DNA of 43,088 nucleotides from Chloroflexota bacterium (GTDB lineage Bacteria > Chloroflexota > Limnocylindria > Limnocylindrales > CSP1-4): contig JACQEG010000035.1 of assembly GCA_016200665.1 (NCBI GenBank), positions 1-43,088 on the forward strand, read 5' to 3'. How positions within the stretch are numbered: position 1 is the first letter of the stretch; every line of letters starts with the position of its first letter. Positions 1 to 43,088 of the stretch are shown piece after piece. A program made the position numbers and the translations under genes. The notes under the pieces were generated by a model. That model made no database searches. It had not been told where the DNA came from and saw only the letters and a list, made by a program, of their open reading frames with translations.

Positions 1-902
1 ACCCCGGCATCGGCCAGGGCGCGGAGCTTCTCGACGACCGCCGGGGCCTCGCCGAGGACGCAGAACCGATCGGTGACCTCGTCGCCGACGAAGCCGGCGT
101 TGGACGAGCCGACCTCGGCGTGGTGGCGGTAGTCGTAGCCGGTCCGATCCTGGATGTAGCCGGTCAGCGCGTCCGGCAGCTGCTCCCGCGGGTACTTGTT
201 CACGAGGTCCACGACGTGGTTCGAGACGAGTGCCGGGAACCACCGGGTCCGCTCGCGGCCCTCGTCCCGCGGACCGACGTGGAGCGGCGCCGCGGCCTGG
301 ATCTTGACGGCGCCCGGATCGCGGCCGGCGGCGACCGCTGCCTCGCGGATCAGGCCGGCGAACCAGCGGATGAGATCCGGGTCCGCGAGCTGGAGAATGG
401 CGCCGTCGGCGATCCGCCCGGTCATCGCCAGGGCCATGGGCCCGTACCCGGCGACCCAGACGGGGAGCTTCCAGCGGCCGGTCCATGGCAGCTGCAGCTC
501 CGTGCCCTCGTAGACGACGGACCGGCCCTCGACGAGCTCGCGGATGACCCGCACCGCCTCCTCGGTGTTGGCGAGCGTGATCGGCGACTTGCCGAGGACC
601 CGTCGCGCCGAGTCGCCCCGGCCGATGCCGAGGTCCATCCGGCCGCCGCTCAGCTCGTTGAGCGTCGCGAGGGCGGACGCCGTGACCGTGGGCTCGCGCG
701 TCCCCGGGTTCGTGACGCAGGTGCCGAGCCGGAGCCGCGTCGAGTGCTCCGCCATGAGTGTCAGCAGCGGATACGGCTCCCGCCACAGGACGTGCGAGTC
801 GAACAGCCAGCCGTACTCGAAGCCGGCATCCTCGGCCGCCCTCGTCAGCTCGAGGGTCTCGGCGATCGAGTGATCCGGCTTGAGGGTGAACCCGAACTGC
901 AC
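1..902 (-). CDS. LLM-class (luciferase-like, probably F420-dependent) oxidoreductase, 3' end outside window
   Basis: Minus-strand translation from GTG at 902: VQFGFTLKPDHSIAETLELTRAAEDAGFEYGWLFDSHVLWREPYPLLTLMAEHSTRLRLGTCVTNPGTREPTVTASALATLNELSGGRMDLGIGRGDSARR..., typical of the family. Runs off the left edge. Listed plus-strand ORFs here are antisense. Confidence 0.85.
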   Translation of the reverse strand, partial: MQFGFTLKPDHSIAETLELTRAAEDAGFEYGWLFDSHVLWREPYPLLTLMAEHSTRLRLGTCVTNPGTREPTVTASALATLNELSGGRMDLGIGRGDSARRVLGKSPITLANTEEAVRVIRELVEGRSVVYEGTELQLPWTGRWKLPVWVAGYGPMALAMTGRIADGAILQLADPDLIRWFAGLIREAAVAAGRDPGAVKIQAAAPLHVGPRDEGRERTRWFPALVSNHVVDLVNKYPREQLPDALTGYIQDRTGYDYRHHAEVGSSNAGFVGDEVTDRFCVLGEAPAVVEKLRALADAG

Positions 903-1055
903 GTCGTCGCTCCAGGGCGGGCCGAGACGGCGGCGATTGTAGGCGCGCCACGCTCCGGTCGCGCTTGCTCGCGAAGAGTGAGTCGGATCCGGCTCCCGGG
1001 CGATCTTGCTTCATGAGGCTGCGGTCTCGTGGCCTGGCATGGGGAGGTACGACCG

Positions 1056-1787
1056 ATGCGAGCAGGGCTGGCGGGATTGGCCGCGGCAACGATGGTGGTC
1101 GTGATCGCCGTCGCGGGGCCGGTGCGGGCGGCATCGACGCCGTTCGTCGGGACGTGGTACGCGATCGACGTGGACGGCAGCCAGCAGCGGCTGTCCTTCT
1201 CGGGCGCGGAGTCCTCGGCCTTCGTATATGTCGACAGCCGGGCGACCTATTGCGGCGGCGCGCCCATCCGGGCCGAGGGGACCGCCGCGGTCACCGCGAC
1301 ACAGGCAGAGCTGACGGGTCTCATGGGCTGCGCGGGCGAGCCTCTCGCTGATTCGTTCAGCGCCACGCTGACCTACGACGCGACGGCCGGCACGTTGTCC
1401 GATGGGCTGCTGACCTGGTCCCGAGGCCGGATGCCCGAGGCGTTCCTCGGCCTGTGGCGAGCGACGGACGTCGACGGCAGCGCCATGACCCTGTCATTCG
1501 GCGGCACCGGCCTGACCCGGGACGTGGCCTACTTCGACGCCATCGCGACGTCGTGCGATCCCGACTCCTCGTTTGCCGCGACGGGCACCGGACTGATCGG
1601 CTCCGTGCCGGGTGATGGGCGGTTCATCCATGTCTGGCTGACCGGCCAATGCGAGGCCTCAGGTGCGACGATCGCGACGAACGACAAGTATGAGTACGAG
1701 GTCGCGACCAACACCCTTCGCGGCCCATTGGTTCCGGAGCCCATCGGCGGCTCGGATGGACCGGGAACGGTCATCTGGCATCGCTGA
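1056..1787 (+). CDS. Secreted protein with signal peptide and two copies of a W-x(3)-DVDGS repeat domain
   Basis: MRAGLAGLAAATMVVVIAVAGPVRAA signal peptide, then FVGTWYAIDVDGS... and FLGLWRATDVDGS... repeats. Start chosen inside the 1029 ORF. Confidence 0.75.
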   Translation: MRAGLAGLAAATMVVVIAVAGPVRAASTPFVGTWYAIDVDGSQQRLSFSGAESSAFVYVDSRATYCGGAPIRAEGTAAVTATQAELTGLMGCAGEPLADSFSATLTYDATAGTLSDGLLTWSRGRMPEAFLGLWRATDVDGSAMTLSFGGTGLTRDVAYFDAIATSCDPDSSFAATGTGLIGSVPGDGRFIHVWLTGQCEASGATIATNDKYEYEVATNTLRGPLVPEPIGGSDGPGTVIWHR

Positions 1788-1851
1788 TCCCAACCGATCG
1801 CGCGGCGGCCGAGGCTTCGGTCGTGCGCCGGCCCCGAGCGAGGCGAATGAC

Positions 1852-2529
1852 ATGACGGTCGTCGCCTCGCTCGTGGCTGCTCGGCATGTGACGTCCATAG
1901 CCATTGCGATTCGGCGCCAGGCCCGCGACGATGGCGGGGCGTCCCAACGGCCGACCGTCGAGGGCGGGGTGATCGTGTCGCCGATGGCGCTGGAGCTGGT
2001 CGATCGCGCGCGAGGTGGCGATGTCGAGGCGTTCTCGACCCTGGCCCGCGGGGTCGGCGACCGGCTGTTCGCGATCGCCTTCACGATCCTCGGCGATCGG
2101 GCGTCAGCCGAGGACGTGGTCCAGCAGGCGCTCCTCCACATCTGGCGCAATCTGCCGTCGTTGCGCGAGCCTGAGCGGTTCGATGGATGGTCGTACCGGA
2201 TCGTCGTGAACGCCGCCCACGCCGAGATTCGCCGGCTCCGCCACTGGACGATCGTCTCGAGCGAGGTCAGCCCGGTTGCCACCTCCCGCGACCATGCGTC
2301 TGGCATCGTGGCCCGGGACGAGGTCGAGCGGGCGATGCGACGGCTGTCGCCCGACCACCGCACGGTGCTGGTGCTCAAGCACGTCGCGGACCTCCCGAAC
2401 GATGAGATCGCCGCGCTGCTGGGCGTCCCGGAGGGGACCGTCAGGTCCCGGCTCCACCACGCCCAGGGACAGCTGCGCGCCGCGATTGCCGCCGACTCCC
2501 GTCCGAGCGTCCCCGGAGGCGTGCCATGA
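1852..2529 (+). CDS. ECF-type RNA polymerase sigma factor
   Basis: RGGDVEAFSTLARGVGDRLFAIAFTILGDRASAEDVVQQALLHIWRNL (region 2) and HRTVLVLKHVADLPNDEIAALLGVPEGTVRSRLHHAQGQLR (region 4). Start uncertain (1852, 1969 GTG or 1984). Confidence 0.88.
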   Translation: MTVVASLVAARHVTSIAIAIRRQARDDGGASQRPTVEGGVIVSPMALELVDRARGGDVEAFSTLARGVGDRLFAIAFTILGDRASAEDVVQQALLHIWRNLPSLREPERFDGWSYRIVVNAAHAEIRRLRHWTIVSSEVSPVATSRDHASGIVARDEVERAMRRLSPDHRTVLVLKHVADLPNDEIAALLGVPEGTVRSRLHHAQGQLRAAIAADSRPSVPGGVP

Positions 2530-3539
2530 CCGGCGACCGCAACGACCCCGAGATTGCCGAGCTCCTCTCGGCCCGAGCCGGGCCGCTGTCAGGCGACGTC
2601 CTCACCGCGGTGGACGCGTCCGTGCGTCGAACGCCCCAGGCCGGGCCACCGGCCTTCGTCCGGCGCGGCGTCTTCAGCCAACCGAGGTGGCCGCTCGCCG
2701 CCGCGGCTGCACTCGTCGTCCTCGTCATCGGCCTGGCCGCGCTGGCCGAGCTCGCGCCTGGCCTGATCGGGCAGATCCCGCCCGGACCGGGTTCGACAGT
2801 CCCGTCGCCGACGCGACCAAGCCCGCCGATCACCGCAACGCCCGGGACGTCGCCGCTCGCCACCTCGATTGGGCCGGCCTCCCTGGCCGGCCTGTGGTCG
2901 ACCATCGACGTCGACGGCAGCCAGATGACGGTGACGCTCCTGGCCGTCGGGAATGGCTGGGACGTGACCTACGTCGACGCCCGGGCCACGGCCTGTGGGG
3001 GATCTCCGCTCACGAGCCACGGCACGGGCGTGACGGTCGAGAACGGGATCGAGGCCTCGACGGTCGGTGGCTGCGTCGGCCAGCCGTCGGCGGCGCCGGC
3101 CATGACCACGGTGTTCACCTACGATCCGGTCACCGACAGCCTGAGCTCTCCCACCGGAATCGCGGCGCCGGCCTCGTACACGTGGCGGCGCGGCCCGGGC
3201 GCGCCGGACGCGTTCGACCGTGACTGGACGTTCCAGTCAGGGGGCGAGACCCGTTCGCTCCTCCTGTCGGGCAGTGGCGTGACCCGCACCGTGAGCTATG
3301 CCGAGACCGGCTCTCCTCGATGCGGCGGCCTGACGTTCAGCGCCGACGGGAGCGGCCGGCTGGGGACCGAGGTCGGTGCGGGTCGCATCCTCAGCGTGGA
3401 GCTCAGCGGCGGCTGCGAGGGTGCACCCGCGCAGGCCCTGAGCTGGAGGTTCGAGTACCTCGTCGAGTCGGACTCCCTCGTCGGCCCGCTGGACGCGGCC
3501 GGCGGTTCGCTGCCGCAGACGGTCTCCTGGCGATTCTGA
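2526..3539 (+). CDS. Candidate anti-sigma factor: cytoplasmic N-terminus, single TM, two extracytoplasmic DVDGS-type repeats
   Basis: ATGA overlap with the sigma gene stop. TM PLAAAAALVVLVIGLAALAEL, then LAGLWSTIDVDGSQ... and FDRDWTFQSGGETRS... repeats related to the 1056-1787 protein. Confidence 0.75.
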   Translation: MTGDRNDPEIAELLSARAGPLSGDVLTAVDASVRRTPQAGPPAFVRRGVFSQPRWPLAAAAALVVLVIGLAALAELAPGLIGQIPPGPGSTVPSPTRPSPPITATPGTSPLATSIGPASLAGLWSTIDVDGSQMTVTLLAVGNGWDVTYVDARATACGGSPLTSHGTGVTVENGIEASTVGGCVGQPSAAPAMTTVFTYDPVTDSLSSPTGIAAPASYTWRRGPGAPDAFDRDWTFQSGGETRSLLLSGSGVTRTVSYAETGSPRCGGLTFSADGSGRLGTEVGAGRILSVELSGGCEGAPAQALSWRFEYLVESDSLVGPLDAAGGSLPQTVSWRF

Positions 3540-3569
3540 ACGGCCCGGGCGGCGGGGTGAGGGACGGGT

Positions 3570-4421
3570 CTACGGCCGCGTCAGGTCGTCGTACTGGTCG
3601 GGCCGTCGGTCGCGGTAGAACTGCCACGTCTGGCGGACCTTCTCGATCATGTCGAGGTCGAGGTCGCGGACGATGAGCTCCTCGTCGTGCGGGCTGCCCA
3701 CCGGGCCGATGAACTGGCCCAGCGGGTCGACGAAGTAGCTCTGGCCGTAGAAGTCGTCGTCGCCGATCTCCTTCTCGACCCCGACCCGGTTGATCGTGCC
3801 CACGAAGTAGCCGTTGGCGAGCGAGTGGCTGACCTGCTCGACCCGCCACAGGTATTCGCTCAGGCCGCGTGAGGTGGCACTCGGGATCAGCACGATCTCG
3901 GCGCCGTTGAGGCCGAGCGCGCGGGCGCCCTCGGGGAAGTGCCGGTCGTAGCAGATGTAGACGCCGATCTTGCCCACCGCGGTCTGGAAGACGGGATACC
4001 CGAGGTTCCCCGGCCGGAAGTAGAACTTCTCCCAGAAGCCCTTCACGTGCGGGATGTGCGTCTTCCGGTACTTCCCGAGATACGTCCCGTCCGAGTCGAT
4101 GACGGCCGCGGTGTTGTAGTAGATCCCGGCGGTCTGGCTGTCCTCCTCGTACATCGGCACGACGAGGACCATCCCGAGCTCCCGCGCCAGCGACTGCATC
4201 CGTTTCGTCGTCGGACCGTCCGGGATGAGCTCCGTGTACGAGTAGTACTTGGCGTCCTGGACCTGGCAGAAGTAGGGCCCGTAGAACAGCTCCTGGAAGA
4301 GCATGAACTGAGCGCCCTGCTCCCTCGCCTGGTGGGCGTACTGCTCGTGCTTCTGGATCATCGACTCCTTGTCGCCGGTCCAGGTCGCCTGCAGCAGCGC
4401 TCCTCGCACCTTCCGCGCCAT
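3570..4421 (-). CDS. Nitrilase-superfamily hydrolase (beta-ureidopropionase / N-carbamoylputrescine amidase-like)
   Basis: Glu-Lys-Cys triad contexts FQELFYGPYF, KYRKTHIPHV, ICYDRHFPEGAR. ATG at 4421; the longer upstream ORF is unlikely. Confidence 0.88.
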   Translation of the reverse strand: MARKVRGALLQATWTGDKESMIQKHEQYAHQAREQGAQFMLFQELFYGPYFCQVQDAKYYSYTELIPDGPTTKRMQSLARELGMVLVVPMYEEDSQTAGIYYNTAAVIDSDGTYLGKYRKTHIPHVKGFWEKFYFRPGNLGYPVFQTAVGKIGVYICYDRHFPEGARALGLNGAEIVLIPSATSRGLSEYLWRVEQVSHSLANGYFVGTINRVGVEKEIGDDDFYGQSYFVDPLGQFIGPVGSPHDEELIVRDLDLDMIEKVRQTWQFYRDRRPDQYDDLTRP

Positions 4422-4606
4422 GTCCACGCCTCCGCTCAGACCGCTCCGATCGTTCGAAGGTGCCGAGGGTACACCGCGAGCCTGGCGATCCTGCCTCGGC
4501 CGTACGGCCGGCCTCGGGTCATGCCCAGATGGGCCGCACAGAACGGGCGGTCCGGCACGCTTGGCGGTCCTGCCGCTCGTGGTCCCATTCGGTCCGGACC
4601 GTCCGT

Positions 4607-4633
4607 GCGGGCCCGGGGTGTCTCCGGGCCCGC
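4607..4633. promoter_or_regulatory. 10-bp perfect stem-loop in the leader of the aminotransferase gene
   Basis: GCGGGCCCGG-GGTGTCT-CCGGGCCCGC, 39 nt before the ATG. Confidence 0.5.
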
Positions 4634-4671
4634 CTGTGGTGTAATGCCGCAACCAGCAAGGAGGCCGCCCG

Positions 4672-6009
4672 ATGGGCGTCGAGACCGCCGGCACGCGCAT
4701 GACGAGCGAGCAGATCGTCGCCGCCAATCGCGCCCACACGTTCTTCTCGTGGTCCGTCCAGGGCCAGCTCGACCCGGTCGCGATCGACCGGGCGGAGGGG
4801 GTCTACCTCTACACCCCCGAGGGCAAGCGGATCCTCGACTTCAACAGCCAGCTGATGTCGGTCAACATCGGCCACGGCGACATGCGGGTCGTCAACGCGA
4901 TCACCGAGCAGGCGACGAAGCTCCAGTACGTCCAGCCGGCCTTTGCGACCGAGATCCGCGGCCGGCTCGGCGCCAAGCTCGCCGAGATCCTGCCCGGCGA
5001 CATGGACAAGGTGTTCTTCACTCTCGGCGGCGCCGAGGCGGTCGAGAACGCCATCAAGTTCGCCCGCCACCTGACCGGGCGCCACAAGATCCTGAGCCGC
5101 TACCGGGCCTACCACGGCGCGACCTTCGGGGCGATGACCCTGACCGGCGACCCACGCCGCTGGGCCAACGAGCCCGGCCTGGTCGGCGTCGTCCGCTACC
5201 CCGACACCCACCGCTGGGGCGAGGCCGAACCGCGGCCTGTCGCCGAGAGCCTCCAGGGCCTCGAGGACGTCATCCGCTACGAGGGCGCGCACACGATCGC
5301 GGCGATCTTCCTCGAGACGATCGTCGGGACGAACGGCATCCTCATCCCACCGGACGGGTACATCAAGGGCGTCCGCGAGATCTGCGACCGGAACGGCATC
5401 CTCATGGTCTGCGACGAGGTCATGGCCGGCTTCGGCCGGACCGGCCGCTGGTTCGCGGTCGACCACTGGGACGTCGTGCCGGACCTCATGACGATGGCCA
5501 AGGGCCTCACGAGCTCGTACCTGCCGCTCGGCGCGGTGGCCATGCGCCACCACATTGCCGAGGCGTTCGAGACGCGGATGTTCTACGGCGGGCTGACGTA
5601 CAGCAGCCACCCGGTGAGCCTCGCCGCCGCCCTCGCGACGATCAGCGTCTACGAGGAGGACGACCTCATCGGCAACGCCGCCCGGCTCGGGCCGGTCATG
5701 ACCGCGCACCACGAGCGGCTGGCGGCCAGGCACCCGTCCGTCGGGGCGCATCGGAACCTCGGGCTGTTCGGCATCCTGGACCTCGTCCGGAGCCGCGACC
5801 CGTGGACGCCGATGACGTCGTTCAACGCGACCAGCGACGAGATGAAGGCGATCGGCAAGTTCTTCCGCGAGAACGGGCTGTACGCGTTCACGCCGAACAA
5901 CTCGATCCACACCAACCCGCCGCTGTGCATCACCGAGGCGCAGCTCGCGGACGGCTTCGAGATCATCGATCGGGCGCTCGACATCGCCGACCAGGCGGTG
6001 CTCGGGTAG
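4672..6009 (+). CDS. Class III PLP-dependent aminotransferase
   Basis: TLGGAEAVENAIKFAR, AYHGATFGAMTLTGD, LMVCDEVMAGFGRTGRWFAVDHW, MTMAKGLTSSYLPLGAV (PLP lysine). Confidence 0.9.
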   Translation: MGVETAGTRMTSEQIVAANRAHTFFSWSVQGQLDPVAIDRAEGVYLYTPEGKRILDFNSQLMSVNIGHGDMRVVNAITEQATKLQYVQPAFATEIRGRLGAKLAEILPGDMDKVFFTLGGAEAVENAIKFARHLTGRHKILSRYRAYHGATFGAMTLTGDPRRWANEPGLVGVVRYPDTHRWGEAEPRPVAESLQGLEDVIRYEGAHTIAAIFLETIVGTNGILIPPDGYIKGVREICDRNGILMVCDEVMAGFGRTGRWFAVDHWDVVPDLMTMAKGLTSSYLPLGAVAMRHHIAEAFETRMFYGGLTYSSHPVSLAAALATISVYEEDDLIGNAARLGPVMTAHHERLAARHPSVGAHRNLGLFGILDLVRSRDPWTPMTSFNATSDEMKAIGKFFRENGLYAFTPNNSIHTNPPLCITEAQLADGFEIIDRALDIADQAVLG

Positions 6010-6017
6010 ATGGCGTC

Positions 6018-6040
6018 GGCCGTCGTCGGTGGCGACGGCC
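6018..6040. terminator. Stem-loop between the aminotransferase and binding-protein genes
   Basis: GGCCGTCG-TCGGTGG-CGACGGCC, 8-bp perfect stem 9 nt after the stop codon; no U-tract. Confidence 0.45.
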
Positions 6041-6085
6041 AGACTCCTCGCCCACCGCGTCCGTGACCGAGGAGTGCAACGAGGG

Positions 6086-7288
6086 ATGATTCGCCGACCG
6101 TACTTCACGCTGGTCGCCATCGCGGCCATCGCGGCCATTGCCGTCAGCGCCTGCTCGCCGTCCGAATCGCCGGCCCCGTCCGGCAGCCCGGCGGCGTCCG
6201 CCGGTGCCTCGCCCGGCAGCTCGCCCGGCGCGACGGGAGCCCTGACGACGATCCGGGTCCAGCTGCCGGGTCCGATCGACGGCGAATTCGCGGGTCTCAT
6301 CGCGGCGCAGAAGCTCGGCTACTTCACCGACGAGAACATCTCGGTGACGCTGCTGCCCGGCGACCCGAACCTCGCGACGCGGACCTCGGCGTTCTACCGC
6401 CCCGGCGCGACCGGCCCGGAGATCACGATCTCCGACGTCACCTCGGTCCTCGCCGCCCGCGAGCATTCGGCCTCTGACCTCGTCCATATCGCCCAGCTCT
6501 TCCAGCGCTCCGGGACCGTCCTCCTGACCTGGGCGAAGGACGACGTCAAGGACACCTGCGGCCTCATCGGCAAGAAGATCGGGATCTGGGCGGCGCCGGC
6601 CGACGTCGAGGTCGATGCCACCCTGGCCACGCTGTCGAGCTGCCCGCTCGCCGGTGCCAGCAACTACACCCGGGTCGACATCCCGCCGGTCGCGACCGCG
6701 ACCCAGGGCGCGACGACCGCGTTCCTGGCCCACACCGTGGACGCGATGCAGGCCTTCACCTACGAGCAGCTCGCCCAGGTGCTCGAGGCGACGAACCCGG
6801 CGACGAAGCAGCAGTACACCCCCGACGACGTCGTGGCGATGCCGCTCGCCGATCGGACCGCGACTCTCCAGGACGCGATCTTCGCGAGCGCGGCGTGGCT
6901 CCAGGGCACCGGCCATCGCGATCAGGCCGTGAACTTCGTCCGGGCCGTCGTGCGCGGTTGGGTCTACTGCCGCGACCACGAGGAGGACTGCGTCCAGTTC
7001 ACCCTCGCGGCGACGACCGGCCTCGGGACCAGCCACACCCGCTGGATGATCAACGAGGTCAATGCCCTGATCTGGCCCAGCCCGGATGACATCGGCACGC
7101 TCGATCCGATCCAGTGGCAGCAGACGGTGAACCTCGCCAAGGCGGCGGGTGTCATCACGAAGCTCCCCTCGATCGATGCCTACGACGACACGATCGTCCC
7201 GGAGGCGATCGCGATCCTGACCGGCAAGGACCTCGCGGCGGTCGACTACAAGAAGGTGCCCGTGGCCGTGGCGCCGGGCGGGAAGTAG
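6086..7288 (+). CDS. ABC transporter substrate-binding lipoprotein, NMT1/THI5/SsuA-like
   Basis: Lipobox-like AVSACSPSESPAPSGSPA; mature part starts TIRVQLPGPIDGEFAGLIAAQKLGYFTDENISVTLLPGDPN. Confidence 0.8.
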   Translation: MIRRPYFTLVAIAAIAAIAVSACSPSESPAPSGSPAASAGASPGSSPGATGALTTIRVQLPGPIDGEFAGLIAAQKLGYFTDENISVTLLPGDPNLATRTSAFYRPGATGPEITISDVTSVLAAREHSASDLVHIAQLFQRSGTVLLTWAKDDVKDTCGLIGKKIGIWAAPADVEVDATLATLSSCPLAGASNYTRVDIPPVATATQGATTAFLAHTVDAMQAFTYEQLAQVLEATNPATKQQYTPDDVVAMPLADRTATLQDAIFASAAWLQGTGHRDQAVNFVRAVVRGWVYCRDHEEDCVQFTLAATTGLGTSHTRWMINEVNALIWPSPDDIGTLDPIQWQQTVNLAKAAGVITKLPSIDAYDDTIVPEAIAILTGKDLAAVDYKKVPVAVAPGGK

Positions 7289-7335
7289 CCGGGCGCCGAC
7301 ACGCAGCCGTCACGGGGAGGCACTACGCTGCCGCC

Positions 7336-8142
7336 GTGGCGGACCAGGATCCGGTCGCGAACACCAACGAGTGGCGTGCCCTGCTGACGGGCGAGGCCCC
7401 GCAGCTCCGGAACGTCCGTCGGTTCTGGCAGCGCGTGCCGGCCGCGCCGCGCTGCAAGGTCTGCGCCTCGCCGACGCACGGGATCGGCGGTGCGCTGGCG
7501 CGGCTCATGTGGCACGGGCCGATGCGCGACAACCCGCTGCTCTGCAAGGCCTGCTTCGGGCAGCTGTCGAAGTTCCCGGGCGGTGCCGAGGTCGAGCTCA
7601 GCGTCCTGTTCGCCGACGTCCGCGGCTCGACCGGGCTCGCGGAGCGCGTCTCGGCCTCGGAGTTCCGGACCCTGATCCAGGCCTACTACCGGTCGGCGGC
7701 GGTCGCGATCGACGAGAACGGCGGGATCGTCGACAAGTTCCTCGGTGACGGGGTCATGGCCCTGTTCATCCCGGTCATCACCGGCGAGAACCATGCCAGT
7801 CGCGCGATCGATGCCGGCCACGCGGTCCTGCAGGCCATCGAGCACGACGGGCTCGCCCGCCGGGGCTTGCGCGTCGGGGCGGGCATCCACACCGGCGAGG
7901 CGTTCGTCGGGGTCGTCGGCGGCGGCGAGAAGATCGATTTCACGGCGCTCGGTGACACGGTCAACATCGCGGCGCGGCTCGGCAGCCTGGCCGGGCCGGG
8001 CGAGCTGATCGTGAGCGAAGCCACGCTGGCGCGGGCCGGGCGGAACCTGCCGGGCGATCGGCGCGAGGTCGACATCGCCGGCCGGGCCGGCGCCTTGCGG
8101 GTCGTCGCCCAGGTCGAGCAGGCGGAGCGGCTCAGCGCCTGA
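7336..8142 (+). CDS. Class III adenylate/guanylate cyclase with N-terminal CxxC...CxxC motif
   Basis: VELSVLFADVRGSTGLAERVS, GGIVDKFLGDGVMALF, KIDFTALGDTVNIAARL; N-terminal CKVC and LLCKACF. GTG start. Confidence 0.87.
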   Translation: MADQDPVANTNEWRALLTGEAPQLRNVRRFWQRVPAAPRCKVCASPTHGIGGALARLMWHGPMRDNPLLCKACFGQLSKFPGGAEVELSVLFADVRGSTGLAERVSASEFRTLIQAYYRSAAVAIDENGGIVDKFLGDGVMALFIPVITGENHASRAIDAGHAVLQAIEHDGLARRGLRVGAGIHTGEAFVGVVGGGEKIDFTALGDTVNIAARLGSLAGPGELIVSEATLARAGRNLPGDRREVDIAGRAGALRVVAQVEQAERLSA

Positions 8143-8251
8143 CCACGGTGGAGGAGTCGCCGGCTCCGCGTGACGGGATGGCGCTGCGGCGTGATCCACG
8201 GTCACGCATCGGGCGTATCACGGAGGAGAAGGGCACAACAGGGAGCAGCCA

Positions 8252-8368
8252 ATGACCCGACTCATGGCGCTCGCTCGACTGGCGCGCCAGCGCTCGGTCG
8301 GTCTTGCCCTCGTCACCCTCCCGGTCCTGATCGCCGCATGCAATGGCAAGGGCGGGAGCGGCTACTGA
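8252..8368 (+). CDS. 38-aa putative small lipoprotein
   Basis: MTRLMALARLARQRSVGLALVTLPVLIAACNGKGGSGY*, lipobox-like LIAAC; GGGAG Shine-Dalgarno-like sequence just upstream. Below the length cut-off of the supplied ORF track. Confidence 0.55.
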   Translation: MTRLMALARLARQRSVGLALVTLPVLIAACNGKGGSGY

Positions 8369-8378
8369 GCGCTGCCGC

Positions 8379-10409
8379 TCATCCCTCGGCGCCCGCCACC
8401 CTGACCTCGGCGGCCAGCAACGATTCGAGGTCGGCTCGGGCCGCCGGCGCCGTGAACACCGTCAGCCGGTCGCCGGCCTCGAGCCGGACGTCGCCCCGAG
8501 GCACGATCACTCGGTCGCCTCGGGCGATCGAGACGACGACCGTGTCGCGCGGCCACGCGGTGGCCGAGATCGCCTGACCCGCGAGGGCCGACGACGGCCC
8601 GACCTCGGCTTCGACGAGGGCGCCGGTGGAGCCCACGGCTCGCACCTGCCGGACGTTCGCGGCCAGGGCGCGTCGATAGGCCGCCACGACGTCACGAGCG
8701 GAGAGGACCCCGGCCAGGCGGTCGTTGGCCTGAACCGGAGCCCATGCCCGATGGGCGTCGGTGAGGGCTGCAAGGGCGTCGTCGAGGGGATCGTCGGCAT
8801 TGATCACGGGACCGTCCACGTGCAGGTCTCCGATGGTCATGGCCGGGTCCGCCGATGTGAGCTCGGCCAGATCGATGCTGCCGCGGACCGAGCCATCGGG
8901 GGCGAGGACCGGCGCTCCGGGCACGTTCGCGGCCTCCATGCGGTCGCGCGCGACGGCCACCGTATCGCCCGTGTGCAGAACGGCCCGGGCGGCGCGGACC
9001 GCGTCGCCGGCAGGGATCGAGGCCATGAGGGGCAGGGCGAACCGGAACCGGTGGGCCGGTGAGTCGGCGCGGCTGCGGAGCTGGGAGGCGTACATCGAGC
9101 GGTCGCCCACCACCAGCGTGGCAATGCCGATAGCGAGCATCGCGGGCCCGAGCATCGCCAGGCTGTCGGTCATCTCCGCCACCATGAGCATCACCGCCAG
9201 AGGCGCATGGGCGACGCTCCCGAAGAGCGCCATCATCGCGACGATCACGAACGGCGAAGGGTCCGCCGGGACACCCGGTGCGATGGGCTCGAGGAGGCGC
9301 CAGATGCCGGCGCCGAGCAGGCCGCCGATGACCATGCCCGGCCCGAACACCCCGCCCGAGCCGCCCGAGCCGATCGACAGGGATGTAGCGAGAATCTTCG
9401 CGAACGGCAGGGCGAGCACGACCCACAGCGGCAGTCCCAGCAGCGTCGTCCGGTCGAGGCCTGCCTGGACCCAGCCGTATCCGGTGCCGAGGACGCCAGG
9501 CAGGACGAGGCCGAGGGTGCCGACGGCCAGGCCGGCGACGGCCGGCCGGAGCGCCCGCGGGATCGACCATCCTCGAAACCAGCGCGTGAGCCCGTAGAAG
9601 CTCCCGACATACAGGCGCCCCACGAGGCCAGCTGCGATCCCGATCACGGAGTAGTAGATCAGCTGGCGCGGATCCGTGAACCCAGCCCCGGACACGCGCC
9701 CGAAGATCGGGGAGAAGCCGACGAGCGCCCCGAAGATCGAGAATGCCACGATCGATCCCACGAAGGCCGGGACCAGGGCGTCGGACTCGACGTCCTCGCG
9801 ATAGGGGATCTCGACCGCCAGCACCGCGCCACCGAGCGGCGCGCGGAAGATCGCGCCGATCCCGGCCCCCATGCCGGTGCTGACCGCGATCCGGGCGTCG
9901 CGGGCGTCGAGATCGAGGAACCGGGCGAGGAACGAGCCGAAGCCGGCGCCGATCTGGGCCGTCGGGCCCTCCCGCCCGCCGGAACCGCCGGAGCCGATGG
10001 TGACGGCCGATGCCACGAGCTTGATGAGCGGGATCCGGGCCCGGATCCGCCGCGCGCCGTGATGGAATGCCGCGATCGCCGCGTCCGTGCCATGGCCCTC
10101 GGCCTCGGGCGCGAAGCGGAACACGATGAGCCCGGAGATGAGCCCGCCGAGCCCGACGACGAGGGGGATGGCCCAGGGCCGCGCTGCGTCGGTGATCGGT
10201 CGAGCGCCTTCGCCGAGCGGCGATGCCGGCGAGAAGCCGGCGATCGCGCCGAGGAACACGTTCGAAGCCAGCTCGAGGGCCCAGAAGAACACCGCCGCCC
10301 CGACGCCGCTGATGACCCCGATGACCGCTCCCAGCACGACCCACTTGCGGAGATAGGCGGCGTCTCGAACCCGGGCGCGCAGCGTTCGAAGGACAAACGC
10401 CGGACTCAC
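8379..10409 (-). CDS. CLC-family chloride channel/transporter with C-terminal CBS pair and TrkA_C-like domain
   Basis: GSGGSGGREGPTAQIGAG and GSGGSGGVFGPGMVIGGLLG motifs; C-terminal CBS-like sequence and VVVSIARGDRVIVPRGDVRLEAGDRLTVFT. Confidence 0.9.
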   Translation of the reverse strand: MSPAFVLRTLRARVRDAAYLRKWVVLGAVIGVISGVGAAVFFWALELASNVFLGAIAGFSPASPLGEGARPITDAARPWAIPLVVGLGGLISGLIVFRFAPEAEGHGTDAAIAAFHHGARRIRARIPLIKLVASAVTIGSGGSGGREGPTAQIGAGFGSFLARFLDLDARDARIAVSTGMGAGIGAIFRAPLGGAVLAVEIPYREDVESDALVPAFVGSIVAFSIFGALVGFSPIFGRVSGAGFTDPRQLIYYSVIGIAAGLVGRLYVGSFYGLTRWFRGWSIPRALRPAVAGLAVGTLGLVLPGVLGTGYGWVQAGLDRTTLLGLPLWVVLALPFAKILATSLSIGSGGSGGVFGPGMVIGGLLGAGIWRLLEPIAPGVPADPSPFVIVAMMALFGSVAHAPLAVMLMVAEMTDSLAMLGPAMLAIGIATLVVGDRSMYASQLRSRADSPAHRFRFALPLMASIPAGDAVRAARAVLHTGDTVAVARDRMEAANVPGAPVLAPDGSVRGSIDLAELTSADPAMTIGDLHVDGPVINADDPLDDALAALTDAHRAWAPVQANDRLAGVLSARDVVAAYRRALAANVRQVRAVGSTGALVEAEVGPSSALAGQAISATAWPRDTVVVSIARGDRVIVPRGDVRLEAGDRLTVFTAPAARADLESLLAAEVRVAGAEG

Positions 10410-10828
10410 GCGTACGTCTCGAGGGCCCGGGCGATCAGCTCGATGCCGCGCAGCGCGACCGGCGACAGCCGAAGGATCGAGGCGATGTCGTCGAACGCCT
10501 CGCGCCGGAGGCCGAGGACACGGCGTCGGAGCTCGAGCCCGCTCTCGGTCAGGCGAACCCGCGTGATCCGCGCATCGCCCGGATCCTTGGTCGTCTCGAC
10601 GACGCCGCGCGTCCGGAGGCGCCCGATGAGCCGGCTGGCCGGTGATGATCGGGCTCCGATCCGCTCGGCGATCTCGCCGACCGTGGCGCCGCCGTCACGC
10701 TCGCCGACGATCATCAGCACCCGCCACTGGACGAAGGTGAGGTCTGTGCCCGCCGCGGCGATCGCGCGCTCGGTCAGCGCCACGCTTCCGATGACCAGTC
10801 GATCCAATGCCGTCACGAGTGGGTCCAT
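10406..10828 (-). CDS. MarR-family transcriptional regulator
   Basis: LTFVQWRVLMIVGERDGGATVGEIAERIGARSSPASRLIGRLRTRGVVETTKDPGDARITRVRLTESG. Stop overlaps the CLC GTG start. Confidence 0.88.
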   Translation of the reverse strand: MDPLVTALDRLVIGSVALTERAIAAAGTDLTFVQWRVLMIVGERDGGATVGEIAERIGARSSPASRLIGRLRTRGVVETTKDPGDARITRVRLTESGLELRRRVLGLRREAFDDIASILRLSPVALRGIELIARALETYA

Positions 10829-10850
10829 CGACCGATCGTACCCGATGTAT

Positions 10851-10869
10851 GTTCCATTCGGAAGGTAAC
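10851..10869. promoter_or_regulatory. Candidate MarR operator palindrome
   Basis: GTTCCATTCGGAAGGTAAC, a GTTnCnTTC-n-GAAnGnAAC palindrome (7 of 9 arm positions pair), 22 nt upstream of the MarR start. Confidence 0.5.
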
Positions 10870-10909
10870 TCTCAACCGGCACCCGCCGACGCCTGGCTGG
10901 CCATGACCG

Positions 10910-11236
10910 TCAGGTCGCGGGATCGCGAACCACCCGCCAGTGCGCGACGTGCTGCAAGGCCTCGTCGACGGAGCGCTGATCGAGGACTCGCGCGCTCGAA
11001 TAGCCGGCGGCGCGGAGACACGCCTGGGCCCGTGCCGCGCCAGCTGGGGATGACGGCTCGACGTCCGGGCTGCCGCTGAGCTCGGTCCAGCAGTCCTCGA
11101 CGGCCGCCACGAATGCGCAATCAGTCCATGGCCAGATCGCCATCCGCACCCGAGCCTCGCCGACGATCTCGCGAGCGGGCGTCCGTAGCTGGCCCGGCAC
11201 CGTGACGAGCCCCAGAACGCGACGCAGGCCGGTCAC
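10910..11236 (-). CDS. Hypothetical protein (108 aa), translationally coupled to the upstream MarR gene
   Basis: GTG start overlaps MarR TGA. VTGLRRVLGLVTVPGQLRTPAREIVGEARVRMAIWPWTDCAFVAAVEDCWTELS... Confidence 0.5.
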   Translation of the reverse strand: MTGLRRVLGLVTVPGQLRTPAREIVGEARVRMAIWPWTDCAFVAAVEDCWTELSGSPDVEPSSPAGAARAQACLRAAGYSSARVLDQRSVDEALQHVAHWRVVRDPAT

Positions 11237-11676
11237 TCGTATCGTCGCAGCGCCTCCCCGATCTGGGACAGGCCCTCGAGGAGATCGCTCGACAGCCGCT
11301 CTGCCAGGCCGTCGATCGCCTCTCGAACCATCTGCCGACGGCCATCGACCAGTGCCTGTCGAAGCACGCGACCGGCCGGTGTCAGGCGGACGAGCGTTGC
11401 TCGCCGGTCGGTCTCGTCGCGGACGGCGGCCACGAGGCCGCGGCGCTCGAGCCGCCTGATCAGACGACTCGTGGTCGGCACGGCGGACCCGACCCGTCGG
11501 GCGATGGCGCCGACGCGAAGGCCAACCTCGCTCGTCCCCACCACGACGAGTGCTCTCCACTGCGGAAAGGACAGCTCGACGGTCGGGCTCGCCTGGGCCA
11601 GGGCCACGGTCGTGACACCGACGGACTCGACCATCAGCCGCTCGATCGCTCGGATGACACGTTCATCGTGGGCCAT
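11233..11676 (-). CDS. MarR-family transcriptional regulator
   Basis: LSFPQWRALVVVGTSEVGLRVGAIARRVGSAVPTTSRLIRRLERRGLVAAVRDETDRRATLVRLTPAG. An alternative start exists at 11703. Confidence 0.85.
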   Translation of the reverse strand: MAHDERVIRAIERLMVESVGVTTVALAQASPTVELSFPQWRALVVVGTSEVGLRVGAIARRVGSAVPTTSRLIRRLERRGLVAAVRDETDRRATLVRLTPAGRVLRQALVDGRRQMVREAIDGLAERLSSDLLEGLSQIGEALRRYE

Positions 11677-11739
11677 TATATGCCCTCCGGTATTAGATGC
11701 CATATACTACCGACATCCGGCAACCCAACAAAGGCGCCA

Positions 11740-12423
11740 ATGAGCAACTGGCATCTTGAGCCCGCGGATCGACCCCGGGCGCTGACCGGGCCCGCGCTCC
11801 GGGCGCTCCGCGCGGGCACCCCGAGCGGCGGGATCTCCCGCCGGCAGCTCCTCCGGCGATCGATCGGCGGCGCGATCGCGCTGTGGCTGATCGAGCTTGG
11901 CGCGGGGACGCTCGGCTTCCTGTGGCCGAACCTCAGCGGCGGCTTCGGCGGCAAGGTCAAGATCGGTGACATCAACGACGTGAACAGCCAGATGGACGTC
12001 GAGGGAACGAGTCTGCGAGATGGGGCTCCAGCCCACTTCCTGGTCGCGCGGGCGTTCGTGATGCTGGTCGATCCCGGCCGATATCAGTTCATCCCCGGCG
12101 ATGACCCGCACGGCGACGGGGCAACCACGAACGTCCGAACCCTGTACCAGCGCTGCACCCACCTCGGTTGCACGCCCAACTTCTGCCCGAAGAACTTCTG
12201 GTTCGAGTGCCCATGCCACGGCTCCCGGTACGACCGGCTCGGGATCAAGGTCGGCGGTGCCGCGTACGGGCCCGCGCCGCGGAGTCTCGACCGATTCGCC
12301 TCGACCGTCGACGCCAATGGCGTGCTGACGCTCGATACCGGCAAGATCACCCTCGGGCCGCTGCCGGTCGCCCTCGGCCAGCCGGGCGTCATCCCGCCAC
12401 GCTCGCCGGTCGGCTGCCTGTGA
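11740..12423 (+). CDS. Rieske [2Fe-2S] protein, N-terminally anchored/exported
   Basis: CTHLGCTPNFCPKNFWFECPCHGSRYDRLG cluster motif; N-terminal RRQLLRRSIGGAIALWLIELGAG Tat-like or anchor segment. Confidence 0.88.
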   Translation: MSNWHLEPADRPRALTGPALRALRAGTPSGGISRRQLLRRSIGGAIALWLIELGAGTLGFLWPNLSGGFGGKVKIGDINDVNSQMDVEGTSLRDGAPAHFLVARAFVMLVDPGRYQFIPGDDPHGDGATTNVRTLYQRCTHLGCTPNFCPKNFWFECPCHGSRYDRLGIKVGGAAYGPAPRSLDRFASTVDANGVLTLDTGKITLGPLPVALGQPGVIPPRSPVGCL

Positions 12424-12920
12424 ACGCTGGCGGCCCCGTGCGCCGGAGTCGGGCTTCGTTCCTCGCCGCGATCTGGGCGATCGCCATCGTGGCCGGCGGA
12501 TGCGCTGCGCAGGCAAACCCGGGCTGGACGTACGCCCCGGTTGTCGTGCCATCGGGCTCGGCCGGTACCTCGTCCGCACCGCCGGGCCCGGCGTCGACGC
12601 CTGCGGCCAGCTCGCCCCAGCCGCCAGGCGGCGCGACCGTCATTGACATCACGGCCAGGAACGTGGCGTTCGAGCAGACCCGGCTCACGGCCCCGGCCAA
12701 CGTGCCGCTCACGATCCACTTCGACAACGAGGACTCCGGGGTCCCGCACGACGTGGCGATCTACCGGGGCTCAGCCGAAGGCCAGCAGGTCTTCCAGGGC
12801 GCCATCGTCACCGGCGTCGCGTCGACGGACTATCACGTACCAGCGCTGCCCGCCGGGACCTACACCGTCATCTGCACCGTGCACCCGACGCTGATGACCG
12901 CGATCCTGACCATCCAGTAA
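12420..12920 (+). CDS. Cupredoxin-domain lipoprotein (type 1 copper)
   Basis: Lipobox-like IVAGGCAAQ; copper ligands in SGVPHDVAIY and YTVICTVHPTLM. GTG start overlaps the Rieske stop. Confidence 0.82.
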   Translation: MNAGGPVRRSRASFLAAIWAIAIVAGGCAAQANPGWTYAPVVVPSGSAGTSSAPPGPASTPAASSPQPPGGATVIDITARNVAFEQTRLTAPANVPLTIHFDNEDSGVPHDVAIYRGSAEGQQVFQGAIVTGVASTDYHVPALPAGTYTVICTVHPTLMTAILTIQ

Positions 12921-12981
12921 GCGGTCCGGCAGCGGCAGCTCGGTGCCTCGCGTTGGGTCGAGGTCGCCATCGAAGGCCGAG

Positions 12982-13449
12982 TCACGACGTCGTCCCGGGA
13001 TCAGCGACGCAGCAGGGACAGGACGCTTCCGCCAGCACGCTCGCCGCAGCCGCGCAGCACGCCGTGCCGTCGGTCGCGAGCACGTCCAGGTGTCGGGCCG
13101 TCACCGTGAGATGACGCTCCAGCCGAGCGAGATGATCGTCGAGCGCCTGGAGCGTGCTGATCCGCTCGGCGACCTCGGCCCGCCGTTCGCGGAGCAAGGC
13201 GGGCAACGTCGCGCTCGTCGCGTCGCAGTGGCCGGTATGGCACCAGCCGGCGACCTGTGCCGCGTCGGCGAGCGGGAGGCCGAGGCGGCGAAGCTCGATG
13301 AGCAAGCGAAGGTGGTCGGCCTCGTCCTCGCCATAGTCGCGATATGCGTTCCGGCGCCGGGCGGCGCGCGGCAACCAGCCAGACTTCTCGTAGAAGCGGA
13401 CCGTGTCGGTCGAGGTCCCGACCCGTCGTGCCAGCTCGCCGATCTGCAT
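12982..13449 (-). CDS. MerR-family transcriptional regulator, probably metal/thiol responsive
   Basis: MQIGELARRVGTSTDTVRFYEKSGWLPRAARRRNAYRDYGEDEADHLRLLIELRRLGLPL; C-terminal cysteines WCHTGHC, TACC, SCPCC. Confidence 0.88.
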   Translation of the reverse strand: MQIGELARRVGTSTDTVRFYEKSGWLPRAARRRNAYRDYGEDEADHLRLLIELRRLGLPLADAAQVAGWCHTGHCDATSATLPALLRERRAEVAERISTLQALDDHLARLERHLTVTARHLDVLATDGTACCAAAASVLAEASCPCCVADPGTTS

Positions 13450-13462
13450 CCCTGGGATCTCC

Positions 13463-13918
13463 CTACCCGCCGGCCGTCGCCGGCGCCGGCTCGGATTCAA
13501 CCAGGGCCTTGAAGCGTTCGGCTTCCTTGGCTTCGCCAGCCGCGGCCTCTCGCGCCATCAGCGGCTCCATGACCTTCCGCCAACCGCCAAGTGAGATCTC
13601 GCCGGCATAGGTCATCCGCGTTCCGCTGCCTTCGGGCTCCAGCGTGACGCGTGAGATCCAGGTCAGGCCCGAGCCCTCGATCCGGATGATGAGCTGGCGC
13701 TCCGGCCGCAGCGTCATGATCTCCATCGAGTAGGTGCCCTTCAGGGGCCCGCCCGGGAGCCCGAACGACCCGCGGGTCCCGACGCTCGGCGAGCCCGCGC
13801 CTTCGAACCGGGTGTCGACCATCTCGGTCCACTTCGGGTACGTCGCAGGGTCGAGCAGGGCGGCCATCACGTCTGCCGGCCGGCGGGCGATCGAAACGAC
13901 GGTCGAGTATCGGATCAT
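13463..13918 (-). CDS. SRPBCC (START-like / polyketide cyclase) family protein
   Basis: MIRYSTVVSIARRPADVMAALLDPATYPKWTEMVDTRFEG...; GAGGGAG SD upstream of ATG 13918. A longer start at 14050 is possible. Confidence 0.8.
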   Translation of the reverse strand: MIRYSTVVSIARRPADVMAALLDPATYPKWTEMVDTRFEGAGSPSVGTRGSFGLPGGPLKGTYSMEIMTLRPERQLIIRIEGSGLTWISRVTLEPEGSGTRMTYAGEISLGGWRKVMEPLMAREAAAGEAKEAERFKALVESEPAPATAGG

Positions 13919-14056
13919 CGAAGTCTCCCTCAGGACGGCCGGGCGACCACCGCCGCCCGGTTTGTTGCCGACATCAGCCGGGCGCACCGCGGTCGCCATG
14001 GCAGCTCCCAGGCGGGCGAGCGCTTCGCGCCGAGCGGGGATGGCGACCATGGGCGA

Positions 14057-14087
14057 GGTATAGACCCTGGAGTGACTCCAATGTCAA
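14057..14087 (-). promoter_or_regulatory. MerR-type promoter: -35 TTGACA, 19-bp spacer with dyad, -10 TATACC
   Basis: Minus strand TTGACA-TTGGAGTCACTCCAGGGTC-TATACC; dyad GACnnTGGAGT-C-ACTCCAnnGTC. Confidence 0.75.
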
Positions 14088-14146
14088 GCCCGAGTCTTCG
14101 TCCTCGCCCTTGGATTGGAGCTCCGATGGGCGGCAAGCTTGGGCGG

Positions 14147-15463
14147 TTACGGCGCCGCCCGCCACCAGACGGCGCCGGGCAGCCCGTGACCGCCCGACTC
14201 GTCCCAGCCGACCGATGTCAGCCCCACGGCGACCTCGATCGTCGGCGAGCCGGCCGCGGCATACGGGCCGAAGCCGGCAAAGGCCGGGTCCGTGGCTTCG
14301 CACGCCCAGCGTGCGCCGTCGCCCGACGACCAGATCCCGCCGAGGCAGCTGTCCACGCCGCTCGGACCGGTCGCCAGGAACCGTCCGGTCGTCGCGGCGA
14401 CGCTGAAGACCTGTCCCGTTTCGGCACCCTCGACCGGCCCGGCCGTCCAGGCCAGGCCATCGTCCGATCGCCAGGCGACAACGATCGGCGCGCCGCCGGC
14501 TCCCGCGTCGAACGCCATGCCGACCGCGACGACGGAGCCGTGACCCGCGGCAACGCCGTTCGCCACGACGATCGCCTGCGTACCGGCGCCGCTGGGCGGC
14601 CCGAACATCGGGTCGTCCGTGATGCGCGACCACGCGGTGCCGTCCAACGACCTCCAGATCGCCGCGTGGCCGCGCGCCAGGCCAACCGCGATGAACGCGT
14701 TGCCGGTTGCGGCCACCGCCTCGATCCCGCCACCCTCGAAGGCGCTCTGCCCGGAGACTCGAGTCCAGGCGAGGCCGTCGATCGAGGTCCAGGCCATGGC
14801 GCGAACCGGGTTCGTGCCACACGCGACGTTGCACGCGGGATTCTCTCGACCCACCGCGAGCCAACCGGTCGACGTTGCCACCACGTCGGTGACCGAGAGG
14901 ACGTCACCGCCGCTCAGGGTGGCCGGGAAGTTCGAGCTGTGCCAGGTCCAGTGGGAGCCGTCGGTCGAGGACCAGCTCGCCGGCTTGCCGCCGACGGTCC
15001 CGATCACGACGAGGCGGCCCGGCCCGGCCGCGATCCTCGACGGCAGACCGTCGATCGCGCCGGTCGCGTGCGCGTGCCATGTACGGCCGTCCGTCGAGTC
15101 GAGGAAGGCTCCGCCGGTGTCATTGACCGCGACGGCCTCGAAGCGCGAGCCCGTCCACGCGACGTCCTGGAGCTGCGACGTGGTCAGCGACGGCTGTGCC
15201 GGCGCCGCCCGCCAGGCGCCGTTCGGAATCGGCAGGCTCGCGGTCGGGACCGGCGTCTCGATGGGCGTCAGCGTCGGGGAAGGCACCTCGGAGGGTGCGG
15301 GTGTCTCGGTGCCAACGGTCGCGATCGGGCTCGGCGCCACGGTCACCGCGATCGTCGGCACCGCGAGGCTCGGCGTCGATTCGGTCGTGCCCGTGCAGCC
15401 GGCGACGGCAAGCGCGGCCGCCAGGGTCAGGAGCCGCTTCATCGGCAGGCCGTGGGCGTTCAT
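14147..15463 (-). CDS. Secreted lipoprotein with BNR/sialidase-like beta-propeller repeats
   Basis: Lipobox LAVAGCTGTT; repeated S-x-DG-x-x-W motifs (STDGRTWHA, STDGSHWTW, SIDGLAWTR, SLDGTAWSR, SDDGLAWTA, SGDGARWAC). Confidence 0.75.
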   Translation of the reverse strand: MNAHGLPMKRLLTLAAALAVAGCTGTTESTPSLAVPTIAVTVAPSPIATVGTETPAPSEVPSPTLTPIETPVPTASLPIPNGAWRAAPAQPSLTTSQLQDVAWTGSRFEAVAVNDTGGAFLDSTDGRTWHAHATGAIDGLPSRIAAGPGRLVVIGTVGGKPASWSSTDGSHWTWHSSNFPATLSGGDVLSVTDVVATSTGWLAVGRENPACNVACGTNPVRAMAWTSIDGLAWTRVSGQSAFEGGGIEAVAATGNAFIAVGLARGHAAIWRSLDGTAWSRITDDPMFGPPSGAGTQAIVVANGVAAGHGSVVAVGMAFDAGAGGAPIVVAWRSDDGLAWTAGPVEGAETGQVFSVAATTGRFLATGPSGVDSCLGGIWSSGDGARWACEATDPAFAGFGPYAAAGSPTIEVAVGLTSVGWDESGGHGLPGAVWWRAAP

Positions 15464-15552
15464 CGAGTCTCCCAGCGGGACGCTCGCGAGTGGGGGCGGT
15501 ACCTCCGCCGGGAGAGACTCCCAACGGCCGTCGCTGGTGACGACCTGGGGGA

Positions 15553-16203
15553 TCAGCCCTCGCTGCCCGTCCCGAACTGGCGATCGCCGGCATCACCCAG
15601 GCCCGGCATGATGTAGCCCTTGTCGTTGAGCTGGCGGTCGAGCGCTGCGGTATAGATCTCGACGTCCGGGTGCGCCTTCGAGACCGCGGCGACGCCCTCC
15701 GGGGCGGCGATCAGGTTGACGAGCTTGATCCGCACCGGCTGGACGGCGCCCCAGCGCTTGAGGACCTCGATGGCGGCCGTGGCCGAGCCGCCGGTCGCGA
15801 GCATCGGGTCGAGGATCAGGCACAGGTCGACCGAGGCCGACGTCGGGAGCTTGTTGTAGTACTCGACCGGGCGCAGGGTCCGCTCGTCCCGGAACAGGCC
15901 CAGGTGCCAGACCTGGGCGGTCGGCATGAGCTCGAGCATCGCGTCGACCATGCCGAGGCCGGCGCGCAGGATCGGGACGAGCCCGATGCGGTCGCCGAGC
16001 TCGTGGCCGTCCATCGTCTCGAGCGGGGTGCGGACCTTGATCGGCCGCAGCCGGGCATCGGCGAGGGCCTCGTAGCCGAGGAGCCACGACAGCTCCCGGA
16101 CGACCTCGCGGAACTTCTTTGGCTCGGTCGTCTCGTCCCGCAGGATGCCGAGCTTGTGCGCGACCGCGGGGTGCGTCGAGACGTGGAGCGTCGGGGTCTC
16201 CAT
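15553..16203 (-). CDS. upp: Uracil phosphoribosyltransferase
   Basis: [55 protein letters not shown] (PRPP loop), [17 protein letters not shown]. Confidence 0.95.
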
Positions 16204-16289
16204 GGCGCCATGGCCTCCTCGTTGGGATCGCATCGCGATGCTACATCCCGGTTTGACGCGCCGTTCGGCCGTCCGTACCGTTTCCGTTC

Positions 16290-17453
16290 GTGCCCAGCCC
16301 CGACGCTTCCGCAGCCCGTCGTTCGGCGCGCCCGCGAGCGACCCGGGAGCGCGTCCCCGCGGCCCGCCCGCGGCGGGTCGCGACGCCCGTCCTCGTGCGC
16401 GAGATGCGGGGCGACGTCGAGGAGAGCGCCCACCGCGGCGAGGTCGTCGAGGTCGATCTCACGGGCCGGGTCATCCGGGCGATCGGCGATCCCGAGCGCC
16501 TGACGAACCTCCGCTCCGCCGTCAAGCCGTTCGGCCTGATCGCTCTGCTCGAGGCGGGGGGCGATCGGGAGTTCGGGCTCGAGCCGCAGGAGCTGGCGAT
16601 CATGGCCGGCAGCCACTCCGGCGAGGACCTCCACGTCAGGACGCTGCTCGCGCTCTTCCGACGGACGGGCATCAGCCAGGCTGATCTCGGCTGCGGGACG
16701 ATGGTGCCGATGGACGCGCTCACGGCCGCGCGCCTGGCGCGCGACGGCGAGCGCCCCGGCGTGGTCCGCCACATGTGCTCCGGCCAGCACTCCGTGTTCC
16801 TGCTCATGTCCAAGATGGGCGGCTGGTCGCCGAAGGAGTACTGGGCCGACGACCACCCGACCCAGGTGGCTCTCCGCGAGGCCGTCGCGAAGGCCTTCCG
16901 GACGAGCCCGACGCGGCTCGTCACGAGCATCGACGGCTGCGGCATCGCGACCTACGCGTTCGCGCTGCGCGAGATCGCGTGGGCGTTCGCCTGCCTGGCC
17001 GACCCGGATGCGATCCCGACGGGCGATCCGCGCTCGAAGCTCGCCGGCCACTACCGCACGATTCGGGCCGCGATGCTCGCCCACCCGGAGATGGTCGCGG
17101 GCACGCACGACCGCCTCGACACCTCGCTCATGAAGGCGCTCCCCGGCCGCTTCGTCGCGAAGGGCGGCGCCGAGGCCCTCCGCGCCGTCGGGATCCTGCC
17201 GGGCCCGCGCGGCGCCGGCGTCTCGAGCGCCGCGACCGGCCTCGCGCTCAAGATCGAGGATGGCGACGGCTGGGACCGCGCCGCGCCCGCGGCCTTCGTC
17301 GAGGCGCTCCGTCAGGCGGGCGTGCTCGAGGGCCTGCCGCTTCGGGCGCTCGCCCGCTATCACCGACCGCCGACGATGGATTCCCACGGCCGGGTCGCGG
17401 CGGAGGCCATCGCGGACTTCGAGCTGGCCCCGATCGGCGAGCTCGTCAGCTAG
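16290..17453 (+). CDS. Asparaginase (asparaginase_II family)
   Basis: [70 protein letters not shown] start. Confidence 0.85.
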
Positions 17454-17543
17454 CGGCTCCGGCCTTCCGAGCCGCGCTGGGCCTCCCATGCGCGCTGGGT
17501 CGCCGATGCGCGCCGAACCGCGACCGGCGACACTCTCCGTGGC

Positions 17544-18863
17544 ATGACCGCGGCGATGGATCCCCACAGCGTCCTCGGGCTTCAGCCGGGCGCGAGCCAG
17601 GCCGAGATCAAGCGCGCCTACCGCCGCCTGGCCAAGGCCCTCCATCCCGACTCGGCCGGGGAGCGATCGCTGCCCGCCTTCCTCGCGGTCCAGGACGCGT
17701 ATGAGCGCCTCACGGGCACGAAGGTGCGGACGGTTCGACCGACCGGCCCGCCCGCGGCCCCGGCCGCGAGCGGCGGCCCGTTTCGGGAGCCCTGGCGGGC
17801 GGACCCGGCGCGAGCGCGGGCAGCTCGCGAGCAGGCGCGCACGCGCAGTCGCGGCACCCCGGGAACGGGACCGGGCACCGGCGGCACCACCACGGGCTCG
17901 GGACCGAGCGACTGGTCCCGGGCCGAGCAGCGCGCTCGTCCGACATCGGGCCCCGAACGGCGGGCGGGGGCGACCGGACGAGCACCCGGCGGGCGGGCCG
18001 CCCGCGAATCCGCCACGACCGATGCACCCGGCACCCCCGCCGGTGGCCAGGCCGGCCGACGGCGTCGACCGGCCCGCAAGGCCACGATGGGCTCGACGAG
18101 CTACGACGAGGCCCGCGAGGCGACCGATCCCCGATGGGGCGGCGCGTCCTGGTACGGCCCGACCACCGGCGAGTACTGGATCGTGAATCCCCGCGAGTAC
18201 GCAGATCCGAGGAAGCACGGACCGGGCTACTCCAGCCGGCAGCAGACGGGGCCCGGCGACGCCGCGGAGCCAGGACTCGACGAACCGGCTCCCGACGAGG
18301 CACCGCCTCACGCACCCGACCGACCGATCGCGGGCCCGATGAACGAGGACACGTCGGCGAGGTCGGCGGAGGCCGCGACGCCGCCAGGGCAGCCCGCGGT
18401 CGAGCCGTTCATCGACTCGATCATCCGACCGGGACCCTCCGATCCGCTGCGCCGGCTCGGCCTCGTCCTTCTCGCCTGGGCGCCCGTCGGGATCGCGGCG
18501 GCGGCCGTCCTCGGCCAGCTGACCGGCTGCGCGTCGTTCTCGGCCGCCTGCGACGGGACCGACCCCTTCCTGCCGTGGGTCGCCCAGGCGATCCTCGTCG
18601 GCCTGTTGCTGGTCGCGCCAGCGCTCGCACGGATCTTCGCCGCGGGGACGTTCGGCTTGATCGTCGGGCTCGTGCCGGCCACGGCGCTCGTCCTTGCCCT
18701 CGGCGGGGGCGGCTCCTCGGCGGCGCCGGCGGTCCTTGCCGCGGTGCTGGCGATCGCATGGGTCCTCGGTGCCGGGTGGGGCCTCAGGCGGCTCTTGCCG
18801 GCCCTCGCCGCGGACCACCGCCCCACCGGCGCCGGAACTCCGCAGGGGCGAGGGACGCCGTGA
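17544..18863 (+). CDS. J-domain protein with C-terminal transmembrane segments
   Basis: DPHSVLGLQPGASQAEIKRAYRRLAKALHPDSAGERSLPAFLAVQDAYERL (HPD); C-terminal hydrophobic segments. Confidence 0.8.
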   Translation: MTAAMDPHSVLGLQPGASQAEIKRAYRRLAKALHPDSAGERSLPAFLAVQDAYERLTGTKVRTVRPTGPPAAPAASGGPFREPWRADPARARAAREQARTRSRGTPGTGPGTGGTTTGSGPSDWSRAEQRARPTSGPERRAGATGRAPGGRAARESATTDAPGTPAGGQAGRRRRPARKATMGSTSYDEAREATDPRWGGASWYGPTTGEYWIVNPREYADPRKHGPGYSSRQQTGPGDAAEPGLDEPAPDEAPPHAPDRPIAGPMNEDTSARSAEAATPPGQPAVEPFIDSIIRPGPSDPLRRLGLVLLAWAPVGIAAAAVLGQLTGCASFSAACDGTDPFLPWVAQAILVGLLLVAPALARIFAAGTFGLIVGLVPATALVLALGGGGSSAAPAVLAAVLAIAWVLGAGWGLRRLLPALAADHRPTGAGTPQGRGTP

Positions 18864-19657
18864 CCGCGGGCGAGAGCCGACATCGCGCCGGTGACCTCTC
18901 CCGCGCGGCGCAGGAGTACCTCATGGTCCTCCGGACGCTGTCGGGCAACGACGCCCGCATCACCGCGGCCGTCGTGGCCCGGCGCCTCGGGGTGAGCACC
19001 CAGGCCGCGAGCGAGATGCTCCGCCGGCTGGCCCACGACGGTCTCGTGGCCGGCCCGCCGCCGAGCACCGCCCCGCCAGCGACCGGCAAGACGTCACGAA
19101 GCGCCTCCGGCCGCGAGCTCCACCTCACCAGCGCGGGCCGGGCCGCCGCCGACGCCATCTTCCGGCGCCACGCCCTCTGCGAGTGGCTGCTGAGCGAGAT
19201 CGTCGGGCTCGGCTGGGCCGAGTCGGACAGGGAGGCGGAGCGCCTCCAGGCAGCGATCTCGCCGCAGGTGGAGGCCCGCCTCGACGACCTGCTCGGCCAT
19301 CCCGAGACCTGCCCGCACGGCAACCCGATCGATCTGGAGACCGCGCGCCGCCGTCCCGCCGGCGTGCCCCTCTCGACGATCCCGGCGGGGGAGCGCGCCA
19401 CGATCTACCGGGTCACCGAGGAGGCCGAGGAAGACTCCGGGCTCCTGGGCTACCTCGAGGCCCGCGGCCTGCGACCCGGCGCCGCCGTGGCGATCCTTGC
19501 CCGCTCCGAGTCGCTCGACTCCCTGACGCTCGACGGCCCCCTCGGGCGGGCGACGCTCGGCCTGCGACCGGCATCGCTCATCCGGGTCCTCCGGGGCGAC
19601 GTCGACGCCGCTCTCTTCCACCGGGTGAACGTTTCCGGCCGCGCCGTCGTCGGATAG
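18860..19657 (+). CDS. DtxR/IdeR/MntR-family metal-dependent regulator with FeoA-like domain
   Basis: SRAAQEYLMVLRTLSGNDARITAAVVARRLGVSTQAASEMLRRLAHDGLV, metal-ligand region RHALCEWLLSEIVGL, HPETCPHGNPI; GTG start overlaps J-domain gene stop. Confidence 0.85.
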   Translation: MTAGESRHRAGDLSRAAQEYLMVLRTLSGNDARITAAVVARRLGVSTQAASEMLRRLAHDGLVAGPPPSTAPPATGKTSRSASGRELHLTSAGRAAADAIFRRHALCEWLLSEIVGLGWAESDREAERLQAAISPQVEARLDDLLGHPETCPHGNPIDLETARRRPAGVPLSTIPAGERATIYRVTEEAEEDSGLLGYLEARGLRPGAAVAILARSESLDSLTLDGPLGRATLGLRPASLIRVLRGDVDAALFHRVNVSGRAVVG

Positions 19658-19699
19658 CACGACCGGGCTCCAACCCGGCATGCTCGCGAGGATGGCAGG

Positions 19700-20221
19700 G
19701 TGGAGGTCGCGATCGTGACCCAGCGGGCCGTCGACGTCGGCGACCTCGTCATGGCCCGGGTCGGCGACGCGTATCGGCTCGCCCGAGCGATCCTCCTGGA
19801 CGATGGGGAGGCCGAGGACGCGGTCCAGGAAGCGTCCCTGACCGCCTGGCGGAAGCAGGGCTCGCTCCGAGACCCATCTGCCTTCGACGCCTGGTTCGAT
19901 CGGATCCTCGTCAACCAGTGCCGCGACCAGCTCCGACGCCGCAAGCGCTCGGTCCGGATCGCAACCCCGATCGTCGCGCTCGATCCGCCCGACACGGGCA
20001 GTGACCCGGCCCGCGGCGATGCCGACCCGGACCTCGACCTGGCGCTCGCCGCGCTCGACCTCGATCACCGGGTCGTCGTCGTCATGCGCTACTGGCAGGA
20101 CCGCGCGGTTGAGGACATCGCCACTCGGCTGGGGATTCCCGCCGGCACCGTGAAGTCGCGCCTGCATCACGCCATGCGCTCGCTGCGCGCGAGCCTGGAG
20201 GCCAGCCATGGACGATCGTGA
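19700..20221 (+). CDS. ECF-type RNA polymerase sigma factor
   Basis: AYRLARAILLDDGEAEDAVQEASLTAWRKQGSLRDPSAFDAWFDRILVNQCRDQLRRRKR and YWQDRAVEDIATRLGIPAGTVKSRLHHAMRSLRASLE. GTG start. Confidence 0.88.
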   Translation: MEVAIVTQRAVDVGDLVMARVGDAYRLARAILLDDGEAEDAVQEASLTAWRKQGSLRDPSAFDAWFDRILVNQCRDQLRRRKRSVRIATPIVALDPPDTGSDPARGDADPDLDLALAALDLDHRVVVVMRYWQDRAVEDIATRLGIPAGTVKSRLHHAMRSLRASLEASHGRS

Positions 20222-21368
20222 CCTCGAGGCGCGCCTCAGCGCGCACCTCCACCGCCGCCTCGATGACGCCCAGCCGCCGGCCGAGCTCGCGGCCAGTGTC
20301 GCCCAGGGCTTCGCGACCCAGCCGCGCCGGATCGGCCTCCCGGGCCTCGGCGTCCACAGCCCGATGCGGATCGGTTTCTCGCTGACCGCCGTCGCGGTTG
20401 CGGTGGCCGTGCTCGCCGTCGCGGCCTCGAGCCTCGGGTTTCACCTGGGCCCGAACGTCGGGAACGGGCCATCACCGAGCCCGACTGCAGCTCCGGTCGA
20501 ACGCACCTTCATCGTGCTCCCGCCGACTCCGCAAGTGCCGGCGAAGCCGGAGGCGATCGTCGCGGGCGACGTGTTGGCTGCCCGCCTGCGGGCCCTCGGC
20601 ATCGGCACATTCACCATGAGCGGCGGCTACGGCATGACCTTCACGTTCTTCGACGCGCCGGGCGGCCCCGGACCCACGGATGACACCGTCCGCGCGGTCC
20701 TGGCTGCCCCGGGCGTCGCCCAGTTCATCCCGATCCCCACCGGTGATCCGACCGTCTCGGCCGGCCAGACGCTGCCGCACCCGTACCCGGTGCTGTTCGG
20801 GAACGAGGGCATTGCGAGCGTTCGCGAGGGCACCGACCAGAACGGGAACGCGGCGCTGAACATCAACCTCGTGCCGGCGGCGACGCGGCTCTTCGCCGAC
20901 TACACGACGAACCACATCGGCGACCAGCTCGCGATCGTCATCGACGGGCGGGTGGCCTCCGCCCCGATCATCCAGAGTGCGATCGCCGGTGGGGACGTCC
21001 AGGTCTCGAACGACTCGTCAACCATCGGGATCGCGCTCGCTGCCCAGCTCCGCGCCATCCTGATCGGCGGCTCGTTGCCCGAAGCGTGGCGCGGCGCGCC
21101 GGTCCCGAAGATCATCACCCGGGAGGCTGCGGCTGCACTGGCGCTGGCCGAGCCGGGCGCGACCGACCTCCTGTACGCCCAGGCCGATGCCGAGCTGGTG
21201 AGCGGCCAATGGCGGGCGGTCTGGAGCATCGGGGTCGGGGGGTCGTTTCCAGACTTCCCCTGCACGGAGTCGCCCTCGCCATGCCCGATCGCCGGAGTCG
21301 AGGTCGTGAAGATCGATGCGGTCGACGGCGTCGTGATCGGGCACGAACCGGGCGGCCCGACGCCCTAG
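20208..21368 (+). CDS. Candidate anti-sigma factor with single TM and SecD-P1-like extracytoplasmic domain
   Basis: Overlaps the sigma gene by 14 nt. TM IGFSLTAVAVAVAVLAVAASSLG; SecD-like GNAALNINLVPAATRLFADYTTNHIGDQLAIVIDGRVASAPIIQSAIAGGDVQVS. Confidence 0.7.
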   Translation: MDDRDLEARLSAHLHRRLDDAQPPAELAASVAQGFATQPRRIGLPGLGVHSPMRIGFSLTAVAVAVAVLAVAASSLGFHLGPNVGNGPSPSPTAAPVERTFIVLPPTPQVPAKPEAIVAGDVLAARLRALGIGTFTMSGGYGMTFTFFDAPGGPGPTDDTVRAVLAAPGVAQFIPIPTGDPTVSAGQTLPHPYPVLFGNEGIASVREGTDQNGNAALNINLVPAATRLFADYTTNHIGDQLAIVIDGRVASAPIIQSAIAGGDVQVSNDSSTIGIALAAQLRAILIGGSLPEAWRGAPVPKIITREAAAALALAEPGATDLLYAQADAELVSGQWRAVWSIGVGGSFPDFPCTESPSPCPIAGVEVVKIDAVDGVVIGHEPGGPTP

Positions 21369-21409
21369 CTCGGGAAGGTGGTCCGGTCCGGGGCCGGTAG
21401 ACTCGGCCT

Positions 21410-22909
21410 GTGACCGAGACTCGCGTTCGCATCGCGCCGAGCCCGACCGGGCCGCTCCACATCGGGACGGCGCGGACGGCGCTGTTCAACTACCTCTTCG
21501 CGCGCCGGACGGGCGGGACCTTCATCCTGCGGCTGGAGGACACCGACGTCGCCCGGAGCACCGTGGCGTTCGAGGAGGACATCCTCACGGGTCTCCACTG
21601 GCTCGGGATCCAGTGGGACGAGGGGCCCGACAGCGCCGGCGGCGAGGACCGCGGGCCATACGGTCCGTATCGCCAGATGCAGCGCCGCGAGCGCTACGAC
21701 GAGGCGGCTCGCGACCTCCTGGCCCGCGACCTCGCCTACCCCTGCTATTGCACGGCCGAGGAGCTCGAGGCCGATCGGAAGGCCCACGAGGCAGCTCACG
21801 AGCCGCCGCGATACGTCGGTCGATGCGCGAATCTCACCGCCGAGACGCGTGCCGCGAAGGAGGCGAGCGGCCTCCGCGGCGCCCTGCGCTTCCGCGTCCC
21901 GCCCGGCGTCGTGGCGTTCGACGATCTCGTCCGGGGCCACGTCGAGATCGATGCCTTCAACCTCGGCGGCGACTTCGTCATCGTCCGCAGCGACGGCACG
22001 CCGCTGTATCACTTCGTCGTGGTCGTCGACGACGCGGCGATGGACATCAGCCACGTCATCCGCGGCGAGGACCATCTGTCGAACACGCCGAAGCACATCC
22101 TGCTGTTCCGGGCGCTCGGCCACGACGTGCCGGCGTTTGCCCACCTGCCGCTGATCCTCAACCCGGACCGGACCAAGATGTCGAAGCGGAAGAGCCAGAC
22201 CGCGATCAGCGACTACCTCGCCCAGGGCTTCATCCGCGAGGCCCTCGTCAACTACCTCGCGCTGCTGGGCTGGTCGACTGGCACCGAGGAGGAGATCCTC
22301 TCGCTCGACGAGCTCTCCGCGCGCTTCGACCTCGAGCACGTCCAGAAGGGCGGCGCGGTCTTCGATCGCGAGCGCCTCGAGTGGCTGAACGGCCAGTGGA
22401 TCCGGAAGCTCGAGCCGGACGACCTCATCGAGCGACTCGAGCCGTTCCTCCAGCGCGAGCTCGACGCCGGGCGGATCGACCGGCTGCCCGATCCCGAGGA
22501 GCTGCGCGGTCTCCTGCCGATCGTCCAGGAGCGGCTGCCGCGACTCGACGCGGTCGGCGACCTCGTCGGCTTCCTGTGGGTCGACGACCTGCGGCCGGAT
22601 CCCGCGCTGCTCGTCCCGAAGCGCTGGGACGCGGCGACGACCCGCGACGGCCTCGCCACTGCTCGCGAGACGATCGCCGCGACGGTCGGCGCGGTGACCT
22701 TCGAGGCCGACGAGCTGGAACCGCCTTTGCGCGCCCTCGCCGAGGCTCGCGGCTGGAAGGTCGGCGACCTGTTCATGGCGATCCGTGTCGCCGTCACCGG
22801 ACGGACCGCGACGCCGCCCTTGTTCGACACGCTCGTCGCGCTCGGTCGCGACCGCACGCTCGCCCGGCTCGATCGCGCGATCGAGCTCCTGACCGACGTG
22901 CCCGGGTAG
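21410..22909 (+). CDS. gltX: Glutamyl-tRNA synthetase
   Basis: VRIAPSPTGPLHIGTARTALFNYLFAR (HIGH-type), RLEDTDVARS, DRTKMSKRKSQTAI (KMSKS). GTG start. Confidence 0.95.
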   Translation: MTETRVRIAPSPTGPLHIGTARTALFNYLFARRTGGTFILRLEDTDVARSTVAFEEDILTGLHWLGIQWDEGPDSAGGEDRGPYGPYRQMQRRERYDEAARDLLARDLAYPCYCTAEELEADRKAHEAAHEPPRYVGRCANLTAETRAAKEASGLRGALRFRVPPGVVAFDDLVRGHVEIDAFNLGGDFVIVRSDGTPLYHFVVVVDDAAMDISHVIRGEDHLSNTPKHILLFRALGHDVPAFAHLPLILNPDRTKMSKRKSQTAISDYLAQGFIREALVNYLALLGWSTGTEEEILSLDELSARFDLEHVQKGGAVFDRERLEWLNGQWIRKLEPDDLIERLEPFLQRELDAGRIDRLPDPEELRGLLPIVQERLPRLDAVGDLVGFLWVDDLRPDPALLVPKRWDAATTRDGLATARETIAATVGAVTFEADELEPPLRALAEARGWKVGDLFMAIRVAVTGRTATPPLFDTLVALGRDRTLARLDRAIELLTDVPG

Positions 22910-22930
22910 TCACGCCAGGAGGCATCCGCC

Positions 22931-23344
22931 ATGTCGATCACCCACGCCGAGGTCCGGGCCTGGCTCGACCGCTACGTCGAGGCCTGGCAGAGCTACGACC
23001 GAGCCGCCGTGGAGGCCCTGTTCGCCGAGGACGCCGAGTACCGCTACCACCCCTGGGACGAGCCGGTCCGTGGCCGCGACGCGATCGTCCACGACTGGCT
23101 CAACCCCGGCGGGAGTGCCGACGGGCGCGACAAGCCCGGCACGTGGAGCGCCTACTACGAGCCCTATGTCGGCAATGGCAACCGGGCGGTCGCCATCGGC
23201 GAGTCGATCTACTACGCCGACGCATCGCAATCGAACGAGCTGCGCCACTACTGGAACATCTGGACGATCGAGTTCGACGAGGCCGGCCGCTGCACGAGCT
23301 TCGTCGAGTACTTCATGCAGCGGAAGAAGCCGGCGGCTTCGTAG
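22931..23344 (+). CDS. NTF2-like / SnoaL-like family protein
   Basis: VRAWLDRYVEAWQSYDRAAVEALFAEDAEYRYHPWDEPVRGRDAIVHDWL... Confidence 0.75.
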   Translation: MSITHAEVRAWLDRYVEAWQSYDRAAVEALFAEDAEYRYHPWDEPVRGRDAIVHDWLNPGGSADGRDKPGTWSAYYEPYVGNGNRAVAIGESIYYADASQSNELRHYWNIWTIEFDEAGRCTSFVEYFMQRKKPAAS

Positions 23345-23354
23345 GATTCGCGTG

Positions 23355-23735
23355 ATGCTCGGAGACCAGCCGGTGTACCCGATCCTGCTCTCGACCGACA
23401 TGGCGGCGAGTCGGGCGTTCTACCACGATCGCCTCGGGCTCCAGGTCCTTGGCGAGACCGAGGAGCGGATCGTCCTGAAGTGCGGCGACGGCACGCGCCT
23501 CCTGATCTCGCGGAGCACCGTCGGCACGAGCGACACCCAGACCCAGGTCGCGTGGCGCGTGCCGGACATCCGCGCGGCGATCGCCGACCTCCGGGCGCGC
23601 GGCGTCACGATCCAGGAGTACCGCCCGCCCGATCCCGTGACGGACGACGGCGTTGCGGATATGGGCCACTCCTGGGCAGCCTGGTTCGTCGACCCGGACG
23701 GCAACGTCCTGTCCGTGATCCAGCCGAAGCCGTGA
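23355..23735 (+). CDS. VOC (glyoxalase/bleomycin resistance-like) family protein
   Basis: VYPILLSTDMAASRAFYHDRLGLQVLGETEERIVLKCGDG...AAWFVDPDGNVLSVIQPKP. Confidence 0.87.
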   Translation: MLGDQPVYPILLSTDMAASRAFYHDRLGLQVLGETEERIVLKCGDGTRLLISRSTVGTSDTQTQVAWRVPDIRAAIADLRARGVTIQEYRPPDPVTDDGVADMGHSWAAWFVDPDGNVLSVIQPKP

Positions 23736-23812
23736 TCCCGGCGGCGGACGTTCGCGGAGCCCCAGGGGATCGGCCAATTCGGCGTTAACAATCGTGGCTA
23801 TGCTCAGCGGAG

Positions 23813-24505
23813 ATGGCCCGAACGATCCTCGTCGTCGAGGACGAACCGACCCTCCGCGAGACCCTGGCGGAGGCCTTGGAGACGGATGGCTTCGCCGTTC
23901 GCACTGCCGCCGACGGACCGGCCGCGGTCGCCTCGTTTCGTGAGCAGGAGCCCGATCTCGTCCTCCTGGACCTGATGCTGCCCGGCATGTCCGGGATCGA
24001 CGTGACTCGCGTCCTGCGCTCGGCATCCGCGGTGCCGATCGTCATGCTCACCGCACGGGATTCGGAGGTCGACAAGGTCGTCGGGCTGGAGCTCGGCGCC
24101 GACGACTACGTCACGAAGCCCTTCAGCCTCCGCGAGCTCTCGGCTCGGATCCGGGCGATCTTCCGGCGAACGGACCAGCTCGGCTCGACGCAGCTGCCAC
24201 CGCTCGTCGACCTCGGCCCCGTCCGGGTGGACCTCGCCGGCCACCGGCTCCTCCGGGACGGCCACGAGGTGCCGATCAAGCCGAAGGTCTTCGAGCTCCT
24301 GTCGTTCCTGCTGCGCCACCCGGGCCAGGTCATGACCCGCGACCAGCTGCTCGAGCACGTCTGGGGCTATGACTACCCGGGCGAGACGCGCACGGTCGAC
24401 GTCCACGTCCACTGGCTCCGTTCGGCGATCGAGCCGGATCCCGGGGTCCCGACGATCGTCCAGACCGTCCGCGGCGTCGGCTACGTCCTGCGGCGGCCCG
24501 CCTGA
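23813..24505 (+). CDS. OmpR/PhoB-family response regulator
   Basis: ILVVEDEPTLRETLAEAL, DLVLLDLMLPGMSGIDVTR, VIMLTAR-like VPIVMLTARDSE, LGADDYVTKPFSLRELSARI; C-terminal winged helix with GYDYPGETRTVDVHVHWLRSAIEPDP. Confidence 0.93.
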   Translation: MARTILVVEDEPTLRETLAEALETDGFAVRTAADGPAAVASFREQEPDLVLLDLMLPGMSGIDVTRVLRSASAVPIVMLTARDSEVDKVVGLELGADDYVTKPFSLRELSARIRAIFRRTDQLGSTQLPPLVDLGPVRVDLAGHRLLRDGHEVPIKPKVFELLSFLLRHPGQVMTRDQLLEHVWGYDYPGETRTVDVHVHWLRSAIEPDPGVPTIVQTVRGVGYVLRRPA

Positions 24506-24516
24506 CGGACGCGTAT

Positions 24517-24541
24517 TGACGCGCCGAACACGGCGCGTTCA
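24517..24541. terminator. Stem-loop terminator candidate after the response regulator
   Basis: ACGCGCCG-AACA-CGGCGCGT, perfect 8-bp stem with tetraloop, 13 nt after the stop codon. Confidence 0.5.
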
Positions 24542-24565
24542 CCGCGCCGCCCGAATGTCGGCGCC

Positions 24566-24841
24566 ATGACGAACCCACCATTCAGGACCGAGGTCCAGCG
24601 ACTCCGCCAGTGGTGCGGGGACCCCACGATCGAGGTCGAGGCGGTCGTCGCCCACCTCGAGCCGATCCGCTCGCGATCCAGCCTGCTGTCCTCGTTTGCC
24701 CGCGAAGCCAGTCCATCCGAGCCGGTCCGGACCGCCTATGCGATCCGCTGGCTCGAGCTCGGCTCCGGCATCGCGGCGGCCGGCGTCTCGCGGTCCAGGC
24801 GCCGCCGCGTCATGCGGCCCGTCCTCCGGGGCCGCTCCTAG
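24566..24841 (+). CDS. Hypothetical protein (91 aa)
   Basis: MTNPPFRTEVQRLRQWCGDPTIEVEAVVAHLEPIRSRSSLLSSFAREASPSEPVRTAYAIRWLELGSG...; codon third positions fit local genes. Confidence 0.45.
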   Translation: MTNPPFRTEVQRLRQWCGDPTIEVEAVVAHLEPIRSRSSLLSSFAREASPSEPVRTAYAIRWLELGSGIAAAGVSRSRRRRVMRPVLRGRS

Positions 24842-24970
24842 GGTCGCGGCCGTCCGAAGGGGTGCCGGCCGGCCGAAGGGGGACCGGTCGGTCGCGGCTC
24901 CTGGCTCGAGCCGGCTGACGTCGCAGTTCGGCACGGTCGACCATATGCACGGGGCGGGTTGGATTGCAGG

Positions 24971-25029
24971 CGACCGTGCTTGTCACGCAGCCCAGGGCGC
25001 GTGATCGAGCGTTGTGCCAAGCACGGTCG
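24971..25029. other. Nested inverted repeat in intergenic DNA
   Basis: Outer arms CGACCGTGCTTG (24971-24982) and CAAGCACGGTCG (25018-25029), 12-bp perfect; inner arms TCACGC (24983-24988) and GCGTGA (24999-25004). Confidence 0.6.
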
Positions 25030-25140
25030 GTGCGGATCCGACCCAGGTGGCGCATAACGGTCGCTCGGCGCTCAGGGTCGGTGCTCAGGGTTCGGCATTC
25101 GGGGGGGGGTCGCCCGGTCAACGCGAGCGGCAGGGTCGGC

Positions 25141-26148
25141 CTAGAGGACCCGGCTGAGGATCTCCCAGGCGATCCACGCCACGGCGGCCGAGGCCGGCAG
25201 CGTCAGCACCCAGGCGATGACGATGTTCCAGGCCAGGCCCCACCGCACCGCTGAGAACCGGTCGCTCGCCCCGACGCCCATGATGGCGGACGAGATGACG
25301 TGGGTCGTCGAGACGGGCATCCCGAACGTCGATGCCCCGAGGATGATCGTGGCCGCGGTGGTCTCCGCCGCGAAGCCGTGGACCGGGTCGAGCTTGACCA
25401 CGCGCTGGCCCATCGTCCGGATGATCCGCCAGCCCCCGCCCGCGGTCCCGAGCGAGATGGCCGTCGCGGCCAGGATGATCACCCACAGGGGCACGACGGG
25501 CTCGGCCAGGACGCCGCCGGCGACGAGCGCCAGGGTGATGATGCCCATGGTCTTCTGGGCGTCGTTCGAGCCATGGCTGAACGCCATGTAGGCCGCCGAC
25601 AGGACCTGGAGCCGCCGGAAGCGCTCGTTGAGCCGGCGCGGATGGGCCCGCCGGAAGACATTGAGCAGCAGGACCATCATCAGGAAGCCGATGCCGATGC
25701 CGAGGATCGGCGAGAGGACCAGCGGCAGGAGGACCTTCTCGGCGATCCCGTCGGGCTTGAGCGCATTGACGCCGCCCGCGGCGACCGCGGCGCCGATGAG
25801 GCCGCCGATCAGGGCATGGCTGGACGACGAGGGGATCCCGAGCCGCCACGTGATGAGGTCCCAGGTGATGCCGCCGACGAGTGCCGCGGCGACGACGATC
25901 TGGCCGGCGTCGGCACCGGGTGGCGCCGTCGCGATCCCCGACGCGATCGTCTTTGCGACCGCCGTCCCCGTGAGCGCGCCGATGAAGTTGGCCGCCGCCG
26001 ACATGAGGATCGCGTAGTGCGGTCGCAGGGCCCGCGTCGAGACCGACGTCGCGATCGCGTTGGCCGTGTCGTGGAAGCCGTTGACATAGTCGAAGGCAAC
26101 CGCGAGCACGAGCACGAGGAGCAGGAGGAGGGTGAACCCGGAGGGCAC
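25141..26148 (-). CDS. pit: PiT-family inorganic phosphate transporter
   Basis: FDYVNGFHDTANAIATSVSTRAL, HALIGGLIGAAVAAGG, FSHGSNDAQKTMGIITLAL. Confidence 0.93.
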   Translation of the reverse strand: MPSGFTLLLLLVLVLAVAFDYVNGFHDTANAIATSVSTRALRPHYAILMSAAANFIGALTGTAVAKTIASGIATAPPGADAGQIVVAAALVGGITWDLITWRLGIPSSSSHALIGGLIGAAVAAGGVNALKPDGIAEKVLLPLVLSPILGIGIGFLMMVLLLNVFRRAHPRRLNERFRRLQVLSAAYMAFSHGSNDAQKTMGIITLALVAGGVLAEPVVPLWVIILAATAISLGTAGGGWRIIRTMGQRVVKLDPVHGFAAETTAATIILGASTFGMPVSTTHVISSAIMGVGASDRFSAVRWGLAWNIVIAWVLTLPASAAVAWIAWEILSRVL

Positions 26149-26228
26149 GCCTAAAGGCTAGCAGCGCGCCGCCCGGGTCGGCTGACCGTGCGTTGGGCGC
26201 CGGCGAGTGCTCTATCCTTCGATCTCCC

Positions 26229-27938
26229 ATGCGCCTGAGCGAGCTGTTCTTCACGTCCCTGCGCGACGACCCGGCCGAGGCCGAGATGCCGTCGCACAAG
26301 CTGCTGCTTCGGGCCGGGTACGTCCGCCAACTGGGCAGCGGCATCTACTCCCTCCTGCCGCTCGGCTTCCGGGTCTCGAAGCGCGTCGAGCAGGTCATCC
26401 GCGAGGAGATGAACGCGATCGGCTGCCAGGAGCTGGAGATGCCGGTCGTCCATCCCGCGGAGGTCTGGAAGGACAGCGGGCGCTACTTCAAGATCGGGCC
26501 GGAGCTCGTCCGGTTCAAGGATCGAGGCGAGCGGGACATGGTCCTCGCGATGACCCACGAGGAGGTCATCGCCCTCCTCCTGCGTGACCTCGTCCAGAGC
26601 TATCGCCAGCTGCCCGTCCAGCTCTATCACTTCCAGACGAAGTTCCGCGACGAGCCGCGCTCCCGTGGCGGCCTCATCCGCGTCCGCGAGTTCGTCATGA
26701 AGGACGCCTACAGCTGCGACCGCGACGAGGCGGGCCTCGACGAGAGCTATCGCAAGTACTACGGCGCCTACGAGAAGATCTTCAAGCGCATCGGGCTCGA
26801 CGCGATCGCGGTCGGGGCCGACGTCGGGATCATGGGCGGCTCGGGTGCGCACGAGTTCATGGTCCTCAACGAGTTCGGCGAGGACACGCTCGTCCTGTGC
26901 GACGCCTGCGGCTACGCCGAGAACCAGCAGATCGCCGAGGTGGCGAAGCCCTCGCCGGAGGCGGAGCCGGCCCTCCCGATGGAGGACGTCGAGACGCCCG
27001 ACGCGACGACGATCGACGCCCTCGCCACGTTCCTCGGCATGCCCCGCAGCAAGACCGCCAAGGCAGCGTTCTTCGTCACGGGTGACGGCCGCTTCGTCGT
27101 GGCGATCGTGCGCGGCGACTTCGACGTCAACGAGACGAAGCTCACCAACGCGATCAAGGCTGTCGGCGGCCTGCGACCGGCCCAGGTCGACGAGATCAAG
27201 GCCCGTGGCATGGAGGCCGGCTACGGCTCGCCCCTCGGCGCCCGCGATGCCGTCGTGGTCGTCGACGAGCTCGTCCTCCGGTCACCGAACCTCGTCGCTG
27301 GCGCGAACCGCGTCGGCTGGCACGTGAAGAACGTCAACGTCCCGCGCGACTACCTGCCCGATGTCGTGGCCGAGATCACGAGCGCCCGCGAGGGCGATGC
27401 CTGCGTCCGCTGCGGCTCGCCGGTGAAGCTCCGCAAGGGGATCGAGGTCGGCAACATCTTCAAGCTCGGGACCGACTTCACGGTCGCGGCCGGCGCGACC
27501 TACCTCGACGACGACGGCGAGCGCCACCCGATCGTCATGGGCTCGTACGGCATCGGCCTGGGGCGCAACGTCGCCTGCGTCGTCGAGGCCCACCACGACG
27601 AGAAGGGCATCATCTGGCCGGACGAGGTGGCCCCCTACGCCGCGCATCTGGTGGCCATCGGTGCCGCCCGCGATCCCGCGGTGCGCGAGACCGCCGAGCG
27701 CCTCCACGCCCTCGCCGGCGATGCCGGCCGCGAGATCCTGTACGACGATCGCGACGAATCGCCGGGGGTGAAGTTCACCGACGCCGAGCTCCTCGGCATG
27801 CCCTGGATCCTGACCGTCAGCCCGCGCTCCCTCGCCGCCGGAGGCATCGAGGTCACCCGGCGCGAGACTGGTGAGCGATCGACCCGGCCCATCGCCGAGG
27901 TCGAGGCGTTCCTCGGCTCCGGGGCGTTCCCGGCCTGA
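26229..27938 (+). CDS. proS: Prolyl-tRNA synthetase with inserted editing domain
   Basis: KLLLRAGYVRQLGSGIYSLLPLGFRVSKRVEQVIREEMN, FQTKFRDEPRSRGGLIRVREFVMKDAYS, VMGSYGIGLGR; YbaK-like insertion MPRSKTAKAAFFVTGDGRFVVAIVRGDFDVNETKL. Confidence 0.95.
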   Translation: MRLSELFFTSLRDDPAEAEMPSHKLLLRAGYVRQLGSGIYSLLPLGFRVSKRVEQVIREEMNAIGCQELEMPVVHPAEVWKDSGRYFKIGPELVRFKDRGERDMVLAMTHEEVIALLLRDLVQSYRQLPVQLYHFQTKFRDEPRSRGGLIRVREFVMKDAYSCDRDEAGLDESYRKYYGAYEKIFKRIGLDAIAVGADVGIMGGSGAHEFMVLNEFGEDTLVLCDACGYAENQQIAEVAKPSPEAEPALPMEDVETPDATTIDALATFLGMPRSKTAKAAFFVTGDGRFVVAIVRGDFDVNETKLTNAIKAVGGLRPAQVDEIKARGMEAGYGSPLGARDAVVVVDELVLRSPNLVAGANRVGWHVKNVNVPRDYLPDVVAEITSAREGDACVRCGSPVKLRKGIEVGNIFKLGTDFTVAAGATYLDDDGERHPIVMGSYGIGLGRNVACVVEAHHDEKGIIWPDEVAPYAAHLVAIGAARDPAVRETAERLHALAGDAGREILYDDRDESPGVKFTDAELLGMPWILTVSPRSLAAGGIEVTRRETGERSTRPIAEVEAFLGSGAFPA

Positions 27939-27944
27939 ACGTGC

Positions 27945-27975
27945 CGATCGGGCCGGCGGCGGGCCGACCCGATCG
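27945..27975. terminator. Stem-loop between convergent proS and lipoprotein genes
   Basis: CGATCGGG...CCCGATCG, 8-bp perfect outer stem, 15-nt inner segment. Confidence 0.5.
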
Positions 27976-27998
27976 AGGTCGCGGAGCGCCGCCGGCGC

Positions 27999-28805
27999 TC
28001 AGCTGGGCGGGGTCAGCTTGTTGGCCGGGTCGTTCACGTTGGTGATGTCGACGGAGATCGAGAAGCTGCCCGCGGACGTCGCGGTCGCGGCCGCGGCCGA
28101 AACGTTGGACGACACCAGGTAGCCGCCGTCGGCGGCGAGCCACACGTCGGACTGCCACGATCCGCTCGTCCCGGAGAGGGCCGAGAAGAACGTCCCGATC
28201 GACTCGTCGCCCGAGAAGTGCTGGCAGTTGACGCCGTTCTTCGTCTCGGTCCCGACGAGGTGATAGTCGGAGCCGAGCGTCCCGAACGCGGTCCCGAACA
28301 GCTGCTCGGGCCGGAAGGCCGCGAAGGCCGCGGTCATGGGCGTGACGGCCGCTGCGGGCACCGCCGTGTAGGCGCCGCTGGCGGTCTCCTTGGTCCAGGC
28401 ATTCGCGCCGATGATCACGAAGTGGAGCTCGCTCGTGACGGTGCCGGTCGCGTCCGTGACGACCTCGTCGAACTGCTGCTCCTCGTCGGGCTTGTGGACG
28501 ACGGTGCCCGTGAACGCGGTCGTCCCTTCGGATCCGAACGTGCCGTTCGACGAGCTCGTGATCCGAACGTTGAACCTGTAGGAGTCGAGGGCGTTCAGGG
28601 CGTTGGCAGCGGTGCTGAACGCGCTGCCGGCGGTCACGTCCTGGCTGCTGCCCGGCCCGCCGCCGGTCTGCGTGGCGCCCGGTCCCGCCGTCGCGCCGGG
28701 CCCGCCCCCGGTCGAGGAGCCCGGGGCGGTGGTCGCCGGGCTGCTGCAGGCCGCGACAAACACGCCGACCGCGAGCGTCGTGAGCAGGGAACGCGACTGA
28801 GTCAT
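27999..28805 (-). CDS. Putative lipoprotein (LppX/LprAFG-like fold suspected)
   Basis: MTQSRSLLTTLAVGVFVAACSSPATTAPGSSTGGG lipobox and Gly/Thr-rich linker; LNALDSYRFNVRITSSSNG... Confidence 0.7.
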   Translation of the reverse strand: MTQSRSLLTTLAVGVFVAACSSPATTAPGSSTGGGPGATAGPGATQTGGGPGSSQDVTAGSAFSTAANALNALDSYRFNVRITSSSNGTFGSEGTTAFTGTVVHKPDEEQQFDEVVTDATGTVTSELHFVIIGANAWTKETASGAYTAVPAAAVTPMTAAFAAFRPEQLFGTAFGTLGSDYHLVGTETKNGVNCQHFSGDESIGTFFSALSGTSGSWQSDVWLAADGGYLVSSNVSAAAATATSAGSFSISVDITNVNDPANKLTPPS

Positions 28806-28860
28806 ACCGCCCTCCGATGCGAGAGGCCCCCGTACGGTGCCGAGCGCGACTGTACGCGAC

Positions 28861-29859
28861 TCACAGGCGGCCGGCGATGGCCTCCAGGTGGGCCGGCGTC
28901 GTGCCGCAGCAGCCACCGACGACCGAGGCACCGGCCCGGCGCATCGCCATGACGATGTCCGCATAGTCGGCCGGGTCCGACTGGTAGACCGCCTGCATTC
29001 CAACGAGCCGGGGCATGCCGGCATTCGACTTCGCGACGAGGAGCGCGTCCGGCACCGCGGCGTGCATCCGCTCGACGACCCGGAGCAGCTCGTCGGGGCC
29101 GTTGCCGCAGTTGCCCCCGATCGCGTCGGCGCCCCACGACCACAGGGCCGCGGCCGCCCGCTCCGGGGAGACGCCCATCATCGTGTGGCCCCGGGTGTCG
29201 AACGTCATCGTCGTGACGATCGGGATGTCGGCCGACACCCGCCGGACGCCGTCGAAGGCGGCCCGGATCTCGGCGAGATCGGACATCGTCTCGATCCAGA
29301 TCAGGTCGACGCCGCCTGCGATGAGCGCGCCGGCCTGCTCGGCGAAGACATCGACGGCCTCGCCCTCGTCGAGCGTTCCGACCGGCGCCATGATCTCGCC
29401 GCTCGGCCCGATGTCGCCGGCCACGAGCGCATGCCCGCCGGCGGCGTCGACCTCGGCGCGCAGCAGGATCGCGGCCGTCCGGTTCAGCTCCTCGACCCGT
29501 CCCTCGTGGCCCGTCAGGGCGAGCCGGAGGCGATTGCCGCCGAACGTGTTCGTCATGACGATCCGGGAACCTGCGTCGAGATAGCCGCGGTGGATCCGCC
29601 GCACGACGTCGGGGTGGGCCAGGTTCCAGATCTCGGGCGGGTCGCCGAACTGGAGGCCCTCGGCGAAGAGCATCGTGCCCATGGCACCGTCGGCGAGGAT
29701 CGGCTCGCCGGAGCGGAGGAGCGCCCGCCAGCGGGCATTCGCGGGACCGTCGGGTGGGGGAGCGGGCCGCGCCGCAGCCGCTGCCTCAGTCGACGGCTCC
29801 GGCGTTGCGCCACCAGGCGAGGCCGGCCGTCCCCGTCCGCGGTGCTGCCGGCGCTCCAT
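28861..29859 (-). CDS. Homocysteine S-methyltransferase family protein
   Basis: ILADGAMGTMLFAEGLQFGDPPEIWNLAHPDVVRRIHRGYLDAGSRIVMTNTFGGNRLRL; zinc ligands IGGNCGNGP and VVGGCCGTTPAHL. Confidence 0.9.
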   Translation of the reverse strand: MERRQHRGRGRPASPGGATPEPSTEAAAAARPAPPPDGPANARWRALLRSGEPILADGAMGTMLFAEGLQFGDPPEIWNLAHPDVVRRIHRGYLDAGSRIVMTNTFGGNRLRLALTGHEGRVEELNRTAAILLRAEVDAAGGHALVAGDIGPSGEIMAPVGTLDEGEAVDVFAEQAGALIAGGVDLIWIETMSDLAEIRAAFDGVRRVSADIPIVTTMTFDTRGHTMMGVSPERAAAALWSWGADAIGGNCGNGPDELLRVVERMHAAVPDALLVAKSNAGMPRLVGMQAVYQSDPADYADIVMAMRRAGASVVGGCCGTTPAHLEAIAGRL

Positions 29860-29861
29860 CG

Positions 29862-30359
29862 TCAGCTCTCGTCCGCGAGCGCGGCGAGGTCGTCCGCACC
29901 GAGCTCGGTCCCGTCGAGCGTCGTGATCGTCTCGGCTGCGCGGGCAGCCACCGGGGCCGGGACGGCGGCGACGTGATCCGCCGGGTCGTCGGCTGCATCG
30001 TCCAGCCGGCCGATCGAGAACGTGATGCTCGGCGGGATGGCGGCACCGATGGCGATCTCGCTGATCCGGTAGGGCGAGCCCTTGGCCCGCAGGGCGGCGT
30101 TGGCTCGTTCCTGGAGGGAGGTGGCCTTGATGATCACGTCGGCGAGCACGGCCGGGTCGATCCGCTCGACCGCGGTGGCGATGCCCTTCCTGGCGAGCCG
30201 GATCGACTCCCTGGCCTTCGCCTGCGTCGCCGGGTCGCGGATCGTCGCCTGCGCCCGCCCGCTCGTCTCGATCGCCACGTGCTTCGCCGACCCGGCCGCG
30301 TCCGCCGCCGCCTGGCGGGCCTGCTCGGCCGCCTGCTTCGCCCGTTCCAGGAAGCTCAT
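29862..30359 (-). CDS. Hypothetical protein (165 aa), Ala-rich helical N-terminus
   Basis: MSFLERAKQAAEQARQAAADAAGSAKHVAIETSGRAQATIRDPATQAKARESIRLARKG...; immediately upstream of the methyltransferase. Confidence 0.6.
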   Translation of the reverse strand: MSFLERAKQAAEQARQAAADAAGSAKHVAIETSGRAQATIRDPATQAKARESIRLARKGIATAVERIDPAVLADVIIKATSLQERANAALRAKGSPYRISEIAIGAAIPPSITFSIGRLDDAADDPADHVAAVPAPVAARAAETITTLDGTELGADDLAALADES

Positions 30360-30415
30360 CTCGCCCCTCCCGTCGACGCGCCTCGCCCGCCAGGCGCCGA
30401 TGGGTCGCCACGCGG

Positions 30416-30461
30416 TCAGGCGTGCTTGATGGTGATCCGCTTGGTGATGGTAGCGACGACC
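30416..30461 (-). repeat. Copy A of the DUF47 gene 3' end (remnant or att-like site)
   Basis: Minus-strand reading ...VATITKRITIKHA*; 30420-30441 is identical to 32979-33000 and the next 20 bp match at 15 positions. Confidence 0.7.
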
Positions 30462-31030
30462 GTATCCCCGGAAGGACCGCCGCGACCTGGGCCGGTATCC
30501 CTCGCCTTTGCGGTCAAGTGCGAACGGGGTAGTAGATAGGTCGGGCTGAAGTTGCCGCCGCGACCTCGGTCCCAGCCACCTCGACTCGTATGAGGGCCTG
30601 GACGGGCGCATGGAGGCGCTGCGGCGAGGGTGAGCGTCTGCGACATCGACCACATGTCGTCGGGTGGGCATGCGCGTGGTGCGGCGGGGCCCACCGAGGG
30701 CGGCAGGGGAGCGACAGCGCCAGGAGTACGAGTGGGCAACTCACAAACGTCAGCGGGCTCGCTGCAGTGCCTGGCCAGGTCGTGCCGGATGGGTCCCAGG
30801 ATCGCCGAGCCCGCTCGGAGCCATCCTGCGAGGCAGGACCTGGTGCAGGATGCCGAGGCGACGGCCATCGGGAGGGTCGATGCGTTCTGATTGACTCGCG
30901 CATCGAGAAGGTTTACTTCTTGCTTTCGCGGTTGGCCGCGCGCATGATGCCCCGGCCGAGCCACGCGAACTGACCCAATCATCGGCGGGAAGGTTCAGGG
31001 AGGCGACGAGCGGCAGGGGAGCTTGATGGG

Positions 31031-32356
31031 ATGGATACCCCGCGCCGCGGTCGAGTTGTTCTCGCGATTGTCGTGGCTGCGGCTCTCATGGTCCCCCTCG
31101 GGTCGGTGTCAGCCGCTCGCTCGTCATTCGCGACTGTTGCCACCTCGTCTCTCGCGGCGAGTTTCGACTCAGCGGGTATACCGCTTGTTACGAACATCAT
31201 GCAGCCGCGCCCGAAGTCCGAGTCGCAGGCGCAGGCGGTAAGTGACGCGCAAGTCTTTGCGGAAGAGCACCCAGACTCAGTCGGCTATCCATGGCTCGAC
31301 CGGGAAACGGGAACCGTAGAGCTTTCAGCGACGAATGAACAGGCGCGCGCTCTTCTCGACGGGGAAGCGGTCGCCCTGAAGGCCGCCGGCGGGGCTGGTG
31401 TCAACTTTACCGTTCGTAACGCGGAGTCCTCCGTCGCGCAGTTGATGGCTATCTCTGACGACATCACCGCGCTCCAACAGCAGGGCGTACCAGACGCCGA
31501 CTTCATCTACCTCACAGCCCCGGACTTCCAGACCAATCGCATCGTGATTCGGGTCAGCGCCGCGAGCACGGAGTTGTTCGCCACGCTGGCGCGACGATAC
31601 GGCACTGCAGCCATCGCCGTCTGGATCGATCCCAGCCCGCATGATGCCTCGACGCTCAGTCGGGACAACGACGTGCCCGATTTCTATGGTGGCGCCAAGA
31701 TCGGGACTCCAGGCAATTCCTGTTCAGACGCGTTTTCATGGACAACCGCCTCTACCAAAGGGAATGCGCTGTTAACCGCCGCTCACTGCATACCCTCGGG
31801 GGGCAACGTAACGATTGGAACCAGCAGTACCGTGAGAGGCACCGTGACTGCCAGCTCGGAGGAGAACTGGGACGCGACCTACGGGACGCGGTACTACAGC
31901 GGACAAGCGACGTACCGCGGCGACGTAGCGCTGATCCGGCTGAGCAGCGCATACAGGTCCGTCTCGGAGATCTACCGTGGCGGACCAACCTCGTCAACCC
32001 ATTCAAACGTTGCCACGAGACTACTACGCTTCAGCTATCCCGACGAGAATGTCTACGTCGGAGGCGCGAGAACTGGTGAGACTGGCCCATATCACATCAA
32101 CTTCGTCAACGTAAACGTTTGGTACAATCTGGACGGACCAAACGTGATCGCGAGGAACGTTACGACCGCGTACCTTCTAAACTCAGGCACGGTCGTCGAT
32201 CACGGCGACTCGGGTGGATCGGTGTTCCGAGTTGACGGCTCCGGGGGCATCATCGCGGTTGGTGTTCATAGCGGGAAGATTGGTGACAGCACGGCGGCCT
32301 TTACAGACATCTACCACTCGTTTCTCGCGCTTCCAGGCGACGTGAATCTGAACTGA
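31031..32356 (+). CDS. Secreted trypsin-like (S1-type) serine protease
   Basis: Signal peptide VVLAIVVAAALMVPLGSVSAA; triad contexts LLTAAHC, RGDVALIRL, VDHGDSGGSVF. Confidence 0.87.
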   Translation: MDTPRRGRVVLAIVVAAALMVPLGSVSAARSSFATVATSSLAASFDSAGIPLVTNIMQPRPKSESQAQAVSDAQVFAEEHPDSVGYPWLDRETGTVELSATNEQARALLDGEAVALKAAGGAGVNFTVRNAESSVAQLMAISDDITALQQQGVPDADFIYLTAPDFQTNRIVIRVSAASTELFATLARRYGTAAIAVWIDPSPHDASTLSRDNDVPDFYGGAKIGTPGNSCSDAFSWTTASTKGNALLTAAHCIPSGGNVTIGTSSTVRGTVTASSEENWDATYGTRYYSGQATYRGDVALIRLSSAYRSVSEIYRGGPTSSTHSNVATRLLRFSYPDENVYVGGARTGETGPYHINFVNVNVWYNLDGPNVIARNVTTAYLLNSGTVVDHGDSGGSVFRVDGSGGIIAVGVHSGKIGDSTAAFTDIYHSFLALPGDVNLN

Positions 32357-32368
32357 ACGAGCAAGACA

Positions 32369-32887
32369 TTGGATGAGAACCGGTACGCCCGGATGTCATT
32401 CGTCCTCGCCAGCGGCATCCAGGTGCACGACCGCGACGGCAGCCACGGAGGAGGATGGCGGATCCTCCTTCGTGCTGTCGTACCGAGCCTGTTGGTTGCG
32501 GTTCTCCTCGTAGCCTGCCAATCGACAGGTCGAACCTTCCGGGTGACGCTACAGACGACGTTCAATGAGGCGCTGCCAGTCGCCTTGACCGACCAGACGG
32601 GGCTTGTTACCGGAGTCACGCCGGCGGCTGTCGACTCCACGATCGGCTTCGAGCCGGCCGTTCGAGGCGACCCCGAGTCCGGCGCCCTGATCCTGACGTG
32701 GACAGGCGGCGCGTGCGACTCCGAGGCCGCCGTGACCTTCCTCATGCAAGAGGGACGTTACGTGCTGACCCTGGCAACTCACGAGAAAGCCGGGGGTGGG
32801 TGCCCCTCATCAGGCGTGCCCCGCGGCATTCGGATTGCGACCTCAACGCCAGTCCCCATCGACGCTGTCATCGTCACTGGTCGCTGA
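32369..32887 (+). CDS. Putative lipoprotein of unknown function
   Basis: SLLVAVLLVACQSTGRTFRV lipobox-like sequence; GGACDSEAAVTFLMQEGRYVLTLATHEKAGGGCPSSG. Start uncertain. Confidence 0.55.
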   Translation: MDENRYARMSFVLASGIQVHDRDGSHGGGWRILLRAVVPSLLVAVLLVACQSTGRTFRVTLQTTFNEALPVALTDQTGLVTGVTPAAVDSTIGFEPAVRGDPESGALILTWTGGACDSEAAVTFLMQEGRYVLTLATHEKAGGGCPSSGVPRGIRIATSTPVPIDAVIVTGR

Positions 32888-32911
32888 CGGTCCGATCGTG
32901 AGGCCGGATGA

Positions 32912-32945
32912 CACAAGCGCGCACCCGGCGGCGGGTGCTCTTGTG
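32912..32945. terminator. Extended stem-loop between convergent genes at the islet boundary
   Basis: CACAAG-cgc-GCACCCG-gcgg-CGGGTGC-t-CTTGTG, 6+7 bp paired. Confidence 0.6.
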
Positions 32946-32974
32946 CTCGATCCCGTGCGAGCGTCCGTTGCCGA

Positions 32975-33020
32975 CTACGCGTGCTTGATGGTGATCCGCT
33001 CGATGATGTTGGCGACGTCC
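32975..33020 (-). repeat. Copy B of the 3'-end repeat (intact within the DUF47 gene)
   Basis: GCGTGCTTGATGGTGATCCGCT at 32979-33000, identical to 30420-30441. Confidence 0.7.
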
Positions 33021-33592
33021 TCGCATTTGTCGATCGTCGACTCGAGGAGCGCGTAGACGTCCTTCCACCTGATGACCTCGAGCGGATCGGCGCCACCCGA
33101 GAACAGGTCGGCGATGGCCTTTCGGGCGAGCACGTCGCCCTCGTTCTCGAGGCGGTGGACCTCGATCCAGTACTTCTCGAGGCCCTTGAACCCGCGCAGG
33201 TGGCTGAGCGCGTCGTGGAGCTGCTCGCATTGCTTGACGATGATCGATGCCTGCTGGACCGCGACGGCGGTTGGCGCCTCGATCCGGTACAGGACGAAGG
33301 TGTCGGCGCACTCCTCGATGTAGTCGAGGACGTCGTCGAGCCCGCTGATGAGCGCGTAGATCTCCTCGCGGTCGAACGGCGTCACGAACGTCGCCTCGAG
33401 CCGGTGGCCGATGTCGTGGCTGATCTCGTCGCCGCGATGCTCCGCGTCGCGGATCTCGCGGGCCCGCGCCTCCGGCGCGTCGTACGTCCGGACCATCGCC
33501 TCGAAGAGGCGGGCGGCCCCGAGGAGGTTGGCCGCATCGTCGATGAACAGGTCGAAGAAGCGCGTCTCGCGCGGGATGAGTCTGAGCTTCAC
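32975..33592 (-). CDS. DUF47 (PhoU-like, Pit accessory) protein
   Basis: VKLRLIPRETRFFDLFIDDAANLLGAARLFEAMV...REIRDAEHRGDEISHDIGHRLEATFVTPFDREEIYALISGLDDVLDYIEE...EDVANIIERITIKHA. GTG start. Confidence 0.9.
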   Translation of the reverse strand: MKLRLIPRETRFFDLFIDDAANLLGAARLFEAMVRTYDAPEARAREIRDAEHRGDEISHDIGHRLEATFVTPFDREEIYALISGLDDVLDYIEECADTFVLYRIEAPTAVAVQQASIIVKQCEQLHDALSHLRGFKGLEKYWIEVHRLENEGDVLARKAIADLFSGGADPLEVIRWKDVYALLESTIDKCEDVANIIERITIKHA

Positions 33593-33671
33593 GCCGGCAA
33601 GGGTAGCGCCTCGGCGCGCGGCGGCCGCGCCACCCGCGCCGGCGGGGCGGCGGTGTGCGATCCTCGCGCTC

Positions 33672-34922
33672 GTGGACCCGGTCGCCCTCGTCGCCCTGGC
33701 GATCATGACGGTCGCCCTCGCGATCGCGGTCGGCGTCGCGATCTCGCGGGGGCGGACCCTGGACGGGGCTCGCGATGTGGTGGCAGCCGCCCTGCCGGCG
33801 GACGCCTCGCGCCCGGCCGGCGACGACCTCTCGGACGACATCGGTCGACTGCGACGGCGAGCGGACACGGCCGAGTTCGCCCTGGCGCAGCGCCTCCGGG
33901 ACCTGGCCTACCTTGCGGACCTCGTCGGCGTCGGCATCGTCCGCCTGACCGATGACCTGCGGGTTGAGGTCGCGAACACCGCGGCCCACGTCTTCCTCGG
34001 CCGGGCGCCCGGCTCGATGGTCGGTCGGACCGCCATCGAGGCGCTCGGTGACCATCGGATCGAGGCGGTCGCGATCGCGGCCCGCGAGGCGGGCTCGGCC
34101 ACCGACGAGGTCGCGCCGCAGGGCCCTGACGGTCCCACGCTCGTCGTTCGCGCCCGGCGCTCGCCGATCCTCGGCATCTGGCTGGTCCTCCAGGACGTCG
34201 CCGAGCTGCGCCGCCTCCAGCGGATCCGGGCCGAGTTCGTCGACAACCTGAGCCACGAGCTGCGAACGCCGATCACGACGATCGGCCTGCTCACCGAGAC
34301 GCTGGCCCGCGACGCCGAGCAGGCCGGCGAGGCCGTCCCGGCCCGGATGCGCGACCGGATCGGCAAGCTCGAGGTCGAGACCGGCAACATCGCCCAGATG
34401 GTCAGCGAGCTCCTGGACCTGGCGCGGATCGAGTCCGGCGGGCCGCAGCTGCTGCTCGACGACGTCGATCTCGGGCGGGTGGTGGCCGAGTCGGTGGAGC
34501 GGCTCCGGCCGTTTGCCGAGCGGCAGGGGATCGAGCTGCGGACGACGATCGAGCCTGGCCTGCCGCGGGTTCGTGGCGAGGCCGGCCGTCTCGGCCAGGT
34601 CATCACGAACCTCGTCCACAACGCCGTGAAGTTCAGCCAGTCCGGCGGCGAGGTCGAGGCCGGCGTTCGAGCCGACGGCGGGAGCGTCGTGGCGTGGGTC
34701 ACCGACCATGGCATCGGCATCGAGCCGGCCGATCAGCCCCGGATCTTCGAGCGCTTCTACAAGGCGGACCGGACTCGCACCGGTGGTGGCGGGACCGGCC
34801 TCGGGCTGGCGATCGTCCGGCATATCGTCGAGTGCCACGGCGGCGCGATCGGCGTCGCCTCGGAGCCGGGTGCCGGCTCCACGTTCACGGTCACGCTCCT
34901 CGCGGAGGGACCCACCCCATGA
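33672..34922 (+). CDS. PhoR-like sensor histidine kinase
   Basis: N-terminal TM, PAS-like region, FVDNLSHELRTPITTIGLLTETLA (H box), NLVHNAVKFSQSGG (N box), VTDHGIGIEPADQPRIFERFYKADRTRTGGGGTGLGLAIVRHIVECHGG. GTG start. Confidence 0.92.
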   Translation: MDPVALVALAIMTVALAIAVGVAISRGRTLDGARDVVAAALPADASRPAGDDLSDDIGRLRRRADTAEFALAQRLRDLAYLADLVGVGIVRLTDDLRVEVANTAAHVFLGRAPGSMVGRTAIEALGDHRIEAVAIAAREAGSATDEVAPQGPDGPTLVVRARRSPILGIWLVLQDVAELRRLQRIRAEFVDNLSHELRTPITTIGLLTETLARDAEQAGEAVPARMRDRIGKLEVETGNIAQMVSELLDLARIESGGPQLLLDDVDLGRVVAESVERLRPFAERQGIELRTTIEPGLPRVRGEAGRLGQVITNLVHNAVKFSQSGGEVEAGVRADGGSVVAWVTDHGIGIEPADQPRIFERFYKADRTRTGGGGTGLGLAIVRHIVECHGGAIGVASEPGAGSTFTVTLLAEGPTP

Positions 34923-34950
34923 GATCGACCCAAGCCGGACCGAGGAGGCC

Positions 34951-35700
34951 ATGACGACCGTCGACGTCGCGACGCTGAACATCCGCAACATCGCCGACCG
35001 CTGGCCGGAGCGCCTGCCGCTGCTGCTGGCCGACATGGCTGCGCTCCAGCCCGATGTCATGGGCCTCCAGGAGGTCGTGTTCGCGGTCCAGCAGGATCGC
35101 CTGCTCGGCGCCGCAGGTGCCGCGCGCTACGAGGCCCACCGGGCGTGGGCCGGCCGGCCCGAGTACGGCAACGCGATCCTCGTCAAGGAGGGCTTCTCAA
35201 CCGGAGAGCCGGAGCGGCTGGACCTCGGGCTGAAGCGCTCGGCGCTGTGGCTGCCGGTCACCTGCCCCGACGGGACGAGGTTCGCGTTCGTCGCCACCCA
35301 CCTCCATCACGAGGTCCCGGACGAGGCCGCTCGTGAGCAGCAGGTCGAGGCGTTGCTCGGCTGGCTCGAGGAGCGGCCCGAGCCTGGTCCGCTGATCGTG
35401 GTCGGCGACTTCAACGCCGAGCCGGCCGAGCCTGCCTACGCCCGGATGATGGCGGCCGGGTTCCGATCGGCATTCGCGGCGGCGAATGGCGCCGAGCCGG
35501 CGGTCACGTGGCCGTCCGGGATCCAGGCGCCGGGCATGGACACCGACGGCGAGCCCGGCTGCCTCGACTACGTCTGGGTCCGTGGCGCGATCGAGGTGGA
35601 GTCGTGCCGGGTCACGTTCGACCGGCCGGCAGTGGGCGACTCGACCCTGCTCCCCTCGGACCACTTCGGCCTCGCGGCGAGCCTCCGAATCGGCACCTGA
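34951..35700 (+). CDS. Endonuclease/exonuclease/phosphatase family protein
   Basis: VATLNIRNIADRWPERLPLLLADMAALQPDVMGLQEV, FVATHLHHE, LIVVGDFNAEP, LPSDHFGLAASL. Confidence 0.88.
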   Translation: MTTVDVATLNIRNIADRWPERLPLLLADMAALQPDVMGLQEVVFAVQQDRLLGAAGAARYEAHRAWAGRPEYGNAILVKEGFSTGEPERLDLGLKRSALWLPVTCPDGTRFAFVATHLHHEVPDEAAREQQVEALLGWLEERPEPGPLIVVGDFNAEPAEPAYARMMAAGFRSAFAAANGAEPAVTWPSGIQAPGMDTDGEPGCLDYVWVRGAIEVESCRVTFDRPAVGDSTLLPSDHFGLAASLRIGT

Positions 35701-36392
35701 TGCCCGACGCCTTGCCTCGTGAACGCTCGTGGCGACGCCCGCTTCGCCTCGCCCACCGGGGCGACTGGCGGGCCGCCCCGGAGAACTCGCTCGCCGCGAT
35801 GACCGCCGCGCTCCGGATCCCGGCCTGCGACGGCCTCGAGTTCGACGTCCGGAGCTCCGCCGACGGCGTGCCGGTCCTGCTCCACGACGCGACCCTCGCC
35901 CGCGTCCAGGGCCTCGATGCGGGCGTCCGCGACCTGACCTCCGACGAGCTCGGCCGGCACGGCGTCCCGACCCTCGCCGAGGTCCTCGCCGCCGTCGGAC
36001 CGGCGCCATTTCTCGACGTCGAGCTCAAGGGCGAGCCGGTACCCGCCGTCGTGGCGGTGCTCGAGGCCGCTCGCGGGTCGCACCTGGAGCACGCCGTTGT
36101 GTCGTCGTTCGAGGCGGGCACCCTGGCGTGGCTCGGCGAGCTGCGACCGTCGTGGCCGCGATGGCTCAACGCGATGAGCCTGGCCAGCCCGTGGGTCGCG
36201 ACCGCGCGGGAGCTCGGCTGCGCCGGGATCTCGGTGGAGTGGACGGCGATCGACGAGCCCAGCCTGGAGCGCGCCGAGGCCGCCGGCCTCGAGGTCGCGG
36301 CGTGGACGGTCCGCGACCGTGCGGCCTATCGCCGGCTCGCGGAGCTCGGGGTGATCGCGATCTGCGCCGAGGCGGAAGCCCTCGACGGCTGA
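35700..36392 (+). CDS. Glycerophosphodiester phosphodiesterase family protein
   Basis: LRLAHRGDWRAAPENSLAAMTAAL, GLEFDVRSSADGVPVLLHDATLARV, FLDVELKGE, VAAWTVRD; start overlaps the preceding stop. Confidence 0.88.
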   Translation: MPDALPRERSWRRPLRLAHRGDWRAAPENSLAAMTAALRIPACDGLEFDVRSSADGVPVLLHDATLARVQGLDAGVRDLTSDELGRHGVPTLAEVLAAVGPAPFLDVELKGEPVPAVVAVLEAARGSHLEHAVVSSFEAGTLAWLGELRPSWPRWLNAMSLASPWVATARELGCAGISVEWTAIDEPSLERAEAAGLEVAAWTVRDRAAYRRLAELGVIAICAEAEALDG

Positions 36393-36410
36393 AGCCTCGA
36401 CGGCCGGGGC

Positions 36411-37244
36411 TCAGGCGAGGGCTGGTTTCGTGGCGCGAATGATCGCGGAGTGCATGCCCTCCGCCACGGCGTGGGTCGGGCGGATGTCGATCTCGGAGAG
36501 GCCTGCCGCGGCGAGCCCGGCGCGGAACTCGCGGAATGAGAGCGCGCCGGCGATGCAGCCGACGTAGGTCCCGCGCTCGGCTCGCTGATCGGCGGTCAGG
36601 AGGTCGTCGGCGACGACGTCGCTGACACCCACCCGGCCACCGGGCCGCAGGACCCGCGCGATCTCGCGGAAGACGGCGGTCTTGTCGACGGCGAGGTTGA
36701 TGACGCAGTTGCTGATGACGACGTCGACCGAGGCATCGGAAAGCGGCAGCGCCTCGATCGTGCCCTTGACGAACTCCACGTTCGTGGCGCCGGCATCGGC
36801 GGCGTTGCGCCGCGCCAGCTCGAGCATCTCGTCGGTCATGTCGACGCCGATGGCGCGGCCCGTCGGTCCGACGCGCTTGGCCGAGAGGAGGACGTCGATC
36901 CCGCCGCCCGAGCCCAGGTCGAGGACGGTCTCGCCCTCGTGCAGGTCGGCCACCGCGATGGGATTGCCGCAGCCGAGCGAGGCGAGCACGGCCGCTTCCG
37001 GCAGCCCCTCCGTCTCACCTGGGCGGTAGAGCTCGTAGCCGTACGTCGCCTGGCTCGCATCGGCGCAGCAGTCCGACCCGCAGCAGTCGGCGTTGGCAGC
37101 GGCGGCCTTGGAGCTCTCCCAGGCGTCTTCCGCGGTCTTGGCGTTCGCGACCGCGAGGGCGGCCTCCGCATAGCGGGCCCGAACGGCCTCGCGGGTCGCG
37201 GCCTGATCGGGGAGCAGGGGAGCGGGCTGGGTCGTGGTGGTCAC
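36411..37244 (-). CDS. arsM: Arsenite methyltransferase
   Basis: [97 protein letters not shown] start. Confidence 0.92.
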
Positions 37245-37281
37245 CGGAGGTCCTCCGTCAGGGACGCGCTCGAATGATGAC

Positions 37282-37497
37282 TCAGCAGGTGGCGCAGGCG
37301 ATGGTCTCCCGCGCGCCCGGCGCGAGGCCGATGGCCGCCCGCATGCGATCGATGAGGCCACGGCGGTTCGCCGCGCTGCGATGCGGCTCCTGCTCGGCGG
37401 CGATGCGAGCCTCGTGCAGGGCGATGAGGTGGTAGCGATCGCGGGCCTCGGTCGGGTCGTTGATCGCGGACGGCCAGGTTCCGACGTTGAAGAGCAT
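37282..37497 (-). CDS. Small hypothetical protein (71 aa) upstream of arsM
   Basis: MLFNVGTWPSAINDPTEARDRYHLIALHEARIAAEQEPHRSAANRRGLIDRMRAAIGLAPGARETIACATC*. Confidence 0.6.
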   Translation of the reverse strand: MLFNVGTWPSAINDPTEARDRYHLIALHEARIAAEQEPHRSAANRRGLIDRMRAAIGLAPGARETIACATC

Positions 37498-37537
37498 CTC
37501 GTTGCACTCCTTCGCGGGTCTCGTTTCGGCCCGCCTG

Positions 37538-37597
37538 TATCGATGGACATCAATATGACAGCAATATCGAGGCTTGTCAATATCGATATTCGTCGAT
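37538..37597. promoter_or_regulatory. Candidate ArsR operator region between arsM and arsR-type genes
   Basis: AT-rich patch with three CAATAT elements (37551, 37562, 37578) and the perfect palindrome AATATCGATATT (37579-37590). Confidence 0.55.
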
Positions 37598-37608
37598 AAC
37601 ATGCGCCC

Positions 37609-37980
37609 ATGGCCCAGTCCACCGATCCAGACATCCGCCTGCTCGCCGCCCTCGCCGACCCCGTCCGGCTCGACATCGTCCGGGAGCTCGCGGGCTCCAA
37701 CGAGGTGTGTGCCTGCGATCTCACGAGCTGCTGCACCGTCCGCCAGCCGACGGTCTCGCACCACCTGCGCGTCCTGCGCGAAGCCGGCGCCGTCGTCTCC
37801 GAGCGCCGCGGCAGCAACATCTACTACCGGGTCGCGCCCAACCTCATCGAGCGCATCGGCGGGATCGCGCGGACCCTGGTTCCCGGCGGCCTCGTGACGG
37901 TCGCGCCGGCGGGCTCCAAGGGGACCCGTCCGGGCGCCGGTCCGGGCGCCGGTCCGGCCGCCGCAACTCCCGCGAGCTGA
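37609..37980 (+). CDS. arsR: ArsR-family metalloregulator
   Basis: LLAALADPVRLDIVRELAGSNEVCACDLTSCCTVRQPTVSHHLRVLREAGAVVSERRGSNIYYRVAP. Confidence 0.92.
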   Translation: MAQSTDPDIRLLAALADPVRLDIVRELAGSNEVCACDLTSCCTVRQPTVSHHLRVLREAGAVVSERRGSNIYYRVAPNLIERIGGIARTLVPGGLVTVAPAGSKGTRPGAGPGAGPAAATPAS

Positions 37981-38010
37981 CCGCCCCGAGGCAGGGTTGC
38001 CTCGGCGGTC
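37979..38010. terminator. Strong stem-loop between convergent arsR and phoU
   Basis: GACCGCCCCGAGGCA-GG-TGCCTCGGCGGTC-type hairpin, 13 bp paired with a small bulge. Confidence 0.6.
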
Positions 38011-38019
38011 ACGGGACGG

Positions 38020-38724
38020 TCACGGATTGAGGTCCTCGATCCGGCCGGTGGCGAGATAGACGACGTCCTCGGCGACGTTCGTGACCCGATCGCCGATCCG
38101 CTCGATCCAGTGCGCGGCCAGGATGAGGCGAGTGCCCCGCTCGACCGTCGCCGGCTCCTCCCGCATCCGCTCGACGACGTCGGCGAAGACGGTCCGGTAC
38201 AGGTGATCGATCTCGTCGTCGCGGGCGGCGACCTCGCGCGCCAGCCGATCGTCGACGTCGATGAGCGCCGTCACGATCCCGCGCACCAGGTCGGCGGCGA
38301 GGTTGCCCATCCGGGCCAGGGTCGCGACCTCCCCGAGCTGCGCCTCCTCGGCGAGCCGGCGGGTCTGCTTGGCGATGCTCGAGGCGTGATCGCCGATCCG
38401 CTCGAGCTCGAAGGCGACGTGGTCGAGGGCCATGAGGAAGCGCAGGTCGCGCGCAACCGGGGATTGGGTCGCGATCGTCATGACGATGATGTCGCCGGCC
38501 TCGCGCTGGGCCTCGTTGATCCGGCCGTCGCCCTCGATGACCGCCGCCGCCAGGCCGGCGTCGCGGTCGACAATCGACTTCACGGCGTCGCGGATCTGGG
38601 CCTCGACGAGCGAGCCCATCCGGAGGATGCCGTCCTTGACGAGGCGCTCGTCCCGATCGAGGCCGCCGCGGGACCTGAGGTGATCGCCCCGCGCCGCCAC
38701 GCCGCCGTCCGTCTCGATGTCCAT
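38020..38724 (-). CDS. phoU: Phosphate signaling complex protein PhoU
   Basis: DERLVKDGILRMGSLVEAQIRDAVKSIVDRD...DLRFLMALDHVAFELERIGDHASSIAKQ...ILAAHWIERIGDRVTNVAEDVVYLATG. Confidence 0.93.
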   Translation of the reverse strand: MDIETDGGVAARGDHLRSRGGLDRDERLVKDGILRMGSLVEAQIRDAVKSIVDRDAGLAAAVIEGDGRINEAQREAGDIIVMTIATQSPVARDLRFLMALDHVAFELERIGDHASSIAKQTRRLAEEAQLGEVATLARMGNLAADLVRGIVTALIDVDDRLAREVAARDDEIDHLYRTVFADVVERMREEPATVERGTRLILAAHWIERIGDRVTNVAEDVVYLATGRIEDLNP

Positions 38725-39635
38725 CAGCCGAACCGTCCCGAGATGTAGTCCTCGGTCAGCTGCTCGCGGGGGTTCGTGAAGACCTTCACGGTGTCGTCCA
38801 CCTCGACAAGGTAGCCAGCGCGGTCGGTCCCCATGGTGAAGAACGCCGTTCGGTCGCTGACCCGGGAGGCCTGCTGCATGTTGTGGGTCACGATCACGAT
38901 CGTGTAGCGCTCCCTGAGCCGCAGCATCAGCTCCTCCACCTGCTGGGTCGCCACAGGGTCGAGCGCCGAGCAGGGCTCGTCCATGAGGAGGACGTCCGGC
39001 TCCATGGCCAGCGCCCGGGCGATGCACAGGCGCTGCTGCTGGCCGCCTGACAGCGACGACCCGGAGTGATGCAGCTTGTCCTTGACCTCGTCCCACAGCG
39101 CGGCCTGGCGGAGGCAGTGCTCGACGAGGGCGTCCTCGGCCGAGCGACCCTTGACGAGGCCGTTGAACCGGGCGGCCGCGATGACGTTCGTCGCGATCGA
39201 CATCGTCGGGAAGGGGTTTGGCTGCTGGAAGACCATCCCGATCGTGCGGCGAACCGCGGCCGGGTCGACGCCCGGGTCGTAGATGTCGATGCCGCGATAC
39301 GTGATCGATCCCTCGACATGGGCGCCGGGGATGATCTCGTGCATCCGGTCGATGCACCGGAGCAGCGTCGACTTCCCGCTCCCGGACGGCCCGATGATCG
39401 CGGTGATCGAGTTCGGCGGGATGTCGAGGTCCACGTCGCGAATGACGCGTCGCGGCCCGTAGTAGGCGCTCACGGCCCCGATCCGAACAACCGGCGCAGC
39501 GCCGGGCGCCACGACCGGTGCGGCGGCGATGGCGACCGGCCTCGGAGGCGGCACGACCGGTGCTGGCGACGGAGGCAGGTCTTCGATGATCATCGGTCTC
39601 CTTGCGTCGTGCTCCTCCCGACCGGCCGAGCTCAT
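38724..39635 (-). CDS. pstB: Phosphate ABC transporter ATP-binding protein
   Basis: [104 protein letters not shown]. Confidence 0.95.
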
Positions 39636-40522
39636 CGGCGGGCGAGATTGCGCCGAGCCACCAGCCAGCGGCCGACGAGGTTGAAGATCAGGACGATCGC
39701 GATGAGGACGAGCGCCGCGCCCATCGCCCGGTCGCGAGCGGCCGGAAACGCCGAGTTCAGCGCGTTGCGATAGATCAGCAGCGGAAGGCCCTGCATCGGC
39801 TCGGACAGGCTGACGCTGAAGAAGTTGTTGCCGAGGGCTGTGAACAGCAGCGGCGCGGTCTCGCCGATGGCGCGCGAGATCGCGAGCAGGACACCCGTGA
39901 AGATCCCCGACAGCGCCGTCGGCAGGAGGACCGCCAGGTACGACCGCCAGCGGCTCATCCCCAGTGCCCGGACACCCTCGGCCACCGGTCGTGGCGTGAG
40001 GCGGAGCATCTCCTCGGTCGAGACGACGATGAGCGGCAGCATGATGACGGCGAGGGCGATCGACCCGGCAAGGGCGCTGAAGTGGCCCTGGCCGACGACG
40101 ACGAGCTCGTAGACGAAGATCCCCACGACGATCGACGGCAGGGCGGCCAGGATGTCGATCACGAACCGGATGGCGGTCGCGAGACGGCCGCCGACCTCGG
40201 CGTTGAAGACCGCGATGAGCAGCCCTACCGGAACGGCGATCGCCGTCGCGATGCCCGTCATCTCGAGGGTCCCGACGATGGCGTTCCGGATGCCACCACC
40301 CAGGGCGCTGAGGTCGCCCGGCGGATCCTGAAGGAAGAAGTCCGGCCGGATCACGCCGATGCCCTGGCTCACGATGAACGATCCCACGGCCAGCAGTGGC
40401 ACGAGGGCGACGAGGAGGGCGACGAATGTCAGCGTCCGCGCCACGGCCGCACGGGTCCGGCGCCCGCCGCTCGTGGGCCGGAGCTGGGCGGGTGCACGGG
40501 CGAGCGTCAGCTCAGCTGCCAC
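39632..40522 (-). CDS. pstA: Phosphate ABC transporter permease PstA
   Basis: [102 protein letters not shown]. Confidence 0.93.
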
Positions 40523-41498
40523 GGCCGGCCACCTGCGTCACCCGTCGGCGGATCAGGAGCCCGGCTCCGTTGATGAGCACCGCGATGACGAGCAGAACGA
40601 CGCCGAGGGTGATGAGGGACTCGGCGTGGAGCGGCTCGGTCGCCTCGTTGAACTCGTTGGCGATGACGCTCGCGAGCGTGAAGCCCGGCGAGAAGATCGA
40701 CGAGCCGATCCGCGGGGCGTTCCCGATCACGAGCGTGACGGCGATGGTCTCGCCGATCGCCCGCCCAAGCCCGAGCACGATGGCGGCGAGGAAGCCGGCT
40801 CGCCCGATCGGCAGGACGACTCGCCGGACGACGTCCCATGACGTGCCGCCGAGCGCCAGGACGGCCTCGCGCTGGAGGCGGGGCGTCGCAGCGAACACCT
40901 CGCGGGTCACCGCCGCCACGATCGGGATGATCATGAACGCGACGATCACCCCGGCAGCGAAGTAGCTCGGCCCGGGTGTCGGGGGCCCCAGGAACGGGAC
41001 CACCGAGCCGGCGCTGGCGGCGATCGCGTGCTCGATCGGGCGCAGGAACGGCACGAGCACCAGGAGCCCCCACAGGCCCCAGACGACCGAAGGGATCGCC
41101 GCCAGGAGATCGACCGTCACCGCGACGGGCCCGGCGATCCGCGGTGGGAGGTACTCGGTGACGAGGAGCGCAATGCCGAGCGCCACCGGCACGGCGATGA
41201 GCAGCGCGATGACGCTCGTCAGGAGCGTCCCGAAGATGAACGGCAGCGCGCCGTAGATCGTGAACGAGGGGGCCCACCGGAGGCCGGTGACGAAGTCCCA
41301 GATCCCGAACGTCGAGATGACCGGCGCGGTCGTGATGACGCTGTCGTAGACCATCAGGCCGACGGTCGCGAGTGCCACGACGGTGCCGGCCGCGGCGATG
41401 ACCCGGAAGACCACGTCGCCGCTGAGACGACGACGCCGGGGCAGGGCCCTCTCGGGCGCCTGCCCCGGTGGTTGCCGGGCGCTGATCCGGATGGTCAC
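40512..41498 (-). CDS. pstC: Phosphate ABC transporter permease PstC
   Basis: FIFGTLLTSVIALLIAVPVALGIALLVTEYLPPRIAGPVAVTVDLLAAIPSVVWGLWGLLVLVPFL, LGLGRAIGETIAVTLVIGNAP. Confidence 0.94.
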   Translation of the reverse strand: MTIRISARQPPGQAPERALPRRRRLSGDVVFRVIAAAGTVVALATVGLMVYDSVITTAPVISTFGIWDFVTGLRWAPSFTIYGALPFIFGTLLTSVIALLIAVPVALGIALLVTEYLPPRIAGPVAVTVDLLAAIPSVVWGLWGLLVLVPFLRPIEHAIAASAGSVVPFLGPPTPGPSYFAAGVIVAFMIIPIVAAVTREVFAATPRLQREAVLALGGTSWDVVRRVVLPIGRAGFLAAIVLGLGRAIGETIAVTLVIGNAPRIGSSIFSPGFTLASVIANEFNEATEPLHAESLITLGVVLLVIAVLINGAGLLIRRRVTQVAGRGS

Positions 41499-41541
41499 GA
41501 GCCGGCGATGGCGGGCTCGTGACCGTGACGGTCGCTCCGCG

Positions 41542-42729
41542 TCATGGCAGGAGCGGCTGGCCGTTCCAGTTGATCGACTCGACGGCGGCCTCGTCCTGCG
41601 CGAGCAGCGAGGCCGGGATCGTGCCGTAGAACAGCGGGGCGCTGTCCTGCTGGCCCTCGTGGATGGCCCACCACAGGAAGTCGACGAGCGCCTTGGCCCG
41701 ATCCTGGTTCGTGAGGACCTTCGACAGGTCCTTGTAGACGATGAGCCATGTCGTCCCGGTGATCGGGTAGCCGTTCGCCGACGCGGTGTTCACGAGGTTG
41801 AACCGGAGGTCCGCGGGATAGCTCGGCAGGTTGGCGGCCTCCTTGACCGCGTCCAGGGACGGGGTGATGAAGTTGCCCGACTTGTTCTGGACATCGGCGA
41901 ACGGGATGCTGTTCTTGAGCGCGTAGGCGAGCTCGATGTAGCCGACACCACCGTCGGTCTGGTTGATCCCCTGCGTCACGCCCTCGTTGCCGCTCGCCCC
42001 GAGGCCCACGGGCCACTCGACCGTCTTGCCCGCGGACTTCGCCGGATCGCCACCACCGACGGTCGTCACCCAGTCCGGGCTGACCGCGGTGAGGTAGGTC
42101 GTGAAGATGCTCGTCGTGCCGGAGCCATCCGAGCGGTGGACGACGCTGACCTCGGTGTCCGGAAGGGTCACGCCCGCGTTGGCGGCGGCGATCAGGGGAT
42201 CGTTCCACTTCGTGATCCTGCCGTCGAAGATGCCGGCGATGACGTCCGGTGTCATCTTCAGCGGGGCGCTCAGGCCGCTCAGCTTGTAGGCGACGACGAC
42301 GGCGCCGAACGTCACGGGGACCTCGACCGGCTCGCCCTTGGTGGCGGCGGCGATGTCCGAGTCCTTCAGGAAGGCATCCGAGGCGCCGAAGTCGACCGTG
42401 TTGTCGGTCCAGGCCTTGATGCCGCCGCCCGACCCGATCGACTGGTAGTTGAGCTTCACGCCGCACTTGGCGTTGTAGTCGTCGCCCATCTTCGAGAGCA
42501 GCGGGAAGATGAACGTCGACCCCGCGCCGTTGAGCTGGCCGTCGCCCTTCGTGCAGCGGTAGGTGATCGTCTGGGCTGGCGTTCCGACCGGGGCGGCGCT
42601 CTGGTTTGCCGGGGTCGATGCCTGGGCTGCGGGCGTCTGCGACGCGAGCGTGCCGCCTCCGCAGGCCCCGACGACGACCACAGCCGCGAGCGCGAGGCCG
42701 CTGAGCTTCCAGGTGGGTCGGATGGTCAC
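41542..42729 (-). CDS. pstS: Phosphate ABC transporter substrate-binding lipoprotein PstS
   Basis: NGAGSTFIFPLLSKMGDDYN, VKLNYQSIGSGGGIKAWTDNTVDFGASDAFLKDSD, VVHRSDGSGTTSIFTTYLTAVS, GNEGVTQGINQTDGGVGYIELAYA. GTG start. Confidence 0.94.
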   Translation of the reverse strand: MTIRPTWKLSGLALAAVVVVGACGGGTLASQTPAAQASTPANQSAAPVGTPAQTITYRCTKGDGQLNGAGSTFIFPLLSKMGDDYNAKCGVKLNYQSIGSGGGIKAWTDNTVDFGASDAFLKDSDIAAATKGEPVEVPVTFGAVVVAYKLSGLSAPLKMTPDVIAGIFDGRITKWNDPLIAAANAGVTLPDTEVSVVHRSDGSGTTSIFTTYLTAVSPDWVTTVGGGDPAKSAGKTVEWPVGLGASGNEGVTQGINQTDGGVGYIELAYALKNSIPFADVQNKSGNFITPSLDAVKEAANLPSYPADLRFNLVNTASANGYPITGTTWLIVYKDLSKVLTNQDRAKALVDFLWWAIHEGQQDSAPLFYGTIPASLLAQDEAAVESINWNGQPLLP

Positions 42730-42790
42730 GCGATCGTTCCTCCAGTGACCGTCCTCTCCGGGCAGGCAGCGCACGCTGCGGCGGCGGTCG

Positions 42791-42841
42791 GGTCAAAGCC
42801 TCGACCGGCCCCGTCAACGGGCCGTCGCTCGCGTGTTAACA
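42791..42841 (-). promoter_or_regulatory. pstS: Candidate Pho-box array upstream of pstS
   Basis: Plus-strand GTCAAA (42792), GTCAAC (42813), GTTAAC (42835), spaced 21 and 22 nt. Confidence 0.5.
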
Positions 42842-42909
42842 GGCGGTTCGCCGCCGCGCCGGGTGCCGAGCTCGTGGCCACGCCCACCGTTCGCGGCGGC
42901 GGCGGCTCG

Positions 42910-43088
42910 TCAGCGAGGGTGGCGCCGCGTTCCCGACGCTCCCGCCAACCCGCCGCGGGCGGCGCGCGCGAACTCGAGCTTCGAGCCCTCCGGATCGCGC
43001 ACGCCCGGCAGCCCGCGAACCACGGTCGCGAGGTCGGTGAGGGCCTCCCGGTCGCCGCCGAGCAGCTCCAGCTCCACCTCGAGGCGGC
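42910..43088 (-). CDS. C-terminal fragment of a CYTH-domain-like protein (5' end outside window)
   Basis: RLEVELELLGGDREALTDLATVVRGLPGVRDPEGSKLEFARAARGGLAGASGTRRHPR*; xExEL...SKLEFA pattern recalls CYTH. Confidence 0.5.
   Translation of the reverse strand, partial: RLEVELELLGGDREALTDLATVVRGLPGVRDPEGSKLEFARAARGGLAGASGTRRHPR

Follow-up and report, generated by a model that had tools for sequence, protein, structure and literature searches.

How did an islet of foreign-looking DNA come to lie between a DUF47 (PhoU-like) gene and its neighbour in a Chloroflexota genome, bracketed by two copies of the end of that gene? The window, which is the whole stretch analysed (43,088 nucleotides), lies on contig C71 of a draft MAG of 2.37 Mb and 82% completeness; all evidence is at assembly level. 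The original prediction took the islet (30416–33020; Table 1) for a small insertion, or the scar of a larger one, targeted to the 3' end of the DUF47 gene.

A duplicated gene end around foreign DNA

GCGTGCTTGATGGTGATCCGCT (22 bp) occurs exactly at 30420–30441 and 32979–33000, and the adjoining 20 bp match at 15 of 20 positions, giving 37 of 42 in total (88%). On the minus strand each copy, translated in the DUF47 frame, ends in R-I-T-I-K-H-A followed by a stop, TGA (30416–30418) for copy A and TAG (32975–32977) for copy B, just as the original prediction had read them. A genome-wide scan allowing up to 3 mismatches found two GCGTGCTTGATGGTGATCCGCT sites in the 2.37-Mb assembly, both in the window, and none for the reversed-pattern control; the local alignment of the copies scored 32, whereas shuffles reached 20 at most. 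The unique occurrence and the score above shuffles rule out a chance repeat, and the DUF47-end repeat is real with virtual certainty. All exact matches in named public genomes were in Chloroflexota MAGs. A longer DUF47 remnant beside copy A, named beforehand as the mark of plain tandem duplication, was not seen: past the 42 bp, the best alignment of copy A with DUF47 scores 13, within the shuffle range, and the remainder of the gene does not align there. Because similarity stops after 42 bp, a long tandem duplication of DUF47 is ruled out.

Table 1. Features in and around the islet (positions in the window).
Feature	Position	Strand	Evidence or remark
165-aa gene, native downstream neighbour of DUF47, function unassigned	29862–30359	-	Neighbour and strand kept; no Pfam match
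Copy A: old DUF47 3' end, TGA 30416–30418 plus 42-bp repeat 30420–30461	30416–30461	-	Repeat scan, alignment, relatives' gene ends
51-bp spacer, copy A to casposon target-like site	30462–30512		No counterpart in relatives' DUF47 regions
GTCAAGTGCGAAC, fits GTCAA-N9 casposon target flank	30513–30525	+	No second copy at 30000–34500
Probable casposon-family terminal inverted repeat, left end, interior to right	30526–30557	+	0 mismatches to GGGGTAGTAGATN10GAAGTTGCCG
Secreted trypsin-like serine protease, 441 aa	31031–32356	+	PF00089 E=4.2e-10; TAAHC, RGDVALI, GDSGG motifs
Putative small lipoprotein, 172 aa, start codon uncertain	32369–32887	+	LLVAVLLVAC lipobox-like stretch; relatives in G003, G072, G080
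Strong hairpin between convergent lipoprotein and DUF47 genes	32910–32948		Fold -32 / -28 kcal/mol over 70 nt; core palindrome once in window
DUF47 (PhoU-like) gene, TAG 32975–32977 supplied by insert	32975–33592	-	PF01865 E=4.1e-27; relatives' usual end GCC TGA
Copy B: 42-bp repeat, present DUF47 3' end	32979–33020	-	Repeat scan, alignment

The DUF47 gene is present in 12 of 14 same-genus genomes, and the 165-aa gene keeps its position and strand in those same-genus loci that extend far enough, as well as in two sister genera. Five genomes of the same genus (G004, G006, G007, G008 and G010) and two of sister genera (G019 and G031) have empty sites, in which DUF47 is joined to the 165-aa gene at a distance of 40 to about 120 bp with a single repeat copy; this is the arrangement that the original prediction had expected in relatives lacking the insert. 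In same-genus relatives the DUF47 gene nearly always ends in GCC TGA. Copy A retains GCC TGA, adjoining the 165-aa gene's Shine-Dalgarno region, and copy B, belonging to the working DUF47 gene, ends in GCG TAG, located outside the repeat and hence supplied by the insert. These two ends indicate that the DUF47 gene was completed by incoming DNA and its old end left with the neighbour; since G003 has GCG TAG too, the variant is not exotic.

The predicted lower GC and deviating codon use were recovered by calculation. GC is 0.57–0.66 at about 30.75–33.0 kb, compared with about 0.71 in the surroundings, and GC3 is 0.70 for the protease and 0.75 for the lipoprotein against 0.92–0.95 for DUF47 and its neighbours. 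The mean codon log-likelihood is -1.51 for the protease and -1.39 for the lipoprotein versus -0.56 to -0.73 for six genes of the neighbourhood, DUF47 included, although five of these six trained the codon reference, which favours their values. Given the empty sites, the gene ends of copies A and B and the foreign codon use, we are highly confident that the islet is an acquired insertion rather than the ancestral arrangement. Full-length relatives of the protease were found in G029 and G071 only among 177 genomes of the class, at 38–39% identity; those of the lipoprotein are few and lie within the same family. The hairpin at the right side of the islet is probably a bidirectional terminator.

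Among relatives in general, the gap between DUF47 and the 165-aa gene ranges from 40 bp to 7.9 kb with differing gene content. In G012 and G014 (L045, L046) the same open frame of ~500 bp lies in this gap, which marks it as a place of gene gain. In G009 (L038, 9294; gap 7.9 kb) and G011 (L037, 2649; gap 1.05 kb) silent differences cluster in the final DUF47 codons (GCGTGTTTAATGGTTATCCGCT, GCGTGTTTTATGGTGATTCTCT), as if these gene ends had been replaced as well; a second repeat copy is absent from both loci.

The further idea that the DUF47 3' end is an integration target in habitual use was not upheld. Not one of the 75 DUF47 loci surveyed in the class had a second copy of the gene end above control level (the best downstream matches, at most 18 of the gene's last 24 nt, were reached by the reversed control), and a tyrosine recombinase similar to the window genome's own lies within about 12 kb of DUF47 in only 2 of the 75. 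Two repeat copies occur in the window genome alone among the 177 class genomes, the other 176 having single copies at most, and viral contigs held no copy of the pattern, so the search for other elements with a DUF47-type end came back empty. Searches of plasmids, phages and viral contigs returned no relatives of the islet or its protease, and a phage or plasmid origin found no match there. As foreseen, there is no integrase among the islet's open reading frames; three tyrosine recombinases (PF00589 matches) are encoded in the window genome, all on other contigs. A recurrent DUF47-targeting element is thus not supported, given 75 loci without a second copy and an islet without an integrase; integrase-type integration at DUF47 is possible as a single case.

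A casposon end inside the islet

A DNA search with the non-coding part of the islet returned short matches around 30524–30560 in several genomes, including another contig of the window genome. Combined, they yielded a 32-bp bipartite motif, GGGGTAGTAGAT-N10-GAAGTTGCCG, which has 32 copies in 15 of the 177 class genomes, whereas the reversed-pattern control has 0; it did not arise in shuffles of the window. We hold with good confidence that its copy at 30526–30557 is a casposon terminal repeat. The roughly 590 bp that had been described as lacking a convincing gene are therefore not empty.

No partner terminal repeat was found at up to 6 mismatches in the whole window, nor at up to 8 between 29.0 and 34.5 kb, and a candidate degenerate right terminal repeat at the right edge of the islet was rejected, its alignment being no better than the control. 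The islet shows no target site duplication of ~14–15 bp at both ends, GTCAAGTGCGAAC occurring once. Neither cas1 nor polB is among its genes, and a PF01867 search of the whole draft genome gave no match. Because a single end stands here without a partner or a target duplication, the islet is a degraded remnant and not an intact casposon. The original reading of a small insertion, or the scar of a larger one, is supported as to the insertion, but it missed the casposon end, that is, the Cas1-type mobile DNA that forms part of the islet.

A casposon family in the Chloroflexota class

Many copies of the 32-bp motif form inverted pairs 1.5–18 kb apart. Direct repeats flank each of the seven pairs tested, matching at 11–14 of 14 bp (null p <= 0.006) and in most cases fitting GTCAA-N9. 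Most pairs carry cargo alone, without cas1 or polB. One 3.9-kb pair lies in the window genome itself (C148); the GC3 of its cargo is 0.71–0.79, like that of the islet genes, and that of its flanks 0.86–0.97. Relatives of the islet's protease and lipoprotein do not lie between such terminal repeats in the stretches examined.

In G015 (C43; L220/L221) lies an element of 17.9 kb with terminal inverted repeats at 5009 and 22934 and identical 14-bp flanks. It encloses a Cas1 (PF01867 E=3.7e-39) whose E, H and acidic catalytic positions align with M. mazei chain 6opm (E=4e-18), which we take to be the M. mazei casposase. Its family-B DNA polymerase has LDTET, DFTSMYP and DTDS motifs, and two small genes stand beside Cas1, with G028 homologues that look HTH-like. 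Further genes read as a type I restriction-modification system. No CRISPR-like array was seen at this Cas1 in the 34 kb examined. On contig C86 of G028 a homologous gene set follows a terminal repeat, its Cas1 being 55% and its polymerase 44% identical to those of G015. The G028 polymerase matches PF03175 at E=1.5e-5, just below the curated cut-off, and has a C-terminal HTH; a motif search returned the exonuclease motif only, and a single-sequence structure prediction had a mean pLDDT of 35. For this G028 gene set, a search over 73 kb did not reveal a right terminal repeat.

By gene set, terminal inverted repeats and duplications, the G015 and G028 elements are casposons as judged from their sequences, in keeping with how the literature defines such elements: they have a cas1-solo gene and polB between terminal inverted repeats, duplicate their target (median length 15 bp) and encode no other recombinase (PMC4046053, PMC9939771, PMC6563490). 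The same papers describe tandem reuse of one site in some species, and bacterial casposons constitute family 3 (Krupovic et al. 2014, PMC4046053). Casposase biochemistry agrees with a target that has conserved first bases and a variable remainder (PMC6614799). In the literature searched, 'casposon' and 'miniature inverted-repeat' never appeared together, and casposons and Chloroflexi were never both in a title or abstract, which is a weak test of novelty; no description of cargo-only casposon copies was found in those papers.

Insertions of this family recur just upstream of the Rrf2/sufC locus (L217, which is the C148 pair of the window genome G000, L216, L220, L222 and L228) or beside suf genes (G028:C86), making this locus an integration hotspot in six genomes. 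On G069:C311 (L222; 3445–3522) two terminal repeats stand back to back and have one 14-bp site in common, and each adjoining cargo ends at a copy of this site with no visible second terminal repeat. Elsewhere in the window genome (C63, L225; 9097–9128) one terminal repeat stands alone, within the 3' end of an open frame that reads as glycine dehydrogenase (gcvP).

In G028:C86 (15000–34500; L251, L261) a type I-E CRISPR array of about 21 repeats begins 4 bp past the PolB stop. The locus contains Cas6e, Cas5e and genes reading as Cse1 and Cas3, and has no Cas1 of its own; the genome has only two PF01867 matches, both near casposon terminal repeats. A search for Cas2e (PF09707) gave no match, yet missed the E. 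coli control equally.

Origin of the islet and its wider meaning

On balance we favour a composite account, in which foreign DNA entered by recombination at the DUF47 3' end and is now a decayed remnant with a casposon end. Recombination there would have separated DUF47 from its native neighbour by the acquired DNA; copy A, with its TGA, would be the old gene end left beside the 165-aa gene, and copy B, with TAG, the DUF47 end completed by the incoming DNA. Integration would have brought in a casposon, or the insert would later have received one (co-arriving or nested, respectively). The larger element would then have been shortened until one casposon terminal repeat was left, on whose interior side the protease and lipoprotein lie. 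What came in at DUF47 probably exceeded the casposon part, since relatives' DUF47 regions contain nothing corresponding to the 51 bp that separate copy A from the GTCAA site. Without a second terminal repeat, a matching target duplication or a recombinase, the remnant would be incapable of moving by itself. Chances are even that the protease and lipoprotein are former casposon cargo. For the DUF47 duplication att-like integration is the likeliest origin, again at about even odds, the main alternative being illegitimate recombination. The C148 pair, with cargo of comparably low GC3 in the same genome, speaks for the composite account; against it, the islet has neither a second terminal repeat nor a target duplication, the draft genome yielded no Cas1, and no relative has an intermediate, be it a larger islet or an islet with an integrase.

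Other readings share parts of this evidence. The islet might be the scar of a tyrosine- or serine-integrase element at DUF47 whose integrase was deleted, the casposon end being an incidental nested insertion. Known integrase elements leave such a mark, a direct repeat where a gene ends and a stop that comes from the insert (one archaeal element replaced TAG by TAA at a 13-bp att site; PMC6563490), the 20 bp continuing the repeat are 75% identical, which might suit an attP arm, and the genome's other contigs hold three tyrosine recombinases. The islet has no integrase, however, and neither the 75 loci, the other 176 genomes nor the viral contigs offer a second case of the duplicated end, which leaves this reading doubtful. 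Unlikely, too, is a reading without any dedicated recombinase, in which foreign DNA was taken up by illegitimate or homology-assisted recombination, the 42-bp end being duplicated at the junction and copy A decaying afterwards. The single occurrence and the missing integrase fit it, as do the non-conservative changes in copy A (VVATITK for DVANIIE), which an unselected copy should accumulate, and the pattern of 22 exact and 20 diverged bp could reflect such a small decayed duplication; on the other hand, all five mismatches of the 42 bp fall in one half (calculated probability about 0.02 if random), and a stop codon follows immediately in the insert.

That the DUF47 3' end is itself a casposon target, and the direct repeat an enlarged target duplication, is very unlikely. 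The gene end (ATCAAGCACGC in the window, mostly GTCAAGCACGCC within the family) does come near GTCAA-N9 targets, G018 has GTCAAGCACGAC as a target duplication, and casposons can favour gene 3' ends (PMC4046053). Neither copy A nor copy B is abutted by a terminal repeat, though, which rules out a casposon target duplication as the source of the 42-bp repeat: copy A ends 64 bp outside the terminal repeat, which has a GTCAA site of its own, the repeated 22–42 bp exceed the 13–14 bp usual in this casposon family, and no terminal repeat lies near DUF47 in the 75 relatives' loci. Ordinary turnover of a variable intergenic gap, with both repeats as unrelated coincidences, is less probable still; the variable length and content of the gap in relatives suit it, but it is contradicted by the statistics of the DUF47 repeat, which is not expected by chance, coincides with a gene end and brackets foreign DNA. 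A composite, decayed remnant is the most economical reading.

The islet can be set beside three known kinds of element. Its terminal repeat belongs to a casposon family whose G015 and G028 members encode Cas1, HTH proteins and PolB and have terminal inverted repeats, duplications of about 14 bp and no other recognised recombinase, but it retains one end only and lacks Cas1, PolB and a target duplication; most pairs in this class likewise depart from known casposons in carrying cargo without cas1 or polB. Some integrase elements enter and restore gene 3' ends, such as phages in icd. With these, and with the archaeal NitEve-E2 (PMC6563490), the islet shares a direct repeat at a gene 3' end, an insert-supplied stop and empty sites in relatives; it differs in lacking an integrase and in a DUF47 target used in no other genome examined. 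CIME-type elements are att-flanked remnants that can be mobilised in cis. Like them, the islet has no recombinase, lies between att-like repeats and could potentially be mobilised in trans, but neither its genome nor its relatives hold a parent element with the same att.

Taken alone, the islet is a modest case: foreign DNA, now decayed, that entered at a new target, the 3' end of DUF47. By way of its non-coding stretch the analysis arrived at a Cas1 transposon family in Chloroflexota with many cargo-only copies. We suggest tentatively, and with some doubt, that casposons of the class may mobilise cargo-only cassettes of secreted proteins, transporters and restriction genes by Cas1 acting in trans, and that the DUF47 islet may be such a cassette with its right terminus lost. 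The casposon-type Cas1 and PolB beside a type I-E operon in G028 bear on the idea that CRISPR adaptation had its origin in a casposon landing beside an effector operon. If confirmed, the family would present bacterial casposons as carriers of cargo, defence genes included, and would offer natural substrates with which mobilisation in trans, and how casposases choose their targets, could be tested.
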